NCBI GenBank assembly: GCA_024103215.1
Contig: JAGFIY010000042.1
Coordinates: 1 to 64,000 of the forward strand
Direction: 5' to 3'
Source: Melioribacteraceae bacterium
GTDB lineage: Bacteria > Bacteroidota > Ignavibacteria > Ignavibacteriales > Melioribacteraceae
DNA: 64,000 bases
Shown: in pieces, positions 1-64,000 of the stretch
How positions within the stretch are numbered: the first letter of the stretch is position 1
Layout of the letters: each line of letters begins with the position of its first letter
Made by a program: the position numbers and the translations under genes
The notes under the pieces: generated by a model
What the model was told of the DNA's origin: nothing
What the model saw: only the letters and a program-made list of their open reading frames with translations
The model's database searches: none

Positions 1-49
1 ATAAATTATTATGAATACAATAGTTATGTAATTAATCTAACGTAGATTA

Positions 50-80
50 TAAAATAAAAAGCCGGGGGTTAATCCGGCTT
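50..80 (-). terminator. Rho-independent terminator of the Ig-like lipoprotein gene
   Basis: A 7-bp perfect stem (59-65 with 74-80, AAGCCGG/CCGGCTT) lies just past the stop codon of the minus-strand gene ending at 86. Read on the minus strand it is followed by a T-rich tract (TTTTATTTTAT), the usual intrinsic terminator layout. Confidence 0.8.
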
Positions 81-85
81 TAAAC

Positions 86-1498
86 TTAGTAAGAAATACC
101 CGAATATGCGGTTTCAACAGTAAATGAATTTCCGCCGTATGAGATAGTTATCTGTATAACAATACTTACCGGCTGCTGTTTGTTTTCATCGGGATCGGTG
201 TCGCTGACAACAAAATAAAAATCAGATGTTCCGTCGCCCGGGAAATATCCGTCATAGACTTCAAAGGTTTCACCTCCGCTTACACCTTCTCCTTCAACAC
301 GTATTGAAATTGAAGAACCTCCGGCAATCGGATTTCCGTTCGGATCAAGTATTAACAGATGAAAAGTTTCACTTCCTGCGTTTGGTATAATAAAACTTGA
401 TGGTGTCAGATTTATTGTCTGTGGCTTACCTGAGAAAAGAATTAGCATATCTGTAGTTATGAATTCAGAATTTTCATCTCGGGTTGATGCAGTAATTGTT
501 GCAAATCCTAAACCATAGGTAGGATGATTTGGGAACGGAGCAGATGTAGTAAGAATGTTAGTTCCTCTTCCTAAGGCATTTGTAAAAACCTCGGCTTCCA
601 TAATGCCTCCGGTTGATTCAAAATAGACAGCAGTTTGAGGTTTTACAGGGTTCGAATATTTATCACCGACATATGCAGTTATGTTATCCTCAACGACCCA
701 ATTTTCTATTCCTCCCGGGATGTTTAATTGTTCGGCAGCAATACTAAAATGTGCATCATCGGGAAATCCTCCATGAATGACCACGGAAACCGGATTCGAA
801 TAGATATTTCCTGTCTCACTTTCAATCATCGCAGAAACTTGAACAGCTCCTGCAGAAAGACCACTTGTAAGTGTAGTGCTCACAATCCCGAATGCATTTG
901 TAACACCAGAGACGGGGGAAATATATTCGCCGCCGCCGGGTCCCCCCACAATGGAAAAATTAACCGTGGCTTTATGTTGTAAATCGATTGCAGTACCCAC
1001 GGAATCTTGCACTAGAAATGTAAGAACACTAGTTACGGGAGATCCGCTCTCTAGAATTCCTATGCTTCCGTTTGAGATTGCCGAAAGCACAATAACCGCA
1101 GCGTCTCCTGAAGCATCAATGGCATTTTCCGATCGCTCCAAATTAATAACGCCAAGATCAATTGATTGTCCGGCAGTTAAATAGTCGTCAATTAAAAGAC
1201 GTTTATAATTAGATTTGGTGATTTCGATTCTTACATCTGCGTTCCCGGTAATGAAAATATCGGTGTTAAATTTACCATCCTCATTAGTAGTGGTTGCAAG
1301 TTCTTCCGAGCCGAAAGTAAATCTAACAGTTGCGCCCGCCACAGGGTTACCGGAAGTAGAATCGACAACTACACCTGTTATTATTACCGTTCCTTCTTTA
1401 TTCTGAGCATCCTCAGAAGGATCAATTCCCAGTTTACAACTGTAAGCGGCAAGCACTAGGAGAGTTATCACAAAAGCTGATTTAATATACCTTTTCAT
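86..1498 (-). CDS. Ig-like repeat surface lipoprotein
   Basis: A 470-residue exported protein. The N-terminus has a hydrophobic segment ending in LAAYSC, a lipobox, so Cys21 would be lipidated. Residues of about 38-120 look like a carboxypeptidase-regulatory-like fold (GVVVDSTSGNPVAGATV), and the remainder resembles tandem Big-1/invasin-like domains (FLVQDSVGTAID, ITAYVGDKYSNPV). No enzymatic motif is visible. The gene is monocistronic on the minus strand, divergent from the OmpA-like gene, with a terminator immediately downstream. Such proteins usually act as cell-surface adhesive or structural components; the specific role here is unknown. It lacks an obvious T9SS sorting domain, consistent with lipid anchoring instead. 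Confidence 0.7.
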   Translation of the reverse strand: MKRYIKSAFVITLLVLAAYSCKLGIDPSEDAQNKEGTVIITGVVVDSTSGNPVAGATVRFTFGSEELATTTNEDGKFNTDIFITGNADVRIEITKSNYKRLLIDDYLTAGQSIDLGVINLERSENAIDASGDAAVIVLSAISNGSIGILESGSPVTSVLTFLVQDSVGTAIDLQHKATVNFSIVGGPGGGEYISPVSGVTNAFGIVSTTLTSGLSAGAVQVSAMIESETGNIYSNPVSVVIHGGFPDDAHFSIAAEQLNIPGGIENWVVEDNITAYVGDKYSNPVKPQTAVYFESTGGIMEAEVFTNALGRGTNILTTSAPFPNHPTYGLGFATITASTRDENSEFITTDMLILFSGKPQTINLTPSSFIIPNAGSETFHLLILDPNGNPIAGGSSISIRVEGEGVSGGETFEVYDGYFPGDGTSDFYFVVSDTDPDENKQQPVSIVIQITISYGGNSFTVETAYSGISY

Positions 1499-1700
1499 AT
1501 AAAGCTCTCTAAATAATTATAAATTGGGATTAAAGAGGCATATGTTTTCTTTAATTGATTCAATTTATTTAGCAAAATTCTTTAAGTCAAGTTTATTATC
1601 GTATAATATTCGAAAATATTTAGTAATCTGAAGAATAAGAACAATTTTTTAACAACAAATCACAAATTATTCCAACTTTCGGCAGGTATGTGTGATACAA

Positions 1701-1746
1701 AACAAAAAAGCTGAAAAATCAATCCCCCCAGATGATTTTTCAGCTT
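1701..1746 (-). terminator. Strong intrinsic terminator with a 14-bp stem
   Basis: A perfect 14-bp inverted repeat (1708-1721 with 1733-1746, AAGCTGAAAAATCA) encloses an 11-nt loop rich in C (G on the minus strand). On the minus strand the stem runs into TTTTTTGTTTT, so the terminator is oriented minus. No minus-strand protein gene lies upstream of it, which implies a short noncoding transcript from 1747-1880 or antisense transcription from the OmpA gene. Confidence 0.8.
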
Positions 1747-1850
1747 CACGAATTTGCACTTTGGACGAGCAACAGCTGTGCGAAGTTCCCGAGTGCTTTT
1801 AAGTTGCAATTCAATTTTATTTTAATAAAATTACTCTTCGTTATTAGCTA
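1701..1850 (-). ncRNA. Candidate small RNA ending at the 14-bp-stem terminator
   Basis: This 383-bp intergenic stretch (1499-1881) holds no plausible protein gene. The minus strand can form a nested structure: GAATT...AATTC and GCACT...AGTGC arms (roughly 1749-1813) around a central segment containing the palindrome ACAGCTGT. The whole is closed by the strong terminator at 1701-1746. I do not recognise a named RNA family; a 6S-like regulator or an antisense RNA to the OmpA leader are possibilities. The 5' end is not defined. The same bases could instead be a structured 5' leader of the plus-strand gene at 1882. Confidence 0.35.
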
Positions 1851-1881
1851 AAAACTTCGGGCAAAAATTTAAGGAGGAAAG

Positions 1882-2613
1882 ATGAGGGTATTATCAAGGA
1901 TTGGAGTGCTGATATGTATTCTGTTTGGTACAATTTCAGCCCAAACACAGATTCAAAGCGGCGGTTTTTTCTTCAACACCGGTACTCCTAATTATACACT
2001 GCATCAGAACGAAGGACGTCGTATGGTTGAAACCGAAATTCGATTTAACAAACCATTCGACACAAAACCTTATGTTTATACTACGGTGATACTCATAGAT
2101 GCCGAAAGGAAAACAAAGATGCGTTATGCCATAGAACCAAAATCGGTTTCTAGAGACGGTTTTGTTCTCTCTGCAGTTGTTTGGGGAGATACACAGTTGA
2201 ACGCAATAGGCGGATATTGGATGGCAGAGGCTGAAGTTGTTAAATTGGAAGAGGTTAAAATAGAAGTTGGAAGTACCATAGAACTGAACAATGTGGAGTT
2301 TGATTTTAACAAAGCAACTCTCCGCTCAGAATCATTTGAGGAGTTGGATAATGTTGTCAAATTTTTAAGTGACAATCCAAGTGTTGAAATAGAATTAGCA
2401 GGTCATACTGATAACATAGGAGATGATAATTATAATCTTAAACTTTCTCAAGAGAGAGCCGAATCTGTTAAGAACTATCTTAGCGGAAAAGGAATTGCTG
2501 GATCACGTTTGATAGCAAAAGGTTATGGTGAATCTCGTCCGATTGCATCAAACCAAACAGAGCAGGGTAGAGATCAGAACCGACGTGTTGAATTTACGAT
2601 ACTTAAAAAATAA
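1882..2613 (+). CDS. H-type lectin-like / OmpA C-terminal domain fusion protein
   Basis: A 243-residue exported protein with a signal peptide ending near ISAQ (residue 21) and a strong ribosome site (AAGGAGG) 5 bp before ATG. Residues of about 48-118 match the H-type lectin pattern: F..PF...P.V, R.....V...GF, W.DT, and a closing W.A. Residues of about 138-243 form an OmpA/MotB peptidoglycan-binding domain (VEFDFNKATL, GHTDN, LSQERAESV, GYGES, NRRVE). The expected role is an outer-membrane or periplasmic protein bound to peptidoglycan whose N-terminal beta-sandwich may bind carbohydrate. It stands alone, with tRNA-Glu 20 bp downstream. The OmpA call is firm; the lectin call is a motif match only. 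Confidence 0.8.
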   Translation: MRVLSRIGVLICILFGTISAQTQIQSGGFFFNTGTPNYTLHQNEGRRMVETEIRFNKPFDTKPYVYTTVILIDAERKTKMRYAIEPKSVSRDGFVLSAVVWGDTQLNAIGGYWMAEAEVVKLEEVKIEVGSTIELNNVEFDFNKATLRSESFEELDNVVKFLSDNPSVEIELAGHTDNIGDDNYNLKLSQERAESVKNYLSGKGIAGSRLIAKGYGESRPIASNQTEQGRDQNRRVEFTILKK

Positions 2614-2633
2614 ATTTGGAAATTAAATAATAA

Positions 2634-2707
2634 GGCGCATTCGTCTAGCGGTTTAGGACACCGCCCTCTCAAGGCGGAGATCACGGGTTCGAATCCCGTA
2701 TGCGCTA
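2634..2707 (+). tRNA. tRNA-Glu (anticodon CTC)
   Basis: A 74-nt cloverleaf is visible. The 7-bp acceptor stem is 2634-2640 with 2700-2706 (one G-U pair). The D arm contains TAGCGGTTTAGGA. The anticodon stem CCGCC/GGCGG surrounds loop CTCTCAA, giving anticodon CTC. The T arm is CGGGTTCGAATCCCG. The body closely resembles bacterial tRNA-Glu. The discriminator is A and CCA is not encoded. CTC is the minor Glu isoacceptor reading GAG. Confidence 0.95.
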
Positions 2708-2819
2708 CGAATTTTTGTTGTTGCGATTATTGTGGAACATGGCTTTTTTAAGCTACATCCTAATTTTATTTTTTGTGTAGTTTTATTAGTCACGGTTAAT
2801 TTGAGTAAATTTTGTTCTT

Positions 2820-2842
2820 AAACTGCCGTACAAACTGCCGTA
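2820..2842. repeat. Short tandem repeat AAACTGCCGTA x2
   Basis: Two copies of an 11-base unit at 2820-2830 and 2832-2842, one base apart, in the gene-free 219-bp stretch downstream of tRNA-Glu. A tRNA-proximal repeat could be an old attachment-site or recombinase remnant, but no integrase gene is nearby, so this is only noted. Confidence 0.4.
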
Positions 2843-2926
2843 ATTACTTTATTTTTTTTTATTATCAATTTTAATCTATCATTTTGGCTAAGTTCACACT
2901 CCAATAGTATTTAAAATGTAATTTCT

Positions 2927-3583
2927 ATGGAACTAAACGAACACAAACGAGCCTTGCAAATTTTAGATATTCTTATAAAAGAATATCCATCTGTTCAACC
3001 CGCGCTTACTTATTCAGATGCTTTTCAATTACTAATTGCAACTATATTATCCGCACAATGTACTGATGAACGAGTTAATATCGTTACCAAAACTTTGTTC
3101 AAAAAGTATAAGAAGCCGGAAGATTATCTTAAAGTACCGCAGAACGAATTGGAGCAGGATATTTATTCAACCGGTTTTTACCGGCAAAAAGCAAAAAGTA
3201 TCAGAAATTGCTGTTCGGAATTGATCGAAAAATACATCGGCAAGGTTCCCGAAGATTTTGATGAACTTACGAAGTTAAGCGGCGTTGGAAGAAAAACTGC
3301 TTCCGTAGTAGCGGGGAATGCTTTCGGAATTCCGGCTATTGCTGTCGATACTCACGTAAAACGTCTGAGTAATCTTTTAGGGTTTATCACCTCAGATAAT
3401 CCTGATAAAATTGAAGCACGGTTGAAGGAACTTTTCCCGGAGAATGAGTGGATAAAATTATCGCATAGACTTGCATCCCATGGTAGAAAAATCTGCATTG
3501 CTAGAAGACCAAAATGTTTCGAATGCAGGATTGGAAATCTTTGTCCGAGTTTTAATCCGGAAATTAAAAGGAGTGAAAAATGA
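2927..3583 (+). CDS. nth: Endonuclease III, DNA glycosylase/AP lyase
   Basis: A 218-residue base-excision repair enzyme that removes oxidised pyrimidines and cleaves the abasic site. It has the helix-hairpin-helix LSGVGRKTA carrying the catalytic lysine, the catalytic aspartate in VDTHV, and a complete C-terminal 4Fe-4S motif spaced C-6-C-2-C-5-C (CIARRPKC, CRIGNLC). Length is normal for the family. Its stop overlaps the ATG of the downstream HD-domain gene by 4 bases (ATGA), so the two are translationally coupled and lie in one operon with the peroxiredoxin. That context suits an oxidative-damage unit. Confidence 0.95.
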   Translation: MELNEHKRALQILDILIKEYPSVQPALTYSDAFQLLIATILSAQCTDERVNIVTKTLFKKYKKPEDYLKVPQNELEQDIYSTGFYRQKAKSIRNCCSELIEKYIGKVPEDFDELTKLSGVGRKTASVVAGNAFGIPAIAVDTHVKRLSNLLGFITSDNPDKIEARLKELFPENEWIKLSHRLASHGRKICIARRPKCFECRIGNLCPSFNPEIKRSEK

Positions 3584-4146
3584 ACGATATTCATCGTGAT
3601 AGGGAATTTTGTCACAATATTTTACTTGAGTTTACCGAATCCGAAAGTTTAAGAAAGCATGCATATGCGGTTGAAGCCTGTGTAGTTGAATATGCTCGCA
3701 AATTTGGGGAAGATGAAAAATATTGGGGAAATGTTGCACTGCTTCATGATTTTGATTACGAAAAATATCCTTCGGCAGAAGAGCATCCTTACAAAGGTTC
3801 TGAAATTTTAAAAGAGCGCGGCTTCTCGGAAGAGTTTCGGAAAACGATTCTTTCTCACGCAGATTATACAAATGTCCCACGCGAAAGCAGCTTAGCTAAA
3901 GTTTTGTTTGCCTGTGACGAACTTGCTGGATTTATAACTGCAGTAACGCTTGTGCGTCCAAGCAAATCTATTGATGAAGTTGAAGTAAAATCAGTTAAGA
4001 AAAAAATGAAAGACAAAGCTTTTGCAAGATCGGTGAGCAGAGAAGATATCCAAAAAGGTGCCGAGGAAATGGGAGTAGATCTTAACGAACACATTCAATT
4101 CTGCATTGATGCAATGAAAAAAAGGAAGGATTTGCTGGGTCTATGA
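3580..4146 (+). CDS. HD-domain metal-dependent phosphohydrolase
   Basis: A 188-residue cytosolic protein with an HD-type fold: an early histidine (RKHAYAVE), the HD doublet in LLHDFDYEK, a conserved H in EEHPYKGSE, and a later SHAD motif. Together these can supply the H...HD...H...H metal ligands. Relatives hydrolyse phosphate esters of nucleotides, but the substrate of this subgroup is not known to me. Both ends overlap neighbours by ATGA (nth upstream, peroxiredoxin downstream), indicating tight operon coupling and possibly a nucleotide-sanitising role alongside DNA repair. That role is inferred from context only. Confidence 0.75.
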   Translation: MNDIHRDREFCHNILLEFTESESLRKHAYAVEACVVEYARKFGEDEKYWGNVALLHDFDYEKYPSAEEHPYKGSEILKERGFSEEFRKTILSHADYTNVPRESSLAKVLFACDELAGFITAVTLVRPSKSIDEVEVKSVKKKMKDKAFARSVSREDIQKGAEEMGVDLNEHIQFCIDAMKKRKDLLGL

Positions 4147-4589
4147 AACTAGGCGAAAAAGCTCAAGATTTTTTACTTTATGATCAGTATAATAAACCAT
4201 TCCGGTTATCAGAAAATTTAGATAAAAATATTCTTCTAGTTTTTTATCCTAAAGATTACACAAAGGTCTGCACTGCTCAACTTTGCAGTTACAGCGAAAA
4301 TTTTGATTTACTTATTCAATCCGGGTTTTATCCTGTTGCTATTAATATCGGTTCAAAAGAATTACATAAAAAATTTTCCGAAGATAATTCATTAAGGTTA
4401 AGAATTTTAAGTGATTCGGACAGCAGGGTAAGCAAAATTTATGGTGCATTAAATTTTTTTGGCATCAATAAGAGAAAAATAATCGGTGTCGATAAAAACG
4501 GGATAATAAATTATTCCGAAACCGTGCTTCCTTATAAATATGTTTCAGTTGAAAAAATACTTGAATTCAAATCTGGTAAAATTAAATGA
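4143..4589 (+). CDS. Peroxiredoxin, PrxQ/BCP type
   Basis: A 148-residue thiol peroxidase that reduces hydrogen and organic peroxides. The peroxidatic motif PKDYTKVCT places the peroxidatic Cys at 43, with a second Cys at 48 in the PrxQ CX4C spacing used for an intramolecular disulfide. The fold continues with VAINIGS and a weaker version of the LLSD segment (RILSDSDSRVSKIYGA). Third gene of the nth-HD-prx operon with ATGA overlap at its start. The usual G in the P-G-C-T motif is V here, a minor variation. The stop codon sits inside an AT-rich palindrome. Confidence 0.88.
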   Translation: MKLGEKAQDFLLYDQYNKPFRLSENLDKNILLVFYPKDYTKVCTAQLCSYSENFDLLIQSGFYPVAINIGSKELHKKFSEDNSLRLRILSDSDSRVSKIYGALNFFGINKRKIIGVDKNGIINYSETVLPYKYVSVEKILEFKSGKIK

Positions 4590-4600
4590 CATTTAATTTT
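4578..4600. repeat. Perfect 11-bp AT-rich palindrome upstream of the secretion locus
   Basis: Arms 4578-4588 (AAAATTAAATG) and 4590-4600 (CATTTAATTTT) are exact inverted repeats about a single central base. The element overlaps the peroxiredoxin stop codon and ends 3 bp before a TTGACA box. It could act as a weak terminator (it ends in T4) or as an operator for the porU promoter; the sequence does not decide. Confidence 0.45.
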
Positions 4601-4603
4601 GAC

Positions 4604-4633
4604 TTGACAATATTGAAAAATACTCATTAAATT
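4604..4633 (+). promoter_or_regulatory. Candidate promoter of the porU locus
   Basis: TTGACA at 4604-4609, an 18-bp spacer, then TAAATT at 4628-4633 continuing as TAAATTGTG, close to the TAnnTTTG box known for Bacteroidota sigma factors. It lies about 110 bp before the porU start in a clear gap. The same arrangement recurs upstream of the BMC genes and of the 50-kb lipoprotein cluster. Confidence 0.45.
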
Positions 4634-4745
4634 GTGTGCACAAAATTTCGGGAATCATTTTATAGAATAATTTGCTACATTTTTCATTATTAATTCTTAA
4701 CCGTTTAAGAAATATTAATTTTAAAGTATTTATAATGGAGAAGTA

Positions 4746-7700
4746 ATGACGCGCAAGTTATTCTTTTATGTTTCCCTTTTTTTATGTCAAATTTTGACGG
4801 CACAGGACTTCAAAGTTTTATCATCCACTTCGAATTCTTTATTTATAGAATACACTCCTGCTTATACAGATACAATCATAACTGAAAAGGATGGCAGAAA
4901 ATACTTTGAGCCGGTTATTTTATACGGCGATATTGCTAATGTTAACAGCATTGGCGAAGCAAAATTAATCCAAAGAATTTTTAATGTCGGTGTCCCCAAT
5001 GAATTCGGCAACACAATCCAGGTTGTCGAATCAAATTTTACTACTCTGAACGGACTGCTTGCTCAAGTGCCTTTTCCGGAAGAAGAATATGAACTTAGAG
5101 CGAGAGGCAGAGCTTTGCTTCAAAGCAAATATGGCTCTGTTCAAAAAGATATTGTTTCATTCGGCAGTTACGGGCTTGTAAGAAATCTTCCGGTTCAACA
5201 GATTTTGGTTTCTCCAGTTCAATTTGACTTCGAATCGAGATCTATAAAAGTATATAATCGAATTGTATTTAAGATAAATTTTTCAGCGCCTTCCGGTGAT
5301 AGAGAAATTATTACATCTGAATTGCTGAGCGGAATGGTATTGAATTTTAATGAAGCAAAAAACTGGGGATTAAAAAGAGAAAAAAAAATAGCAAATACTT
5401 TAGATAAAGTATCAATCAACGGCAACTGGCACAGATTTCCTGTTTATGAAGAAGGTATTTATAAGATAGAAAGAAACAACTTACAGAACTTCGGAATTGA
5501 CCCGAATACAGTGGATCCGAGAACAATAAAAATTTACAATAACGGCGGTTACTTGCTGCCTGAGCAGGTCGAGAAAGAAAGACCGCAAGGATTTCTCGAA
5601 AATGCTATCTTGGTTGTAGGGGAAGATGACGGGCGTTTCGATGAAGGTGATTATATTTTATTTTATGGCAGAGGTATAAGTTTCTTTGAGTTTCAGCCGG
5701 ATTCCGGTATAGTTGGTAAAATAGCAAGAAACAGGCACTGGTTTTCCCGTGTTAATTATTATTGGATTTCTTCCGGCGGAAGTTTCGGAAAGAGGATGGC
5801 GGTTGAAAATTCGCTTCAGCAAAACAATCCAATTCAACAAAGCACAACTAAGCGTTTTATATGGAATGAGCATGATGATGTTAATTTGCTCAAATCTGGA
5901 AGAATGCTTTTCGGAGATGAGATTACAGCCTCGGAAAGATCCCGCACATTCGTTAATATGCTGAATCATCTTGTACCGAATACTACTATTAGTTATGATT
6001 TTCAATATGCTAACTTTTCTGCAACAAGTAACGACCATTGGCCTACTCTAACCATTGATGAAAACGGTACGGTTATTCACCAGCAAGTTTGGCCCGGCAG
6101 CGATGGAGCTTGGAGAAAAGGATGGGAGGATAGGAAACAGACTGTATTCAACGGAACGCTTCCGGATAATAGAAGTGTTCTTAGATTTGCATCGAGCAAC
6201 ACTTTCTCCGACATTTCAGGTTTTGTGGATTTCTTCACAATAAGTTACGATTCTTATTTAAACGCAGTAAATGATTCGATCATGATTTTCACCGAAGGTC
6301 AAGAAGGAATATTAGAGTTTACTGCAAAAAATTTCAGCAACAGCAACAATCATATTTTTGATCTTACGGATTTTGCTAATGTTAAAAAAATAAATCCTCC
6401 CGCAAATTGGATCAGCGGTGGACAAATAAAGTTCCAAGCTCAAAATCTAACTGAGGAGATACGTAAATATTTTGTAGTAAACGTGAACAGGTATAAAACT
6501 CCAAATCCGGCTGAAGTTGTCTCACTTGCGGGTCTCCGCGATGAGCTAACCGGTGTGGAGCATATAATAATTACTAATAAAACATTCTCGGAATCAGCGA
6601 ACAGACTTAAAACGTTTCGTTCAACTCAAGCGAAGCATAGGCACAGTTCTAATGTTTATTATGTCGATGATATTTATCAAGAATTTTCCTGCGGAATTCA
6701 GGACCCTACTGCAATTCGGGATTTTATAAAATTTGCTTACGAGAACTGGAATACTGAACCTGAATATGTACTTTTGCTTGGAGACGGTGATTATGATTAC
6801 TTCAATCTCGATGGCTACGGATTAAACTTTGTTCCTACTTATCAAACAAAGAATTCGCTTCACGAACTTGGTTCATATCCTTATGATGATTTTTATGCAA
6901 GAATAACCGGAGATGATTTAAAAGCCGATATTGCAATAGGAAGACTTCCAATTCAATCTAACGCTGATGCTGAAAAATATATTGATAAGTTGCTCTTCTA
7001 TGAAACTCAAGTTGAAAAAGGACTTTGGAGAAATCTAATTACACTTGTCGCTGATGATGGTCTTACAGCCGACGGTGATGATCAGATGACTCATACACGG
7101 CAATCGGAACAATTGGAACAAAGGGTTATTCCCCAATCATTTAATAAAAATAAAATTTATTTGGCAAACTATCCTGCAGTAATAACAAGTGCGGGAAGAA
7201 GAAAACCGGAAGTGAATGATGCTATTGTTGATGCAATTAACAACGGGACATTGATACTAAATTTTATCGGTCATGGAAATCCTAAAATTTGGACTCACGA
7301 AGTCGTATTTGACAGAACTGTTAATATTCCGCTCCTTGATAACGAAAAGTATTTTTTCCTAAGTGCTGCTACATGCGATTACGGTAAATTTGACGATCCC
7401 ACTCAGCAAAGTGCTTCCGAAGAGATGTTATTTCTTGAAGGGAGAGGAATGATTGGGGGATTTTCAGCCTCCCGTCCGGTTTACTCTGGACAAAATGCTG
7501 CTCTTAACGAAGAATTTTACAGAAACTTATTTACTCGTGCGGATGATAAACTTCCAAAAGCAATAGGAGTTGCTTATATGGAAACTAAAGCTAAACGAAC
7601 GAATATTAACGATGAGAAATACCATCTTTTCGCTGATCCGGCAATAAGATTAAATGAACCTGAAGCTCAAGCACAGATCGATAAACTTAACGGTCAATTT

Positions 7701-8723
7701 CCAGATTTAAGCATTCAAGTTTCGGCATTGAGCAACACTTCGATAGAAGGAAAAGTCATGAAATCTGACGGAACCGTGGATACGGATTTTAACGGTGAAG
7801 CAATTATCGCTGTGTACGACTCTGAAAGGAAGGTCGATCTTCCGGAAATAGATTATTGGATGAATGTTGAGGGTGGAGTAATCTTTAAAGGCAGAGTTAG
7901 TGTTGTTAACGGAGTGTTTTCGACTAATTTTACAGTGCCTAAAGATATAAGTTATGAAAACAACCGGGGAAAAATTGTTGCGTATTTTCTAAACGGACAA
8001 AATGACGGAATCGGCTTTACAAATGAGTTTAGAGTTGGGGGTACCGATACTACTGCAGTTAGTGATCAGGGTGGACCGGAAATAGAAATATATTTTGACG
8101 ATGTATCATTTGAAAATTCATATCTGGTGAACTCAAATTTCACATTGATTGTTAAACTAACTGACGAGACGGGGCTAAATACAACAGGTACAGGCGTAGG
8201 TCACAAACTTGAAGCAATATTAAATGATAATGAAGATAATGCCATTGATCTCTCAAATTATTTTGTCGGTGATTTAGATGCAGGAGGGAAGTCCGGTTCT
8301 GTAAATTATAGATTTACCAATCTTGATCCCGGCGAGTACAAAATAAAAATAAAAGCATGGGATGTTTTTAACAATAATGCAGAGGAGGAAAAATTCTTCT
8401 CAGTTGTAAGCGGGGATGATTTGGTTGTTCGAAACGTCGTTAATTATCCAAATCCTTTTAACTCAGAAACTACTTTTACGATGCAGCATAATTCGAATAA
8501 TCCTATTGATGTGCGTATTCTTATCTACACTATTGCGGGAAGAAAAATTAAGGAAATTTCGAAACAGAGTATTTTGGAAAGATTTGTAAAAATCCCTTGG
8601 GACGGCAGAGATGCTGACGGTAATTTAATTGCCAATGGCACATATCTATATAAGGTAATCGTCGAATCTCAAACAGGGGAGTTCAAGGAAAATATCCTTG
8701 GAAAATTAGCCGTAATTAGGTAA
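4746..8723 (+). CDS. porU: Type IX secretion C-terminal signal peptidase (C25 family)
   Basis: A 1325-residue exported cysteine protease with a signal peptide (MTRKLFFYVSLFLC...LTAQ). A long N-terminal prodomain precedes the gingipain-type C25 domain: the catalytic histidine at 843 in NFIGHGNP and the catalytic cysteine at 877 in AATCDYGKF. The C-terminus (about 1235-1325) is a FlgD-like Ig domain (YPNPFNSETTF, WDGRDADGN, NGTYLYKV). In T9SS, PorU removes the C-terminal sorting domain of cargo at the cell surface and attaches the cargo to a lipopolysaccharide. porV follows directly, the classic partner order. Length and order support PorU rather than a gingipain-like cargo protease. Confidence 0.92.
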   Translation: MTRKLFFYVSLFLCQILTAQDFKVLSSTSNSLFIEYTPAYTDTIITEKDGRKYFEPVILYGDIANVNSIGEAKLIQRIFNVGVPNEFGNTIQVVESNFTTLNGLLAQVPFPEEEYELRARGRALLQSKYGSVQKDIVSFGSYGLVRNLPVQQILVSPVQFDFESRSIKVYNRIVFKINFSAPSGDREIITSELLSGMVLNFNEAKNWGLKREKKIANTLDKVSINGNWHRFPVYEEGIYKIERNNLQNFGIDPNTVDPRTIKIYNNGGYLLPEQVEKERPQGFLENAILVVGEDDGRFDEGDYILFYGRGISFFEFQPDSGIVGKIARNRHWFSRVNYYWISSGGSFGKRMAVENSLQQNNPIQQSTTKRFIWNEHDDVNLLKSGRMLFGDEITASERSRTFVNMLNHLVPNTTISYDFQYANFSATSNDHWPTLTIDENGTVIHQQVWPGSDGAWRKGWEDRKQTVFNGTLPDNRSVLRFASSNTFSDISGFVDFFTISYDSYLNAVNDSIMIFTEGQEGILEFTAKNFSNSNNHIFDLTDFANVKKINPPANWISGGQIKFQAQNLTEEIRKYFVVNVNRYKTPNPAEVVSLAGLRDELTGVEHIIITNKTFSESANRLKTFRSTQAKHRHSSNVYYVDDIYQEFSCGIQDPTAIRDFIKFAYENWNTEPEYVLLLGDGDYDYFNLDGYGLNFVPTYQTKNSLHELGSYPYDDFYARITGDDLKADIAIGRLPIQSNADAEKYIDKLLFYETQVEKGLWRNLITLVADDGLTADGDDQMTHTRQSEQLEQRVIPQSFNKNKIYLANYPAVITSAGRRKPEVNDAIVDAINNGTLILNFIGHGNPKIWTHEVVFDRTVNIPLLDNEKYFFLSAATCDYGKFDDPTQQSASEEMLFLEGRGMIGGFSASRPVYSGQNAALNEEFYRNLFTRADDKLPKAIGVAYMETKAKRTNINDEKYHLFADPAIRLNEPEAQAQIDKLNGQFPDLSIQVSALSNTSIEGKVMKSDGTVDTDFNGEAIIAVYDSERKVDLPEIDYWMNVEGGVIFKGRVSVVNGVFSTNFTVPKDISYENNRGKIVAYFLNGQNDGIGFTNEFRVGGTDTTAVSDQGGPEIEIYFDDVSFENSYLVNSNFTLIVKLTDETGLNTTGTGVGHKLEAILNDNEDNAIDLSNYFVGDLDAGGKSGSVNYRFTNLDPGEYKIKIKAWDVFNNNAEEEKFFSVVSGDDLVVRNVVNYPNPFNSETTFTMQHNSNNPIDVRILIYTIAGRKIKEISKQSILERFVKIPWDGRDADGNLIANGTYLYKVIVESQTGEFKENILGKLAVIR

Positions 8724-8779
8724 CATTGTAGATTGTCTAAAATTTATCGGCAATATTTTTTATTTGGAGGACTAAATAT

Positions 8780-9928
8780 ATGAAGCGTTTCATCAGATTG
8801 TTTCTGATAACATTAACTTTGATTGGATGGACTAATGTTAATTTTGCACAAGGCGAATCAGCAGTTCCTTTTCTCCTTCTTGCTCCGGATTCAAGAGCGG
8901 GCGGTATTGGAGAATCGGGTGCGGGTTTGGCGGACAATTCTGCTGCAATTTTTTGGAATCCAGCTGGTTTGGCATTTTTGACCGGTTCGGAAGTGAGCAT
9001 TACTCACTCAAATTGGCTTCCGCAATTCAATCTTGATCTTTTTTATGATTATTTGACCTATCGACAATATATCGAAGAAATTAACGGTTCGGTTTCAGCA
9101 AGTATTACTTACATGAACTTCGGTGAATTTCAAAGAACAGGCTCGAACTCACCCGACGTTATTGAAACTTTCCGTTCGTTCGACGCGGCTATGACGCTTG
9201 GTTATGCAACCAAAGTTACAAATGATCTTGGACTTGGATTTAACTTCAGGTTAATCCACAGCCGTCTCTCAGACAAAGGTGCCGGTGAAGAACAAGGTTC
9301 AGGTGTTGCTACATCTGTTAGTTTTGACATTGCTGCAATGTGGAGACCGGAAAAACTTGATCTTCCTTTAATAGGTGATTTCGGCAACAGATTAAGTCTC
9401 GGTATGAACTTAAGTAATCTCGGTCCGGCAATATATTACATAGATCAAGCACAGGCTGATCCAATCCCTACTAATTTAAGGGTTGGACTTGCACTAAGAT
9501 TGTTTGAAGACGAATACAACAAATTTACTTATACTATTGATTTCAGCAGAACTTTGATTGATAGAGATACTACAGGAAATCGTGACGAATGGTATGCTGC
9601 GATTTTCACCTCTTGGGGTAATGAAAACCCGCTGCGTGAAGTAAACACTTCTATGGGAATTGAATACTGGTACGGACAACCTAATGATTTTATGTTTGCA
9701 GTAAGAGCAGGTTACTTCTATGAAGATCCGTCATACGGTAACAGAAAATTTATGACACTCGGTGCCGGCATTCGGTATGATCTTTACGGATTTGATTTCT
9801 CTTACATAACAACGGATGTTTTTCCAGACGGAGAGAACCATCCTCTTTCGGACACTTTAAGATTCACCCTCCTCATCGGATGGGGAGAACAACCTGAACA
9901 AACAATGGGATTTCCACGCGGACTTTAA
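8780..9928 (+). CDS. porV: Type IX secretion outer-membrane shuttle protein PorV
   Basis: A 382-residue outer-membrane beta-barrel of the FadL-like PorV family, with a signal peptide ending NFAQ and the family signature PFLLLAPDSRAGGIGESG just after it, followed by AAIFWNPAGLA. PorV carries secreted cargo from the SprA/Sov translocon to PorU. A good ribosome site (TTGGAGG) lies upstream and the gene follows porU by 56 bp, so co-transcription is likely. Two further PorV/PorQ-family proteins occur at 52.7-54.7 kb; this copy has the closest match to PorV proper and the expected neighbour. Confidence 0.92.
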   Translation: MKRFIRLFLITLTLIGWTNVNFAQGESAVPFLLLAPDSRAGGIGESGAGLADNSAAIFWNPAGLAFLTGSEVSITHSNWLPQFNLDLFYDYLTYRQYIEEINGSVSASITYMNFGEFQRTGSNSPDVIETFRSFDAAMTLGYATKVTNDLGLGFNFRLIHSRLSDKGAGEEQGSGVATSVSFDIAAMWRPEKLDLPLIGDFGNRLSLGMNLSNLGPAIYYIDQAQADPIPTNLRVGLALRLFEDEYNKFTYTIDFSRTLIDRDTTGNRDEWYAAIFTSWGNENPLREVNTSMGIEYWYGQPNDFMFAVRAGYFYEDPSYGNRKFMTLGAGIRYDLYGFDFSYITTDVFPDGENHPLSDTLRFTLLIGWGEQPEQTMGFPRGL

Positions 9929-9934
9929 TTTGGT

Positions 9935-12900
9935 ATGAAAAAATATTTTGTAAATCTACTATCAGTGTTTTTTATATTGGGCAGTTTATCTGCCCAAAAT
10001 TTTGTCAGCCGTTCCGTAAGCAATGGAACAGTAGAAGCAGTAAAATCGAGAGGTGATTTAAATATTCTGGCCGTAATGGTCGAATTTCAAGAAGACCGGG
10101 ATTCAGAAACATATGGCACCGGGAAATTCGGTTCACATTATTCGAAAGATTATGGTACATCGATCCTCGATCCGCTTCCTCACGATAAACAGTATTTTGA
10201 AGATCACTTATTATTTGCAAAAAATTATTTCCGAAAAGTATCTCATGGCAATCTCGATATAGAATATATTGTTCTGCCTCAGATTTTCACAGTTTCTAAA
10301 ACTATGAGAAACTATTCGCCACCGAACGAATCAGAGAATTTAGCTGAACTTGGAGAATTTTCTAAAGAAGTTTGGGAACTTGTCGCACAAAGTGAACAAG
10401 CACCAGATTTCAATGACTTCGATCTGTTCTTCATATTTCATGCGGGTGTAAGTAAAGGCGTTATCACTTCCGGCAGTCTTGGTTTGGAACGTGATCTTCC
10501 CTCGATTTATCTTGGGCTTGAATCATTTAGAAATATATTCGGAAGTGATTTTAATGGTATTAACACTAGCAAAGGCGTGATTACAAATACTGCTATTCTT
10601 CCGGAGACCGATTCAAGAGAGCAGCAAGGTTTCAGTGATACAGTACTTATAGAACTTACAATCAACGGTTATATTTGCGCAACAATCGGAAGTTATATTG
10701 GCATCCCTGATCTATATGACACAAAAACCGGAAAGAGTTCTATAGGAAGATTCGGGTTGATGGATCCGCAAGGATTTTATGCATATAACGGAGTTTTTCC
10801 CCCCGAACCTTCGGCTTGGGTCAAGAAATATCTTGGTTGGATTACTCCTCAAGTTATCACAAGTGATAAAGAAATATCCCTCATTCCTTACATTTTGAAT
10901 CCCTCGGGAAATAATTCAGTAGTTCAAATTCCAATTAACTCGAAAGAATACTATTTAGTTGAGCGTCGTTCAAGAGATGGTAATAGTGATGGTTCGACAA
11001 TTACTTACAAAGTCAATAATGAAATTAAACAAATAACTTTCCAAAATGATCAGGACGGCTTCAGATATTTTAATATCGATTCGCTCCAAGGCGTGGTTAT
11101 TGATGTTGATGAATTCGATTGGGCGCTCCCAGGTGTTGATGAAGATGATGAGGATGGCGAGTTTGAGGATATCGGTTTAATTATTTGGCATGTTGACGAA
11201 TCTGTTATTGAAGAAAATTTGGCTACTAATTCTATCAATGCAGATAGAAATAGAAGAGGTGTATTTGTAATCGAAGCGGACGGCATTTTCGATATAGGCG
11301 AAGACTTTGTTAATATTCTTACTGGATTGACTGAAACACGTGAAGCCATTAAGGAAGATACCTGGTACCCAAATAACCCCGCACGCTTGTATGAAAATAT
11401 TTTCAACTTTGAATCCAATCCTCCGGCGGTTTCAAATCTTGGTATTAATTCTTTTGTTGAGATGAGGAATTTTAATATTTCAGATGGAGTTTATACTTTC
11501 AATGTTTCGTTTGGGAATGAGTTCGTTCAAAGAATCGGCAGTATTCAACTTGATAATTCGTTGCCTTATAATTGGATTGTTAATTCTGAAGTTCGGGATT
11601 CGAGTTTTTATGTTGGAACACCTATAAAAACTTTTTATGTCAATCTTAATTTTGAAATAAAACAAATTAATGCAATTAGTAATCATCAACCTGCATTAGT
11701 TAATCACAGACAAACCGACTATCTTATTTTAGCAGAACAGAATCTTTTGAAAATATTTTCTATTGATGATTTTGCAACCCCTTTTCAATTAGAGATGAAT
11801 AGTGAAATTTCAGCGCCGATTACTGTGGTGAATTTTAATTCATCCGCAGGTACGGCGGAACTACTGGTTGGAATGTCCAGCGGTGAATTATTTAAATATA
11901 GACTAACTTTAACTCCGCAGGTAAACTTAACTGAATCCTCAAAATTGGTGATTTCTTCAGGTGAAGCAATAAAACAAATTTCAGCATCACCGGACGGAAG
12001 TTCGATTGTTGTGATCACAAATTCAGCTATTCATAATTTAAGCAACAGTGAAGTTATCAATAAAAATAATTTAAATTTTATTACACTTACGCAAAATGCA
12101 AACGTTGCTTACGATTACATCGCGCTGAGTGATAACGGAATGTTTTCATTTTCACAGACTGAACTTGAAACATCTTTACCCGGTATAAACTCCATCGAAA
12201 ATATAGCACTAAGCAATATTGGGAATGACGGAAATAATTCTGTAATATTTACAAACGGCAGCAGGTTGTACGCGCTTAATGCATCAGGAGCTTTGAATGA
12301 CAATTTCCCGGTAGAAGATGATTCAAGAAGCGGTTTGTCGCGCTATGTTTTAACTGCTGATATAGATTCTGACACCCACAGTGATATGTTGATTTTTACG
12401 GACGATGGAAGAATGAACATAATTTCCGGTGCTGATGGAAAAGTGTTATCCAACTACTTATTATCGATTGGTACTGCTCCTGCGGCAGCTCCTGTTATTT
12501 TTAATCGTAATGGAAAAATCGGTTTGGCAGTTCTTGATAATTCAGCCGTAATCTCGGTTTGGGAAATAAACGCTGACGCAGAAAAAATTGAATGGTCTGG
12601 TTTATATGGCAATAGTTTAAACCAATCATCTCTTAAAGCAGCTTCATCTTCGCAGAGAATTACGCAGTTCTTCCCAGAAACAAAGGCATATAATTGGCCA
12701 AATCCGGTTTATGAGAACGAAACTTTCATCAGATTTTTTATATTAGAAGAAAGCAGTGTTTCGGTAAAAATATTTGATTTAGCGGGTGAGCTGGTTGAGG
12801 ATATACCTGCGCAAATTTTCCCCGGCGGATTTGATTCGGAAATTACCTGGGATGTTTCTAATATTCAGAGCGGAGTTTATTTTGCTCACATTCAAGCAAA

Positions 12901-12958
12901 CTCTACAGTCAGCGGAAGCAGCGCTTCAAAAGTTATTAAAATTGCCGTCATTAAGTAG
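9935..12958 (+). CDS. M6-peptidase-like secreted protein with degenerate active site and type A sorting domain
   Basis: A 1007-residue exported protein (signal peptide ending SLSAQ) resembling immune-inhibitor-A/M6 metalloproteases: LNILAVMVEFQ near the start, IGIPDLYD at 254-261, GRFGLMDPQG, and GLIIWHVDES. Where family members have HExxH the sequence reads ATIGS at 249-253, so both zinc histidines and the catalytic glutamate are gone. The protein is therefore probably not a metalloprotease. The C-terminus (from about residue 920) is a T9SS type A sorting domain (NWPNPVYENETF, VKIFDLAGELV, SGVYFAHIQ). The middle contains propeller-like repeats. It follows porV by 6 bp, making it a likely co-expressed, surface-displayed cargo with a binding or structural role. 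Confidence 0.8.
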   Translation: MKKYFVNLLSVFFILGSLSAQNFVSRSVSNGTVEAVKSRGDLNILAVMVEFQEDRDSETYGTGKFGSHYSKDYGTSILDPLPHDKQYFEDHLLFAKNYFRKVSHGNLDIEYIVLPQIFTVSKTMRNYSPPNESENLAELGEFSKEVWELVAQSEQAPDFNDFDLFFIFHAGVSKGVITSGSLGLERDLPSIYLGLESFRNIFGSDFNGINTSKGVITNTAILPETDSREQQGFSDTVLIELTINGYICATIGSYIGIPDLYDTKTGKSSIGRFGLMDPQGFYAYNGVFPPEPSAWVKKYLGWITPQVITSDKEISLIPYILNPSGNNSVVQIPINSKEYYLVERRSRDGNSDGSTITYKVNNEIKQITFQNDQDGFRYFNIDSLQGVVIDVDEFDWALPGVDEDDEDGEFEDIGLIIWHVDESVIEENLATNSINADRNRRGVFVIEADGIFDIGEDFVNILTGLTETREAIKEDTWYPNNPARLYENIFNFESNPPAVSNLGINSFVEMRNFNISDGVYTFNVSFGNEFVQRIGSIQLDNSLPYNWIVNSEVRDSSFYVGTPIKTFYVNLNFEIKQINAISNHQPALVNHRQTDYLILAEQNLLKIFSIDDFATPFQLEMNSEISAPITVVNFNSSAGTAELLVGMSSGELFKYRLTLTPQVNLTESSKLVISSGEAIKQISASPDGSSIVVITNSAIHNLSNSEVINKNNLNFITLTQNANVAYDYIALSDNGMFSFSQTELETSLPGINSIENIALSNIGNDGNNSVIFTNGSRLYALNASGALNDNFPVEDDSRSGLSRYVLTADIDSDTHSDMLIFTDDGRMNIISGADGKVLSNYLLSIGTAPAAAPVIFNRNGKIGLAVLDNSAVISVWEINADAEKIEWSGLYGNSLNQSSLKAASSSQRITQFFPETKAYNWPNPVYENETFIRFFILEESSVSVKIFDLAGELVEDIPAQIFPGGFDSEITWDVSNIQSGVYFAHIQANSTVSGSSASKVIKIAVIK

Positions 12959-12975
12959 ATCTTCGGAATTATCTC

Positions 12976-15900
12976 ATGAAACGATTCTATAATTCAATTT
13001 TTTTAATATTTTTACCATTTAGCACTATATTTGCACAATTCAATGAATTTGAACCGGAATATACTTGGCTTACTCTCGAGGGTAAAAACGTAAAAGTTCA
13101 TTTCCATCCAGAAGCTGAACGAACCGCACGTGTAGTTCTTAAAATTGCTGATGAAGTTTGGGGACCGATTACTTCCCTTTATGAATATGAACCGGAAACC
13201 GTTCATTACGTGATAAAAGATATTGATGATTATTCAAACGGTGCGACATTTTTCTTCGATAATAAGATTGAGATTTGGGCATCATCTCTGGATTTTGATT
13301 TACGAGGTTCTCACAATTGGCTTCGTAATGTTATATCTCACGAGTTTACGCACTTGGTGCAAATTCAAGCAGCTATGAAAATGGGGCGGGGAATTCCAGC
13401 ATTTTATCTTCAATTGCTTAGTTATGAAGATGTGCGAAGACCTGATATTCTTTACGGCTATCCGAATGTTATTGTTTCATACCCGGTTGCTACTATCAAC
13501 ATGCCTGCTTGGTTTGCTGAAGGAACCGCACAATATATGCGGGAGGAATTCAATTACGACAACTGGGATTCACATCGTGATATGATCCTAAGGAGTTATG
13601 CTCTTGATAATAATATGCTTACCTGGAATGAGATGGGTGTCTTCGGCAAAACCAGTCTCGGAAACGAGTCGGTTTACAATTCCGGTTTTGCATTAACGAA
13701 GTATATCTCTCAAAAATATGGAGAAGATAAGCTGAGTGAGATTACTTACAAGTTGGGAAAATTAACGAACTTTACTATCGATGCAGCATTTGAAGATGTT
13801 CTTGGCAAGGACGGCAACGAGATTTATAACGAATGGTCATCATATTTGAAAAATGATTATAACAATCGTGTTGCCGATATTAGAACTAATCTGGTTGAAG
13901 GTGAAATTATTTCCGGAGTGGGATTCGGCAATTTCTATCCTAATTTTTCGGATGACGGCAAAAAGCTTCTATTTATATCGAATAAAACTGCGGATTATTT
14001 CGGAGCTTCAAGCCTGTTCTTATACGATTTAGAATCTAAAAAAGAGAAGCATCTTGTTTCAAATGTTCGGTCGACTGCAGAGTTCATACCGGGAACAAAT
14101 AAAATTGTTTTCGCACAATTAAGTGAAGATAATCCCAATTGGACAAACATTCATGATCTTTATATTTATGATATTGATGAAGATGATTCAGAAAGAATTA
14201 CATTCGGACTCCGCGCAAATAATCCGAGTGTAAGCAACGACGGAACAAAAATTGTTTTTGCTTATCAAAAGGACGGTACAACTAATCTTGCAACAATTGA
14301 CATAAACGGGAAAAACTATAAGCGAATTACTTTGTTTGAGAACGGTGAACAAGTCTTTAACCCTCGGTTTTCTAATGATGATTCATACATAATTTTTGAT
14401 TACAGTTATCATCATGGAAGGGATATTGCAAAAATCGATTCAAACGGAGCCAATCTTGAATTTATTTTTAACCTTGATCACGATGAAAGAAACGGAATTT
14501 TCGATAAGGACGGGAACTTGATTTACGCTTCTGATAAGACAGGAATTTTTAATTTATATTCATACAATCTTAATACTAAAACCGAAATTCAGTTGACAAA
14601 CGTGCTGGGCGGCGCTTTTATGCCAACAGTTGACGAACAGGGCAATATTGTTTATTCAGGTTATAATTCCAGCGGATATAAGATTTTTCAACTTGATTAC
14701 GAGAACCGGGAAAAAGTCGATCCTTCGAAGCGGTATGTTAGATTAAATAATCCACCGCTTGATACTTCCAAACCAAACGGTGATATTAAAAACTTTGACC
14801 TAAATGCTCTTCGTAACTTTGATGATTATAAATATCCGGATCAAGAGGCAAAAGATTATTCAGGCTTTTTCTCGAAGCTTACCTTTTTCCCTTTTATTCG
14901 ATACGATAATTACAATCCGCAGACTTCAGGAATTGATAAACTAAAACCTGGTTTGTATTTAACTTCAAGCGATATTTTGAATAGATACAGCTTCTTTGCC
15001 GGTGGTGCTATCAACACAAGTCTTGAAAGGGATTTATTCTTAATATTTGAATATAGAAACCGCCTTCCACTACTTTATAATTTGGGTTTAAAACCTGACC
15101 TTTCAATTGAGCTTTACAGCATAAGCAGGGAGACAGAACTTGAGATTCCGTTTGGAGTTGATTCCACCTACACTCCACCGCGCTATGATTATTTAATTCC
15201 CACGGATGTAACCTATGATCTGTTCGAATTTGACATTGCTGCAAAACACAAAATTTTTGCTGCTGGAAATGAAGTTGAGTTCAGATTTGTATTCAGTCAA
15301 TACACGGCTAAATTAGGTAGTTTTAAAATTCCGGGAATTAATGAGCTTTATCCAACAACAAAAGATACGTACTTTATAGGCAGGGCATTTAAATTTACTT
15401 ACACTCATAATGGTTTACGCCCGCACGCATACGCAGATATTAATCCAATCGGAAGACATCTCGAATTGTTCTATGCTTATGAGTTAAACAAATTCAATGA
15501 CGAAAACGAATATGTAGTTGAAGATGGTCTTTTAAAACCTTTGTATAATGATTATAAATTTCATTCACTTGAATTAAAATACCGCGAACACATTGAGACG
15601 TTCAAATATCATACATTGACTTTTCAAGCAAGGGCTGCTACTATATTCGGTCCCCCTGTTCCCGACTTTTTTGATTTTTACTTGGGCGGACTTGTCGGGA
15701 TGAAGAGTTATCCGTTCTATGCCATTTCGGGAAATGAACTTGCATGGCTTAATTTTACTTATCGATTTCCCTTATTCAGAAGCCTTGATACTCGAATAGG
15801 ACATTTGTATTTGGATAAAGTTTATCTATCAGTCTTTGCTGATATAGGAAATGCATGGACGGGAAATTCAATCCCCGCGATGGATGATTTCAAAAAAGGT

Positions 15901-16074
15901 GCCGGTGCAGAGTTAAGAATTAAAATGAATTCATTCTATCTGTTTCCGACGAGCATCTTCTTCAGCGCTGCTTATGCATTCGATGAACACGAACGTACTG
16001 TAAGAGGAGAATTAATAAAGTACGGTAAGGAATGGAGATTCTACGGCGGAATTTTATTTGACTTTAATTTCTAA
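12976..16074 (+). CDS. Gluzincin peptidase / TolB-like propeller / outer-membrane barrel protein
   Basis: A 1032-residue exported protein (signal peptide ending TIFAQ). Residues of about 100-190 form a gluzincin (peptidase-MA-like) site with HEFTH at 122-126 and a third ligand E182 in AEGTAQY. Residues of about 300-600 contain TolB/WD40-like propeller repeats (NFYPNFSDDGKKLLFIS, NPSVSNDGTKIVFAY, NPRFSNDDSYIIF). The C-terminal third is beta-rich, with Omp85-like features (YLDKVYLSVFADIGNAWTG, GAGAEL) and ends in Phe, as outer-membrane barrels do. This looks like a membrane-anchored surface metalloprotease. It lies 17 bp after the degenerate M6 protein in the same transcription unit, providing an intact zinc site where that neighbour has lost its own. 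Substrate unknown. Confidence 0.75.
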   Translation: MKRFYNSIFLIFLPFSTIFAQFNEFEPEYTWLTLEGKNVKVHFHPEAERTARVVLKIADEVWGPITSLYEYEPETVHYVIKDIDDYSNGATFFFDNKIEIWASSLDFDLRGSHNWLRNVISHEFTHLVQIQAAMKMGRGIPAFYLQLLSYEDVRRPDILYGYPNVIVSYPVATINMPAWFAEGTAQYMREEFNYDNWDSHRDMILRSYALDNNMLTWNEMGVFGKTSLGNESVYNSGFALTKYISQKYGEDKLSEITYKLGKLTNFTIDAAFEDVLGKDGNEIYNEWSSYLKNDYNNRVADIRTNLVEGEIISGVGFGNFYPNFSDDGKKLLFISNKTADYFGASSLFLYDLESKKEKHLVSNVRSTAEFIPGTNKIVFAQLSEDNPNWTNIHDLYIYDIDEDDSERITFGLRANNPSVSNDGTKIVFAYQKDGTTNLATIDINGKNYKRITLFENGEQVFNPRFSNDDSYIIFDYSYHHGRDIAKIDSNGANLEFIFNLDHDERNGIFDKDGNLIYASDKTGIFNLYSYNLNTKTEIQLTNVLGGAFMPTVDEQGNIVYSGYNSSGYKIFQLDYENREKVDPSKRYVRLNNPPLDTSKPNGDIKNFDLNALRNFDDYKYPDQEAKDYSGFFSKLTFFPFIRYDNYNPQTSGIDKLKPGLYLTSSDILNRYSFFAGGAINTSLERDLFLIFEYRNRLPLLYNLGLKPDLSIELYSISRETELEIPFGVDSTYTPPRYDYLIPTDVTYDLFEFDIAAKHKIFAAGNEVEFRFVFSQYTAKLGSFKIPGINELYPTTKDTYFIGRAFKFTYTHNGLRPHAYADINPIGRHLELFYAYELNKFNDENEYVVEDGLLKPLYNDYKFHSLELKYREHIETFKYHTLTFQARAATIFGPPVPDFFDFYLGGLVGMKSYPFYAISGNELAWLNFTYRFPLFRSLDTRIGHLYLDKVYLSVFADIGNAWTGNSIPAMDDFKKGAGAELRIKMNSFYLFPTSIFFSAAYAFDEHERTVRGELIKYGKEWRFYGGILFDFNF

Positions 16075-16085
16075 ACAGGCTGGTT

Positions 16086-16958
16086 ATGTTAAAAAAAATT
16101 TTTGTTACCCTAATTTTTTCTTCTGTCGGAATATTTGCACAGGATACAGAAGAAAATAATTTTACCGGTTCACTTCATCTGGATTCAAAAATCGCATTCG
16201 AAAATACTTTAATAAATTTCGATAATTCTGATCAAAGTTCCGGCGAACGAAAATCGCCGTTTTTAGCCGGATTGCTTTCGTTTGTGATACCCGGTGCGGG
16301 ACAAGCATATAACAGTGAGTGGTGGAAAACAGCAATTTTTATCGCAGTAGAAGCAGCGGTTATAACAGCCGCCGTAGTCTATGATGGAAAGGGAGACGAT
16401 CAAACAGTCTTCTTTGAAAACTTCGCAGACCAGCATTGGTCGCCTTCTCAATATGCACAATGGACTATTGAAAACGCAACTACGATAAATCCAGCATTAA
16501 CCGATGAACAAGTGGCTTCGTACAATATTTTTCAGAACGGATCTGTTAATTGGAATGAATTGAATGCACTTGAAAACGCTATCGGGCATTGGTATTCACA
16601 TCGCCTAGCTCCTCTCGGTGACCAACAGTACTATGAAATGATAGGTAAGTACCCTCAGTTTGCTGCCGGATGGGATGATTTTGATCTTAACGAACCGTAC
16701 ACCTACGGCGATCCGCTTCCATCCAACTTTCATTATTATGCTGGTGAAAGAGGCAAAGCAAACGATTTTTACTCTGTGGCAAAAACTATGGTATCCATCA
16801 CAATCGTAAATCATATTTTGAGCGCGGCAGAAGCAGCTTGGGGTGCCAGCCGATATAATAAAACCTTGGATGTGGAAGTTTCGATGTCAAAATTGAATCT
16901 TGGATATTACTCAGAATATTATCCTAAAATTAGTTTTACATATAATTTCGATTTATGA
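16086..16958 (+). CDS. DUF5683-like exported/membrane protein
   Basis: A 290-residue protein with a signal peptide (VGIFAQ) and a short conserved membrane patch SPFLAGLLSFVIPGAGQAYN followed by a hydrophobic stretch (TAIFIAVEAAVITAAVV). This P-GAGQ-Y pattern is typical of DUF5683-type proteins found beside envelope genes in Bacteroidota. A second hydrophobic segment lies near residue 240 (TMVSITIVNHILSAAEAAWGASRYN). Function is unknown. It is 11 bp after the gluzincin protein and its stop overlaps the der start (ATGA), so it closes the secretion locus and is coupled to der. Confidence 0.6.
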   Translation: MLKKIFVTLIFSSVGIFAQDTEENNFTGSLHLDSKIAFENTLINFDNSDQSSGERKSPFLAGLLSFVIPGAGQAYNSEWWKTAIFIAVEAAVITAAVVYDGKGDDQTVFFENFADQHWSPSQYAQWTIENATTINPALTDEQVASYNIFQNGSVNWNELNALENAIGHWYSHRLAPLGDQQYYEMIGKYPQFAAGWDDFDLNEPYTYGDPLPSNFHYYAGERGKANDFYSVAKTMVSITIVNHILSAAEAAWGASRYNKTLDVEVSMSKLNLGYYSEYYPKISFTYNFDL

Positions 16959-18268
16959 AAACGCCATTAGTGGTTATTGTTGGCAGACCGAATGTTGGAA
17001 AGTCAACTCTTTTCAATCGGTTAACAAAAACTCAAAACTCAATTGTTGATGATTACAGCGGCGTAACTCGTGATAGAGTGTACGGCGAGGTGGAGTGGAA
17101 TGGAGAGAACTTCAAACTTATAGATACCGGGGGATTCGTTCCTTTATCCGATGAAATATTTGAAAGTGCAATACGAGAACAAATCCAAATTGCTCTAGAA
17201 GAAGCAGACGCAATTCTTTTTATAACAGATGGGAGAACCGGGATACATCCCATTGATCGTGAAATCGCGGATAGACTGCGGAAAACAGAGAAACCGGTTT
17301 TTGTACTTGTCAATAAATCTGATAATAATGAATTAGGTTTAAGCAAAAATGAGTTCTACGAATTTGGACTGTCTGATGTTTTCGATATTTCAGCTCTCAG
17401 CGGTAGAAATGTAGGAAACGTTCTTGATCAATTATTGAATGTGCTTCCCGAGTTCGACAACGATAGAACAGAAGATTTAAGACTTAAGATCGCAATTGTC
17501 GGTAAACCAAATGTTGGTAAATCTTCTCTTACAAATTCTTTAACAGGGATTGATAGAAGTATAGTTACGGATATCCCCGGTACAACGCGAGATAGTCTAG
17601 ACACAGTGCTAAAATATTATGGCGAAGAAATTATCCTAATCGACACAGCCGGTCTGAGAAAAAAATCAAAAATTAGAGAGAATATAGAATTTTATTCGAC
17701 TGTTAGAACATATAGAGCTATATCCGAAAGTGATGTTTCAATTGTTCTGCTGGATGCCAACCTCGGAGTTGAAAAACAAGATAAACAGATAATCGATGAA
17801 ACTGTAAGAAGAAGAAAAGGATTGATAATTGCGGTTAATAAATGGGATCTTATTGAAAAAGAAACCAATACGGCAAAAATTTACGAGGATGCGATTAGAG
17901 AAAGTCTCGGGAAGATTGATTATGCCCCGATAATATTTGTTTCGGCTTTAACAAAACAAAGAATCTTCAAGTTGATCGACCTTGCAAAAGAAATTGAATC
18001 CGAAAGAAAGAAAAAAATTCCTACAAATCAATTGAATGATATACTTCTCCCGGAATTAGATAAAACTCCTCCACCAGCAACTCCAACGGGAAAGGAAGTA
18101 AAAATCCGGTTTATCAACCAAGTTGGTGAGAAATATCCAATATTTCTAGTGTTTGCTAATAATTCGAAACATATTCCCGATCATTATAGACGCTTTGTTG
18201 AGAAAAAAATCCGCCAGCATTTTGGGTATTTCGGGGTTCCAATCACAGTAAGCTTTAAGGACAGCTAA
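16955..18268 (+). CDS. der: Ribosome-assembly GTPase Der (EngA)
   Basis: A 437-residue tandem GTPase needed for 50S subunit maturation. The first G domain has GRPNVGKST, DTGG and NKSD; the second has GKPNVGKSS, DTAGLRKKSK and NKWD. A KH-like C-terminal domain (about 355-437) carries the typical PPPATPTGKEVKIRF segment. Length is standard. It is translationally coupled to the preceding membrane protein through a 4-base overlap. Confidence 0.97.
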   Translation: MKTPLVVIVGRPNVGKSTLFNRLTKTQNSIVDDYSGVTRDRVYGEVEWNGENFKLIDTGGFVPLSDEIFESAIREQIQIALEEADAILFITDGRTGIHPIDREIADRLRKTEKPVFVLVNKSDNNELGLSKNEFYEFGLSDVFDISALSGRNVGNVLDQLLNVLPEFDNDRTEDLRLKIAIVGKPNVGKSSLTNSLTGIDRSIVTDIPGTTRDSLDTVLKYYGEEIILIDTAGLRKKSKIRENIEFYSTVRTYRAISESDVSIVLLDANLGVEKQDKQIIDETVRRRKGLIIAVNKWDLIEKETNTAKIYEDAIRESLGKIDYAPIIFVSALTKQRIFKLIDLAKEIESERKKKIPTNQLNDILLPELDKTPPPATPTGKEVKIRFINQVGEKYPIFLVFANNSKHIPDHYRRFVEKKIRQHFGYFGVPITVSFKDS

Positions 18269-18340
18269 ATCTATACAACCGATTTCAATTAAACGGCAAA
18301 TCTATTATATTCATTAACTAAACTTGAGAAGATTTTTCCT

Positions 18341-20245
18341 ATGCCGAAATTCGACAAAAAAAAATTGCTCTTCATCCTCGCTCTATTTCTATTCCAAAAA
18401 GTAATTAACGCATCAGATGAGTTAAATCCTAAGATTGATTCATTGAAGAATGTAATAGAATCTCAGGAAGGGCAGAACAAGATTTCGGCTTATATTAATT
18501 TAAGCGAAATATTATATCATAGTTCACTTTTAAAAAGTATTGAGATAGCCAAAGAAGGGATTGAGTACTGCAGACAAGTTCCCGATGTTCTAGGAGAAAT
18601 AAAACTCCTCAATCAAGTGGGACTTAACTACAGAATTTTAGGTAATTATCAATTATCACTCGAAAATTATATCGAATCATTAAAGTTAGCCGAGGAATTA
18701 GATAACGAAAACTTAATTGGTGAAATAAACAGCAATATCGGTAATGTTTATAATTATCTTGGGGACATGCCAAAAGCCCTCGATTATTATGAAACAAGTT
18801 TGGTCATCAGACAACGTCTTCAGGATTCATTGGCGATAGCAAAATCACTGAATAATATCGGAAATGTTTACAAAGTAATTGATCAAAACGAGACAGCGTT
18901 GAACTATTTTAATGAATCGTTAAGACTTAAACTTGCTCACTCAGATAGTCTTCTTGCCATTTCTACTTTTAAAAACATCGGCAGCACATTGATAAATCTT
19001 AATCGATTAAATGAGGCGGAAAAATATTACAACACTTCTTATCAACTCGAATTAAGAATTAGTGATTCACTTGGAATTGCCAACAGTTTAATAATGTTGG
19101 CTGACTTATACATTAATAAGGAAGAATATTATAAAGCTCTAGAAGCAGTTCAAAATGCAAAACGGATTTCCGAAAAGCTTAATGCGGCATTTTTTATACT
19201 TCGCAGTCACTACTTGATAGCAGAAATAAATGAGAAACTGGGATTATATAAGAATGCTCTTAATGCCTTTAAGAATTATCAAACAATGAGCGACTCGCTG
19301 AATAACGTAGAAGTGAGAAAACATGCTATCGAACTTGATGCGGTGTTCGATAGGTACCAAAAGGATAAAGCTGTTAAGGAACTGGAAATTACTAGGCAGA
19401 CACTTTTTAGAAATGTTTATTTTATTATAGCCATTTTAGTTATCATAACCGCAACAATTATTTATATCCGTTACCGTGAGAAAGCAAAAATTTCAAAGGA
19501 GATTATCGAAAAAAATAAAGAACTTGAAAGTGCTATAGAAAAAGCCGAAAAAGCAAATGAATTGAAATCGGACTTCCTCGCACAGATGTCTCATGAAATC
19601 AGAACACCGATAAACACTATTCTTAATTATACTTCTCTGCTCAGAATAGAATTTGAGGACAAATGTTCTCCGGAACTTAAAGGAAGTTTTAACTCAATTG
19701 AGAACGGAGCGAAGAGACTACTAAGAACAATAGATTTGATATTGAATATGTCGGATATCGAATCGGGAACCTTCGAGGTTATTAAACGAGATCACAGCTT
19801 GAACAAAGATATAATTCAACCTGTTCTTGATGAATTCAGATCTTACGCTAATAGCAGAAATCTCGAACTTAAATTTGACCATAATTTAGAAAATGATATA
19901 GTTAACGTTGATGCATATACAATAACACAAACATTGGTTAATCTTGTTGACAATTCCGTCAAATATACGATGGAAGGAAGCATAACTATTAAAACTGAAT
20001 TGATTAACGGGTACAAATCAATTTCTGTTTCGGACACGGGAATTGGAATTGCACCGGAATATCTGCCGGAATTATTCAGTAAATTCTCACAAGAAGAGCA
20101 TGGATACACTCGAAGATACGAAGGGACCGGATTAGGACTTGCATTGGTAAAACAGTACTGCGAAATGAACGGTGCAGAGATAAATGTTGAAAGTGAAAAG
20201 GGTGTTGGTACAACTTTTACAATAATATTTGACGGTAAAAAGTAA
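18341..20245 (+). CDS. TPR-containing membrane sensor histidine kinase
   Basis: A 634-residue two-component sensor. A signal peptide or first membrane segment (residues 1-24) leads to a periplasmic array of about six tetratricopeptide repeats (NIGNVYNYLGDMPKALDYYE and similar, to about 330). A membrane helix follows (VYFIIAILVIITATIIYI, about 353-375), then a short coiled coil, HisKA with phospho-acceptor H418 in QMSHEIRTP, and HATPase_c with N box NLVDNSVKY, G1 DTGIGIA and G2 GTGLGLALV. No receiver domain is attached and no response regulator gene lies nearby, so it is an orphan kinase. The FAD oxidoreductase begins 2 bp after it, so they share a transcript. Confidence 0.9.
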   Translation: MPKFDKKKLLFILALFLFQKVINASDELNPKIDSLKNVIESQEGQNKISAYINLSEILYHSSLLKSIEIAKEGIEYCRQVPDVLGEIKLLNQVGLNYRILGNYQLSLENYIESLKLAEELDNENLIGEINSNIGNVYNYLGDMPKALDYYETSLVIRQRLQDSLAIAKSLNNIGNVYKVIDQNETALNYFNESLRLKLAHSDSLLAISTFKNIGSTLINLNRLNEAEKYYNTSYQLELRISDSLGIANSLIMLADLYINKEEYYKALEAVQNAKRISEKLNAAFFILRSHYLIAEINEKLGLYKNALNAFKNYQTMSDSLNNVEVRKHAIELDAVFDRYQKDKAVKELEITRQTLFRNVYFIIAILVIITATIIYIRYREKAKISKEIIEKNKELESAIEKAEKANELKSDFLAQMSHEIRTPINTILNYTSLLRIEFEDKCSPELKGSFNSIENGAKRLLRTIDLILNMSDIESGTFEVIKRDHSLNKDIIQPVLDEFRSYANSRNLELKFDHNLENDIVNVDAYTITQTLVNLVDNSVKYTMEGSITIKTELINGYKSISVSDTGIGIAPEYLPELFSKFSQEEHGYTRRYEGTGLGLALVKQYCEMNGAEINVESEKGVGTTFTIIFDGKK

Positions 20246-20247
20246 AA

Positions 20248-21591
20248 ATGAGAATAATTGTTGTAGGCGGGAATGCAGCTGGGCCAGCAGCAGCGGCAAA
20301 AGCAAAACGTGTGAACCCTGATGCCGAAATAATAATTTATGAGGCGGGATCATTTATATCGAGCGGTACTTGTGAAATGCCGTATTTGCTGAACCGTACG
20401 ATTGATGATTATAAGAAAATAGTATTTTTCACACCCGAATCTTTTTTTGAAAAGAAAGGTGTTGATGTAAAAATCAATCATCAAGTCGCGAAAATAAATC
20501 GATCTAACAAAACTGTTACAGTAGTAAACAGGAATACGAATGAAACATACACCGACAGATACGACAGACTAATTTTAACAACCGGTTCGAGAACAAAATA
20601 TCCACCATTTTATAAAGACGAAATTAAAAATCTATTTACGCTTAAAACAGTTTCGGATTATCTAAAAATTGAAAATTATGGTCTAGATTCGATAAAAAAT
20701 ATTGTAATAATCGGTTCTGGCTATATCGGTTTGGAGTGTGCTGATGTTCTTAAAAGTATAAACAAAAATGTTACAATAATTGAGAAAGAGTGTGATCCAT
20801 TTCCATCGGCTGATGTAGAGATAAGGAAATTAATCTTAGATTCAATAAAATCGAAGGATATTGAATTTATTGGTTCTGCAGGTAATCTGAAGTTTATCGA
20901 ATCAGATGGTCTTTTTAAAGCGGTAAAAGTTCATGGAAGAATAATTGAAACTGATGCAGTTATTGTATCGATTGGTTTCGAACCAAATAACTCGCTTGCA
21001 GTCGGTGCCGGAATTAAGATTGGGAAATTCGGGGGTATTATTGTCGATAAAAGATTACGTACATCGGATCAGTTTATATATGCCGCCGGTGATAACGTTG
21101 AGGTGGAGAACTTTATTACAAGAAAACCGGATTATATGCCGATTGCGACTATCGCACATCAACAAGGGCATATAGCAGGAGCAAATGCAGCAGGTGAAAA
21201 TAATCATTTTGGAAGTGTAGTTAAAAATATTTCAGTAAAGTTGTTTGATAGTATATACGTGCAGGTCGGATTGAATTCATCAGAAGCTTCAACTATATTC
21301 CCGGGATCAATTTCAATTTCAACGGTTTCCAATAATCTCATTCATGTGATACCACAAAGCAGGAAAATATTCGGAAAACTTATCTTCGATAAAAATTCAA
21401 AGAGAATTTTCGGTGCATCATTCCTGGGTGATAAGGAAGTTGTTGGTTACGGAGATATGATTTCGGCATTCATAAAAAATAAACTACTTATTGATAATCT
21501 ATCGGGTATTGATTTTAGTTACACTCCACCGGCAGCTCCGTTTATAAACATCTTATCGTTGCTCGAAAGGAAAGCAAAGGAAATATCATAA
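20248..21591 (+). CDS. CoA-disulfide reductase / NADH oxidase-like flavoprotein
   Basis: A 447-residue FAD/NAD(P)-dependent disulfide-oxidoreductase-family protein. The FAD Rossmann motif GGNAAGPAAAAK opens the protein. A single redox cysteine at 42 in SSGTCEMPY matches the position used by CoA-disulfide reductase and NADH peroxidase (usual form NCGLPY). A second Rossmann motif IIGSGYIGLECA binds NAD(P)H, and YAAGD contacts FAD. The C-terminal dimerisation domain is present, without a rhodanese extension. Expected to reduce CoA disulfide, polysulfide or oxygen; with a bshC gene in the window, a bacillithiol-related disulfide is another conceivable substrate (inference). Confidence 0.85.
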   Translation: MRIIVVGGNAAGPAAAAKAKRVNPDAEIIIYEAGSFISSGTCEMPYLLNRTIDDYKKIVFFTPESFFEKKGVDVKINHQVAKINRSNKTVTVVNRNTNETYTDRYDRLILTTGSRTKYPPFYKDEIKNLFTLKTVSDYLKIENYGLDSIKNIVIIGSGYIGLECADVLKSINKNVTIIEKECDPFPSADVEIRKLILDSIKSKDIEFIGSAGNLKFIESDGLFKAVKVHGRIIETDAVIVSIGFEPNNSLAVGAGIKIGKFGGIIVDKRLRTSDQFIYAAGDNVEVENFITRKPDYMPIATIAHQQGHIAGANAAGENNHFGSVVKNISVKLFDSIYVQVGLNSSEASTIFPGSISISTVSNNLIHVIPQSRKIFGKLIFDKNSKRIFGASFLGDKEVVGYGDMISAFIKNKLLIDNLSGIDFSYTPPAAPFINILSLLERKAKEIS

Positions 21592-22217
21592 TGAATAATT
21601 TTACTCTTGTTGAAAATCCTCTTATAATACGAGATATGACATATCTTCGTGATAAAGAAACGAAAGAATACCAATTTAGACTTGCTTTAAGAAGAGTCGC
21701 TTATTCTCTGGCGATTGCAATCAGTAGCGAATTCGAGATGGAAGAAAGAGAAGTGATAACGCCTTTAGAAGTAACTTCAGGATATAAACTTAAACAACAG
21801 ATTGTGTTGGTGCCTGTTTTAAGAGCTGGGTTAAGCTTGGTTAATTCTTTTATTGAAATGATTCCTGATGCGAAGGTCGGGCACATCGGTCTGCAAAGGG
21901 ACGAAGAGACTCTTGAACCAATTGATTATTATTACAAGACACCCAAGAATTTGGAAATTTCTAAAGTGATAGTACTTGATCCAATGCTTGCAACAGGGGG
22001 AAGCGCTTCTGCTGCGTTTACTTTTCTTAAAAACCGGGGTGCAAATGATTTGATATTAGCATCTTTGATAGCTGCTCCCGAAGGAGTTAAGAAATTAAAC
22101 AAAGATCATCCCGATGTAAAGATTTATACTGCCGCGTTGGATAGGGAGTTGAACGAGCAAGGATTTATACTCCCCGGACTCGGTGACGCCGGAGACAGAA
22201 CGTTTGGTACGCTGTAA
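21591..22217 (+). CDS. upp: Uracil phosphoribosyltransferase
   Basis: A 208-residue pyrimidine salvage enzyme converting uracil and PRPP to UMP. The PRPP-binding loop LDPMLATGGSASAA and the uracil-binding C-terminal segment (PGLGDAGDRTFGT) are intact, as is LVPVLRAGLSLV. Start overlaps the preceding stop by one base (TAATG), so it is co-translated with the flavoprotein. The downstream TPR gene appears to start inside its last codons. Confidence 0.96.
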   Translation: MNNFTLVENPLIIRDMTYLRDKETKEYQFRLALRRVAYSLAIAISSEFEMEEREVITPLEVTSGYKLKQQIVLVPVLRAGLSLVNSFIEMIPDAKVGHIGLQRDEETLEPIDYYYKTPKNLEISKVIVLDPMLATGGSASAAFTFLKNRGANDLILASLIAAPEGVKKLNKDHPDVKIYTAALDRELNEQGFILPGLGDAGDRTFGTL

Positions 22218-23220
22218 ATTTTTAATAATTCTAATTATCATTTCAACACGGCTTCCGGCTCAAACCTACCCGGATTATATGGTAAATTATCTTCTCAAAG
22301 CAGGTATTGATAATATTCTCTCCCAAAATTATGACCAAGCACTGGAAAAATTTATTAGACTCGAGAATGATTTTCCAGCAATTCCTCTGGGAAAAATATT
22401 TCAGTCAGCTGTATTGATAACAAAAGCCGTCGATTATAATAACTTCGAAGATGATAGAAAGATCCGTCAGCTGCTTGATAAGGCTGAAGAGCAAGCAGAC
22501 AGTCTCCTGGATATTAGTGATTCAAACGTGTGGAATCATTATTATAAAGCACTTGCCGTTGGATATCAAGCTTATTTCAGCGCATTAAAATCGGATTACT
22601 TTGATGCTTTCTCAACTGCATTAACTTCACTTGAGCATTTTGAAATTTGTCTAGAAATTGATTCGTTATTCTATGAATCTTATACTGCACTTGGATCTTA
22701 TTTTTACTGGAAATCTGCAAAAACAGAATTTTTAAATTGGCTGCCGTTTTTCGAAGATGATACTGAAAACGGTATCAACTATCTGAAAGAAGCTGTCGAA
22801 AATTCTGTGTACCATAAACACCTTGCTGCAAATTCACTTATATGGATATACATTGACCGGGGAAAGTATGATAAGGCTGTTTCGCTTGCAGAAATGTTTT
22901 TGAAAAAATATCCCAATTCAAGATTTTTTTTGGAAGGGGCAGCACGTGCGTATGAAGAAATAGAAAAGGAAAAAGCTATTGAATATTATCAACAAATGCT
23001 TAAATCCCTGCCGGCTAACATTCCATCGATTGTAATAAACAGAGTAATTTTACTTCACAAAATTGCAATGCAGTATGAAAAACTTGACGATAAGCAAAAA
23101 GTTCTGGCACTTTGTGATGAAATTTTGAGTATAAAGATCGATGATGAATATATTTCTAAATTGGAAGGAAGATTGGATAGAGTTGAACAACTCAAAAAAA
23201 GATTTGCGGATAATGATTAG
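22183..23220 (+). CDS. Exported TPR protein
   Basis: A protein of up to 345 residues with an N-terminal hydrophobic export signal (KFLIILIIISTRLPAQ) and several tetratricopeptide-like helical repeats (NYDQALEKFIRLENDFP, DRGKYDKAVSLAEMFLKKYPNS, EKAIEYYQQML). No catalytic motif is visible; it likely forms a periplasmic protein-interaction scaffold. The start is uncertain: the open frame begins with GTG 35 bp inside upp, and a TTG at 22204 is an alternative that keeps the signal segment. No close homologue is recognised by eye. Confidence 0.65.
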   Translation: MTPETERLVRCKFLIILIIISTRLPAQTYPDYMVNYLLKAGIDNILSQNYDQALEKFIRLENDFPAIPLGKIFQSAVLITKAVDYNNFEDDRKIRQLLDKAEEQADSLLDISDSNVWNHYYKALAVGYQAYFSALKSDYFDAFSTALTSLEHFEICLEIDSLFYESYTALGSYFYWKSAKTEFLNWLPFFEDDTENGINYLKEAVENSVYHKHLAANSLIWIYIDRGKYDKAVSLAEMFLKKYPNSRFFLEGAARAYEEIEKEKAIEYYQQMLKSLPANIPSIVINRVILLHKIAMQYEKLDDKQKVLALCDEILSIKIDDEYISKLEGRLDRVEQLKKRFADND

Positions 23221-23266
23221 ATTTGCTGAGTTGATTTTTATTATCGAATAATTTATTTAATGGATT

Positions 23267-25450
23267 ATGGCTGAGGCAAAATTACTTAAGGATGACGAAC
23301 TTAAATTTATGTACGATAAGCTTCTTGAAAGCTGCCGGAAAAATCTGCCCTCGGTCAATGAAGACTTACTCGAAAAAAGTTTCAGATTAAGTTTCGAAGC
23401 TCATAGAAACGATTTTCGTGCATCGGGTGAGGCATATTTTCACCATCCTTACGAAGTAGCACACATTGTTGCAGAAGAAATTCCTCTTGATGATATCTCT
23501 GTGATTAGTGCTCTTCTTCACGATGTTGTCGAAGATACAGATATTGATCTCAAGTTTATTGAGTCCCAATTTGGCAAAGAGGTTGTTGAAATTGTTGACG
23601 GGGTCACTAAAATAGGCGGCGTATTTAAGGATCACGAAATATCTCAAGCTGAAAATTACCGTAAACTTCTGCTTTCGATGGTAAGGGATGTTAGAGTAAT
23701 CTTGGTAAAATTTGCGGATCGCCTTCACAACATGCGAACTCTAGAATTTGTTAATCCAACTAAGCAGAGACGGATAGCTAAAGAAACTCTTGAAATTTAT
23801 GCACCGTTTGCTCACAGATTTGGTCTTGGAAGAGTAAAGTGGGAATTGGAAGATCTTGCTTTTAAGTATCTTAATAAGGAAGCATATAATGAGCTTGCAA
23901 GAAAAATAGCCGATAAAAGGAAAGAGCGTGAATCTTACATTAAAAAATTTTCAAAGCCAATAATTGCTCAACTCGAAGAGCATGGAATTAAATTCCAAAT
24001 CGGAGGAAGACCAAAGCATCTCTATAGTATTTACCGCAAGATGATTCAGCAGAATTTATCTTTTGAACAAATTTTTGACTTGCTTGCAATTAGAGTAATT
24101 CTTGAAGAAAACGATCCGAACGAATGTTATTATGTCCTTGGGGTTATAAACCAGCTTTATACTCCCATCCCCGACAGATTTAAAGATTATATTTCCATCC
24201 CCAAGAAAAACGGTTATCAATCAATTCATAATACTGTTATCGGGCTAGATGGAAAACTAGTCGAGGTTCAAATCCGTACACGTAAAATGCATGAAATTGC
24301 CGAGCGCGGTGTTGCAGCTCACTGGAAGTACAAAGAGAATATTGCTTCAGCAAGCAAAGATCTTGAAGATTGGGTTAATTGGATTAGGGATATTTTTGAA
24401 AACTCAACAAAAGACGAAGCAACAAGAGAAATTTTAGCAAGTTTCAAACTCAATTTATATCAAGACGAAATTTATGTATTTACTCCTCAAGGTGACTTAA
24501 GAAGACTTCCACGCGAGGCAACTCCTGTTGATTTCGCATTTGAAATTCACAGTAATGTTGGTTATCACTGTATCGGTGCGAAAGTTAACGGGAAAATTGT
24601 ACCCCTTGATACAACTCTCATAAGCGGCGATCAAGTTGAAATAATTACATCAAAAAATCAACATCCGAACAAAGGTTGGCTGCAATTTGTTGTAACACAC
24701 AAAGCAAAATCGAATATTCGAAAGTACCTTAATAAAGAAGCCGAAAAGATTGTTGATAACGGCAGAGAAATTTGGGAAAAGAAAGTTAAGAAACATAAAC
24801 TTTCCTTTAACTCTGATGAATTGAACCGGCTCGTCCGTAAACTTAAGTTTGATAATCATAGCCAGTTTTTTAAAGCCGTTGCTCAAGGTAAATTGAATGT
24901 TGATGAAGTGCTTAATCCAAAAGTTGAAGATGCAGAGGAACAAGAAAATAGACTTGAATTTGATAACTTTGCTACACTTGCCCGCACTTCAGCAGGCGGT
25001 GTGATAGTTGAAGGGGAGCATAAAGGAATTCCTTATAGTTTTGCTAAATGCTGCAACCCTATTCCGGGTGACCCAATTATCGGTTATATAACCATTGGTG
25101 AAGGGATAAAAATTCATAAAAAAAGATGCAAAACCTTGATTAATTTGGGTAAAGAAAACGAAGAAAGATTGGTTCCAGTCAAATGGCCGGAATCGCCGGG
25201 GCAAAAATTCGTTGCAGGAATTGCCATTAAAGGTGAAGATAGACCGGGAATTTTAAACGATATCTCAAACACAATTACTTCATATCAAAATACAAATATT
25301 AAATCAATCAATCTCAACACGAACGATTCGCTTTTCGATGGAACGATTACTTTATATGTTGAGAACCTGGAGCATCTTACAGACATTATAAACAGATTAA
25401 AGAAAAACGGAGCAATATATTCTGTCGAAAGATTTGATTTTTCTGCATAA
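23267..25450 (+). CDS. rel: Bifunctional (p)ppGpp synthetase/hydrolase Rel/SpoT
   Basis: A 727-residue stringent-response enzyme. The HD hydrolase domain is intact (FHHPYEVAHI, ALLHDVVEDT, FADRLHNMRT). The synthetase domain has RPKHLYSIYRK and RFKDYISIPKKNGYQSIH; the RFKD form is typical of bifunctional Rel enzymes rather than synthetase-only RelA. TGS (YVFTPQGDLRRLP, about 400-460), a zinc-finger/helical region (KCCNPIPGDPIIGYITIG, HKKRC) and a C-terminal ACT domain follow. It senses amino-acid starvation on ribosomes. ruvX starts immediately after the stop. Confidence 0.96.
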   Translation: MAEAKLLKDDELKFMYDKLLESCRKNLPSVNEDLLEKSFRLSFEAHRNDFRASGEAYFHHPYEVAHIVAEEIPLDDISVISALLHDVVEDTDIDLKFIESQFGKEVVEIVDGVTKIGGVFKDHEISQAENYRKLLLSMVRDVRVILVKFADRLHNMRTLEFVNPTKQRRIAKETLEIYAPFAHRFGLGRVKWELEDLAFKYLNKEAYNELARKIADKRKERESYIKKFSKPIIAQLEEHGIKFQIGGRPKHLYSIYRKMIQQNLSFEQIFDLLAIRVILEENDPNECYYVLGVINQLYTPIPDRFKDYISIPKKNGYQSIHNTVIGLDGKLVEVQIRTRKMHEIAERGVAAHWKYKENIASASKDLEDWVNWIRDIFENSTKDEATREILASFKLNLYQDEIYVFTPQGDLRRLPREATPVDFAFEIHSNVGYHCIGAKVNGKIVPLDTTLISGDQVEIITSKNQHPNKGWLQFVVTHKAKSNIRKYLNKEAEKIVDNGREIWEKKVKKHKLSFNSDELNRLVRKLKFDNHSQFFKAVAQGKLNVDEVLNPKVEDAEEQENRLEFDNFATLARTSAGGVIVEGEHKGIPYSFAKCCNPIPGDPIIGYITIGEGIKIHKKRCKTLINLGKENEERLVPVKWPESPGQKFVAGIAIKGEDRPGILNDISNTITSYQNTNIKSINLNTNDSLFDGTITLYVENLEHLTDIINRLKKNGAIYSVERFDFSA

Positions 25451-25873
25451 ATGAAGACCGAAAAACCAAGAATTTTAGCCATTGATTACGGAGCACGAAG
25501 GATTGGAATTGCAATCACTGATCCATTGCGTTTATTTTCAATTCCCCTTTTAACTATTCCGAATGATAAAGATCTATGGAGCAACTTGCTCCACATTTTT
25601 GATTCTTATGAAATTGAAACTGTGGTAATTGGCTACCCTTTAAAAGAATCTGGCGGAAGATCTTCTTCAACAGAAATGGTTGAAAAATTTAGAAAGGAAC
25701 TAGAGAAAAAAATTTCTCAGAAAATTTTATTTGTTGACGAGCGCTACTCTTCAGAAATCGCACAACAGAGAATCTTGGAAACTGTGCCTTCAAAGAAAAA
25801 AAGGAAAGATAAGAATTTGATTGATAAGAATGCTGCAGCTGTAATCCTCCAATCTTATCTTGATGGAGCATAA
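25451..25873 (+). CDS. ruvX: Putative pre-16S rRNA nuclease / Holliday junction resolvase-like protein
   Basis: A 140-residue YqgF/RuvX protein with an RNase H-like fold: ILAIDYGARRIGIAITD provides the first catalytic Asp, VIGYPL the middle strand, and VDERYSS the conserved DER triad member, with KNAAAVILQSYLD near the C-terminus carrying the last acidic residue. The family matures the 16S rRNA 5' end, and Holliday-junction resolution has also been proposed. ATG directly abuts the rel stop codon, so translation is coupled. Confidence 0.93.
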   Translation: MKTEKPRILAIDYGARRIGIAITDPLRLFSIPLLTIPNDKDLWSNLLHIFDSYEIETVVIGYPLKESGGRSSSTEMVEKFRKELEKKISQKILFVDERYSSEIAQQRILETVPSKKKRKDKNLIDKNAAAVILQSYLDGA

Positions 25874-25915
25874 AAAATAATTTATATGAGGTTTTTTTTA
25901 AGTGTTATTTTATAA

Positions 25916-25944
25916 TTGACATTTTTTTGTTTATAGACTATTTT
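25916..25944 (+). promoter_or_regulatory. Candidate promoter of the BMC shell genes
   Basis: TTGACA at 25916-25921, a 17-bp spacer, and TATTTT at 25939-25944 extending to TATTTTCG, near the Bacteroidota TAnnTTTG box. It sits about 35 bp before the first BMC gene, in the only gap between ruvX and the shell genes. With the terminator at 26968 it delimits a two-gene transcript. Confidence 0.55.
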
Positions 25945-25979
25945 CGACAAAGAATTAAACCAAAAATGGGAGCAAATTT

Positions 25980-26261
25980 ATGACACTTGACGCACTCGGG
26001 ATGATCGAAACCAAAGGACTGGTCGGTGCAATTGAAGCTGCCGATGCAATGGTAAAAGCTGCAAAAGTTGAATTAATCGGCAAAGAAACTATCGGCGGTG
26101 GTTATGTTACTGTAATGGTTCGCGGAGATGTGGGCGCCGTTAAAGCAGCAACCGATGCGGGAGCAGCAGCTGCTCAACGAGTAGGAGAACTGGTTTCTGT
26201 TCACGTAATTCCACGTCCTCATACAGATGTAGAATTAGTTCTGCCAAAAAGGCAAAAATAA
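25980..26261 (+). CDS. BMC-H microcompartment shell protein
   Basis: A 93-residue single-BMC-domain protein of the PduA/EutM/CcmK type, which forms hexameric tiles of bacterial microcompartment shells. Diagnostic features are [26 protein letters not shown] at the start of the fold (residues 5-30), the pore-loop region [23 protein letters not shown], and the edge segment VHVIPRPH used in hexamer packing. The glycine-rich pore loop is of the ordinary kind that lets small metabolites pass. Paired 9 bp upstream of the second BMC-H gene. No enzyme genes are adjacent. Confidence 0.97.
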
Positions 26262-26270
26262 TTTTAAGCC

Positions 26271-26945
26271 ATGGAATTCGCATTAGGACTAATAGAAACT
26301 AGAGGTCTGGTTGGTGCGATTGAAGCTGCTGATGCAATGCTTAAAGCAGCTAATGTTAAACTTATCGGAAAAGAAAAAAGTACTGCAGCCCTTGTTACTA
26401 TAAAAGTGATAGGTGAAGTTGCTGCAGTGCAATCAGCTGTTGATGCAGGTGCGGCTGCAGCCCAAAGAGTCGGGGAATTAGTATCAACTCACGTTATTCC
26501 TCGCCCTGCCAAAGAAATTGATCTCTTAATCGAGCGATCCGAAATGGTAATTTCGACAGAAAAAAAAACATCAACGGGTAAAGGAAAGTCGAAAAGAAAG
26601 AAAGTGGTGCAGGAAGAATCCTTATTCGATGATGTAGATGAGGAAAAAGTCGATTTTATACCTCAACCACAAGAGGAAATTATTGATGAGGAATCAGAGT
26701 TAATTGAAGAAGATGAAATAACTGAATCAGAAATTGAATCCGATGAATTTGAAGAAGGTGAAAGTGAATCCGATTATGAAGAGGGCGAAGAAAGAGAAAA
26801 GTTCGATTTTGATCAACTCGAGATCATGAATGTTCATCAGTTAAGGCGCAAAGCTAGAAGCATTGAGAATTTCCCGATTAAAGGCAGAGACATTTCGAAG
26901 GCGAATAGAAGAACTCTTCTTGATTACTTTAGGGAAATAAGTTGA
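26271..26945 (+). CDS. BMC-H shell protein with acidic linker and SAP/Rho-N-like C-terminal domain
   Basis: A 224-residue shell protein. Residues 1-90 are a full BMC fold ([41 protein letters not shown]), nearly parallel to its neighbour. The pore-loop segment reads KEKSTAALV, without the glycines seen in the upstream paralogue, so pore chemistry should differ. Residues of about 95-110 are Lys-rich (GKGKSKRKK), about 110-175 strongly acidic, and about 182-223 form a compact basic helical motif (MNVHQLRRKARSI...GRDISKANRRTLLDYF) reminiscent of SAP or Rho-N nucleic-acid-binding domains. EutK is a known precedent for a BMC protein with a C-terminal DNA-binding-like domain. Function of the tail is unproven. 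Confidence 0.9.
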   Translation: MEFALGLIETRGLVGAIEAADAMLKAANVKLIGKEKSTAALVTIKVIGEVAAVQSAVDAGAAAAQRVGELVSTHVIPRPAKEIDLLIERSEMVISTEKKTSTGKGKSKRKKVVQEESLFDDVDEEKVDFIPQPQEEIIDEESELIEEDEITESEIESDEFEEGESESDYEEGEEREKFDFDQLEIMNVHQLRRKARSIENFPIKGRDISKANRRTLLDYFREIS

Positions 26946-26967
26946 TTCTGACGAAATATTAATTTTC

Positions 26968-26997
26968 AAAACTCCACAACTCGTGGAGTTTTTTTAT
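26968..26997 (+). terminator. Intrinsic terminator after the BMC genes
   Basis: A 10-bp perfect stem (26968-26977 with 26983-26992, AAAACTCCAC/GTGGAGTTTT) with a 5-nt loop, followed by a run of T. It lies 23 bp after the second BMC stop and separates the shell genes from the ybbR-like operon. Confidence 0.9.
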
Positions 26998-27007
26998 ATT
27001 TATTGAT

Positions 27008-27919
27008 ATGAAACGAAAAATATTTTCAATAGTGCTGGTTGTGAGTTTCTCGATTGTTTTATGGGGTTTTGTATCCTTATCACGAGATTTTTTTACGACT
27101 GTATCAATCCCCGTTTCAATCGAAAATATCCCCGAAGGTTACATAGTCGGCTATCAATCCGAGGATAAAGTTGAAGTGAGTATTAAAGGTTACGGCTGGC
27201 AGCTGGCATCGATAGTGTTAGGGAAAACAAACGAGTTTATGATTTCTGCGGATTTAGCAAAGGGAATTCAGATAAAGAATACTCAGAATGCAATTCAGAA
27301 CAATCCGTGGCTTGCATCTAATCTTGTTGTTGTTGATATCACGCCGCCTAATATCGAGTTCGAGGTTGAACCGGCAGATACTAAATTAGTTGCCGTTCGT
27401 CCACAGCTTGATATTGAGTTCAGCCCCGGTTACGGTTTAATTTCTCAAATAACTGCCGACCCCGACTCGGTAAATATAATTGGGCCTGCTTCTTTTGTAA
27501 ATACAATTGAGTATGTAAACACAAAAAATCTATCTTTATCAAAAATTGAAAATGAATTTTCTGGCTTTATTGAGTATGAACCAATTAATAAAATAAGGTT
27601 TTTATCTCCCGGATGTATTGTTCGTTTTGATGTTCAGAAAATAGTTGACAAGACTTTTGACGGAATTCAAATTATTCCAAGCGGAGTCCCTCCTGAACAA
27701 GAGCTTAGTTTCATTCCCGCCAAGGTAGATGTTGTACTCCGAGGGGGAATTAAAATTTTAGGTAGAATGAGTTCGAATGATATTTCAGCAACGATTGCAT
27801 TCAAGGATGCTTTGAACGATACAATTGGTGCACTGCTGCCTAAAATTGAAATCCCGGAGAACACAACCTTAGTGGATATAAAACCCCGACGTGTAACTTA
27901 TATAATAAAACAATTCTGA
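27008..27919 (+). CDS. YbbR/CdaR-like membrane-anchored protein
   Basis: A 303-residue protein with one N-terminal membrane helix (IFSIVLVVSFSIVLWGFVSL) and YbbR-type extracytoplasmic repeats (VSIPVSIENIPEGYIVGY, PQLDIEFSPGYGLISQITADPDSVNIIGPASFV). In Firmicutes, CdaR with YbbR domains regulates the diadenylate cyclase CdaA; no cdaA gene is adjacent here, so its partner is unknown. In many Bacteroidota a YbbR-like protein is encoded apart from cdaA. The tmk start is 1 bp after its stop, so both genes are co-transcribed. Confidence 0.7.
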   Translation: MKRKIFSIVLVVSFSIVLWGFVSLSRDFFTTVSIPVSIENIPEGYIVGYQSEDKVEVSIKGYGWQLASIVLGKTNEFMISADLAKGIQIKNTQNAIQNNPWLASNLVVVDITPPNIEFEVEPADTKLVAVRPQLDIEFSPGYGLISQITADPDSVNIIGPASFVNTIEYVNTKNLSLSKIENEFSGFIEYEPINKIRFLSPGCIVRFDVQKIVDKTFDGIQIIPSGVPPEQELSFIPAKVDVVLRGGIKILGRMSSNDISATIAFKDALNDTIGALLPKIEIPENTTLVDIKPRRVTYIIKQF

Positions 27920-27920
27920 T

Positions 27921-28550
27921 ATGCTAATAACATTTGAAGGTCTCGATTTTTGCGGTAAATCTACCCAAATCAAATTGCTTAAAGATTATCTCGAAAATAA
28001 AAAACAAAAAACGGTTTTACTTATCCGTGAACCCGGAGGTACAAATATTTCGGAAAAAGTTCGTGAATTGCTGCTCGATAAAAAAAACAAAGAGATGTTT
28101 ATCGAAACCGAGCTCCTCTTATTTTCTGCAAGCAGAGCACAACTTGTTAGACAAATTATAATACCTGAAATCAGAAAAGGAAATTTTGTACTTTCGGATA
28201 GATTTCATGATTCGTCGATTGCTTATCAAGGCTACGGGAGGGGACTAAAAGTAAGTACTGTAAAGGATATTCAGAGTTTTGCGATAGGCGATGCTCTTCC
28301 TTCGGTAACTTTTTTCATCGATATTCCAATCGAAGAATTTATAGAAAGAAGAGATCATAGAAAAGGTTCCTCGCTTGATAGAATTGAAAATTCAGATATC
28401 GAGTTTTATCAAAAAGTCCGCGAGGGATATTTGAAATTGTGTAATGAAGAGGAACGGTTCGTGCTAATTAATGGTATAAACCAGATTGAAGAAGTACATA
28501 ACGAAATCATCAGTTACTTAAATCAAAAAATATTCGAAACAGAAAAATGA
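27921..28550 (+). CDS. tmk: Thymidylate kinase
   Basis: A 209-residue dTMP kinase producing dTDP for DNA synthesis. The P-loop is GLDFCGKST, the dTMP-binding DR motif is in LSDRFHDSSIAYQGYGRG, and LLLFSASRAQ is the usual helix. Start is ATG directly after the YbbR-like stop; its own stop overlaps the protease gene by 4 bases (ATGA). Confidence 0.95.
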   Translation: MLITFEGLDFCGKSTQIKLLKDYLENKKQKTVLLIREPGGTNISEKVRELLLDKKNKEMFIETELLLFSASRAQLVRQIIIPEIRKGNFVLSDRFHDSSIAYQGYGRGLKVSTVKDIQSFAIGDALPSVTFFIDIPIEEFIERRDHRKGSSLDRIENSDIEFYQKVREGYLKLCNEEERFVLINGINQIEEVHNEIISYLNQKIFETEK

Positions 28551-30196
28551 AAAGTAAATTTAATTACCTGCCGATTTTTATATTGGTTTTGATAACAGCC
28601 GGATTTGTTAAGCAAGATTCCGATAGATATTACCAAATCGCAAAGAGCATTGATATTTTTGGTAGAATCTATAAGGAAGTAAATACAAATTATGTTGATC
28701 AAGTTGATCCGGAAGAGTTTATGCTCGCCGGTATTAAAGGAATGCTCAATTCGCTTGATCCTTATACAGTTTATCTCGATCAAACATCGCAAAAAGATAT
28801 GCACGCAATTACCTCGGGGAAATACGGTGGTATCGGTGTAACTGTCGCACTTCATAACGGCAGAGTTACTGTTGTAGATTTGATTGAAGGTTACTCTGCC
28901 CAGCGTCAAGGAATTATTATCGGTGATGTAATAATAAAAATTGACAGCACTGAAATAAACTCTTCAAACTACGAAAAGCTGGGAGATTTTTTGAAAAAAG
29001 AACCCGGAACTGAAATTACAGTGGTAATAGATCGGGAAGGAATTGAGCATCCGCTTGTTTTCAATCTCATTAGCGAACAAATCGAAATTAAAAATATCAC
29101 TTACTACGGATTCGTTCCAACTGAAAGCAACAATGCCTACATTAAGCTGAGCGGGTTTTCTAGAACTGCCGGCAACGAACTAAAAAATGTTATCGAAGAG
29201 TTAAATGAGGCAAAGGAAATTGAATCAATAGTCCTTGACCTAAGAGGTAATCCGGGAGGATTGTTGGATGCGGCGGTATCTGTTTCGGAAAAATTCCTCG
29301 AACCCGATTTGTTAATTGTATCCGTGAAAGGTCGTGATCAAAGCAGATCAACAGAATTCTTTTCAAAAGAGCAGCCCGTTGCTAAGGATAAAAAATTAGT
29401 CGTTCTTATAGACAACGGTTCCGCATCAGCCTCGGAAATTGTCGCTGGTGCGATTCAAGATCATGATCGCGGAATTATACTCGGCACCGCTTCATTTGGA
29501 AAAGGATTGGTTCAAACAATTTTTCCGCTTCCCTATAATACATCACTAAAAATGACTACTGCAAAATATTACACGCCGAGCGGAAGAAGCATTCAAAAAA
29601 TAGATTATTCAGAGAATAACAAGGTTTTTGCAGAACCGGATTCGCTAAAGATCGAAGGCTATCAAACGGATAACAAACGAACCGTATTTTCAGCCGGTGG
29701 AATTGAACCGGATACAATTGTTACATCAGCCGGAGAATCCCAAATTATCAAAAATCTTCTTGCAAAAGGAATGTTCTTCAAGTTTGCGACAAGATATTAT
29801 AACAATAACAATGTTGTTAATATTGATTCTCTTAAAGATCATGAAATCATTGATGATTTTTTAAGCTTTGTAAAAGAGAACGAATTCGATTACCGAACTA
29901 AAGCCGAGAATTTGTTGGATCAACTCATGAAAAATTCTGAGAAGGATGATAATTTGGCTCAACTTGAAGAGCAGTTACTCCAGATAAAAATTAAATATGC
30001 CGAATTGAAAAACAAAGAATTGCTTGAGCATAAAAATGAAATTCTCGTTGAAGTAAAAACGGAAATTGCAGCAAGAATCGGCGGACGAAGCGGCAGAATC
30101 GTTGAATCATTAAAATACGATGGTCAATTCAACGCTGCAGTATCGATTGCAAATAATATTAACTCTTACAACAAATTGTTGAAAATTGATTATTGA
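28547..30196 (+). CDS. C-terminal processing peptidase (S41, CtpA/Prc-like)
   Basis: A 549-residue periplasmic serine protease. An N-terminal membrane or signal segment (FNYLPIFILVLITAGFV) is followed by a PDZ domain (about 85-175, YGGIGVTVA, RQGIIIGDVIIKID) and the S41 catalytic core: LDLRGNPGG, the serine in DNGSASASEIVAG (289-302), and the general-base lysine in ASFGKGLVQ. The family degrades or trims proteins bearing C-terminal tags. A long helical C-terminal extension (about 420-549) is present, as in many Bacteroidota homologues. Confidence 0.93.
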   Translation: MKSKFNYLPIFILVLITAGFVKQDSDRYYQIAKSIDIFGRIYKEVNTNYVDQVDPEEFMLAGIKGMLNSLDPYTVYLDQTSQKDMHAITSGKYGGIGVTVALHNGRVTVVDLIEGYSAQRQGIIIGDVIIKIDSTEINSSNYEKLGDFLKKEPGTEITVVIDREGIEHPLVFNLISEQIEIKNITYYGFVPTESNNAYIKLSGFSRTAGNELKNVIEELNEAKEIESIVLDLRGNPGGLLDAAVSVSEKFLEPDLLIVSVKGRDQSRSTEFFSKEQPVAKDKKLVVLIDNGSASASEIVAGAIQDHDRGIILGTASFGKGLVQTIFPLPYNTSLKMTTAKYYTPSGRSIQKIDYSENNKVFAEPDSLKIEGYQTDNKRTVFSAGGIEPDTIVTSAGESQIIKNLLAKGMFFKFATRYYNNNNVVNIDSLKDHEIIDDFLSFVKENEFDYRTKAENLLDQLMKNSEKDDNLAQLEEQLLQIKIKYAELKNKELLEHKNEILVEVKTEIAARIGGRSGRIVESLKYDGQFNAAVSIANNINSYNKLLKIDY

Positions 30197-30974
30197 TAAT
30201 ATACTTGATTTACTCCCGGTAATAATTGGTTTGATTGCCGGAATCCTTTCCGGTCTTCTTGGGATTGGAGGAGGAATTATCTTCGTACCATTTTTATTAT
30301 TTTACCTTCCGATAGAACTTGGCACGCGCGAATTGCTTGTCAAACACAGTGTTGCTACTTCTTTATTTGCCGGGGCGTTTTCCACAACAAGTTCGGCTGT
30401 TAATCATTACTTGAGAAAAAATGTAATTAAGAAAGAAGCAATTCTTCTCGGAATAGGCAGTGTTGCCGCTACGATTCTCTTCCATTATTTTGTTGTTAAA
30501 GTTGATGCGGTAATTATTTCGTATGTAATAATATTTCTGCTGCTTTTTATACTTTCGGAAAATTTGTTTTTTAACGGAAGGTTTGAAATCACTGCCGAGA
30601 TACCTAAATATTATCTCCTGTTGTTTGGATTAGCCATGGGTTTTATCTCAATACTTACCGGACTTGGCGGAGGAGTGCTTGCCGTACCGGTTTTTACATA
30701 TTTTTACAGAATCGATATAAAAAAAGCCGTCGGTACATCTTCGGTTGTCGTTGCTTGTACGATGATGTCGGCAGCATTTATGCATCTAGGAATAAGCGAT
30801 TCTTCTCTGGTAGTTGTTTCGACTGGACTTTTAATGGGGATTAGTGCTGTGGTCGGGGCTTTTATTGGTGTGGGAATGACCGCAAGGGTTTCGGATACTA
30901 CAATAAGAATTATTTTTTCGATATTTTTAATAATTACTATAATTAAGCTATCTTTTGATGTATGGTTCAGCTAA
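30186..30974 (+). CDS. TauE/SafE-family membrane transporter
   Basis: A 262-residue integral membrane protein with about eight hydrophobic segments and the duplicated TauE/SafE signature (GLLGIGGGIIFVPFLLF and LTGLGGGVLAVPVFTYF), each followed by a conserved AVGTSS/SVATS-like segment. Relatives export sulfite, sulfoacetate or other organosulfur anions. The start is TTG, overlapping the protease end by 11 bp; no ATG gives a complete first helix. Substrate cannot be inferred from the neighbours. Confidence 0.88.
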   Translation: MIIDNILDLLPVIIGLIAGILSGLLGIGGGIIFVPFLLFYLPIELGTRELLVKHSVATSLFAGAFSTTSSAVNHYLRKNVIKKEAILLGIGSVAATILFHYFVVKVDAVIISYVIIFLLLFILSENLFFNGRFEITAEIPKYYLLLFGLAMGFISILTGLGGGVLAVPVFTYFYRIDIKKAVGTSSVVVACTMMSAAFMHLGISDSSLVVVSTGLLMGISAVVGAFIGVGMTARVSDTTIRIIFSIFLIITIIKLSFDVWFS

Positions 30975-31249
30975 AATTAGTTATTAATAAAAATCCCTTA
31001 TTCGATAAATGCCCCGAGTGCAAAGAGGTAGCTACACTGCATCGTTCACGTGCAAGGAATATTGTAGAAAGTTTTATAAAAAGATTCACATTTTTCAAGA
31101 TCTATAGATGCACTAAATGCGGTTGGAGGGGATATAGATCAACCTTAGCTTTCACAAAAGCCTCGGCAAAAACCTTGTTTTTTTATATCCTATTAGCTGC
31201 TGTTACAGCAATTGTTGTCCGCTTCGTCATCGCGAAATTCATAAAATAA
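30962..31249 (+). CDS. Small zinc-ribbon membrane protein
   Basis: A 95-residue protein with two CxxC pairs (CPEC at about 17-20 and CTKC at about 51-54) forming a zinc ribbon, then one C-terminal membrane helix (TLFFYILLAAVTAIVVRFVIA). It overlaps the transporter by 13 bp. No family recognised; likely a membrane-tethered accessory or structural protein. Confidence 0.6.
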   Translation: MVQLKLVINKNPLFDKCPECKEVATLHRSRARNIVESFIKRFTFFKIYRCTKCGWRGYRSTLAFTKASAKTLFFYILLAAVTAIVVRFVIAKFIK

Positions 31250-31362
31250 TCTATTTGGATTAAATGGAACTTACACTCGCCCTTCTTTTTAAAAAGGAAT
31301 TGTAAATAATTAATTAAAAGATTTATTTTTTCGAAAACATTTTTTGATTTGGAGGATTAAAT

Positions 31363-33261
31363 ATGACAGAGACAAAGACTCAATACGAATTTAAAGCCGA
31401 AATAAAACAGCTGCTTGATATTCTTGTTCACTCGCTTTACACAAACCGCGAAATATTTTTACGGGAACTTATTTCTAATGCATCAGATGCTCTCGATAAA
31501 ATCAGATTTGAATCTAATAGGGGAACGGAAATTATAGACAAAGAACTTCCTCTCGAAATTAAGGTGAATTTTGACAAAAAGAAGAAATTACTTTTTGTTG
31601 AGGATACAGGCATCGGAATGACAAAGGATGAAATAATTACGAATATAGGAACTATAGCAAAATCGGGATCAGCCGAATTCATAAACCAGTTGAAAGAGAA
31701 CAAAGAAAACGCTGGCAGTATCATCGGAAAGTTCGGAGTAGGGTTTTATTCGGTATTTATGGTTGCGGAGAAGGTTGTTATTAAAACAAAATCCTACAAA
31801 GCTGAAGAACCGGCGTACGAATGGATTTCTGATGGCTCGGGAAGTTATGAAATTGCTGAGACCGACAAGAAATCCAGAGGAACTGTGATTGAAATTCACT
31901 TGAAAAAAGATGCTGAAGAATTTGCCGAGAAATATAGGTTGGAACAAATAATTAAGAAGCATTCAAGTTTTATTTCATTCCCTATCTTTGTAGAAAAGGA
32001 AAGGGTAAATACAATTCCCGCACTTTGGCGTGAACCAAAGACAAACATAAAACCCGAACAGTACACAGAGTTTTATAAATTCCTCACTTACGATAACGAA
32101 GAACCTTTTGAAGTAATTCACAAAAGTGTAGATGCACCAATACAATTCAGCAGTCTTTTATTTATCCCGAAAAAGAATTTTGATTTCTTTGGGATCAACA
32201 GGGAAGATTACGGATTGGATTTATATGTAAGACGAGTTTTAATTCAGCATCAAAACAAGGATTTGCTCCCGGAATATCTCAGCTTTGTTAAAGGGGTTGT
32301 AGATTCCGAGGATCTTCCCCTTAACATTTCGCGCGAAACTCTTCAAGAAAACATTATATTCACAAAAATTTCTCAAAGTGTAACTAACCAAGTTCTTTCA
32401 CATTTAATAAAACTTGCAAAAGATAATCCTGAGAAATATCTCGAATTTTGGAAAGAGCATGGTAAAATTTTCAAGATGGGATATTCAGATTACCAAAACC
32501 AAGAAAAGTTCTTGGAGTTGCTGAGATTTAATTCATCGTTTAACGAGAAAGCTGATGATGTTATTTCGCTTGCAGATTACGTAGAAAGGATGAAGAAAGA
32601 CCAAAAAGAAATCTATTATATCTCGGGCAGCAGTAGGGAGTCGATAACTATCGATCCGCATCTTGAGATATTCAAACTAAAAGGTCTCGAGGTTCTTTAT
32701 CTTTATGAACCGGCTGATGAGTTTGTTATTTCTTCAATTATGAAGTACAAGGATTATGAATTCAAATCAGTTGATCAAGTTGATTTAAAAAAGTTGAATA
32801 AACTTGATAACGTTGAAGAGAAAAAAGAATCCGAAAAATTAAGCAGCGATGACGAACTCCATTTTTCAAGTCTACTTTCGCATATCAAAGATATTTTAGG
32901 CGACAAAGTAAAGGAAGTGCGGGTTAGCGAGAGATTGAAAGATAGTCCCGCTTGTTTGGTAAATCAGGATAACTCGATGTCTGCTTCAATGCAGAAAATA
33001 ATGCATATTATGAACAAGGATTCTTCAATTCCTCAAAAGATTATGGAGGTGAACAAGGATCATAAACTTATAAGAAATTTGCTCCGCGTTTTCAAAGCCG
33101 ATAAGAACGATCCTTTCATCGGGAACGTTGCCGAACAGTTGTATGAATCGGCTCTGCTGCTGGAAGGTTATTTAACGGATCCTCATAAATTAGTGAACCG
33201 GATTAACAATTTGCTTAACGACTCAAGCGATTGGTACACTGAGGTCAAAAAGATAAATTAA
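31363..33261 (+). CDS. htpG: Molecular chaperone HtpG (Hsp90)
   Basis: A 632-residue ATP-dependent chaperone. The GHKL ATP-binding domain is complete: ELISNASDALDKIR, VEDTGIGMTKDE, GTIAKSGSAEF and GKFGVGFYSVFMVA. The middle domain includes LPLNISRETLQ, and the C-terminal dimerisation domain ends the protein. A strong GGAGG ribosome site lies 7 bp upstream. Monocistronic, with an intrinsic terminator right after the stop. No CIRCE-type heat-shock operator is visible in the 113-bp upstream gap. Confidence 0.97.
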   Translation: MTETKTQYEFKAEIKQLLDILVHSLYTNREIFLRELISNASDALDKIRFESNRGTEIIDKELPLEIKVNFDKKKKLLFVEDTGIGMTKDEIITNIGTIAKSGSAEFINQLKENKENAGSIIGKFGVGFYSVFMVAEKVVIKTKSYKAEEPAYEWISDGSGSYEIAETDKKSRGTVIEIHLKKDAEEFAEKYRLEQIIKKHSSFISFPIFVEKERVNTIPALWREPKTNIKPEQYTEFYKFLTYDNEEPFEVIHKSVDAPIQFSSLLFIPKKNFDFFGINREDYGLDLYVRRVLIQHQNKDLLPEYLSFVKGVVDSEDLPLNISRETLQENIIFTKISQSVTNQVLSHLIKLAKDNPEKYLEFWKEHGKIFKMGYSDYQNQEKFLELLRFNSSFNEKADDVISLADYVERMKKDQKEIYYISGSSRESITIDPHLEIFKLKGLEVLYLYEPADEFVISSIMKYKDYEFKSVDQVDLKKLNKLDNVEEKKESEKLSSDDELHFSSLLSHIKDILGDKVKEVRVSERLKDSPACLVNQDNSMSASMQKIMHIMNKDSSIPQKIMEVNKDHKLIRNLLRVFKADKNDPFIGNVAEQLYESALLLEGYLTDPHKLVNRINNLLNDSSDWYTEVKKIN

Positions 33262-33272
33262 TATTTTCCGAG

Positions 33273-33300
33273 AGCCCCGTTAATTAGCGGGGCTTTTTGT
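33273..33300 (+). terminator. Intrinsic terminator of htpG
   Basis: Stem AGCCCCG (33273-33279) / CGGGGCT (33288-33294) followed by T5 on the plus strand. The convergent exonuclease gene ends inside this hairpin: its stop codon (33280-33282) lies in the loop and its last codons come from one arm, so the terminator sequence is also protein-coding on the minus strand. Confidence 0.9.
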
Positions 33301-34965
33301 TCTCTTGAATCTAATCTTAGGAAAACTAGAATGGGAATATAATTCTTCGATTGATTCGTAATCTTTTAAATAATAAGCCGTGACTTTATTTCTGTTCTTC
33401 ACCATCCAGCTTAATGCAATTTTTATCTGTTCCAAATCTTTCTGAGCGACTTCGTTAAAAACTTGAACGTTCTTCTCAAAATAATCGGTCAATGCAGAAT
33501 CAAATAAATTCTTATCGGCAAAAAAATCCTTAACAAAGAGTTTCCCTTCTAAAAGAAGAAGATAATCTTTTCTTTCTTGATCGGAAATTTCAAGCAAAAC
33601 TTTAGCCTTGTTTATCGGTTCCGCAAGAATTGATGCTCTATTTAATTGACTTAAAATTAAATTTACTGTGTCTCTTATATTAGCTGCTTCTTCGTATTTT
33701 TGTTCGGCAGAAAACAGTTTCATTTTATTCAGCAGACGGTTCACAGCATCTTGATTATTTCCGCAGAGAAAATCATAAGCTCGATCTAACTCAGTCATGT
33801 ATTCTTCCTTTGTCGATGCTGAAGTACATGGTTCCAAGCATCTTTCAATATCACTTAAGTAACATTTTTTCCCTTTCACAAATTCTTTTTCGCTGCATTC
33901 ACGGAGTTTGAATGTACGTTGAACAATTTCTACCAGCGCCGAGACAGTTTCCCGGTTTGGATAAGGGCCGAAATAATCGTTCCCGTCAAAATCGAAATTC
34001 GAGCTCGGAATAATCATTGGTGCTCTACTTTCCACTGTGGATTTTATGAACAATTGAACCGGATACTTTTTTAATTGAAGGTTCAGCTCCGGATTATGAT
34101 GTTTGATAAGAATTGCTTCTGCTAAAAGTGCTGTTAATTCGGTATTTGTTGTTTGAAATCCTAATCGTGATGCCTTTCTGACAATTTTCTTTGCTTTCGA
34201 GGGGGCATAACTTACAAAATAGCTATTAACCCGTTTCTTTAATGATTTTGCTTTACCGATGTAAATAATTTTTTCGTTCTTATCTTTGAAGAAATAGATT
34301 CCGGGTTCATCAGGAACGCTTTGAAAATCTTCCGCTAATTTTTTCTTTAATATCCTAAAACCTGTGTTTGGTATTATTCCTTGAAATGAAATCACATCGC
34401 TTAGCGTTGTACAATGATATTCATCCTTTAAATGATCTATCATTTTTATCAATATTTTAGCTGTTACCATCGCATCACCTAATGCTCGGTGAGCTTTTTT
34501 ATTTCTCAACCTGAAATGCTTTGTCATAGCAGTTAGGGATTTGCTAGGCAGTTGAGGATAAAGTCTTCGTGCAAGTTTTAAAGTACATAACATCGGACGT
34601 TCTTCAAGAGGAATCTCCGCACGTCTGAATTCACTTTTTAAAAACGAAAGATCGAACGGAAGATTATGAGCTGTGAGTACAGAATCGCCTATAAAATCCT
34701 CCAGTTCTCGTGCAACTTGGACGAATGTTGGAGCACCGCTGACAAGTGCGTTAGTAATTCCTGTCAATTCGGTAATGAAAAACGGAATGTCGGTTTCGGG
34801 ATCAATTAAAGTCGAATAGGTATCTTTCACCTTCAGGTTTTTTACTTTTACAAGTCCAACTTCAATCACCCTTGCATTTTTTGCAGCAGTGCCGGTGGTT
34901 TCGAAGTCTAAAACAGTAAATTCAGATTCTTCAATCGGTATGTCGATAATTTTTTTAGTAATCAT
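33280..34965 (-). CDS. DnaQ-like exonuclease fused to a UvrC-type GIY-YIG nuclease
   Basis: A 561-residue fusion. Residues 1-180 are a DEDDh 3'-5' exonuclease (VLDFETTGT, AHNLPFDLSFLK, HRALGDAMVTA). Residues of about 215-400 are a GIY-YIG nuclease module as in the N-terminal half of UvrC or Cho (EPGIYFFKDKNEKIIYIGKAKSLKKRV). A UVR-type motif (FSAEQKYEEAANIRD) follows. UvrC's C-terminal RNase H-like half is absent. Such fusions are known in other phyla and probably act in DNA repair beside the full UvrC encoded at 60-62 kb. ATG at 34965 is preferred over a GTG 9 bp upstream. The last residues are encoded by the htpG terminator hairpin. Confidence 0.88.
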   Translation of the reverse strand: MITKKIIDIPIEESEFTVLDFETTGTAAKNARVIEVGLVKVKNLKVKDTYSTLIDPETDIPFFITELTGITNALVSGAPTFVQVARELEDFIGDSVLTAHNLPFDLSFLKSEFRRAEIPLEERPMLCTLKLARRLYPQLPSKSLTAMTKHFRLRNKKAHRALGDAMVTAKILIKMIDHLKDEYHCTTLSDVISFQGIIPNTGFRILKKKLAEDFQSVPDEPGIYFFKDKNEKIIYIGKAKSLKKRVNSYFVSYAPSKAKKIVRKASRLGFQTTNTELTALLAEAILIKHHNPELNLQLKKYPVQLFIKSTVESRAPMIIPSSNFDFDGNDYFGPYPNRETVSALVEIVQRTFKLRECSEKEFVKGKKCYLSDIERCLEPCTSASTKEEYMTELDRAYDFLCGNNQDAVNRLLNKMKLFSAEQKYEEAANIRDTVNLILSQLNRASILAEPINKAKVLLEISDQERKDYLLLLEGKLFVKDFFADKNLFDSALTDYFEKNVQVFNEVAQKDLEQIKIALSWMVKNRNKVTAYYLKDYESIEELYSHSSFPKIRFKRTKSPAN

Positions 34966-35075
34966 TTTTCCCACTGTGAATCTAAAAAAAATATCCGTTA
35001 CAAAATACTTTGTGATTTAGTCAAGTTTTTTAATAGTTCATTTTTGATTAAATTAAAACATTAATTGAGGATAAG

Positions 35076-35873
35076 ATGAATATTAACGTACTTTTTATCG
35101 GGGATATTGTAGGCAAGCCAGGAATGGATATGATTCAGATGTGGCTGCCGGGACTTATCAAGAAATATCATACAGATATTGTTATAGTAAATGGTGAAAA
35201 CGCTAACGAAGGAAAAGGCTGTACTGAAGCGGAAGGAAAGGTTCTATTTAATCTCGGCGTTGATGTCATTACCGGAGGGAATCATACTTGGGACAAACAC
35301 AAGTCGCAAGAATATTTGAAGACTGAGAAACGTGCTTTAAGACCGCTTAACTATCCACGAGGCACCTACGGAAACGGTTATTTTATTGCCGATACAAAGA
35401 AAGGAAAAGTTGGTGTTCTTAATCTCCAAGGTAGAACTTTCATGGCAGCAATTGATTGTCCTTTCCGTTCAGCTGATTGGGCAGTAAAAACAATTAGCAG
35501 CGATACCAAAACCATTATAGTTGATTTTCACGCGGAAGCTACAGCGGAAAAACTTGCTCTGGCAAATTATCTTGATGGGAAAATAAGTTTGTTTATCGGT
35601 TCTCATACGCATATCCAAACAGCAGATGAAAGAGTTTTACCAAAAGGTACAGGTTATATAACTGATATAGGCATGACCGGACCTTATGATTCGGTAATAG
35701 GGATGAAAACCGAAGCTGCGATTAACAGATTTTTATATCAAACACCGCAAAAATATCAAACTGCAGAAAATGAAGTGCATTTATCCGGACTTTTTGCCAA
35801 AATTGATTCTGAGTCCGGTTCAACTAAATCGATTGAGAGAATTTTTATTCCAGAATTTAATCGAGAAAGTTAA
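35076..35873 (+). CDS. YmdB-family metallophosphoesterase
   Basis: A 265-residue calcineurin-like phosphoesterase of the TIGR00282/YmdB type. Metal-binding motifs are GDIVGKPG (with D8-D9 region), VNGENANEG, GGNHTWDK, VDFHAEATAEK and GSHTHIQTAD. Bacillus YmdB hydrolyses 2',3'-cyclic nucleotides and affects RNA turnover and biofilm development. The upstream ribosome site is good (TTGAGGATAAG). The gene heads a run of plus-strand genes with minimal gaps reaching aroA. Confidence 0.92.
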   Translation: MNINVLFIGDIVGKPGMDMIQMWLPGLIKKYHTDIVIVNGENANEGKGCTEAEGKVLFNLGVDVITGGNHTWDKHKSQEYLKTEKRALRPLNYPRGTYGNGYFIADTKKGKVGVLNLQGRTFMAAIDCPFRSADWAVKTISSDTKTIIVDFHAEATAEKLALANYLDGKISLFIGSHTHIQTADERVLPKGTGYITDIGMTGPYDSVIGMKTEAAINRFLYQTPQKYQTAENEVHLSGLFAKIDSESGSTKSIERIFIPEFNRES

Positions 35874-35876
35874 GCT

Positions 35877-36878
35877 ATGGTAACTTTTCCGTTGCCTAGA
35901 ATAGATAAAGACGAAAAACTTAAAAATTTACTTCTTCCTTACTGCAGACTAAAGCGCGGTGAAATATGGGAAGATCCATTAAACCATCACAAAGTCGGTT
36001 GTTTGGATGCATCAAAAGGAAGAAAAATCTCTTCATTTTTTAATTCCAAAAAAGCTGTGTTAGCCTTGCACGATCCGCCATATAATATAGTAGCATTTCA
36101 ATTGATGGATGTAAAAGAATTTATTAATTGGAGCAGAAGATGGATTTCTATCAGTGAAAAAAATATGAGCGAAAATTCATCGCTCTACATTTGGCTTGGG
36201 GCAGATCAACGCAATCATTTTGAACCGTTCCCGGAATTTTTGATGATGATGAGAAAAACAGGTTTCAGCTCAAAAAGTTTCATTACCATGCGCAATCAAC
36301 GAGGTTACGGGACACAGAAAAATTGGATGTCCGTAAGGCAAGAACTTCTATATTACACAAAAGGGGAACCTATCTTTAATATTGAACATGTTTATACTGA
36401 TATACCTAAAGTTCTCAAAGGTTACTATAAAGAAATCAATGGAAAATTAACTGAAAACCTTGAGAGAAGTAAATCTAAATTTATCAGAGCGGGAAATGTC
36501 TGGATGGATATTCAGCAGGTGTTCCATCTCCTGGAAGAAAACGTAAACGGATGCTATGCACAGAAACCGTTGAAAGCAGTTGAGAGGATCATTAAAGTAT
36601 CAAGCAATCCCGGCGATTTGGTTACTGATTTTTTCTCCCATGCTGGTACAACACTTTTGGCGGCAGAGAAACTAAACCGAAGATGTTTTACTGTTGATAT
36701 CGACCCGATTTATTGTGAAATTGCAATTAGAAGATTGGAACGTTTTCGCATGAAAGAATTAACGGGATGGCAGAATTCAAATCCTTTTGCAGAGGATATT
36801 ATTGGAAATAGGGAATTAACAGAATATCTTGAAGATGTATATAACATTGGTGTGCCACAAAAATTGAACGATGAATAA
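35877..36878 (+). CDS. Orphan DNA methyltransferase (N6-A/N4-C type)
   Basis: A 333-residue beta-class type amino-methyltransferase. Catalytic motif IV is DPPYNI (D66-Y69), and the AdoMet-binding motif I near the C-terminus reads DFFSHAGTTLLAAEKL, with the motif order IV then I typical of beta-class enzymes. DPPY favours N6-adenine methylation. Neither neighbour (YmdB-like phosphoesterase 3 bp upstream, folD immediately downstream) encodes a restriction enzyme, so it is solitary and embedded in a housekeeping transcript. That position suggests a regulatory or genome-marking role rather than a phage-defence cassette. Recognition sequence is unknown. Confidence 0.88.
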   Translation: MVTFPLPRIDKDEKLKNLLLPYCRLKRGEIWEDPLNHHKVGCLDASKGRKISSFFNSKKAVLALHDPPYNIVAFQLMDVKEFINWSRRWISISEKNMSENSSLYIWLGADQRNHFEPFPEFLMMMRKTGFSSKSFITMRNQRGYGTQKNWMSVRQELLYYTKGEPIFNIEHVYTDIPKVLKGYYKEINGKLTENLERSKSKFIRAGNVWMDIQQVFHLLEENVNGCYAQKPLKAVERIIKVSSNPGDLVTDFFSHAGTTLLAAEKLNRRCFTVDIDPIYCEIAIRRLERFRMKELTGWQNSNPFAEDIIGNRELTEYLEDVYNIGVPQKLNDE

Positions 36879-37763
36879 ATGACATTGATTGACGGAAAAA
36901 AAACAGCGCTCGAAATTAGAGAAGAATTAAAAAAAGAAATCGATTCGTTAAAAATTGCTGGAAGAAAACTCCCAGGACTTGTGACAATTTTGGTTGGTGA
37001 TGATCCGGCATCCGGGATGTACGTTAGATCAAAGAACAAAGCTTGTGCGGAAATCGGAATTTTTTCTAAAATCGAAAAGCTCGATGAGAACACTTCGCAA
37101 GCAGATTTGCTTAAACTAATTGAGTCGTACAACAAAAATGAAAACATTCATGGAATTCTAGTTCAACTTCCTCTTCCTAAACATATCGATGAGGATAGAA
37201 TAATTCAGAATATAAATCCTTTAAAGGATGTTGACGGATTTCATCCAATAAGTGTCGGTAATATGGTCATCGGCAATAAAACACTTTACCCTTGCACTCC
37301 TTATGGAATAATTGAATTGTTAAGAAGATACAAAATTGATACAAAAGGAAAACATGCAGTTGTTGTCGGACGCAGTAATATTGTAGGAAAACCAATAGCA
37401 AATATGATGCTCCAAAAAAAGGATGGTGCAAATTCAATTGTAACAGTTTGTCATTCAGCCGCCGGTGATCTATCGGTTTATACCAAAACCGCCGATATAC
37501 TTATTGCCGCAATCGGAAGAGCTAATTTTATAAAAGGAGATATGGTTAAAAACGGGGTTGTTGTTATTGACGTCGGAATAAACCGAGTTGAGGATCCGTC
37601 TGTTTCCAAAGGTTATAAGGTTGTCGGAGATGTTGATTTTGACGAAGTTTCGAAGAAAGCATCATATATTACTCCTGTCCCGGGCGGCGTTGGACCAATG
37701 ACGATTGCAATGCTTCTTAAAAACAATTTTGAAGCTTATAAACGAATTGAAAAAATAGATTAG
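36879..37763 (+). CDS. folD: Methylenetetrahydrofolate dehydrogenase/cyclohydrolase
   Basis: A 294-residue bifunctional one-carbon enzyme interconverting 5,10-methylene- and 10-formyl-tetrahydrofolate with NADP. Signatures: [14 protein letters not shown] with the catalytic lysine, [13 protein letters not shown], the Rossmann motif [11 protein letters not shown], and the C-terminal [14 protein letters not shown] directly follows the methyltransferase stop. Confidence 0.96.
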
Positions 37764-37770
37764 GTTGAGC

Positions 37771-38640
37771 ATGAACTCGACATCAATTGACAAAATAGTT
37801 AATCAAGTTTTTACCGAAAAAGCGCTGCATGAATTTTACAAAGTAAGCAGTACTTGTAACGGCTGGGAAAGAAATGTTGTAGATCAGCCTGAAGCAGTAT
37901 CAAATATTATTAAGAACGGGGCAGATCGAATTGCTGCCGGCTTGGGAGTCGGCGAAGAACTTTCCGATATCGGACTTGCCCGAATGATCGATCATACTTT
38001 ACTAAAACCTGATGCCACCGAAAATGAGGTTAAGAAACTTTGTGAAGAAGCAAAGCAATTCACTTTTGCATCTGTTTGTATTAATCCCTCGTTTGTACCG
38101 CTTTGCTCGGAACTGCTGCGTAATACAAAAGTTAAAGTATGTACAGTAATTGGATTTCCTTTAGGAGCAACAACAACTGAAGTAAAAAGAATTGAAACAG
38201 AACAAGCTATCGATAACGGTGCGCACGAAGTAGATATGGTAATAAATATTGGTAAGTTGAAAAGCGGTAATCTTGATTATGTATTTAATGATATAAACCA
38301 GGTTGTACTTGCGGCAAAAAGAAAAAATGCAGTTTGTAAAGTGATAATCGAAACTGCGCTTCTAACGGACGAAGAAAAAGTTAAAGCTTGCTACATAGCA
38401 AAAGAAGCAAAAGCTGATTTTGTGAAAACATCTACCGGCTTCAGCAAGGGAGGGGCGACAGCGGGCGATGTTGCCTTAATGCGTTACGTTGTCGGTAGTT
38501 CGGTTGGCGTAAAAGCTTCGGGAGGAGTGAGAACGAAGGAGGATGCTCAATTGATGATCGAGAGCGGTGCTGATAGAATCGGAGCAAGTGCAAGTGTTAA
38601 AATCGTTTCGGGAGGTAAAGCGGACGGCTCCGGTTACTAA
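37771..38640 (+). CDS. deoC: Deoxyribose-phosphate aldolase with BMC-targeting-like N-terminal extension
   Basis: A 289-residue class I aldolase that cleaves 2-deoxyribose-5-phosphate to acetaldehyde and glyceraldehyde-3-phosphate. Numbering from the open frame at 37765, the Schiff-base lysine is K221 in DFVKTSTGF and the second active-site lysine K250 in [19 protein letters not shown] carries the catalytic acid region. The ordinary enzyme would begin near [15 protein letters not shown] (about residue 70). The additional N-terminal stretch starts with an amphipathic helix ([18 protein letters not shown]), similar to encapsulation peptides, then a linker and [13 protein letters not shown]. This form is associated with sugar-phosphate-type microcompartments. 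ATG at 37771 is preferred over TTG at 37765. Confidence 0.93.
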
Positions 38641-38873
38641 TGATCATAGATTTGATTGTACTAAAAGAAGACGACGGTTTCACTGCATACGTTCCATCTC
38701 TAAAAGGATGTGACTCATGGGCGCACAATGAAGATGATGCACTAATAAAAGCTGTAGAATTAGCCGCATTTTATTTGAGTATTGATGATCCTTCCGATCT
38801 TAAAGTTGACAAAGCACGTGTTCAAAAGAATAAATCAGTCTACAAATTGATCTTCAATAAAAAGCCGTATTGA
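38640..38873 (+). CDS. Solitary HicB-like protein
   Basis: A 77-residue protein with the HicB antitoxin RNase H-like fold: the start [24 protein letters not shown] and the helix EDDALIKAVELAAFYL. In HicAB toxin-antitoxin pairs HicB neutralises the mRNA interferase HicA and often has a C-terminal DNA-binding domain. Here there is no hicA on either side and no DNA-binding domain is evident. Its start overlaps the deoC stop by one base and its stop overlaps the start of the RNA methyltransferase, so it is fixed in the operon. It may have been recruited to another function. Confidence 0.7.
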   Translation: MIIDLIVLKEDDGFTAYVPSLKGCDSWAHNEDDALIKAVELAAFYLSIDDPSDLKVDKARVQKNKSVYKLIFNKKPY

Positions 38874-39460
38874 AAAAATTTAAAACCGAAAAAAGAATTG
38901 CAAAAATCGAAAAGGTACTTCGCTCCCGGCAACACTCGCTGCACGTTGTTCTGGAAAATATTCACGATCCCCACAATGTGAGCGCAATTTTCAGAAGCTG
39001 TGATGCAGTTGGAATTCCTAAAGTCTCTCTTATATATAATATTGAAAAATTCCCTAAACTGAACAGAACAAGTTCTGCATCAGCACGTAAATGGGTATCT
39101 ATACAACGTTATAAAGATGTAAAAACTTGCTACGAAAAACTTAGAGCTGACGGGTTTAAAATTTACGCCAGTCTTTTGGATTCAAAGGCAAAAAATTTGT
39201 ACGATATTGATTTCACTGAGAAATCGGCAATAGTTCTTGGGAATGAAAGCAGAGGGGTTTCTGAATTGGCAGCCGGCTTAGCGGATGAAACATTTTACAT
39301 TCCGATGTACGGCATGATTCAGAGTTTAAATGTATCAGTTGCAAATGCGGTAACACTTTATGAAGCTCTTAGACAAAGGAGAACTGCGGGATTTTACGAT
39401 GATCGTGAAATAGATGAAATCGAATTAAAGAAAATGATCGATGAATGGTGCAGAAAATGA
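38870..39460 (+). CDS. TrmH/SpoU-family tRNA/rRNA 2'-O-methyltransferase
   Basis: A 196-residue SPOUT methyltransferase. Motif 1 is ENIHDPHNVSAIFRSCDAVGI, motif 2 IVLGNESRGVS, and motif 3 IPMYGMIQSLNVSVANAVTLYEALRQR, forming the AdoMet-binding trefoil knot. The pattern fits TrmH (Gm18 of tRNA) better than the longer rRNA enzymes. The start is TTG overlapping the HicB-like stop (TTGA); no ATG lies nearby in frame. Confidence 0.9.
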   Translation: MKKFKTEKRIAKIEKVLRSRQHSLHVVLENIHDPHNVSAIFRSCDAVGIPKVSLIYNIEKFPKLNRTSSASARKWVSIQRYKDVKTCYEKLRADGFKIYASLLDSKAKNLYDIDFTEKSAIVLGNESRGVSELAAGLADETFYIPMYGMIQSLNVSVANAVTLYEALRQRRTAGFYDDREIDEIELKKMIDEWCRK

Positions 39461-40740
39461 TACAAAAATTTAACCACGCGAACAAGATTAATGGCGGATT
39501 GAAACTTGCGGGGGATAAATCTATTTCGCATAGAGCTGTCATGTTTGCTTCTCTGGCCGACGGAATTTCGGAGATAAGAAATTGTTTGCTCTCGGAAGAT
39601 GTAATTTCAACAATCCATGCGTTTAAAAAACTCGGATGCGAGATAGATATTATCGATCAAATAGTAAAAATTTCGGGACTTGGATTTTTAGGATTGCGGA
39701 AACCGATCGATTCACTATACTTGGGAAATTCCGGGACGACTACTCGTTTGTTGAGTGGTATTTTAGCAGCTCAAAAATTTGAATCACTTTTAACAGGCGA
39801 TGATTCTTTGTCAAGAAGGCCGATGAACAGAATAATCGAACCGCTTAATTTGATGGGAGCAGACATCACGGGGAGCAGAGATGGAACCCTGCCGCTGCTC
39901 ATTAGACCGTCAAAAAAATTAAAATCAATACAATATAAAATGCCAATTGCAAGCGCTCAAGTCAAAAGTTCAATTCTGCTTTTAGGTCTGCATCTTGAAG
40001 ATACAACCGAAATTATTGAAGAGACACCGACAAGAAATCACACGGAAAATATGCTTGGTTTAGAAGTTGTGAATGTTGACCAGAAAAAAATTATTCGTGT
40101 TTCAAGAAGAAATTATCCCGAACCGTTTGATCTAGATGTCCCATCCGATATTTCTACAGCGGCATTTTTTATTGTTCTCGGACTTTTAGCCGACAATTGT
40201 GAACTTACGCTTTACAATGTTCTACTCAATGAAACCCGAACGGGTGTTCTGCAAATCCTAAAAGAAATGGGGGGAGATATAACTCTTTCAAACATCGAAA
40301 AATTGAATGGGGAGAAAAGAGGAGATCTCATCGTTCGCTCGAGTGAATTGAAGAATATAAAAATTGATAAAAGACTAATTCCCAACATAATCGATGAAAT
40401 TCCGATACTTGCCGCTGCGGGTTTCTTTGCCGATGGTGAATTTGAAATAAGAAATGCGGAAGAACTTAGACATAAAGAATCAGATAGAATAAAAAGTATT
40501 TGCTCTAATTTTAAGAACAACAATATTCCAATAGTGGAATTTGCAGATGGGTTCAAAATTGAAGAATGCAAAATTCCGCCAACCGGTAAATTTAATAGTT
40601 TCGGCGATCACAGAATTGCGATGACTTTTTCAATTGTTTCTATGTTGTTTAAAAACGGCGGTGAAGTAAACGGATTCGAATGCTGTGCCGTTTCAAATCC
40701 TCATTTCATAGATCAAATAAATTCGATAGTCAAATTTTAA
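39457..40740 (+). CDS. aroA: 3-phosphoshikimate 1-carboxyvinyltransferase (EPSP synthase)
   Basis: A 427-residue shikimate-pathway enzyme joining shikimate-3-phosphate and phosphoenolpyruvate. Seen: LAGDKSISHRAVMFASLADG, LGNSGTTTRLLSGILA, SRRPMNRIIEPL, and DHRIAMTFSI. ATG at 39457 overlaps the previous stop as ATGA and is preferred over an in-frame ATG 12 bp upstream. The stop abuts that of the convergent bshC gene with no room for a terminator between. Confidence 0.96.
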   Translation: MIQKFNHANKINGGLKLAGDKSISHRAVMFASLADGISEIRNCLLSEDVISTIHAFKKLGCEIDIIDQIVKISGLGFLGLRKPIDSLYLGNSGTTTRLLSGILAAQKFESLLTGDDSLSRRPMNRIIEPLNLMGADITGSRDGTLPLLIRPSKKLKSIQYKMPIASAQVKSSILLLGLHLEDTTEIIEETPTRNHTENMLGLEVVNVDQKKIIRVSRRNYPEPFDLDVPSDISTAAFFIVLGLLADNCELTLYNVLLNETRTGVLQILKEMGGDITLSNIEKLNGEKRGDLIVRSSELKNIKIDKRLIPNIIDEIPILAAAGFFADGEFEIRNAEELRHKESDRIKSICSNFKNNNIPIVEFADGFKIEECKIPPTGKFNSFGDHRIAMTFSIVSMLFKNGGEVNGFECCAVSNPHFIDQINSIVKF

Positions 40741-42366
40741 CTACAACTCTATTATCTGATGTTCAAATTTATTTATTGTGATTTGATTGTAAACCCATTT
40801 AACAAAATCCAATCCGTATTTATTTGTGAAATAAATAAAATTGAACTCTCTTTCCTGAAGTTTCTCATTTGGGTAAATGATTGATCTAACACTATTAAGT
40901 TGATTTAGAAGAGTGTCGTATTTTCTTTCTCGTGCTTTTGAAATTTTTTCTTCAAGCAAATCGAGAGTATGCATTATTTTTTGCAAAGACTTTTCTACAG
41001 AATCTTTAAGTGTTGGATCTATTTCGACAATTATCGACTCCGCAGATTGAATCCTTCCGGAAATTTCATCCTGTAATTCAGCAAAAAAATGCTCAGTGTT
41101 AAATTCTGCATTTGTATTTACCAACATAGATTTCAGTGATTTTTGATCCCAATATAACTGCTCTAAGTTCAATCCAAGCTTTTCTAATTTCTTACCAACG
41201 TTGTTTTCCAAAATTGTAGCTGAAGAACGTGGAAAAATAATAGGTGTTTCGACATCAAAAAAATCGTATAACGGAAGTGCTTGAGCGAAGTAACTTATTT
41301 CCGAAGGACCTGCAACGTAGCATCCGGTGGGGAAAAGGTGATCTTGACAAACCGGCCTTAACAGAACATTCGGACTAAAAAGTTCCGGTTCATTTTCGAT
41401 TTTAGCCAACAGTTCTTCTTTTGTGATATGTTTTCGTTTGTCCTTTAGTCGGAACTCGTTTTCACCAGCAGGTTCAACTAAATGCCGGCTGCCGTTTTCA
41501 AGCATGAATAAATTAATCGGTTTCACTTTAACCTGAGCATGATAAACATCGTCCAATTCGGCGCTCAGCTCAACCGATTTATGAGCGTGAAGTTTGTAGT
41601 TATCAATTTCCTTTTTGAAGATTGGTTTTAGAATTTCTTTCACGGATTTTTCAGTAGGATTAAAAATCACCAATCCGAATTCATCAAAGAAATGGAAAAA
41701 CAATTTTCTAAAGGACGAACTAAATGTCTCATTTTCTCCATAGCAGCCGGAAATTATTTTAAAGAGCTCATCTGTAAATTCCGTCTCAAGTATGTTTTCA
41801 CGCAGCTTTCCCTTTATTATCTCAATTTCATCGCCGAGTCTTATTTCTGAAGTACTTGGACTATTTCCGTCAGTATCTCTATCCTCATAACCGAATTCTC
41901 TTATAGTGTTTGTTTTATCCGGCAGTTTAATAAAGGAAATCTCCTTGAAATCATGATCGTCACCTTCCATCCAAAAAACCGGTACAAAATTGTAATCATC
42001 GAATTTTTCCTTCAATGAATTTGCAAGCTTTATAACCGTGATAGTTTTGTAAAATGTATAAAGTGGACCACCCAAAATTCCCAACTGCTGTCCAGTGACA
42101 ATGGCAATCGTTTTCGGGTTTGAAAGTAATTCGATATTGTGTTGTGTTAGTTTGCCGGTCTTAAACCCCTTATATTGTTCTTTTAGTATGTTGCTTAACA
42201 GTTTACGGTGAGGTTTAGGATTAGTAGTTAATTCCAAAAAATGATTTGCATAATCATCGAAGTTTCTAAAATTCTTCTTATAGAATCTTTGAACGTTATC
42301 AAACTCGTAAACATAATCCAAAAATAAATTTTGTTGTCCCGGAAGATCAGAATAGTTTATATACAT
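40741..42366 (-). CDS. bshC: Putative cysteine ligase BshC, bacillithiol biosynthesis
   Basis: A 541-residue protein matching the BshC family: N-terminal DLPGQQNLFLDY, VTGQQLGILGGPLYTFYKTIT (the nucleotide-binding Rossmann segment), VFWMEGDDHDFKEI, and C-terminal coiled-coil and helical region. BshC adds cysteine to glucosaminyl-malate in the last step of bacillithiol synthesis, so this organism probably uses bacillithiol as its low-molecular-weight thiol. bshA and bshB are not adjacent. Minus strand, convergent with aroA; its 5' end faces a 126-bp gap. Confidence 0.9.
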   Translation of the reverse strand: MYINYSDLPGQQNLFLDYVYEFDNVQRFYKKNFRNFDDYANHFLELTTNPKPHRKLLSNILKEQYKGFKTGKLTQHNIELLSNPKTIAIVTGQQLGILGGPLYTFYKTITVIKLANSLKEKFDDYNFVPVFWMEGDDHDFKEISFIKLPDKTNTIREFGYEDRDTDGNSPSTSEIRLGDEIEIIKGKLRENILETEFTDELFKIISGCYGENETFSSSFRKLFFHFFDEFGLVIFNPTEKSVKEILKPIFKKEIDNYKLHAHKSVELSAELDDVYHAQVKVKPINLFMLENGSRHLVEPAGENEFRLKDKRKHITKEELLAKIENEPELFSPNVLLRPVCQDHLFPTGCYVAGPSEISYFAQALPLYDFFDVETPIIFPRSSATILENNVGKKLEKLGLNLEQLYWDQKSLKSMLVNTNAEFNTEHFFAELQDEISGRIQSAESIIVEIDPTLKDSVEKSLQKIMHTLDLLEEKISKARERKYDTLLNQLNSVRSIIYPNEKLQEREFNFIYFTNKYGLDFVKWVYNQITINKFEHQIIEL

Positions 42367-42492
42367 TTTCTCCTCTTTTATTTATAGACAAAAATAATAA
42401 TAAGCAAGATGGTATTGAAATTTGATCCTGCATTACGGAATGTCAAAAAAAAAGAGTATTTTGAGCATCAATTTTAAAAAAAGCAATTCAAT

Positions 42493-43359
42493 TTGATATA
42501 CAGAATTTTCGTTGTAATATTCTTTGCTGTGACAATATCGGCACAAACAGATAATTCAAACAAGTTTGAAATTTTGCCGGATGGATTACATTTTCTTCCT
42601 CTAAAAGCACATTTTCAGGAAGCAAGAATCGGTGTTTTATATTATCCGGATAACGGAAATTTAAAAGTTGATGTTGGTAATAATATTGATCTTGTTTATT
42701 TCAGTCTTTTCGGTGAAAGACATCGTTTCACCCTAGGCATTGAATTCATGGCTTACGCATGGTCGAGCAGTTTTCAAGGGAACCGTCTGCAGATAGATGC
42801 AGTAGATGGTTTCTTTGGAGGCAATCTTTCTTATTCATATAACTATGATAATAGCAGGTTCATTTCAAGATTTAGATTCATTCACAACAGCGCTCATCTT
42901 GTAGACGGAAGATATGATAAAGACAGAGATGAGTGGATTGAAGGTTATGAACCTATCCCTTACACAAGAGATTTTGCAGAATTAACTATTGGGCATCAGT
43001 TTTATCCTTCATTCGGTTCAGTTAGATTTTACGGTGCGGTATCCTACTCTACATTGGTTCGTCCGTCCGAGCTTCAAAGAGCAGGTGCGTTTACCGGTCT
43101 GGAGGTTTCATTCAAAGATATCGTCGGAAAAATTTTTAAGAAAGACTCAAACATTTTTTTTGCGATGCAGTTCTCTGCTTTCGGAAATCCGAACCATACG
43201 ATGGACTTGCATTTGATGTCTGGAATAAAAATTGGCGAATGGGATTCGAAAGGTGCTGTATTTTATCTATCCTACTACAAAGGTCATCATGTTTTTAGCG
43301 AATTTTATACGCGATTTCAAGAAAAGTTCGGAATTGGTTTTTTAGTAGATTTTATATAA
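42493..43359 (+). CDS. DUF1207-like outer-membrane protein, copy 1
   Basis: A 288-residue exported protein (signal segment IFVVIFFAVTISAQ) with beta-strand-rich sequence. Conserved points: FLPLKAHFQEARIGVLY, the D-x-G-N-x-I-D motif (DVGNNIDLVYF), FIHNSAHLVDGRYD and YTRDFAELT. The same signature appears in the protein at 48257, so they are paralogues bracketing the glycosyltransferase/radical SAM cluster. The start is TTG with no clear ribosome site; no ATG would retain the signal peptide. Predicted outer-membrane barrel; function unknown. Confidence 0.65.
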   Translation: MIYRIFVVIFFAVTISAQTDNSNKFEILPDGLHFLPLKAHFQEARIGVLYYPDNGNLKVDVGNNIDLVYFSLFGERHRFTLGIEFMAYAWSSSFQGNRLQIDAVDGFFGGNLSYSYNYDNSRFISRFRFIHNSAHLVDGRYDKDRDEWIEGYEPIPYTRDFAELTIGHQFYPSFGSVRFYGAVSYSTLVRPSELQRAGAFTGLEVSFKDIVGKIFKKDSNIFFAMQFSAFGNPNHTMDLHLMSGIKIGEWDSKGAVFYLSYYKGHHVFSEFYTRFQEKFGIGFLVDFI

Positions 43360-43449
43360 TTCACACAAATTTCGTTTGTTTAATCTTCGGAGAAAACAAT
43401 ATCACATTCCGGTAATACTTATATTTAATATTTACTTTTAGATCCGTGA

Positions 43450-44418
43450 ATGCACGAAAAAACTTTACATAATACTGCTTATCCAAAATCAAAAAAACTC
43501 TGGCTTACTGTATTAAAAATTACGTTTTCAATTTTTTTTATATTTTTCTTAATCAACTATGTCGAATATGATAAAGTTGTAACAATTCTTGGCAAAGCAA
43601 ATATCTTATATATTCTTATTGTCATAATCCTTATGGCGACGAATATTTATTATCAATTTAAGAAGTGGGAATTGTTGGTTAACAATTTGATAAAAGAAAA
43701 AAGTAAGAAGAAAATTCTGGTTTCATTGTTTCATGGATTTGCTGCAGGCATCACAACTCCCGTGAGATCTGGAGAATATTTTGGAAGAGCAATTATTTTC
43801 AAGGAAAAACCGCTAAGTCAAATTATTATTGCAACCGCAATCGAAAAATTTATTATGATGATTCTTGTTGTTTTTGTCGGTTCAATTATTTCGTTATTAT
43901 ATTTGGTAACAATTGGTATTGCTACCTACCTCATAATTATTATAGCAGTTATTGCGATTATACTCTTTGCACTCTTTGCTCAAATTTTAAATTCACCTGG
44001 ATCATGGAAAAAAATTATACCGCACAGAATTAGAAAGTTCAAGTTTGTTGAAGACATAATGGAGAAACTTCAATTTCTGAAAAATGTGAATAAGAAATTG
44101 ATTATAAAGTTAGTGATCTTTACTGTCGCGGCATATTTTATTTATATTTTGCAATTCGGAATTCTACTTCTTTCGTTCTCAAGCGAAGGAAATTTAATAA
44201 ATGCACTTTGGTGCGGATCTTTGGTAATGTTTGTAAAAACTATTATTCCTGCCGTTGGTATCGGTGATCTGGGAATAAGAGAAGGTGCCGCTGTGTTCTT
44301 TTCTCCGGCACTTGGTTTTACTGAGGCAGCTGCACTAAACGCTGCGCTTGGCTTGTTTTTTGTTAATCTATTCCTTCCCTCGGTTGTTGGATTTATTTTA
44401 TCATTTAGAAAATATTAG
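43450..44418 (+). CDS. Flippase-like integral membrane protein (UPF0104/AglD type)
   Basis: A 322-residue protein with seven or eight membrane helices and the family's positively charged loop (YYQFKKWELLV) and GFAAGITTPVRSGEYFGRAI. The C-terminus has VKTIIPAVGIGDLGIREGAAVFF, a hallmark of the lysylphosphatidylglycerol-synthase TM/AglD group. Members flip or modify lipid-linked intermediates across the membrane. The glycosyltransferase starts 1 bp past its stop. Likely handles the lipid-linked product of the cluster. Confidence 0.8.
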   Translation: MHEKTLHNTAYPKSKKLWLTVLKITFSIFFIFFLINYVEYDKVVTILGKANILYILIVIILMATNIYYQFKKWELLVNNLIKEKSKKKILVSLFHGFAAGITTPVRSGEYFGRAIIFKEKPLSQIIIATAIEKFIMMILVVFVGSIISLLYLVTIGIATYLIIIIAVIAIILFALFAQILNSPGSWKKIIPHRIRKFKFVEDIMEKLQFLKNVNKKLIIKLVIFTVAAYFIYILQFGILLLSFSSEGNLINALWCGSLVMFVKTIIPAVGIGDLGIREGAAVFFSPALGFTEAAALNAALGLFFVNLFLPSVVGFILSFRKY

Positions 44419-44419
44419 C

Positions 44420-45556
44420 TTGATAGTTATCTCAACCATATTTGTTTTACTTAGTATTTATTACTTCTATTTTTTATATTCCATTCATTTTGGGATAAAG
44501 AAAATTAGGATGACTAAAGCATCAAACAGGGAAGATTTATCAGTCTCGGTGATTATTCCGTTTCGGAACGAGAGAAAAAATCTAGCAAAAAATATCGAGT
44601 CTATTCTAGGTCAAAATTATCCAAGCGACAATTTTGAAATTATTTATGTTGATGACAATTCGTCGGATGGCAGTTCTCAGATAGTTGAAGAATATATGAA
44701 ACGGAGTAAGATAAAATTAACTCTTCTTAAAATTGAAAATGAAAAATCTACTCGGGGACATAAAAAAATCGCAATCTCAAAAGGAATTGAAATAAGCTTA
44801 AATGAAATTATTGTGACAACAGATGCAGACTGTTTTTTCGGACCCGGCTGGTTAAAAAGTTTGATTGAAAATTTTAATGAAAATACCGGATTAGTTGCAG
44901 GTCCGGTAGAATATATAAGCGATGGATCGCTATTTAGCTCACTTCAAAAACTTGAATTTGCCGGTCTAATACTTTCAGGAGTCGGGTTGGTTGGAATAAA
45001 ACAACCGATAATATGTAACGGAGCAAATTTAGCTTTTAGAAAGGATGCGTTTTATGAAGTTGGCGGATACGATTCACATATGAACTTTTCATCCGGTGAC
45101 GATGAATTTTTAATGCAGAAGTTAGCATATAATACTAAATGGGATATAAGCTTTTCATTCTCAAAAGAAGCATTAGCTTTTACTCGTCCAAGTGAAGATT
45201 TTAAAAGTTTTTTCCAACAGCGGAAAAGATGGGCGAGTAAAAGTCTGCATTATCTTAATGCGAAAATTAAAATTAAGCTCGTATTAATTTTCATGTTTTA
45301 TCTGTCGTTAATAATATTCCCGATTGTATCTTTAATTCAATCATCATCTTATTTAATTTTATTTCTATTTATCTTCTTGGCGAAGATATTTGCCGAATAT
45401 ATAATTTTACTAACGGGGAAACATTATCTGTTTTCAGAACTAAAGTTTTTTTATTATATCCCAGCGCAAATGCTGCAGCCGTTGTACTTAATTTATTCAT
45501 CCATAATGGGCTTATTCGGAAGATTCGATTGGAAAGGAAGGAATCTTGCTAGATAG
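44420..45556 (+). CDS. Membrane glycosyltransferase, family 2
   Basis: A 378-residue GT2 enzyme with an N-terminal membrane segment (MIVISTIFVLLSIYYFYFLY), the GT-A catalytic core (VSVIIPFRNERKNL, IIYVDDNSSDGS, VTTDADCFFGPGW, and a QQRKRWASK motif of the Q/RxxRW type), and C-terminal membrane helices. The QxxRW-like motif points to a processive or membrane-embedded transferase. TTG at 44420, one base after the flippase stop, is preferred: the longer ATG frame from 44348 overlaps the flippase by 71 bp. Acceptor and donor unknown. Confidence 0.85.
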   Translation: MIVISTIFVLLSIYYFYFLYSIHFGIKKIRMTKASNREDLSVSVIIPFRNERKNLAKNIESILGQNYPSDNFEIIYVDDNSSDGSSQIVEEYMKRSKIKLTLLKIENEKSTRGHKKIAISKGIEISLNEIIVTTDADCFFGPGWLKSLIENFNENTGLVAGPVEYISDGSLFSSLQKLEFAGLILSGVGLVGIKQPIICNGANLAFRKDAFYEVGGYDSHMNFSSGDDEFLMQKLAYNTKWDISFSFSKEALAFTRPSEDFKSFFQQRKRWASKSLHYLNAKIKIKLVLIFMFYLSLIIFPIVSLIQSSSYLILFLFIFLAKIFAEYIILLTGKHYLFSELKFFYYIPAQMLQPLYLIYSSIMGLFGRFDWKGRNLAR

Positions 45557-46190
45557 ATTAAGAGTATATTCACCGCCAAGTTTTGTGATGAAATTATTTC
45601 CGGAGTTTGTTTGGGAATGTAGTAATGAAAAGATTCTTTTTACATTTGATGACGGTCCAAATCCTGAAACCACTCCGATTATATTAAAAACACTAGCAGA
45701 TAAAAGAATTAAAGCAGTATTCTTTCTTGTTGGTCAAAATATTGAACGATATAAATCGCTGGCTTCCGAAACAATTTCGGAAGGGCACGAAATAGCAAAT
45801 CATACTTATTCGCATTATGACGTGTGGGGATTGAACAGGAAGAAAATCAATTTTGAGATAAAGAAATGTTCTCAATTGATTGAAGAAGTTCAAGGTAAAC
45901 CACCTAGAATGTTCAGGCCGCCGCACAATCGTTTTGATTTGTGGACTGCAGCAACATCGCACAAGAACAATTTAAAATGTGTTATTTGGTCACTTCTTAC
46001 TTACGATTATAAAAATGATTTAAATATTGTTAAATTTGCCGGGGAAAGATATATTGCAAAAAATTCTGTTGTTGTACTTCATGACAGCATCAAATCGAAA
46101 GATATAATTGTTGATTCGATTAATTTTCTTGCGGACCAAATTGAACACAGAGAATTTCAAATAGGAAAACCATCCGAATGTTTGAACTAA
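45546..46190 (+). CDS. Polysaccharide deacetylase (CE4, NodB-like)
   Basis: A 214-residue carbohydrate esterase 4 protein. Motif 1 is TFDDGP with the catalytic base and metal Asp, motif 2 HTYSH supplies the two metal histidines, motif 3 reads RPPHNRFD instead of the usual RPPYG, and LHD near the C-terminus is motif 5. It probably removes N-acetyl groups from an amino-sugar glycan. No signal peptide is visible, so it likely acts on cytosolic or lipid-linked intermediates. TTG start overlaps the preceding gene by 11 bp; the next gene overlaps it by 13 bp. Confidence 0.85.
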   Translation: MLDRLRVYSPPSFVMKLFPEFVWECSNEKILFTFDDGPNPETTPIILKTLADKRIKAVFFLVGQNIERYKSLASETISEGHEIANHTYSHYDVWGLNRKKINFEIKKCSQLIEEVQGKPPRMFRPPHNRFDLWTAATSHKNNLKCVIWSLLTYDYKNDLNIVKFAGERYIAKNSVVVLHDSIKSKDIIVDSINFLADQIEHREFQIGKPSECLN

Positions 46191-47269
46191 TTTTTCTTGC
46201 GGCAGTTTCCTTGTACTTTATTCAAGTGATAATTTTTATTATCGGTGCGCAGAAAAAGTTTCCTCAAATCAGCGACTCGGAATTGCCGGCGATTACTGTG
46301 ATTGTTGCTGCAAGAAACGAAGAACAAAATATATTTAATTGTATCGAATCACTTTCAAATTTGGAGTATCCGGAAAATAAAATTGAGATTATTATTGTTG
46401 ATGATGATTCAACTGATAGGACCGGTGAAATTGTAAAAGAATTCATTACGGACAAACCTAAGTTCAAAATAGTTAGACCAACCCGTCAAATTGGGAAAGT
46501 AAAGGGTAAAGCTCGTGCTATTGCAAACGGAATTGAAGAATCATCTGGTGAGATTATCTTAACAACTGATGCCGACTGTATTGTTAACCCAAAGTGGGCA
46601 AAAACCCTTGCATCTTATTACAAAGAAGATGTAGCAATGGTGTGCGGTTATACTGATCAATTGACTGATAATGCATTTTATGGAATGCAAAGCATGGATT
46701 TTATTTATCTCCTGGCCGTTGCAGGCGGAGCGATGAATCTGGGGAAACCTTTAAGTTGCATCGGAAACAATATGTCATACCGAAAATCTGTTTATTACGA
46801 AATAGGCGGATATGAAAAAATTCCTTTCTCGGTTACCGAGGATTTTCAAGTGCTGATGACCATGCACAAGCTTAAAAAGTATAAAATAATTTATCCTCTT
46901 GATAAAGGGGGATTGGTGACTAGCAAACCTTGTCCCGATGTTAAATCAATTTTCTGGCAGAAGAAAAGATGGGGAGTTGGCGGACTTGACAGCGATTTGG
47001 TTGGGTTTGCGGTCATGGCAAGTGCGTTTGTTGCTCATCTTTGCATTCTTCTAACCCCGTTTTTTTATTCAATGAATGCTTTATATTTAGCTGGCTTTAA
47101 GTTTGTGGTAGATCTCTTTTTCTTAGTTCCCTTATACAATAAGCTGAAGTTAAAATTTAGTTTAAAACATTTTTTCGCATTTGAACTGTACTTTATAGTT
47201 TATGTAATCGGGTTACCGATTGTACTTTTATTCAGCAGAAAAATTGTTTGGAAGGAAAGAGAATTTTAA
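46178..47269 (+). CDS. Membrane glycosyltransferase, family 2
   Basis: A 363-residue GT2 enzyme paralogous to the one at 44420: N-terminal membrane helix, AITVIVAARNEEQNI, IIIVDDDSTDRTGE, TTDADCIVNPKW, a QKKRWGVGG motif and C-terminal membrane helices. Two related transferases in one operon with a deacetylase and flippase suggest assembly of a short, modified, lipid-linked glycan. Stop overlaps the radical SAM start (TAATG). Confidence 0.87.
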   Translation: MFELIFLAAVSLYFIQVIIFIIGAQKKFPQISDSELPAITVIVAARNEEQNIFNCIESLSNLEYPENKIEIIIVDDDSTDRTGEIVKEFITDKPKFKIVRPTRQIGKVKGKARAIANGIEESSGEIILTTDADCIVNPKWAKTLASYYKEDVAMVCGYTDQLTDNAFYGMQSMDFIYLLAVAGGAMNLGKPLSCIGNNMSYRKSVYYEIGGYEKIPFSVTEDFQVLMTMHKLKKYKIIYPLDKGGLVTSKPCPDVKSIFWQKKRWGVGGLDSDLVGFAVMASAFVAHLCILLTPFFYSMNALYLAGFKFVVDLFFLVPLYNKLKLKFSLKHFFAFELYFIVYVIGLPIVLLFSRKIVWKEREF

Positions 47270-48246
47270 TGCTGCTTCTTTGTAATTATTATGTAACATA
47301 TAGATGTAATGCGTTCTGTGAATTCTGTCATTTTGCGGATCATTCGCAATTCAAAGAAACGGAGTTTGCAAAATTGGATGACTTTAAACGAAACGTTTTA
47401 GAACTTAATAAACTTGGTGTTAAGTTTATTGATCTAACCGGCGGAGAACCTCTTCTACATAGAGAAATACATCTGATGGCAGAATTTGCTCATAAATTAA
47501 AAATGCAGACGAGCATAACTACCAACACACTTCTCTATCCGAAGTTTGCCGAAAAACTTGCCGGTAAAGTGAACCTACTTCACTTTTCACTCGATTCACC
47601 TTATAAAGAAGTACATGACAGGATAAGAAAAGTTAAATGCTACGATCGCGTGTTTGATAGTATTGAGATTGCAAAATCTATCGGTGAATATCCGGATATT
47701 TTGTTTACGGTTACAGATGAAACTTACAAAGATCTTCCCAAAATGTATGAAATTGCTTTGAGAGAAGATTTGGTGCTTATAGTGAATCCCGTTTTTTCTT
47801 ATTTCGGAAATCCGGGTTTGTCGGAGGAAGCTTTAGATTACATAGAAGAATTTATTGATGGTAAATCCAATGTGTATATGAACAATGCATTTATCAAATT
47901 GCGAAGGGATGGAGGAAATCATGTTGATAAACCGCTGTGCAAAGCAGTGACCAGAGTGATTGTAATTTCTCCGCATAATGAAATAGTTCTTCCGTGTTAT
48001 CATTTCAGAAATAAAAATATTAAAATTACGAGTTCAATTTCTGAGATTAGAAAAAGCGAAGAATATAAGTACTACGAAAAGATGGAAGGAAAATTTGAGT
48101 TTTGTGAAGGATGTACGGTTAATTGTTATTTTGAACCTTCCTTTGCGTTTCCTACAAATAATTATGCTCTTGCCAGCATTCCTTCAAAACTGAAGTACAG
48201 TTATAACAAATTGATTAAACAAAAATTTCTATCGACAAAAAAATGA
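47269..48246 (+). CDS. Radical SAM protein with C-terminal cysteine cluster
   Basis: A 325-residue enzyme with the canonical 4Fe-4S motif CNAFCEFC (CX3CX2C) near the N-terminus (YVTYRCNAFCEFCHFADHS), the GGEPLLH motif for AdoMet binding, and a C-terminal cluster (CKAV, PCYHF, FCEGCTVNC) that could hold a second iron-sulfur centre as in SPASM-like proteins. ATG at 47269 overlaps the previous stop by one base and is preferred over an upstream in-frame ATG at 47248. No peptide substrate gene is seen nearby. Being inside a glycan cluster, it may modify a sugar, lipid or hopanoid-like carrier, but this is context inference. Confidence 0.85.
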   Translation: MLLLCNYYVTYRCNAFCEFCHFADHSQFKETEFAKLDDFKRNVLELNKLGVKFIDLTGGEPLLHREIHLMAEFAHKLKMQTSITTNTLLYPKFAEKLAGKVNLLHFSLDSPYKEVHDRIRKVKCYDRVFDSIEIAKSIGEYPDILFTVTDETYKDLPKMYEIALREDLVLIVNPVFSYFGNPGLSEEALDYIEEFIDGKSNVYMNNAFIKLRRDGGNHVDKPLCKAVTRVIVISPHNEIVLPCYHFRNKNIKITSSISEIRKSEEYKYYEKMEGKFEFCEGCTVNCYFEPSFAFPTNNYALASIPSKLKYSYNKLIKQKFLSTKK

Positions 48247-48256
48247 TTTTATTCCT

Positions 48257-49090
48257 ATGCTGAAAAAATACCACATAATATTTTGTTTTATACTTTTTAC
48301 GGGAGTTATATTTGCGCAAACTAAAACAAGTTTCTTCCCGGATGATTTATTGATTCAACCTTTTACGGCTAATCAGCTCGAACCAAAGCTGGGATTTCTA
48401 TTTCAAACCGGCGCAAATGAATTACGGTTGGATATTGGCAATTCAATCGATATTCTTAGAAAAGAATTTGAAGGAGATCTTATTATTTCATTCGGCGCTG
48501 ATTTATTTACCTACACTTTTTTGCGAGGCGAATCTAATTTTCATTTTCCCGTCGATGCAGTCGATTATCTTTTTGGATTAAATTTTGGTTTGTTGAAATC
48601 AAATGAAAGTTATGAATTAGGATTTCGTTTTAGACTAAGTCATATTAGTGCTCATTTTGTTGACGGACATTTCGACGGTACATCCGGAACGTGGAAAGAT
48701 GGACTAAATCCGAGAGTTTACAGTCGTGAATTCATCGAACTGATTCCATTTTATAAAACCGGTGACTTGAGAGTTTATGCCGGCTTCACTTACTTATTTC
48801 ATGTTGATCCTTTTGATATTAAGAAAGACAATTATAAACTGGGCTTTGATTACTTTTTCGATCAATCATTTACTAATTTATTTATTCCTTTTGCTGCTTA
48901 TGATTTAACGATAATTCACCTCAATAAATACACGGCAAATCATTCAGTAAGTGCCGGTATCAAATTCGGGAAAAAAGAGGGGAAAGGTTTCAGTGTCTAT
49001 TTTAATTACTATGCAGGCAAAAGTATTCACGGAGAATACTTCGACCGTACTGTTAACTACTCTGCAATTGGTTTAAATCTGGATTTATAG
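48257..49090 (+). CDS. DUF1207-like outer-membrane protein, copy 2
   Basis: A 277-residue exported protein (signal segment ending VIFAQ). It shares with the protein at 42493 the order LLIQPFTANQLEPKLGF, LDIGNSIDIL, RLSHISAHFVDGHFDG and YSREFIELIPF. The beta-rich pattern suggests an outer-membrane barrel. It follows the radical SAM gene by 10 bp, so it is likely in the same transcript, while copy 1 opens the region. Function unknown. Confidence 0.65.
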   Translation: MLKKYHIIFCFILFTGVIFAQTKTSFFPDDLLIQPFTANQLEPKLGFLFQTGANELRLDIGNSIDILRKEFEGDLIISFGADLFTYTFLRGESNFHFPVDAVDYLFGLNFGLLKSNESYELGFRFRLSHISAHFVDGHFDGTSGTWKDGLNPRVYSREFIELIPFYKTGDLRVYAGFTYLFHVDPFDIKKDNYKLGFDYFFDQSFTNLFIPFAAYDLTIIHLNKYTANHSVSAGIKFGKKEGKGFSVYFNYYAGKSIHGEYFDRTVNYSAIGLNLDL

Positions 49091-49091
49091 A

Positions 49092-50093
49092 ATGAATCAA
49101 AATTTTTCTGAATCTGACATAAAATTTTTTCAGCGATCAACTGTAAAATCACACTCAACTCTTGTTCATATTGCGCTATTTGTAATTACGTTTATAACAA
49201 CTGTAATCGCTGGTTTAGAATGGACTTCTGGAACAATGGGTCCATACGAATTTAATGATCTTGCTCAAGGCTTGCCCTACGCAATTTCAGCATTGTTTTT
49301 TTTAACTGCACACGAGTTCGGACATTATTTTGCGGCAAAGGCACATAAAGTGAAGACAACGCTGCCGTATTATATCCCGTTTCCACCAATACCCGGATTT
49401 TTTAATTTCGGAACTATGGGAGCTGTGATAAGAATTAAATCACCAATACCAAACAACAAAGCAATGTTCGATATTGGTGTAGCCGGCCCGATTGCCGGAT
49501 TTATCGCGTGTATAATTATTCTTGTTATTGGATTTACAAATCTTCCGGGGCCCGAATATCTAGAAAAAATTCATCCGGGGTATTTTTCGCCGGATTATCA
49601 AAGTGCAGGACTGTACTTTGCCTTCGGTGATACGATTCTGTTCTCAATATTAAGAGAAATATTCTCGCAACCGGGTGTTTTTATACCGCCGATGAGTGAA
49701 ATATATCATTACCCTTTTTTGTGTGTAGGTTGGTTCGGATTGTTCGTAACTGCAATGAATATGCTTCCAATCGGGCAGTTGGATGGAGGTCACATAGTCT
49801 ACAGTATGTTTGGATTAAAAAAGCACGAGGCTGTTGCGAGTATCTCGATGATAACGATTGGAACTCTGGGATTTATGGGTTTAGCATCTATTTTACTTAA
49901 TGCTGAAACTCCAATCGGATGGAGCGGGTGGTTGTTTTGGGCTTTTATTTTGTATTTCGTAATAAAAGTCAAACATCCACCGGTTTATGAGTTTAGTCCA
50001 TTATCGAAAACAAGAATCATTCTTGGATGGATTAGTATCTTAATTTTGTTTCTTTCATTTTCGCCTTCACCGTTTACTTTATCGATGGTGTAA
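49092..50093 (+). CDS. Site-2 protease family (M50) membrane metalloprotease
   Basis: A 333-residue multi-spanning protein with the zinc-binding HEFGH (TAHEFGHYFAAKAH) and the second conserved motif NMLPIGQLDGGH, both within membrane helices, as in S2P/SpoIVFB-type intramembrane proteases. There is no PDZ domain, in contrast to RseP. Substrates of this subgroup are not established. It starts 1 bp after copy 2 of the DUF1207-like gene. Confidence 0.9.
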   Translation: MNQNFSESDIKFFQRSTVKSHSTLVHIALFVITFITTVIAGLEWTSGTMGPYEFNDLAQGLPYAISALFFLTAHEFGHYFAAKAHKVKTTLPYYIPFPPIPGFFNFGTMGAVIRIKSPIPNNKAMFDIGVAGPIAGFIACIIILVIGFTNLPGPEYLEKIHPGYFSPDYQSAGLYFAFGDTILFSILREIFSQPGVFIPPMSEIYHYPFLCVGWFGLFVTAMNMLPIGQLDGGHIVYSMFGLKKHEAVASISMITIGTLGFMGLASILLNAETPIGWSGWLFWAFILYFVIKVKHPPVYEFSPLSKTRIILGWISILILFLSFSPSPFTLSMV

Positions 50094-50113
50094 AATGATC
50101 CGAATTTAATGCC

Positions 50114-50143
50114 TTGACATTAACTATATTACTTAACTAAATT
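50114..50143 (+). promoter_or_regulatory. Candidate promoter of the lipoprotein/PorV-like cluster
   Basis: TTGACA at 50114-50119, 18-bp spacer, TAAATT at 50138-50143 extended to TAAATTCG. It leaves a leader of about 190 bp before the lipoprotein ATG. The same box pair occurs at 4604 and 25916. Confidence 0.4.
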
Positions 50144-50334
50144 CGTTTGTCAAATTTGAGGGAATTATCGAATAATCTTTACTTTTTTCTAATTTATTTA
50201 CGAGTTGATGCAGAATAATTTCCTTATATTTTTGACTAAAGATCAAAGGAATTCCAAATCATTAGTTTTGGCATACCGGATAATTTCCTATAACGCAAAA
50301 AGCAAATTCAATTTTAATTCGAAGCAGATCGATT

Positions 50335-51156
50335 ATGAAAAGAATTATTGAGATAATTACATATTTTCTGTTTGTAAGTTTGTTTTTACTAGGATGTGAT
50401 AATATTTCGGATAACCTAGTTGATAGTAATTATCCTGATTACGAAATTCTAGAAATTAATGCTCCGGAATTTTTCAATTATTCCGATAATGATTCAATCT
50501 TTTCTCACTCTGTAGTCATTTCGAACTCACATGTAGTTTCATCAATAAAATTTTCTCTTATCTCACACCTAATGGATGCATACTTAATCCAGAACGGAGA
50601 TATGAATTTGACTGATAGGACTGTTGATAATGCAACTTATTCAGCCGAGTTTGTAATGATGTACGATCTTCCCTCAGGATTATATGAAATTATGTACTTT
50701 GTAGAAGATAATATCAACGTGGAACCTGAAAACAGCAAAAAAGCTGCGTCACATACATTTATTTATTATAACGGAATCGGTAATCAACCGCCCGTAATTT
50801 CTAACCTTTCAATGAGATACGTTGACGAACCGATATCAACTTTGCGTGATACGGTTGATAGAAATGAAGATGTTATTTGGTCTATTTTTGTTAACGACCC
50901 TAATAGTATCGTGGATGTTAACAAAGTTTCATTTGAAATGTACCGGCCCGATAATTCATTTTTAGGCGAGTTCGATATGTATGATAACGGAGATTTTGAG
51001 GGCGCAGGAGATCAAACCGCCGGGGACCAAACTTATTCATTGAAAAATTCATTCAGTTCAACCGCTCAAACAGGCTTATGGCAGATGAAATTTAAGGCTG
51101 TTGATCGGGAAGGCGAGCAAAGCAATATTATCAATTTCGGATTTTATGTTAAATGA
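50335..51156 (+). CDS. Ig-like domain lipoprotein
   Basis: A 273-residue protein with a lipobox (LFLLGCDN, Cys near 22), so probably lipid-anchored. Two extracytoplasmic beta-domains are suggested: residues of about 40-145, and about 150-273, which opens NQPPVISNLSM and carries DNGDFEGAGDQTAGDQTYS. No catalytic motif. Its stop overlaps the next start by 4 bp (ATGA). With that gene and two PorV-like barrels it forms a four-gene envelope operon. Confidence 0.6.
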   Translation: MKRIIEIITYFLFVSLFLLGCDNISDNLVDSNYPDYEILEINAPEFFNYSDNDSIFSHSVVISNSHVVSSIKFSLISHLMDAYLIQNGDMNLTDRTVDNATYSAEFVMMYDLPSGLYEIMYFVEDNINVEPENSKKAASHTFIYYNGIGNQPPVISNLSMRYVDEPISTLRDTVDRNEDVIWSIFVNDPNSIVDVNKVSFEMYRPDNSFLGEFDMYDNGDFEGAGDQTAGDQTYSLKNSFSSTAQTGLWQMKFKAVDREGEQSNIINFGFYVK

Positions 51157-52736
51157 AAAAAATACTTTTTCTAATATTACTGTTTTCTACTATCGTTCTT
51201 TCTCAAAATTTTCCTCTTACTTATAAACTTGATGAGAATGAATTCTCAAAAGAATCTGCCGAGACTCCAAAAAGTAATTCCATAACTGACATAATTTTTG
51301 TGGGGGATACTGTTTGGATAGGCACCTCACGCGGTATAAGCCGAAGCACCGATTTGGGAGAAAGTTGGACTAACTTCTACGAAACTCCGGATTTCGGAAC
51401 CGACGGTATCGCAGCAATCGGATATTCGGAAGGAATTTTTTGGGCTTCTACCGCAAGGTATGAAGATTTATCCACCGGACGCGAACAAGTAGGAACCGGA
51501 TTAAAGTATACCACTGACGGAGGAACGACTTGGAACACGGTGCCTCAGCCTGTTGATGATCCCGGTGATTCGTTGATAACTTATGGAATAAATACAATCA
51601 GAGCGTTACCAATTACTGTTACTCCCCAAAACGTTACTTTCGATATTTCATTTACACCCGGCACGGTATGGATTGCTTCATGGTCGAGTGGTATTCGTAA
51701 ATCAACAAATCTTGGTGAAACGTGGGAAAGAGTTGTTCTACCACCCGATTATTTGGACTCGATAAAACCAACTGATACACTGAATTTTTCGCTTCAGGTG
51801 CAACCCGGAGAATTTGGTCCGGAAAGTTATTTAAATCACTTGGGTTTTTCGGTCTTGGGAGTAGATGAAAATATTATCTATGCCGGAACGGCAGGAGGAA
51901 TCAATAAATCCACAGACGGAGGAATTAGCTGGACAAAATTCAATCATCAGAATCAATCAAAGCCAATTAGTGGAAATTGGGTGATTGGGCTCGCCAACAA
52001 TCAGTTTGACAATTCGGTTTGGGCAGTGACGAGAAAGGCTGATGATTTAAACGAGTTTACAGGAATAAGTGCATCATTTAACGAAGGCGAAACTTGGACT
52101 ACATATTTAAGCGGAGAATCTGCAAATAATATTGGGTTCAGATATTATAAAACCAATGGGGCATTAACTAAAGCAGATGTACTAGTTTCAACAACTTCCG
52201 GAGTATTTAGATCGAAAAATAATTATTCATCATGGATATTGCCGATGCGAGTCAGTGATTCTGAGACGGGAGTTTACATTAATACCGACAATTTTTATTC
52301 AGCAGACGCAGAAAATATCAACGATAACCAAACGTATGTTTTCCTCGGTTCCGCTGGTGGACTTGCAAGATTAAAAGAAACGGGGAATGATTTTTGGTTC
52401 GGAGATTGGAAAGTTTATTTGGCATCCGAAGAATTGAAAGATGAAAGCGAGACTTATGCATTTCCCAATCCTTTCTCTCCAGATCATGAAACGGTTAGAA
52501 TTAAGTATAAGTTTAATGATTCGTCAAATCAAGTTACTTTAAGAATATTTGATTTCGGGATGAACCTAGTGCGAACTGTAATTCAGAATGCCGATAGATT
52601 TTCAAACAGAGATAATTTTGAGTTTTGGGATGGTAGAGATGAACAGAAAAATGTTGTTCCTAACGGAGTATATTTTTATAGAATTGATGTAGGCGGCAAC
52701 GAACCGCTTTTCGGAAAAATTTTAGTGATGAGATAA
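51153..52736 (+). CDS. Asp-box (BNR) repeat surface protein with FlgD-like C-terminal domain
   Basis: A 527-residue exported protein (signal ending TIVLSQ). It has at least five Asp-box motifs of the S-x-D-x-G-x-T-W kind (STDLGESW, TTDGGTTW, STNLGETW, STDGGISW, FNEGETW), which mark beta-propeller folds of sialidase or photosystem-stability-factor type. The C-terminal 90 residues are a FlgD-like Ig/sorting domain (AFPNPFSPDHETV, WDGRDEQKN, NGVYFYRIDV), a probable T9SS signal. No sialidase catalytic residues were identified, so it is likely a binding or structural surface protein. Confidence 0.75.
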   Translation: MKKILFLILLFSTIVLSQNFPLTYKLDENEFSKESAETPKSNSITDIIFVGDTVWIGTSRGISRSTDLGESWTNFYETPDFGTDGIAAIGYSEGIFWASTARYEDLSTGREQVGTGLKYTTDGGTTWNTVPQPVDDPGDSLITYGINTIRALPITVTPQNVTFDISFTPGTVWIASWSSGIRKSTNLGETWERVVLPPDYLDSIKPTDTLNFSLQVQPGEFGPESYLNHLGFSVLGVDENIIYAGTAGGINKSTDGGISWTKFNHQNQSKPISGNWVIGLANNQFDNSVWAVTRKADDLNEFTGISASFNEGETWTTYLSGESANNIGFRYYKTNGALTKADVLVSTTSGVFRSKNNYSSWILPMRVSDSETGVYINTDNFYSADAENINDNQTYVFLGSAGGLARLKETGNDFWFGDWKVYLASEELKDESETYAFPNPFSPDHETVRIKYKFNDSSNQVTLRIFDFGMNLVRTVIQNADRFSNRDNFEFWDGRDEQKNVVPNGVYFYRIDVGGNEPLFGKILVMR

Positions 52737-53738
52737 ATGAAAAAAATTGTATTCATAAAATTTTCTTTTTTGTTGCTTCTTTCATCAGTTATCTTGAACG
52801 CACAACCTGAATTTTCGCAGATTGCCGGTAAGGCGGGTGCATTCAGCCGCATGGGTTTTGGAGCAAGAGGTATTGGGATGGGGAACGCTCTCTCTTCCGT
52901 TAGAACGGGTAATCTCTCAGCCTACTACAATCCGGCATTAAGTGTTTTTCAAGAAGGGAATAATTTTCAAACCGGTTATTCTTTTCTTTCTTTGGATCGT
53001 TCATTAAATTTTTTGAACTTCACAAAACGGTTCGAGTTCGGTAAAAAGAATGAAAATTCAAAACCGGCTTCGGTTGCCGGAATGAGTGCAGGTATTATGA
53101 ACTCCGGAGTTAGCGACATCGATGGGAGAGATAATCAAGGAATTCATACCGAATATTTATCTACTTCGGAAAATCAATTTTATCTTGCTGTTGCAAACAG
53201 ATTTTCGGAAAAGTTAGCCTTGGGCTTAAATATTAAATTTTATTACTACAAACTGTATGAAGAAATAACAAGCACAGCAATTGGTTTTGACTTGGGTGTA
53301 GTCTATTCTTACAATTCAAACCTTGCCTTTTCTTTTGTGTTAACAGACATAAATTCCAAATATAAATGGGATACAACTCCTGTTTACGAACAAGCCGGAA
53401 CCAACTCAACCGACACATTTCCGCTTTTAAGAAAAATTGGGGCATCGTATTATTTTGATGATGTTAAACTTTTAACTGCACTCGAATATGAAAATAGTAA
53501 TGCAGGTACAAATTATCTAAGAGGCGGAATTGAATACGAAGTTTTTGAAAATCTATTTATTCGAAGCGGATTCGATAAACTCGATTTTAGTAATTTTGAT
53601 GTTCCTGCTATTCCTTCGTTCGGATTTTCTTATTTTTACACTTCAAGTTCGGTAATAATTGGTGCTGAGTATGCTTTTGCTATTGAACCGTATTCATCGT
53701 CAGACAGACATATTATTGGACTGAATTTTAATTTCTAA
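52737..53738 (+). CDS. PorV/PorQ-family outer-membrane protein
   Basis: A 333-residue beta-barrel with signal peptide (ending ILNAQ) and the family signature AFSRMGFGARGIGMGNALSSVRTGNLSAYYNPALS, ending in Phe. It starts directly after the stop of the Asp-box protein, suggesting it anchors, exports or escorts that protein. It is distinct from porV at 8780 and close in type to the next gene. Confidence 0.85.
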   Translation: MKKIVFIKFSFLLLLSSVILNAQPEFSQIAGKAGAFSRMGFGARGIGMGNALSSVRTGNLSAYYNPALSVFQEGNNFQTGYSFLSLDRSLNFLNFTKRFEFGKKNENSKPASVAGMSAGIMNSGVSDIDGRDNQGIHTEYLSTSENQFYLAVANRFSEKLALGLNIKFYYYKLYEEITSTAIGFDLGVVYSYNSNLAFSFVLTDINSKYKWDTTPVYEQAGTNSTDTFPLLRKIGASYYFDDVKLLTALEYENSNAGTNYLRGGIEYEVFENLFIRSGFDKLDFSNFDVPAIPSFGFSYFYTSSSVIIGAEYAFAIEPYSSSDRHIIGLNFNF

Positions 53739-53753
53739 ACTGCACGGCGAAAA

Positions 53754-54653
53754 ATGAAAATGAAAAGAATAATATTTCTCCTGTTATTAAGTTTTAACTA
53801 TATATTTCCACAGGCTGGTGACACAGGTCTCGCTTTTCTCAAAATTGGTTTCGGTGCGCGGAATATGGCAATGGGTGATTTGGGAGTAGTGCTTGCAAGT
53901 GATGTAGGTTCAGGTTTTTATAATCCGGCGCTGCTTGCGGAAAATTACAGCTCACAGATAATGCTGACCCATAACGAATGGATGACCGACGTTCGTTCTG
54001 AATTGATAGGGGCTAGTTTCAATTTGTTTGGTTTGCAGTTTGCTGCTGGATTTAATACTACAAGCATATTTGACTTCGAAATTCGAACAAAACCGGGCGA
54101 ACCGGTTTCTACATTTAATGCTAATTATTTTTACGGTAGTCTTTCAACAGGTTTCAATATTTATCAAAAACTTTCAGCCGGGTTAACCTTTAAGTTCATT
54201 CACGAAAATTTATTAACCGATCAAGCAAGAGGAATTGCTTTTGATTTTGGACTATTTTATAGGGATGTTATAGAAAATCTAAATATAGGTGCAGCAATAA
54301 AAAACATCGGATCAATGAATGAATTACGAAATGAATCAACAGAACTTCCGATGGATGTTAGTATCGCAGCTTCTTATAACTATTACTTCAACGAGTTGAA
54401 TTCTGATCTAACGCTCGCAGCGGGTTATCAATTATTCACTCAGACATCAGATTCACACGTAAACTTCGGCGCAGAGTTTTTATACGATGCGGTGTTTGCA
54501 CTACGAACTGGTTACTTAACCGGCTACGAAACTAAGGGCCTCACTGCCGGAGCAGGAATCTTTTGGGATTCCATTAGATTTGATTATGCATTTATTCCGC
54601 TCGATTATGATTTGGGAAATTCACATATCATTTCTATTGGATATGATTTTTAA
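53754..54653 (+). CDS. PorV/PorQ-family outer-membrane protein
   Basis: A 299-residue barrel protein with signal peptide (ending YIFPQ) and GLAFLKIGFGARNMAMGDLGVVLASDVGSGFYNPALLA, ending in Phe. Third PorV/PorQ family member in the window and tandem to the second. A tandem pair behind a FlgD-tailed protein suggests dedicated surface attachment factors for particular cargo (inference). Confidence 0.85.
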   Translation: MKMKRIIFLLLLSFNYIFPQAGDTGLAFLKIGFGARNMAMGDLGVVLASDVGSGFYNPALLAENYSSQIMLTHNEWMTDVRSELIGASFNLFGLQFAAGFNTTSIFDFEIRTKPGEPVSTFNANYFYGSLSTGFNIYQKLSAGLTFKFIHENLLTDQARGIAFDFGLFYRDVIENLNIGAAIKNIGSMNELRNESTELPMDVSIAASYNYYFNELNSDLTLAAGYQLFTQTSDSHVNFGAEFLYDAVFALRTGYLTGYETKGLTAGAGIFWDSIRFDYAFIPLDYDLGNSHIISIGYDF

Positions 54654-54778
54654 GAAAACCCAAATACGGGTGTAATTATTGAGAATTTAATATTCAGTCA
54701 CACGGATTCACGTTTTATTAAAACATCCCGAAAAATGCTTATCTTTAAAAATTACTTTTTAATCGAATACTTTTTGCA

Positions 54779-55738
54779 ATGAAAATAATTCCTTATTCAG
54801 AAGAATGGCGAGAAGAATGGGACAATTTTGTTCTCAGTTCCAATAATGGAACAATGTTCCACCTTCAAAAATTTTTTGATTACCATCAAACCGGTAAATT
54901 TCAATTTAATCATCTTATGTTCGTAGAAAACGATAAGCTGGTTGCAGTTCTTCCAGGATCGTTAAAAGACAGAATTTTTGAATCACCGATCGGAGCAAGT
55001 TACGGATCAATCGTGATTGGCGATTATAAATTTAAATACGTTATGGAGATTATTTCTACTCTTCTAGATTACGGAAAAGCCAACAACTACAAAGAAATTA
55101 TCCTTACAGCAGCTCCGATGATTTACGAAACTTATCAGAATCAAAACCTCGAGTTTGCACTATTGTGGCAAGGATTTTCGTACGAGCTCCATTATATTTC
55201 AAGCGCCATTAAACTTGATAAGGAAAGGGATATAATACAAAGATTCCAACCTACTGTTCGTAGAAATATCAGAAAAACAATAAAAAACCCGGATATTAGA
55301 GTTGAGGTAAACGATCGTTACGATCAATTCTATCCTATACTTCTTGAAAATAAAGCTCGTCACAATGTAAAACCAACTCATTCCTATGATGATTTGCTTA
55401 AACTGAAACAACTTCTTCCAAACAATTTAATGCTGTTTATGGTATATCTTAAAGATAGACCGATCGGCGGATCATTGATGTTTTATCCTAATAAGAATGT
55501 TGCCCTTTGTTTTTATAATATGCTTCTTTACGATTATGCCGATTATAAACCAATTCATCGCGTTATGTATGAGGTAGTTAAGTACTGCACAGATGCCGGG
55601 TTCGCTTATGTTGATATCGGTGTTTCGCAAGATACGAAAGCCGAAAATCCTATGACTCCAAGTATGAGCTTAATCGATTTTAAGGAAAAATTTGATGCTA
55701 AAACTATTATGAGAAACACTCTTCATATAAAATTGTAA
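54779..55738 (+). CDS. FemAB/GNAT-like acyltransferase
   Basis: A 319-residue cytosolic protein resembling FemAB-type or GNAT-fold aminoacyl/acyl transferases: N-terminal WDNFVLSSNNGTMFHLQKF, RRNIRKTIKN, and C-terminal GGSLMFYPNKNVALCFYNMLL with YVDIGVSQDT. Such enzymes add amino acids or acyl groups to cell-wall or polysaccharide precursors. It is followed at short distance by GT4 and GT9 genes, which supports a role in decorating an envelope glycan. Confidence 0.75.
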   Translation: MKIIPYSEEWREEWDNFVLSSNNGTMFHLQKFFDYHQTGKFQFNHLMFVENDKLVAVLPGSLKDRIFESPIGASYGSIVIGDYKFKYVMEIISTLLDYGKANNYKEIILTAAPMIYETYQNQNLEFALLWQGFSYELHYISSAIKLDKERDIIQRFQPTVRRNIRKTIKNPDIRVEVNDRYDQFYPILLENKARHNVKPTHSYDDLLKLKQLLPNNLMLFMVYLKDRPIGGSLMFYPNKNVALCFYNMLLYDYADYKPIHRVMYEVVKYCTDAGFAYVDIGVSQDTKAENPMTPSMSLIDFKEKFDAKTIMRNTLHIKL

Positions 55739-55742
55739 ATTG

Positions 55743-56858
55743 ATGAAGAAAAAAGTTTTCATTGCTTTTCTCGGTAATGCACTTCACGATTCAAGGATAA
55801 CAAATCTTAAAGATTCATTAGAAGCTGACGGCTGTGAAGTTAAAGTAATTTCTTTTGACTGGACTACCCAGAATTTTAAAACGATTATCAATGACATCAC
55901 AATTTATAAATTAAATAAATCAAAATTTTCATTCTTATTCTATTTTTCATTTGCTGTTAAGTTGTGGAAAAGTTTGAAATTATCTAATGCCGATATCTAC
56001 ATAGCAGAAGATTTTTTCCCGCTTGCTTTTACAACAATAATCGGAAGAAGGAAAAATTCGAAGGTGATTTATAATTCGCGTGAACTTTATCCTTTTCTCG
56101 GAGGTCTTCGTAACAAAAAGTTCACTCAATGGTTGATAAAGAAAATCGAAAAGAAGTATATAAAAAAGGTTGACCTTGTTTTAACAACCGGAGAAATGGA
56201 TTCAAAATTTTTAGAAGATTATTATGGTATTAAAAATACAATGGTGCTAAGAAATATTCCGCTTTTACGGAAACCGGGGAATAAAATCGATTTACGTAAG
56301 TTGTTGAATATTCCATCATCTAATAAAATTGTTCTGTATCAAGGAGTGATGATAGAAGGAAGAGGTATTATACGGATCATATCGTTGTTAAAAGAACTGC
56401 CGAACATAGAGTTTGTTCTTCTAGGTGATGGAGCACTGAGAAAAGAATTTGAAAGAGCTGCAATAAAATATAAAGTCAGTGATCGGATACATTTTCTTGG
56501 AACTATACCTCAAAGAGAACTTATGAACTATACTTCCGCTGCGGACATTGGCTTAGCACTGATAGAAAATATTTCGATAAGTTATTATCACGCACTTCCA
56601 AATAAATTATTCGAATACATTATGGCTGGAATTCCAGTGCTTTCAAGTAATCTGCCGCAGATGGAAAAAATTGTTAATGATTATCAAGTCGGAATTATTG
56701 TGGATGAGAAAGATGACAGCCAAATTTTAGCGGGATTGAAAAAACTTACCGAGGATGGAGATTTTAACTCTCGGTTAAAAGAGAATTGCGCAAAAGCCTC
56801 ACTTGAATTGAACTGGGATAAAGAATATTCTCGTGTAAAAGACCGGCTTCTTTCATGA
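55743..56858 (+). CDS. Glycosyltransferase, family 4-like
   Basis: A 371-residue GT-B enzyme. The N-terminal half has the acceptor-side Rossmann region (FIAFLGNALHDSRITN), and the C-terminal half shows the donor motif: VLYQGVMIEGRGI, FVLLGDGALRKEF, YHALPNKLFEYIMAGIPVLSSN, an E-x7-E-like segment. ATG at 55743 is preferred over TTG 3 bp earlier. It overlaps the GT9 gene by 4 bp (ATGA). Sugar specificity unknown. Confidence 0.87.
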   Translation: MKKKVFIAFLGNALHDSRITNLKDSLEADGCEVKVISFDWTTQNFKTIINDITIYKLNKSKFSFLFYFSFAVKLWKSLKLSNADIYIAEDFFPLAFTTIIGRRKNSKVIYNSRELYPFLGGLRNKKFTQWLIKKIEKKYIKKVDLVLTTGEMDSKFLEDYYGIKNTMVLRNIPLLRKPGNKIDLRKLLNIPSSNKIVLYQGVMIEGRGIIRIISLLKELPNIEFVLLGDGALRKEFERAAIKYKVSDRIHFLGTIPQRELMNYTSAADIGLALIENISISYYHALPNKLFEYIMAGIPVLSSNLPQMEKIVNDYQVGIIVDEKDDSQILAGLKKLTEDGDFNSRLKENCAKASLELNWDKEYSRVKDRLLS

Positions 56859-57892
56859 ACTTAAAGCTAAAAAGATTTTTAGTAATTCGTATTGATAGGA
56901 TCGGCGATGTTGTGCTCTCAACTCCGATTCCGAGAGAGGTCAAATCCAAATATCCGGATGCATTCGTTGCAGTTCTTTGCAGAGATTATACAAAGGATGT
57001 TTATATCTACAACCCAAATGTCGATCTTATAATTTCCCTCGAAGAACTTAAAGAAAAAGGATTTTGGGGGACAGTATTTTTCTTAAGAAAATTGAAATTT
57101 GATGCTTCGCTGCTTCTGCTTCCTGATGAATGGATTAATTATGTACTCTTTTTCAGCGGGATTAAATGCCGGGTTGGAACAGGATATAAATTTTATCAAT
57201 TCATTACAGGTGTTAAGGGAATAAGCAGAAAAAAATATATTCCATTAAGACACGAAGCAGATTATTGCATGGATCAAGCTCGTTATTTAGGAATTCAAAC
57301 CGATAATCTTACCACGGAAATTTTTTTAACTGATGAAGAAAAAGAAAAATCTTCTGATTTAAGAAAAGAATTACTGGACGGGAAAAAGTATCTAATAGGA
57401 CTTCATATTAGCAGCGGTGGTTCAGCACCAAATTGGGAACCGGAAAAATACCTTAAACTTTCCGAAAAGTTAGAAGAACAAAACGATGTTAAAGTGGTTT
57501 TCACGGATAATGTAGTTCCTAAAAATTTTCCGAAAGAAAAACAAAATATATTTATTAATTTTGGGAAGACTCTCAGAGAAACAATTATCTCTATAAATAG
57601 CCTGGATTGCTTGGTTTCTGCAAGCACAGGGCCTATGCATATTGCAGCCGCGCTTAAAGTAAAAACCATTTCACTATTTTGTCCTCTTCCCGCCTGCTCT
57701 CCAAAACTTTGGCGACCGCTCGGAAATGAATCGATAGAACTGCTTCCATCCGAAAACTATTGTCAAACAAAATGTCCCGGTGATCCAAAAATCTGCACAT
57801 TTGATGGTGAGGGGGGAATAGAGATCAAACAAGTTGTTGAAGCAGTAAATGCAATTTTAAAAGTGTATAATGGAAATCGTTTGCACAATTGA
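56855..57892 (+). CDS. Glycosyltransferase family 9 (heptosyltransferase-like)
   Basis: A 345-residue GT-B transferase of the lipopolysaccharide heptosyltransferase type. N-terminal FLVIRIDRIGDVVLSTPIPREV is the hallmark, and the C-terminal donor site has LDCLVSASTGPMHIAAALKVKTISLFCP. It implies that the outer membrane contains an LPS-like core. Third gene of the FemAB-GT4-GT9 operon; SRP RNA lies about 25 bp downstream. Confidence 0.9.
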   Translation: MNLKLKRFLVIRIDRIGDVVLSTPIPREVKSKYPDAFVAVLCRDYTKDVYIYNPNVDLIISLEELKEKGFWGTVFFLRKLKFDASLLLLPDEWINYVLFFSGIKCRVGTGYKFYQFITGVKGISRKKYIPLRHEADYCMDQARYLGIQTDNLTTEIFLTDEEKEKSSDLRKELLDGKKYLIGLHISSGGSAPNWEPEKYLKLSEKLEEQNDVKVVFTDNVVPKNFPKEKQNIFINFGKTLRETIISINSLDCLVSASTGPMHIAAALKVKTISLFCPLPACSPKLWRPLGNESIELLPSENYCQTKCPGDPKICTFDGEGGIEIKQVVEAVNAILKVYNGNRLHN

Positions 57893-57915
57893 ATATATTT
57901 CACATCCAAAATTTT

Positions 57916-58008
57916 GCCAGACCCTCACTAACAGGTTGATACTCAACTCCGTCAGATCCGGAAGGAAGCAGCGGTCGGTACTCGATTTGTGTAGTGAGTA
58001 AGTCTGGC
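57916..58008 (+). ncRNA. ffs: Signal recognition particle RNA (small bacterial type)
   Basis: The universal SRP apical motif (GTCAGATCCGGAAGGAAGCAGC, 57951-57972) is present, flanked by pairing arms: GCCAGAC (57916-57922) with GTCTGGC (58002-58008) and CTCACTA with TAGTGAG. About 93 nt, a 4.5S-like RNA without the Alu domain. It binds Ffh for co-translational membrane targeting. The exact 5' and 3' ends may extend a few bases. The convergent sixA-like gene stops 5 bp beyond it. Confidence 0.95.
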
Positions 58009-58012
58009 TTAA

Positions 58013-58465
58013 TTATTTTATGTTAATTAATTCTCCTTTTCCTCTTTCCGCTTTAATTTTAAAGCTGATATGAGCAAGTCCGGCAGTTTCGAAATATAAA
58101 TCCGGCGGAAAACTTTTACAGAAGTAACTTACGAAACTTGAACAATCGGGCTCGTGTCCAACAACCGCAATGCTTTTTACATTATATATTTGAAGCAGAA
58201 CTTCAAGATCAGAAGGTTTACAGCCCGGTTTCAAACTGTTTTCAACTTGGATTAGTCCCACTTTTCCGAAATGCTCTGCAATTATCTCGGAAGTTTGTTT
58301 TGCGCGTAGGAGAGGTGACGATAGAATCACGTCGAATTCTATAAACGATTCTTTCCAAAAATTAATCTTAGTTAAAAGTTTCAGTTTACCATCGGATGTT
58401 ATTTCTCTCTCAAAATCCATTCCTTCAGTTGACGCAACCGTGTGGCGAATTATAAATAAGTTCAT
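58013..58465 (-). CDS. SixA-like histidine phosphatase
   Basis: A 150-residue member of the histidine phosphatase (phosphoglycerate-mutase-like) superfamily. The catalytic histidine is in FIIRHTVAS (RHT in place of RHG), SSPLLRAKQT is the second conserved arginine region, and VGHEPDCSSFV supplies the second histidine. Length and motif layout match SixA, which dephosphorylates phosphohistidine. The orphan histidine kinase at 18 kb could be a substrate, but nothing links them directly. Confidence 0.85.
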   Translation of the reverse strand: MNLFIIRHTVASTEGMDFEREITSDGKLKLLTKINFWKESFIEFDVILSSPLLRAKQTSEIIAEHFGKVGLIQVENSLKPGCKPSDLEVLLQIYNVKSIAVVGHEPDCSSFVSYFCKSFPPDLYFETAGLAHISFKIKAERGKGELINIK

Positions 58466-58555
58466 TCCATTCCGAAAAAATATAAAAATAATTTACTTTT
58501 GATTTTATTAAAACAATTTTATTTTACAAGCCAATTTTATTGAGCTGAAATCATA

Positions 58556-60454
58556 TTGCTAAATTACAGCGCAAAAATATTCGCCCTACTCATTTTATTC
58601 AATTCGATTATTTTCTCTCAGCAGATCGAACATCCAAAATTTTCTCTAACAGGAATCAAAGTAAACATTAGTTATGATTTAGCCGAAGATGATTCTATAA
58701 AAATTCTCACTGCAGATTCCGAGAAAAGATTAGTAAATGAATTTCTTTTTACAAAAAATTCTCCAAGGCAGGAAATAATTTTTAATAATGCAGGATCCTA
58801 CTCATTTTATATTGATGGTGAAGAAAAATCAATAAGCACGATTAGAATAATACCTGGATGGTTTAGTTTAATTCCACCTGTACTAGCAATTTTTCTGGCA
58901 CTTGTAATCCGGCAAGTGATTGTTTCATTGGCTGCGGGTATTTACGTTGGAGCATTTTTTATCTATGATTATGATCCTTTCATAGCATTCCTACGTTTTG
59001 CTGATTCAATTGTTCTTAATTCCCTAACTGATCCCGATCATATGTTTGTTATAACCTTCACTCTGTTGATAGGAGGTGTTGTAGGGATTATAACGAAGAA
59101 TGGGGGAACTGCGGGACTAGCTAACATTATTACCAAATTAGCAAAGACAGCACGTTCCGGGATGATCGCAAGCTGGCTGATGGGTTTGGCGGTTTTCTTC
59201 GATGATTATGCGAACTCATTGATAATCGGAAATATGATGCGCCCGATTACAGATAAATTAAGGATCTCAAGAGAAAAGTTAGCTTATATTGTTGATTCGA
59301 CAGCGGCTCCCATTGCAAGCGTTGTTATAATCAGTACCTGGATTGGATATGAACTCGGTCTGATTGGCGAGGGATTGAAAATAATCGGTTCGACAGAAAA
59401 TGCTTATGATGTCTTTATCAGTACAATTCTGTATAGATTTTATCCTATTGCGGCACTTTTTTTTGTTTTTGCAACATCATATTTTCAAAGAGATTTCGGC
59501 CCGATGTATAGAGCAGAAAAACGTGCAAGGCTTACCGGAAAGCTCTTTGAAACACTTTCAAGCGAAGCAAAAACGGTATCGGAAGATGAATTAGGAATCG
59601 GGAAAGCAAAACCGAAATGGTACAATGCTGCCGTTCCAATTTTGATGATTTTATTCGGTACGGTTGCCGGTTTAATTTATACGGGCATCACGAAGCTTGA
59701 AGAAATTGGATCGTCTAATTATTCAATTCAAAATATTATTAGTAATTCTGACTCTTACTCAGCTCTTCTTTGGGCAAGTCTCTTAGCTTGTTTTATTGCA
59801 ATTGTTATGACGGTTTGGCAGGGAATACAATCACTCTCGGATGTTATAAACTCTTGGTACAAAGGCGTTCAATCCATGCTGCTTGCATGTATAATTCTTG
59901 TACTTGCATGGTCGATAAGCAATGTTACAACCGAGTTAATGACTGCTGATTATTTAATTTCAATTGTAAGCGATGCGATAAACCCGAGATTTCTTCCGGT
60001 GATTGTTTTTATTGTGTGTGCATTTATAAGTTTTGCCACCGGCACGAGCTGGGGAACGATGGCAATAGTTATGCCGATAGTGATCCCTCTTGCTTCTCTG
60101 CTTTCCGACAATTTTGGTTTTGCTGGAGATGATAAAATTATAATAATTCACGGGGTAATAAGTTCCGTGTTAACCGGCTCTGTTTTTGGCGACCATTGTT
60201 CACCGATTGCTGACACAACAATCCTCAGTTCGATTGCTTCAAAATGCAATCACATTGATCATGTAAGAACTCAACTTCCTTATGCTATGTTGGTTGGGAT
60301 TATTTGCATGGCTGCTGGAGATATTCCGACTGCTTTCGGATTCAGTCCATACTTTTCACTCGTTATTATTTTTGGAGTGCTCATAACTTTCTTGTTTGTT
60401 TTTGGGAAAAAGCTTCCTGAAGTCCCACAAAAAAGAATGTCTAGGATCGATTAG
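58556..60454 (+). CDS. NhaC-family Na+/H+ antiporter with exported N-terminal domain
   Basis: A 632-residue membrane protein. Residues of about 110-620 form the transporter with at least ten helices and conserved patches (GGVVGIITKNGGTAGLA, MGLAVFFDDYANSLIIGNMMRPITD, SFATGTSWGTMAIVMPIVIPLA, SVFGDHCSPIADTTILSSIASKCNHIDHVRTQLPYA), typical of NhaC-like antiporters. The first 100 residues are unusual: a signal peptide (LILFNSIIFSQQ) and a beta-rich periplasmic segment. The start is TTG; the longer N-terminus appears genuine because the signal peptide is well formed. The gene end overlaps convergent uvrC by 14 bp. Confidence 0.88.
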   Translation: MLNYSAKIFALLILFNSIIFSQQIEHPKFSLTGIKVNISYDLAEDDSIKILTADSEKRLVNEFLFTKNSPRQEIIFNNAGSYSFYIDGEEKSISTIRIIPGWFSLIPPVLAIFLALVIRQVIVSLAAGIYVGAFFIYDYDPFIAFLRFADSIVLNSLTDPDHMFVITFTLLIGGVVGIITKNGGTAGLANIITKLAKTARSGMIASWLMGLAVFFDDYANSLIIGNMMRPITDKLRISREKLAYIVDSTAAPIASVVIISTWIGYELGLIGEGLKIIGSTENAYDVFISTILYRFYPIAALFFVFATSYFQRDFGPMYRAEKRARLTGKLFETLSSEAKTVSEDELGIGKAKPKWYNAAVPILMILFGTVAGLIYTGITKLEEIGSSNYSIQNIISNSDSYSALLWASLLACFIAIVMTVWQGIQSLSDVINSWYKGVQSMLLACIILVLAWSISNVTTELMTADYLISIVSDAINPRFLPVIVFIVCAFISFATGTSWGTMAIVMPIVIPLASLLSDNFGFAGDDKIIIIHGVISSVLTGSVFGDHCSPIADTTILSSIASKCNHIDHVRTQLPYAMLVGIICMAAGDIPTAFGFSPYFSLVIIFGVLITFLFVFGKKLPEVPQKRMSRID

Positions 60455-62264
60455 AGTAATGCTCAAAGATTAAGTTCGCTTTAGCTTCACCGACAACTTT
60501 TTTTAGATCATCAATAGAAGAAGTTCTTATCTGTTCAATATTTTCAAAGTGTGTCAGAAGTTTTTCAGATGCTTTTTTGCCAATCCCTTTAATTTCGGTC
60601 AATTCTGTTGCAAAAGTTCTTTTACTTCTTCGATCACGGTGGAATGTAATCGCAAATCTGTGAGCTTCGTCTCTTATATGCTGAATAAGTTTTAGACTTG
60701 ATGATGTTTTAGGAATCGATTGTGGTTCCGAAATTCCAGGAAAGAAAACTTCCTCAAGTCGTTTTGCCAATCCTATAACTGGTTGATCTGTGATTTTAAG
60801 TTCATTTAGAATTTCAACCGCGCTGCTAAGCTGACCTTTCCCGCCGTCGATTATAATCAGATCGGGGAGCGGCTCACCGTTTTCAATAACCTTTGAATAC
60901 CGTCTTCTTATTACTTCGCGCATACTTGCAAAATCATCGGGACCTTCGACATCCTTAATAATAAACTTTCTGTAAAACGATTTCTTCGGTTTGCCGTCCA
61001 CGAAAACAACCATACTTGCGACAGTATCTGTGCCCTGTAGATTTGATATATCGAAACATTCCATTTTTTTCGGGATTACGGGAAGTCGTAAATCTCTTTT
61101 CAAAGCTGCTAATGTGTAGGGTACGTTGCCTTCTCGTTTCATTCTGTGAAGCTGAATTTCTTTTAGTTGAAGCATTGCGTTTTGTTTATTCATCCGCAAC
61201 AAGGATAGTAATTCGCTTTTCCTCTGCGGGATAAAAAATTTTGTCGGTTTCAGTGCTTTGGTATTTAACCAATTTAATAAAGCTTCCTTATCGTCCGGTT
61301 CGATTTCAAGAATAATCTCTTTCGGAATTTCAACAAACTCGTTGTAGTAATGCTTGAGCACAGCACTGTAAATAGTGGGAAGTTCTTCCGCACCTTCATT
61401 AATCATTTTCAGGTTCTTTTTCCCGACAAGTTTTCCCCCGCGAATGTTCAATATTGTAGATGCTACATCCTTTCCTTCAACAGCTGCACTTATTATATCT
61501 CTATCTGTAAAATCCCTCGAGATAACTTTCTGCCGTGATTCATAAACTTGAAGCTGTTCGATTTTATCCCTTATTTCTGCAGCTTTTTCAAATTGGAAGT
61601 TATCCGATGATTCCTTCATCTTAGCTCTCAAATCGGAAATGAGTTCACTCGTTCTTCCCTTAAGAACTTTTACGACTTCATTCACCATTTCATTATAGTC
61701 TTTTTCGCTAACTAATCCCTCACACGGACCATCGCACTTCTTAATATGATAATCCAAGCATATTTTTATTTTACCTTCTTTAATTACATCGTCGTCGATG
61801 AAGTATTTGCAGCTTCTTATTTTGAATGCGGCGTTGATCATTCTAAGGGATGCTTTCATACTTTTAACATCGGTATAAGGTCCAAAATATTTTGAACCGT
61901 CCTTTACAATATCTCTTGTTGCAAAAATCTGAGGATAAGGTTCGTTTGTTACTTTAATATAAGGGAAGGATTTATCGTCTTTTAAGTTTACATTGTATCT
62001 TGGCTTAAGCTGTTTAATTAAATTGTTTTCAAGAACGAGTGCTTCCACTTCTGTATCGGTTATTATTAGTTGAAGATCATCTACTTTGCTGACCATTACT
62101 TCAGTTTTTGGAGAGGAAAGATTTGATTGAAAATAAGAGCGGACCCTATTCCTCAAATTTTTTGCTTTACCCACATAAATTACTTTTTGGTTTTTATCAA
62201 GAAATTGATAAACACCCGGCAAAGCAGGAAGCGCTTTTAATTTTTCTTCTAGTATTTCGTTCAT
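60441..62264 (-). CDS. uvrC: Excinuclease ABC subunit C
   Basis: A 607-residue nucleotide-excision repair nuclease. GIY-YIG domain (LPGVYQFLDKNQKVIYVGKAKNLRNRV), cysteine cluster (CLDYHIKKCDGPCEG), UVR motif (FQFEKAAEIRDKIEQL), RNase H-like 5' incision domain (MECFDISNLQGTDTVASMVVF, IIDGGKGQL, FHRDRRSKRTF) and terminal HhH (LTEIKGIGKKASEKLL). The ATG at 62264 is chosen: the open frame runs 19 codons further upstream, but those codons come from the glgC terminator. Confidence 0.97.
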   Translation of the reverse strand: MNEILEEKLKALPALPGVYQFLDKNQKVIYVGKAKNLRNRVRSYFQSNLSSPKTEVMVSKVDDLQLIITDTEVEALVLENNLIKQLKPRYNVNLKDDKSFPYIKVTNEPYPQIFATRDIVKDGSKYFGPYTDVKSMKASLRMINAAFKIRSCKYFIDDDVIKEGKIKICLDYHIKKCDGPCEGLVSEKDYNEMVNEVVKVLKGRTSELISDLRAKMKESSDNFQFEKAAEIRDKIEQLQVYESRQKVISRDFTDRDIISAAVEGKDVASTILNIRGGKLVGKKNLKMINEGAEELPTIYSAVLKHYYNEFVEIPKEIILEIEPDDKEALLNWLNTKALKPTKFFIPQRKSELLSLLRMNKQNAMLQLKEIQLHRMKREGNVPYTLAALKRDLRLPVIPKKMECFDISNLQGTDTVASMVVFVDGKPKKSFYRKFIIKDVEGPDDFASMREVIRRRYSKVIENGEPLPDLIIIDGGKGQLSSAVEILNELKITDQPVIGLAKRLEEVFFPGISEPQSIPKTSSSLKLIQHIRDEAHRFAITFHRDRRSKRTFATELTEIKGIGKKASEKLLTHFENIEQIRTSSIDDLKKVVGEAKANLIFEHYSNRS

Positions 62265-62293
62265 AATTGATGCAAATCTACAATTTACCTTAA

Positions 62294-62320
62294 TAAAAAA
62301 CCCCATCCTTGGATGGGGCA
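62294..62320 (-). terminator. Intrinsic terminator of glgC
   Basis: Arms CCCCATCC (62301-62308) and GGATGGGG (62311-62318); on the minus strand the hairpin runs into TTTTTT. It lies 27 bp beyond the glgC stop and just upstream of the chosen uvrC start, separating the two minus-strand genes. Confidence 0.9.
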
Positions 62321-62344
62321 TTAACCTTAGTATTTTTTCCCCTT

Positions 62345-63583
62345 CTAATTAAACTTATAGTTTTTAGGAATAATAACTATACCGGTTTCCGAAACTTGAA
62401 ATCGTTTTTTATCGACTTCAGGTTCAAATCCAATTTCGGTTCCTTCAGGAATCACAACATTTTTATCAATAATTGCTCTTCGAATTCTTGAATGCCTTCC
62501 GATATTTACGCTGTCAAATATAATGGAATCGGTTATATAGGTGTAACTGTTCACCCTCACATTAGGGCCTAAAATTGAACGCTCGACCAAACCTCCGGAA
62601 ACAATTGTGCCGTCTGTAACAAGTGAATTATAAACGCGGCCGATTCTTTCTCCCTCGTGTGATAATGTTTTAGCGGGCGGAAGCTGAATAGCACGTGTTC
62701 TTAAAGGCCAATCTTTATCATAAAGATTGAAGTCGGGATTTACTTTTATCAAATCCATACTTGCAGCATAGTAGCTATCAATTGTTCCGACATCAACCCA
62801 GTAAGGATTTTCCTTTTTGTTTTCGTCAACGAATCGATAAGCTTGCACTTTATATGTATTTTCTATCATAAATGGGATCACGTGCTTTCCAAAATCCGTG
62901 CTTTCAATCTTTGAATTTTTCATATCCGCATATATTGATTTTAGTACATCGGCGTTGAATATATAAATCCCCATATTTACAAAGGATTGTCCCGGTCTAT
63001 CCGGAACTTCCGGCGGATTTTTTGGTTTTTCGATGAACGACTTTACTTTGTAATCGGGATCAATTTCGAGAACACCGAATCTGTTTGCAAGATCTTTTTC
63101 GACAAACATACTGCTTATAGTAAGATCGGCTTTTTTCTGTACATGATACTGCAACATTTTCAGGTAATCCATTTTGTAAATATGATCACCCGAGAGAATG
63201 ATCACCCATTTGTAATTACCATCAGAAATTAGATTTAAATTCTGTTCGATTGCATTAGCGGTTCCGAGGTACCAGTTATTGCTAACCTTTTGCTGGGGAG
63301 GAACAGAATATATAAACTCTCCAAGCTCAGGATTAAAAATACTCCAGGATTCAAAGATGTGTCGCGTTAACGAATCCGACTTATATTGAGTAAGCACGTA
63401 AATTTTCCTCAGTCCGGAATTCAAACAATTTGATAATGCAAAATCGATTATCCTGTACTTGCCTCCAAAAGGAACAGAAGGTTTTGTTCGTTCTTTGGTA
63501 AGAGGGAAAAGCCGTTCGCCTACTCCTCCAGCTAATATCATTGTTAAACTCGATCTAAGTAGTTCTGAACCGGTGAGTGCCAT
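62345..63583 (-). CDS. glgC: Glucose-1-phosphate adenylyltransferase (ADP-glucose synthase)
   Basis: A 412-residue enzyme making ADP-glucose for glycogen. N-terminal nucleotidyltransferase signature ILAGGVGERLFPLTKERTKPSVPFGGKYRIIDFALSN, LSGDHIYKMDY, FIEKPKNPP, and a C-terminal left-handed beta-helix with hexapeptide-like repeats (SILGPNVRVNSYTYITDSIIFDSVNIGRHSRIRRAIID). Transcribed alone, ending at its own terminator. Indicates glycogen storage. Confidence 0.96.
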   Translation of the reverse strand: MALTGSELLRSSLTMILAGGVGERLFPLTKERTKPSVPFGGKYRIIDFALSNCLNSGLRKIYVLTQYKSDSLTRHIFESWSIFNPELGEFIYSVPPQQKVSNNWYLGTANAIEQNLNLISDGNYKWVIILSGDHIYKMDYLKMLQYHVQKKADLTISSMFVEKDLANRFGVLEIDPDYKVKSFIEKPKNPPEVPDRPGQSFVNMGIYIFNADVLKSIYADMKNSKIESTDFGKHVIPFMIENTYKVQAYRFVDENKKENPYWVDVGTIDSYYAASMDLIKVNPDFNLYDKDWPLRTRAIQLPPAKTLSHEGERIGRVYNSLVTDGTIVSGGLVERSILGPNVRVNSYTYITDSIIFDSVNIGRHSRIRRAIIDKNVVIPEGTEIGFEPEVDKKRFQVSETGIVIIPKNYKFN

Positions 63584-63703
63584 AGAATTCTCGTAATTGT
63601 TGTTTTAATAAAGTATATTAAAAAAAACTCTTATTGGCAATTGAACAATTTTCTTTGTCAAGTATCTAAAGATATATATTCGATACAAATTAAGTGACAA
63701 AAA

Positions 63704-64000
63704 ATGAAAAATGCCCGAAAAATTAATATTATCGTAATATTTGCAGCGGCAATTGTGTCGGGACTAATAGGACTTTTTCTGATTTTTAATCCGATGGAAA
63801 AATTACAAAAGAAAAAGGATTACGGCTCCGCTTTAAAGGCATCGATTGATGATGATATTTATGTCGATTCGCTTTTGAGTGTTTATTTTAGGGAAGAACA
63901 ATATTATCAGGATATTTTGCATTACGAAATTCGGTTGGATTTGTTTCCTGAATATGAAGAAATCAAAGCAAAAGTTATAATTACCGGCATCAAGGGGAAA
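63704..64000 (+). CDS. M1-aminopeptidase-like protein, N-terminal fragment (cut by window end)
   Basis: An open frame from ATG at 63704 runs to the last base (99 codons, no stop). It begins with a membrane anchor or signal (INIIVIFAAAIVSGLIGLFLIF), then a linker and, near residue 75, HYEIRLDLFPEYEEIKAKVIITGIKG. This H-Y-x-I-x-L-D pattern is the usual start of the N-terminal beta domain of M1-family aminopeptidases. The catalytic HExxH region lies outside the window, so the call is tentative. Confidence 0.55.
   Translation, partial: MKNARKINIIVIFAAAIVSGLIGLFLIFNPMEKLQKKKDYGSALKASIDDDIYVDSLLSVYFREEQYYQDILHYEIRLDLFPEYEEIKAKVIITGIKGK

Follow-up and report, generated by a model that had tools for sequence, protein, structure and literature searches.

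The window, a 64,000-nucleotide stretch of a Melioribacteraceae genome, carries seven open reading frames with the expected domains, arranged head to tail on the plus strand and followed by an M50-type gene:

42493..43359, plus strand: BarA, DUF1207-like paralogue, outer-membrane barrel (288 aa, signal peptide, HNSAHLVDG motif)
43450..44418, plus strand: Flip, multi-TM LPG_synthase_TM/TIGR00374 flippase-like protein (322 aa; PF03706, E = 4.9e-19)
44420..45556, plus strand: GT2a, family 2 membrane glycosyltransferase (378 aa from TTG 44420; PF00535, E = 3.6e-28)
45546..46190, plus strand: PDA, CE4/NodB-type polysaccharide deacetylase (214 aa; PF01522, E = 1.9e-31)
46178..47269, plus strand: GT2b, family 2 membrane glycosyltransferase (363 aa; PF00535, E = 2.9e-29)
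47248..48246, plus strand: rSAM, radical SAM enzyme (PF04055, E = 6.2e-25)
48257..49090, plus strand: BarB, DUF1207 12-stranded outer-membrane barrel (277 aa; PF06727, 43.7 bits; HISAHFVDG motif)
49092..50093, plus strand: M50 site-2-protease-like gene directly 3′ of BarB (PF02163)

The best start of GT2a is the TTG at 44420, which gives a protein matching the length of its relatives and leaves a 1-bp gap after Flip; the alternative start of the ORF caller, at 44348, would overlap Flip. The BarA stop and the Flip start are 90 bp apart, the pairs GT2a/PDA, PDA/GT2b and GT2b/rSAM overlap by 11, 13 and 22 bp, respectively, and rSAM and BarB are spaced by 10 bp. The M50 gene, 1 bp downstream of BarB, is probably a neighbour outside the pathway. 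In some relatives, the BarA–Flip gap holds a second radical SAM/SPASM gene, which a search run without a positive control did not find in the window genome. The first-pass annotation had described a tight enzyme cassette bracketed by two paralogous barrels, and this description is borne out by the ORF positions, junctions and domains as well as by comparison of the barrels.

Judged by their sequences, BarA and BarB are paralogues, with 29% of residues identical across 282 aligned aa (E = 1e-30), and they match each other in profile–profile comparison with a probability of 100% (E = 3.6e-59). The assignment of a DUF1207-like barrel to both sides of the cassette thus holds as far as the paralogy goes and for BarB, the only protein in the window to pass the DUF1207 cut-off of 22 bits, but not for BarA taken alone, which has no Pfam match and does not reach that cut-off; 16 of the 25 BarA sequences in the alignment do hit DUF1207 at E ≤ 0.1. 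The HxxAHxVDG signature is part of a fuller barrel motif, R-x-R-x-x-H-x-S-A-H-x-V-D-G. Residues H131, N132, S133, H135 and D138 are invariant across the 25 aligned BarA sequences, and D103, R124, H129, S131, H133, D136 and an acid at position 158 (E/D) are present in 95 of 95 divergent DUF1207 sequences spanning the phylum. The name of the DUF1207 domain is used by no paper in the literature searched.

The AlphaFold2 model of BarB is a 12-stranded barrel (pLDDT 95). Its best match in the PDB is the outer-membrane phospholipase A, OMPLA or PldA (top entry 1fw3), with TM-scores of about 0.50–0.57 for OMPLA entries and 0.3–0.45 for most other barrels, whereas Foldseek E-values are alike for OMPLA, porins and FadL, the separation being by TM-score only. 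A search of solved structures with the barrel profile gave nothing meaningful, and BarB retrieved only generic barrels from a viral structure library. Hydrophobicity parity, which combines sequence parity with predicted strands rather than inspected coordinates, assigns H129, S131 and H133 to the lipid-facing side at the outer tip of strand 5; the acid at 158 faces the lipid from strand 6. OMPLA has an exterior triad, His142-Ser144-Asn156 (PMC5043575). BarB resembles OMPLA in its 12-stranded fold and in pairing an H-x-S on one strand with a polar or acidic residue of the adjacent strand, at what is predicted to be the barrel exterior. Unlike OMPLA, the barrels have a second invariant histidine (H-x-S-x-H), an acid (E/D158) at the position of Asn156 and a longer loop joining the two site strands.

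No direct homology of BarA and BarB to OMPLA was detected by profile–profile comparison. PLA1 (PF02253) matched neither BarB nor the 25 BarA sequences at E ≤ 0.1, and in several modes of hhalign the probability was <1% for BarA, BarB or the 95 pooled DUF1207 sequences against a thin PLA1 profile of 7 Bacteroidota sequences. Since the PorV-like control barrels h12 and h13 outscored DUF1207 against PLA1, via matches of about 30–36 columns, the hhalign comparison means that OMPLA homology was not detected, and no more.

The barrels, on or through which the earlier suggestion would place the product, do not look like conduits. The invariant and apparently lipid-facing His-x-Ser-x-His and acid point to BarA and BarB being putative outer-leaflet enzymes instead, although the same set of residues could be metal-binding. 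To our knowledge, few outer-membrane barrels are enzymes, namely PagP, PagL, LpxR, OMPLA and the OmpT-type proteases.

The genomic context of the barrel family in relatives involves lipid A genes. In genomes from three class-level families the DUF1207 gene lies directly 3′ of lpxA, as the last gene of the lpxC–lpxA operon in these class-level relatives, and in L250 and L251 the two genes overlap. Linkage to lpx genes was seen in nine genomes. The window genome has both lpxC and lpxA, on contigs other than that of the barrels, and therefore probably makes lipid A. Although somewhat short of an even chance in our estimate, the proposal for the family as a whole is that DUF1207 represents an unrecognised, phylum-wide family of outer-membrane enzymes that hydrolyse or transfer lipid acyl chains by means of a His-x-Ser-x-His/acid site facing the lipid; the family would be tied to lpx genes in some lineages, and two of its paralogues would have been recruited into an aminosugar-lipid cassette of Ignavibacteria with an optional rSAM.

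Turning to the enzymes, Flip matches PF03706 above the cut-off, whereas its match to TIGR00374 (33 bits) is below the cut-off of that model. GT2a carries the motifs TDAD and QRKRW, as read from the translation. PDA has TFDDGP, NHTYSH, RPPHNR and LHD, and matches a peptidoglycan GlcNAc deacetylase in the PDB (E = 9e-24). In rSAM, the CxxxCxxC motif is accompanied by a C-terminal set of cysteines (C231, C250, C286, C289 and C293), and the cysteines are invariant. The best match of rSAM among solved structures, by both sequence and fold, is BlsE, a sugar-acting radical SAM cytosylglucuronate decarboxylase; the identity is low (18%), and the score against the BlsE equivalog model (58 bits) is far under the cut-off of 400. 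In distant Bacteroidota, the rSAM gene mostly adjoins unrelated genes, and therefore its neighbours give no clue to the substrate.

One alternative for this enzyme set is export of an exopolysaccharide or short glycan, in which PgaC-type GT2 enzymes polymerise, the CE4 enzyme deacetylates and the barrels serve as channels, as for poly-GlcNAc (Pga/Ica). PgaC_IcaA is the top NCBIfam match of both glycosyltransferases (97–100 bits), both have a QxxRW-type motif and the deacetylase is NodB-like. Nevertheless, we regard this alternative as unlikely, because the scores are far under the PgaC cut-off (TIGR03937, 422 bits), the cassette has neither a PgaA-like TPR porin nor a PgaB lipoprotein, PDA has no apparent signal peptide, and the barrels are small, with 12 strands and polar residues facing the lipid.

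In the lipid A aminosugar systems FlmF2/NaxD/FlmK and ArnC/ArnD/ArnT, a GT2 enzyme and a deacetylase act on a lipid-linked sugar, as the corresponding enzymes of the cassette might. Addition of an aminosugar to lipid A via undecaprenyl phosphate, as by FlmF2/NaxD of Francisella or ArnC/ArnD, would have a GT2 enzyme form Und-P-HexNAc, PDA deacetylate it, Flip move it and an unlinked transferase add the sugar to lipid A. The logic of glycosyltransferase, deacetylase and flippase fits, as do the linkage of DUF1207 to lpx genes in relatives and the lpxC and lpxA of the window genome, and ArnC structures are among the weak matches of GT2b. Against it, the cassette differs from both systems in the absence of an ArnT/FlmK-like GT83 final transferase and has two GT2 enzymes rather than one, and the alignment of GT2b with ceramide glucosyltransferase (positions 4–230) is longer than that with ArnC (only about 35–171) among solved structures. 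We consider this scheme, too, to have a low probability.

The distribution of the genes shows that the cassette is modular and not a single fixed pathway. GT2b is found in 73 of the 79 genomes of the family sample and in 35 of 35 genera, making it nearly universal, and BarB lies 3′ of it wherever the sequence extends far enough. By contrast, GT2a is found in 39, BarA orthologues (>40% identity) in 36 and rSAM in 17 of the 79. GT2a and BarA occur jointly in 33 genomes, one of them alone in 3 and 6, and neither in 37; the GT2b–BarB adjacency is also seen without BarA, Flip, GT2a, PDA and rSAM. The order Flip-GT2a-PDA-GT2b(-rSAM) is kept across Melioribacteraceae/Ignavibacteriaceae, and since it recurs in tens of genomes it is not due to chance. 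One distant Bacteroidota family has Flip-GT2a-PDA-GT2b-rSAM without barrels (L193, L196 and L197), at identities of 23–34% for Flip, GT2a, PDA and GT2b and 50–52% for rSAM. Conversely, DUF1207 occurs in 150 of 395 phylum genomes, widely without the cassette enzymes, and barrels and enzymes are often apart in other genomes. The coming and going of GT2a, BarA and rSAM, together with barrels without enzymes and enzymes without barrels, contradicts the first-pass picture of a self-contained pathway with a paired barrel. That annotation had taken wide occurrence of the barrels without the enzymes, or lack of co-occurrence, as counting against it; the former is what we observe, while the enzyme order does recur.

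Another alternative is that the co-location is mostly inherited order, GT2b and BarB being functionally unrelated members of an old block beside which other genes come and go. The block BarB-M50-h10-h11-h12-h13 is conserved in almost every one of the 80 named loci, whether the enzymes are there or not, so the linkage of BarB to GT2b, being part of a longer conserved stretch (M50-h10-h13), may be inherited, and elsewhere barrels and rSAM are distributed separately. As an account of the whole locus this seems to us quite improbable, given that rSAM interrupts the GT2b–BarB pair, that presence and absence of BarA and GT2a track together and that the distant family keeps the enzyme order without barrels. 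A hopanoid head-group pathway like HpnI–HpnK–HpnJ (glycosyltransfer, deacetylation, radical SAM ring contraction) has an equal enzyme logic and weak HpnI and HpnH matches, but was rejected as highly implausible, because squalene–hopene cyclase above the TIGR01507 cut-off is missing from all 79 family genomes and no cassette protein exceeds the Hpn cut-offs.

The reading we tentatively favour, at just under an even chance, is that Flip, the GT2 enzymes and PDA make an amino-sugar envelope lipid, with rSAM as an optional modifier and the barrels as outer-membrane lipid acyl-hydrolases or acyltransferases. The membrane GT2 enzymes would attach one or more N-acetylated sugars to a lipid acceptor, from which PDA, a CE4 deacetylase by family and active-site motifs, would strip the N-acetyl group to leave a free amine on its presumed substrate. 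Flip, judging from its family, may aid passage of the lipid over the inner membrane. In some strains rSAM would introduce one further change in the sugar or lipid. Finally, the Ser-His-acid site of BarA and BarB, facing the lipid near the surface, might remove or transfer an acyl chain of the cassette lipid or lipid A; the acyl chemistry could run in either direction, and barrels and enzymes may share one common lipid. What remains of the lipid-glycan pathway proposed at first pass is the conserved and packed enzyme set, for which HexSDF is a precedent (PMC10128005), without its self-contained character and paired barrel. If correct, this reading would give the widespread DUF1207 barrel domain, so far without a function, a role that explains outer-leaflet lipid remodelling in much of Bacteroidota, cultured Ignavibacteria included, and the cassette predicts an amino-sugar lipid in Ignavibacteria.

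Among known enzymes, PagL and LpxR are, like BarA and BarB, small outer-membrane barrels, and both act on lipid A as deacylases. PagL shares with the barrels an H-x-S plus an acid, but has 8 strands, compared to 12 in BarB. LpxR relies on N9, D10, T/S34 and H122 (PMC3486919) instead of an H-x-S. The enzyme part of the cassette resembles the HexSDF operon of Clostridioides difficile, which also combines a glycosyltransferase (HexS, annotated as an MGDG-type synthase), a polysaccharide deacetylase (HexD) and an MprF-like flippase (HexF). These proteins carry out the synthesis of aminohexosyl-hexosyl-diradylglycerol; HexF is dispensable for product formation, and HexS+ HexF+ strains without HexD pile up the N-acetyl intermediate (PMC10128005). 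In contrast to HexSDF, the cassette has two GT2-type transferases in place of the MGDG-synthase-like HexS, rSAM in some strains, outer-membrane barrels and a host with an outer membrane. HexSDF yields an amino-sugar membrane lipid and, by analogy, the product of the cassette may be one as well.

The seven-gene cassette with paralogous outer-membrane barrels on either side, proposed in the first-pass annotation, is real and recurs in loci of the family. ORF calling recovered all seven genes in the window, which is contig C155 of a 3.2 Mb genome estimated to be 99.9% complete:

42493..43359, + strand: BarA, barrel, no Pfam match
43450..44418, + strand: Flip, flippase-like (PF03706, E=4.9e-19)
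44420..45556, + strand: GT2a, family 2 glycosyltransferase (PF00535, E=3.6e-28)
45546..46190, + strand: PDA, CE4-type deacetylase (PF01522, E=1.9e-31)
46178..47269, + strand: GT2b, family 2 glycosyltransferase (PF00535, E=2.9e-29)
47248..48246, + strand: rSAM, radical SAM enzyme (PF04055, E=6.2e-25)
48257..49090, + strand: BarB, barrel (PF06727/DUF1207, E=2.3e-11)

For GT2a the most probable start codon is TTG 44420, which gives 378 aa. BarA and BarB share 29% identity over 282 aligned aa (E=1e-30), and GT2a and GT2b are paralogues too (30%, E=5e-51). Every junction from Flip to rSAM is 1 bp or overlapping; 10 bp separate rSAM from BarB, and 1 bp separates BarB from the site-2-protease-like gene M50. 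Behind the cassette (50335-54653) lies a block, h10-h13, conserved in nearly all relatives: h10 resembles a lipoprotein, h11 seems to terminate in a C-terminal sorting domain, and h12 and h13 are both PorV-like barrels. A putative DPPY-type DNA methyltransferase ORF is located at 35877-36878, and a third barrel paralogue, 35% identical to BarA, is encoded elsewhere in the window's genome (G000:C105:2418-3245).

Neighbourhoods of relatives form a graded series, from GT2b-BarB only, through Flip-GT2a-PDA-GT2b-BarB, to the same set with BarA in front; further forms add rSAM between GT2b and BarB and, lastly, another radical SAM/SPASM gene that separates BarA from Flip. This last gene (~336 aa; L021, L023, L024, L025 and L029) has TIGR04317 as its nearest NCBIfam model, far below cut-off, and was not found in the window's genome. 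GT2b is present in 73 of the 79 family genomes and in 35/35 genera, and some BarA/BarB homologue in 75/79. The self-contained pathway suggested earlier overstates the unity of the set, as GT2a (39/79), BarA orthologues (>40% identity; 36/79) and rSAM (17/79) occur only in part of these genomes. BarA and GT2a tend to occur together (both in 33 genomes, BarA only in 3, GT2a only in 6, neither in 37), with Fisher p ~9e-13 by genome and 3e-4 by genus, both values ignoring shared ancestry. In 80 named loci GT2b, or rSAM following it, immediately precedes BarB wherever the sequence reaches. Since the block BarB-M50-h10-h11-h12-h13 is nearly as constant, this linkage may in part reflect inherited gene order. 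Genome G074 has a split cassette (L028, L061), with BarA-Flip-GT2a tens of kb from PDA-GT2b-rSAM and an apparent ABC transporter permease and ATPase in BarB's place.

Across the phylum, the enzymes and barrels are often found apart, which speaks in part against the unit that the first-pass annotation had suggested. Relatives of rSAM (E<=1e-60) were detected in 33/395 genomes. Family f2 of the same order has PDA-GT2b-rSAM-BarB; the distant Bacteroidota family f21 (L193, L196, L197) keeps the order GT2-Flip-GT2a-PDA-GT2b-rSAM, with no barrels; in the remaining families rSAM is mostly found amid unrelated genes. In the f21 loci, bshC also lies ~8 kb upstream of the enzyme set. DUF1207, in turn, is present in 150/395 genomes, mostly without cassette enzymes in the loci examined.

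The nearest characterised operon to the cassette enzymes is HexSDF of C. difficile, in which HexS is thought to attach N-acetylhexosyl to a glycolipid that HexD then deacetylates, and HexF is an MprF-like flippase without which the product is still formed (PMC10128005). Both sets include a deacetylase and a flippase-type gene. PDA retains the CE4 motifs, and both glycosyltransferases the TDAD and QxxRW-type motifs. GT2b matches ceramide glucosyltransferase over ~230 residues, beside stronger but shorter matches. Among solved structures, BlsE is the top match of rSAM by both sequence and fold, the fold comparison using a model with a moderate pLDDT of 79. Hopanoids were excluded as substrate: no squalene-hopene cyclase scored over cut-off in the 79 family genomes.

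The barrel family is a more interesting result than the cassette itself. In class-level relatives, the DUF1207 gene is the last of an lpx operon: lpxC/fabZ-lpxA-DUF1207 (L250, overlapping; L255), lpxD-lpxC/fabZ-lpxA-DUF1207 (L251, overlapping; lpxA named from its own sequence and the lpxA search) and lpxC/fabZ-lpxA-sugar transferase-DUF1207 (L257). Comparing coordinates from the DUF1207 and lpxA searches, and adding L250, we found lpxA followed on the same strand by DUF1207, directly or within ~0.5 kb, in 9 of the 29 class-level genomes with DUF1207 (f7: G168, G172, G209, G433; f9: G117, G309, G386; f11: G176, G440). In f10 (L244, L253), DUF1207 instead stands behind three other genes, for a membrane GT2, a GT28-like protein and a large protein in which a PHP-type motif is apparent; no Pfam match was obtained in L244. 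In the window's genome, lpxC and lpxA are carried by a contig other than that of the cassette.

The AlphaFold2 model of BarB (75 sequences; mean pLDDT 95) is a 12-stranded barrel. Its closest PDB match is OMPLA, the only protein whose entries reach TM 0.50-0.57; porins, FadL, BamA and autotransporters mostly score 0.3-0.45. D103, R124, H129, S131, H133 and D136 are invariant in 95 sequences across the phylum, position 158 is Glu or Asp in all of them, and H-x-S-x-H is found in 20/20 divergent loci. Odd residues 121, 123, 125 and 127 of strand 5 are hydrophobic and were therefore taken as lipid-facing; H129, S131 and H133 apparently extend this side at the outer end. Strand 6 appears to have its lipid-facing residues at even positions, which would put acid 158 on the lipid side too. 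On the grounds of its invariant, apparently lipid-facing Ser/His/acid residues, its OMPLA-like fold and its linkage to lpx genes, the family is best read as outer-membrane lipid enzymes, a reading to which we give about an even chance. The fuller scheme, in which Flip, GT2 and PDA would make an amino-sugar envelope lipid, with rSAM optional, and the barrels would act as acyl-hydrolases or acyltransferases, is more tentative, falling slightly short of that.

No sequence homology between the barrels and PLA1 was found; we therefore propose that they work like OMPLA, not that they are OMPLAs. The serine hydrolase OMPLA carries its His142-Ser144-Asn156 triad on the exterior of the barrel (PMC5043575). 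An H-x-S is present in BarB too, as H129/S131, with acid 158 where OMPLA has Asn. PagL has the same H-x-S pattern, paired with Glu.
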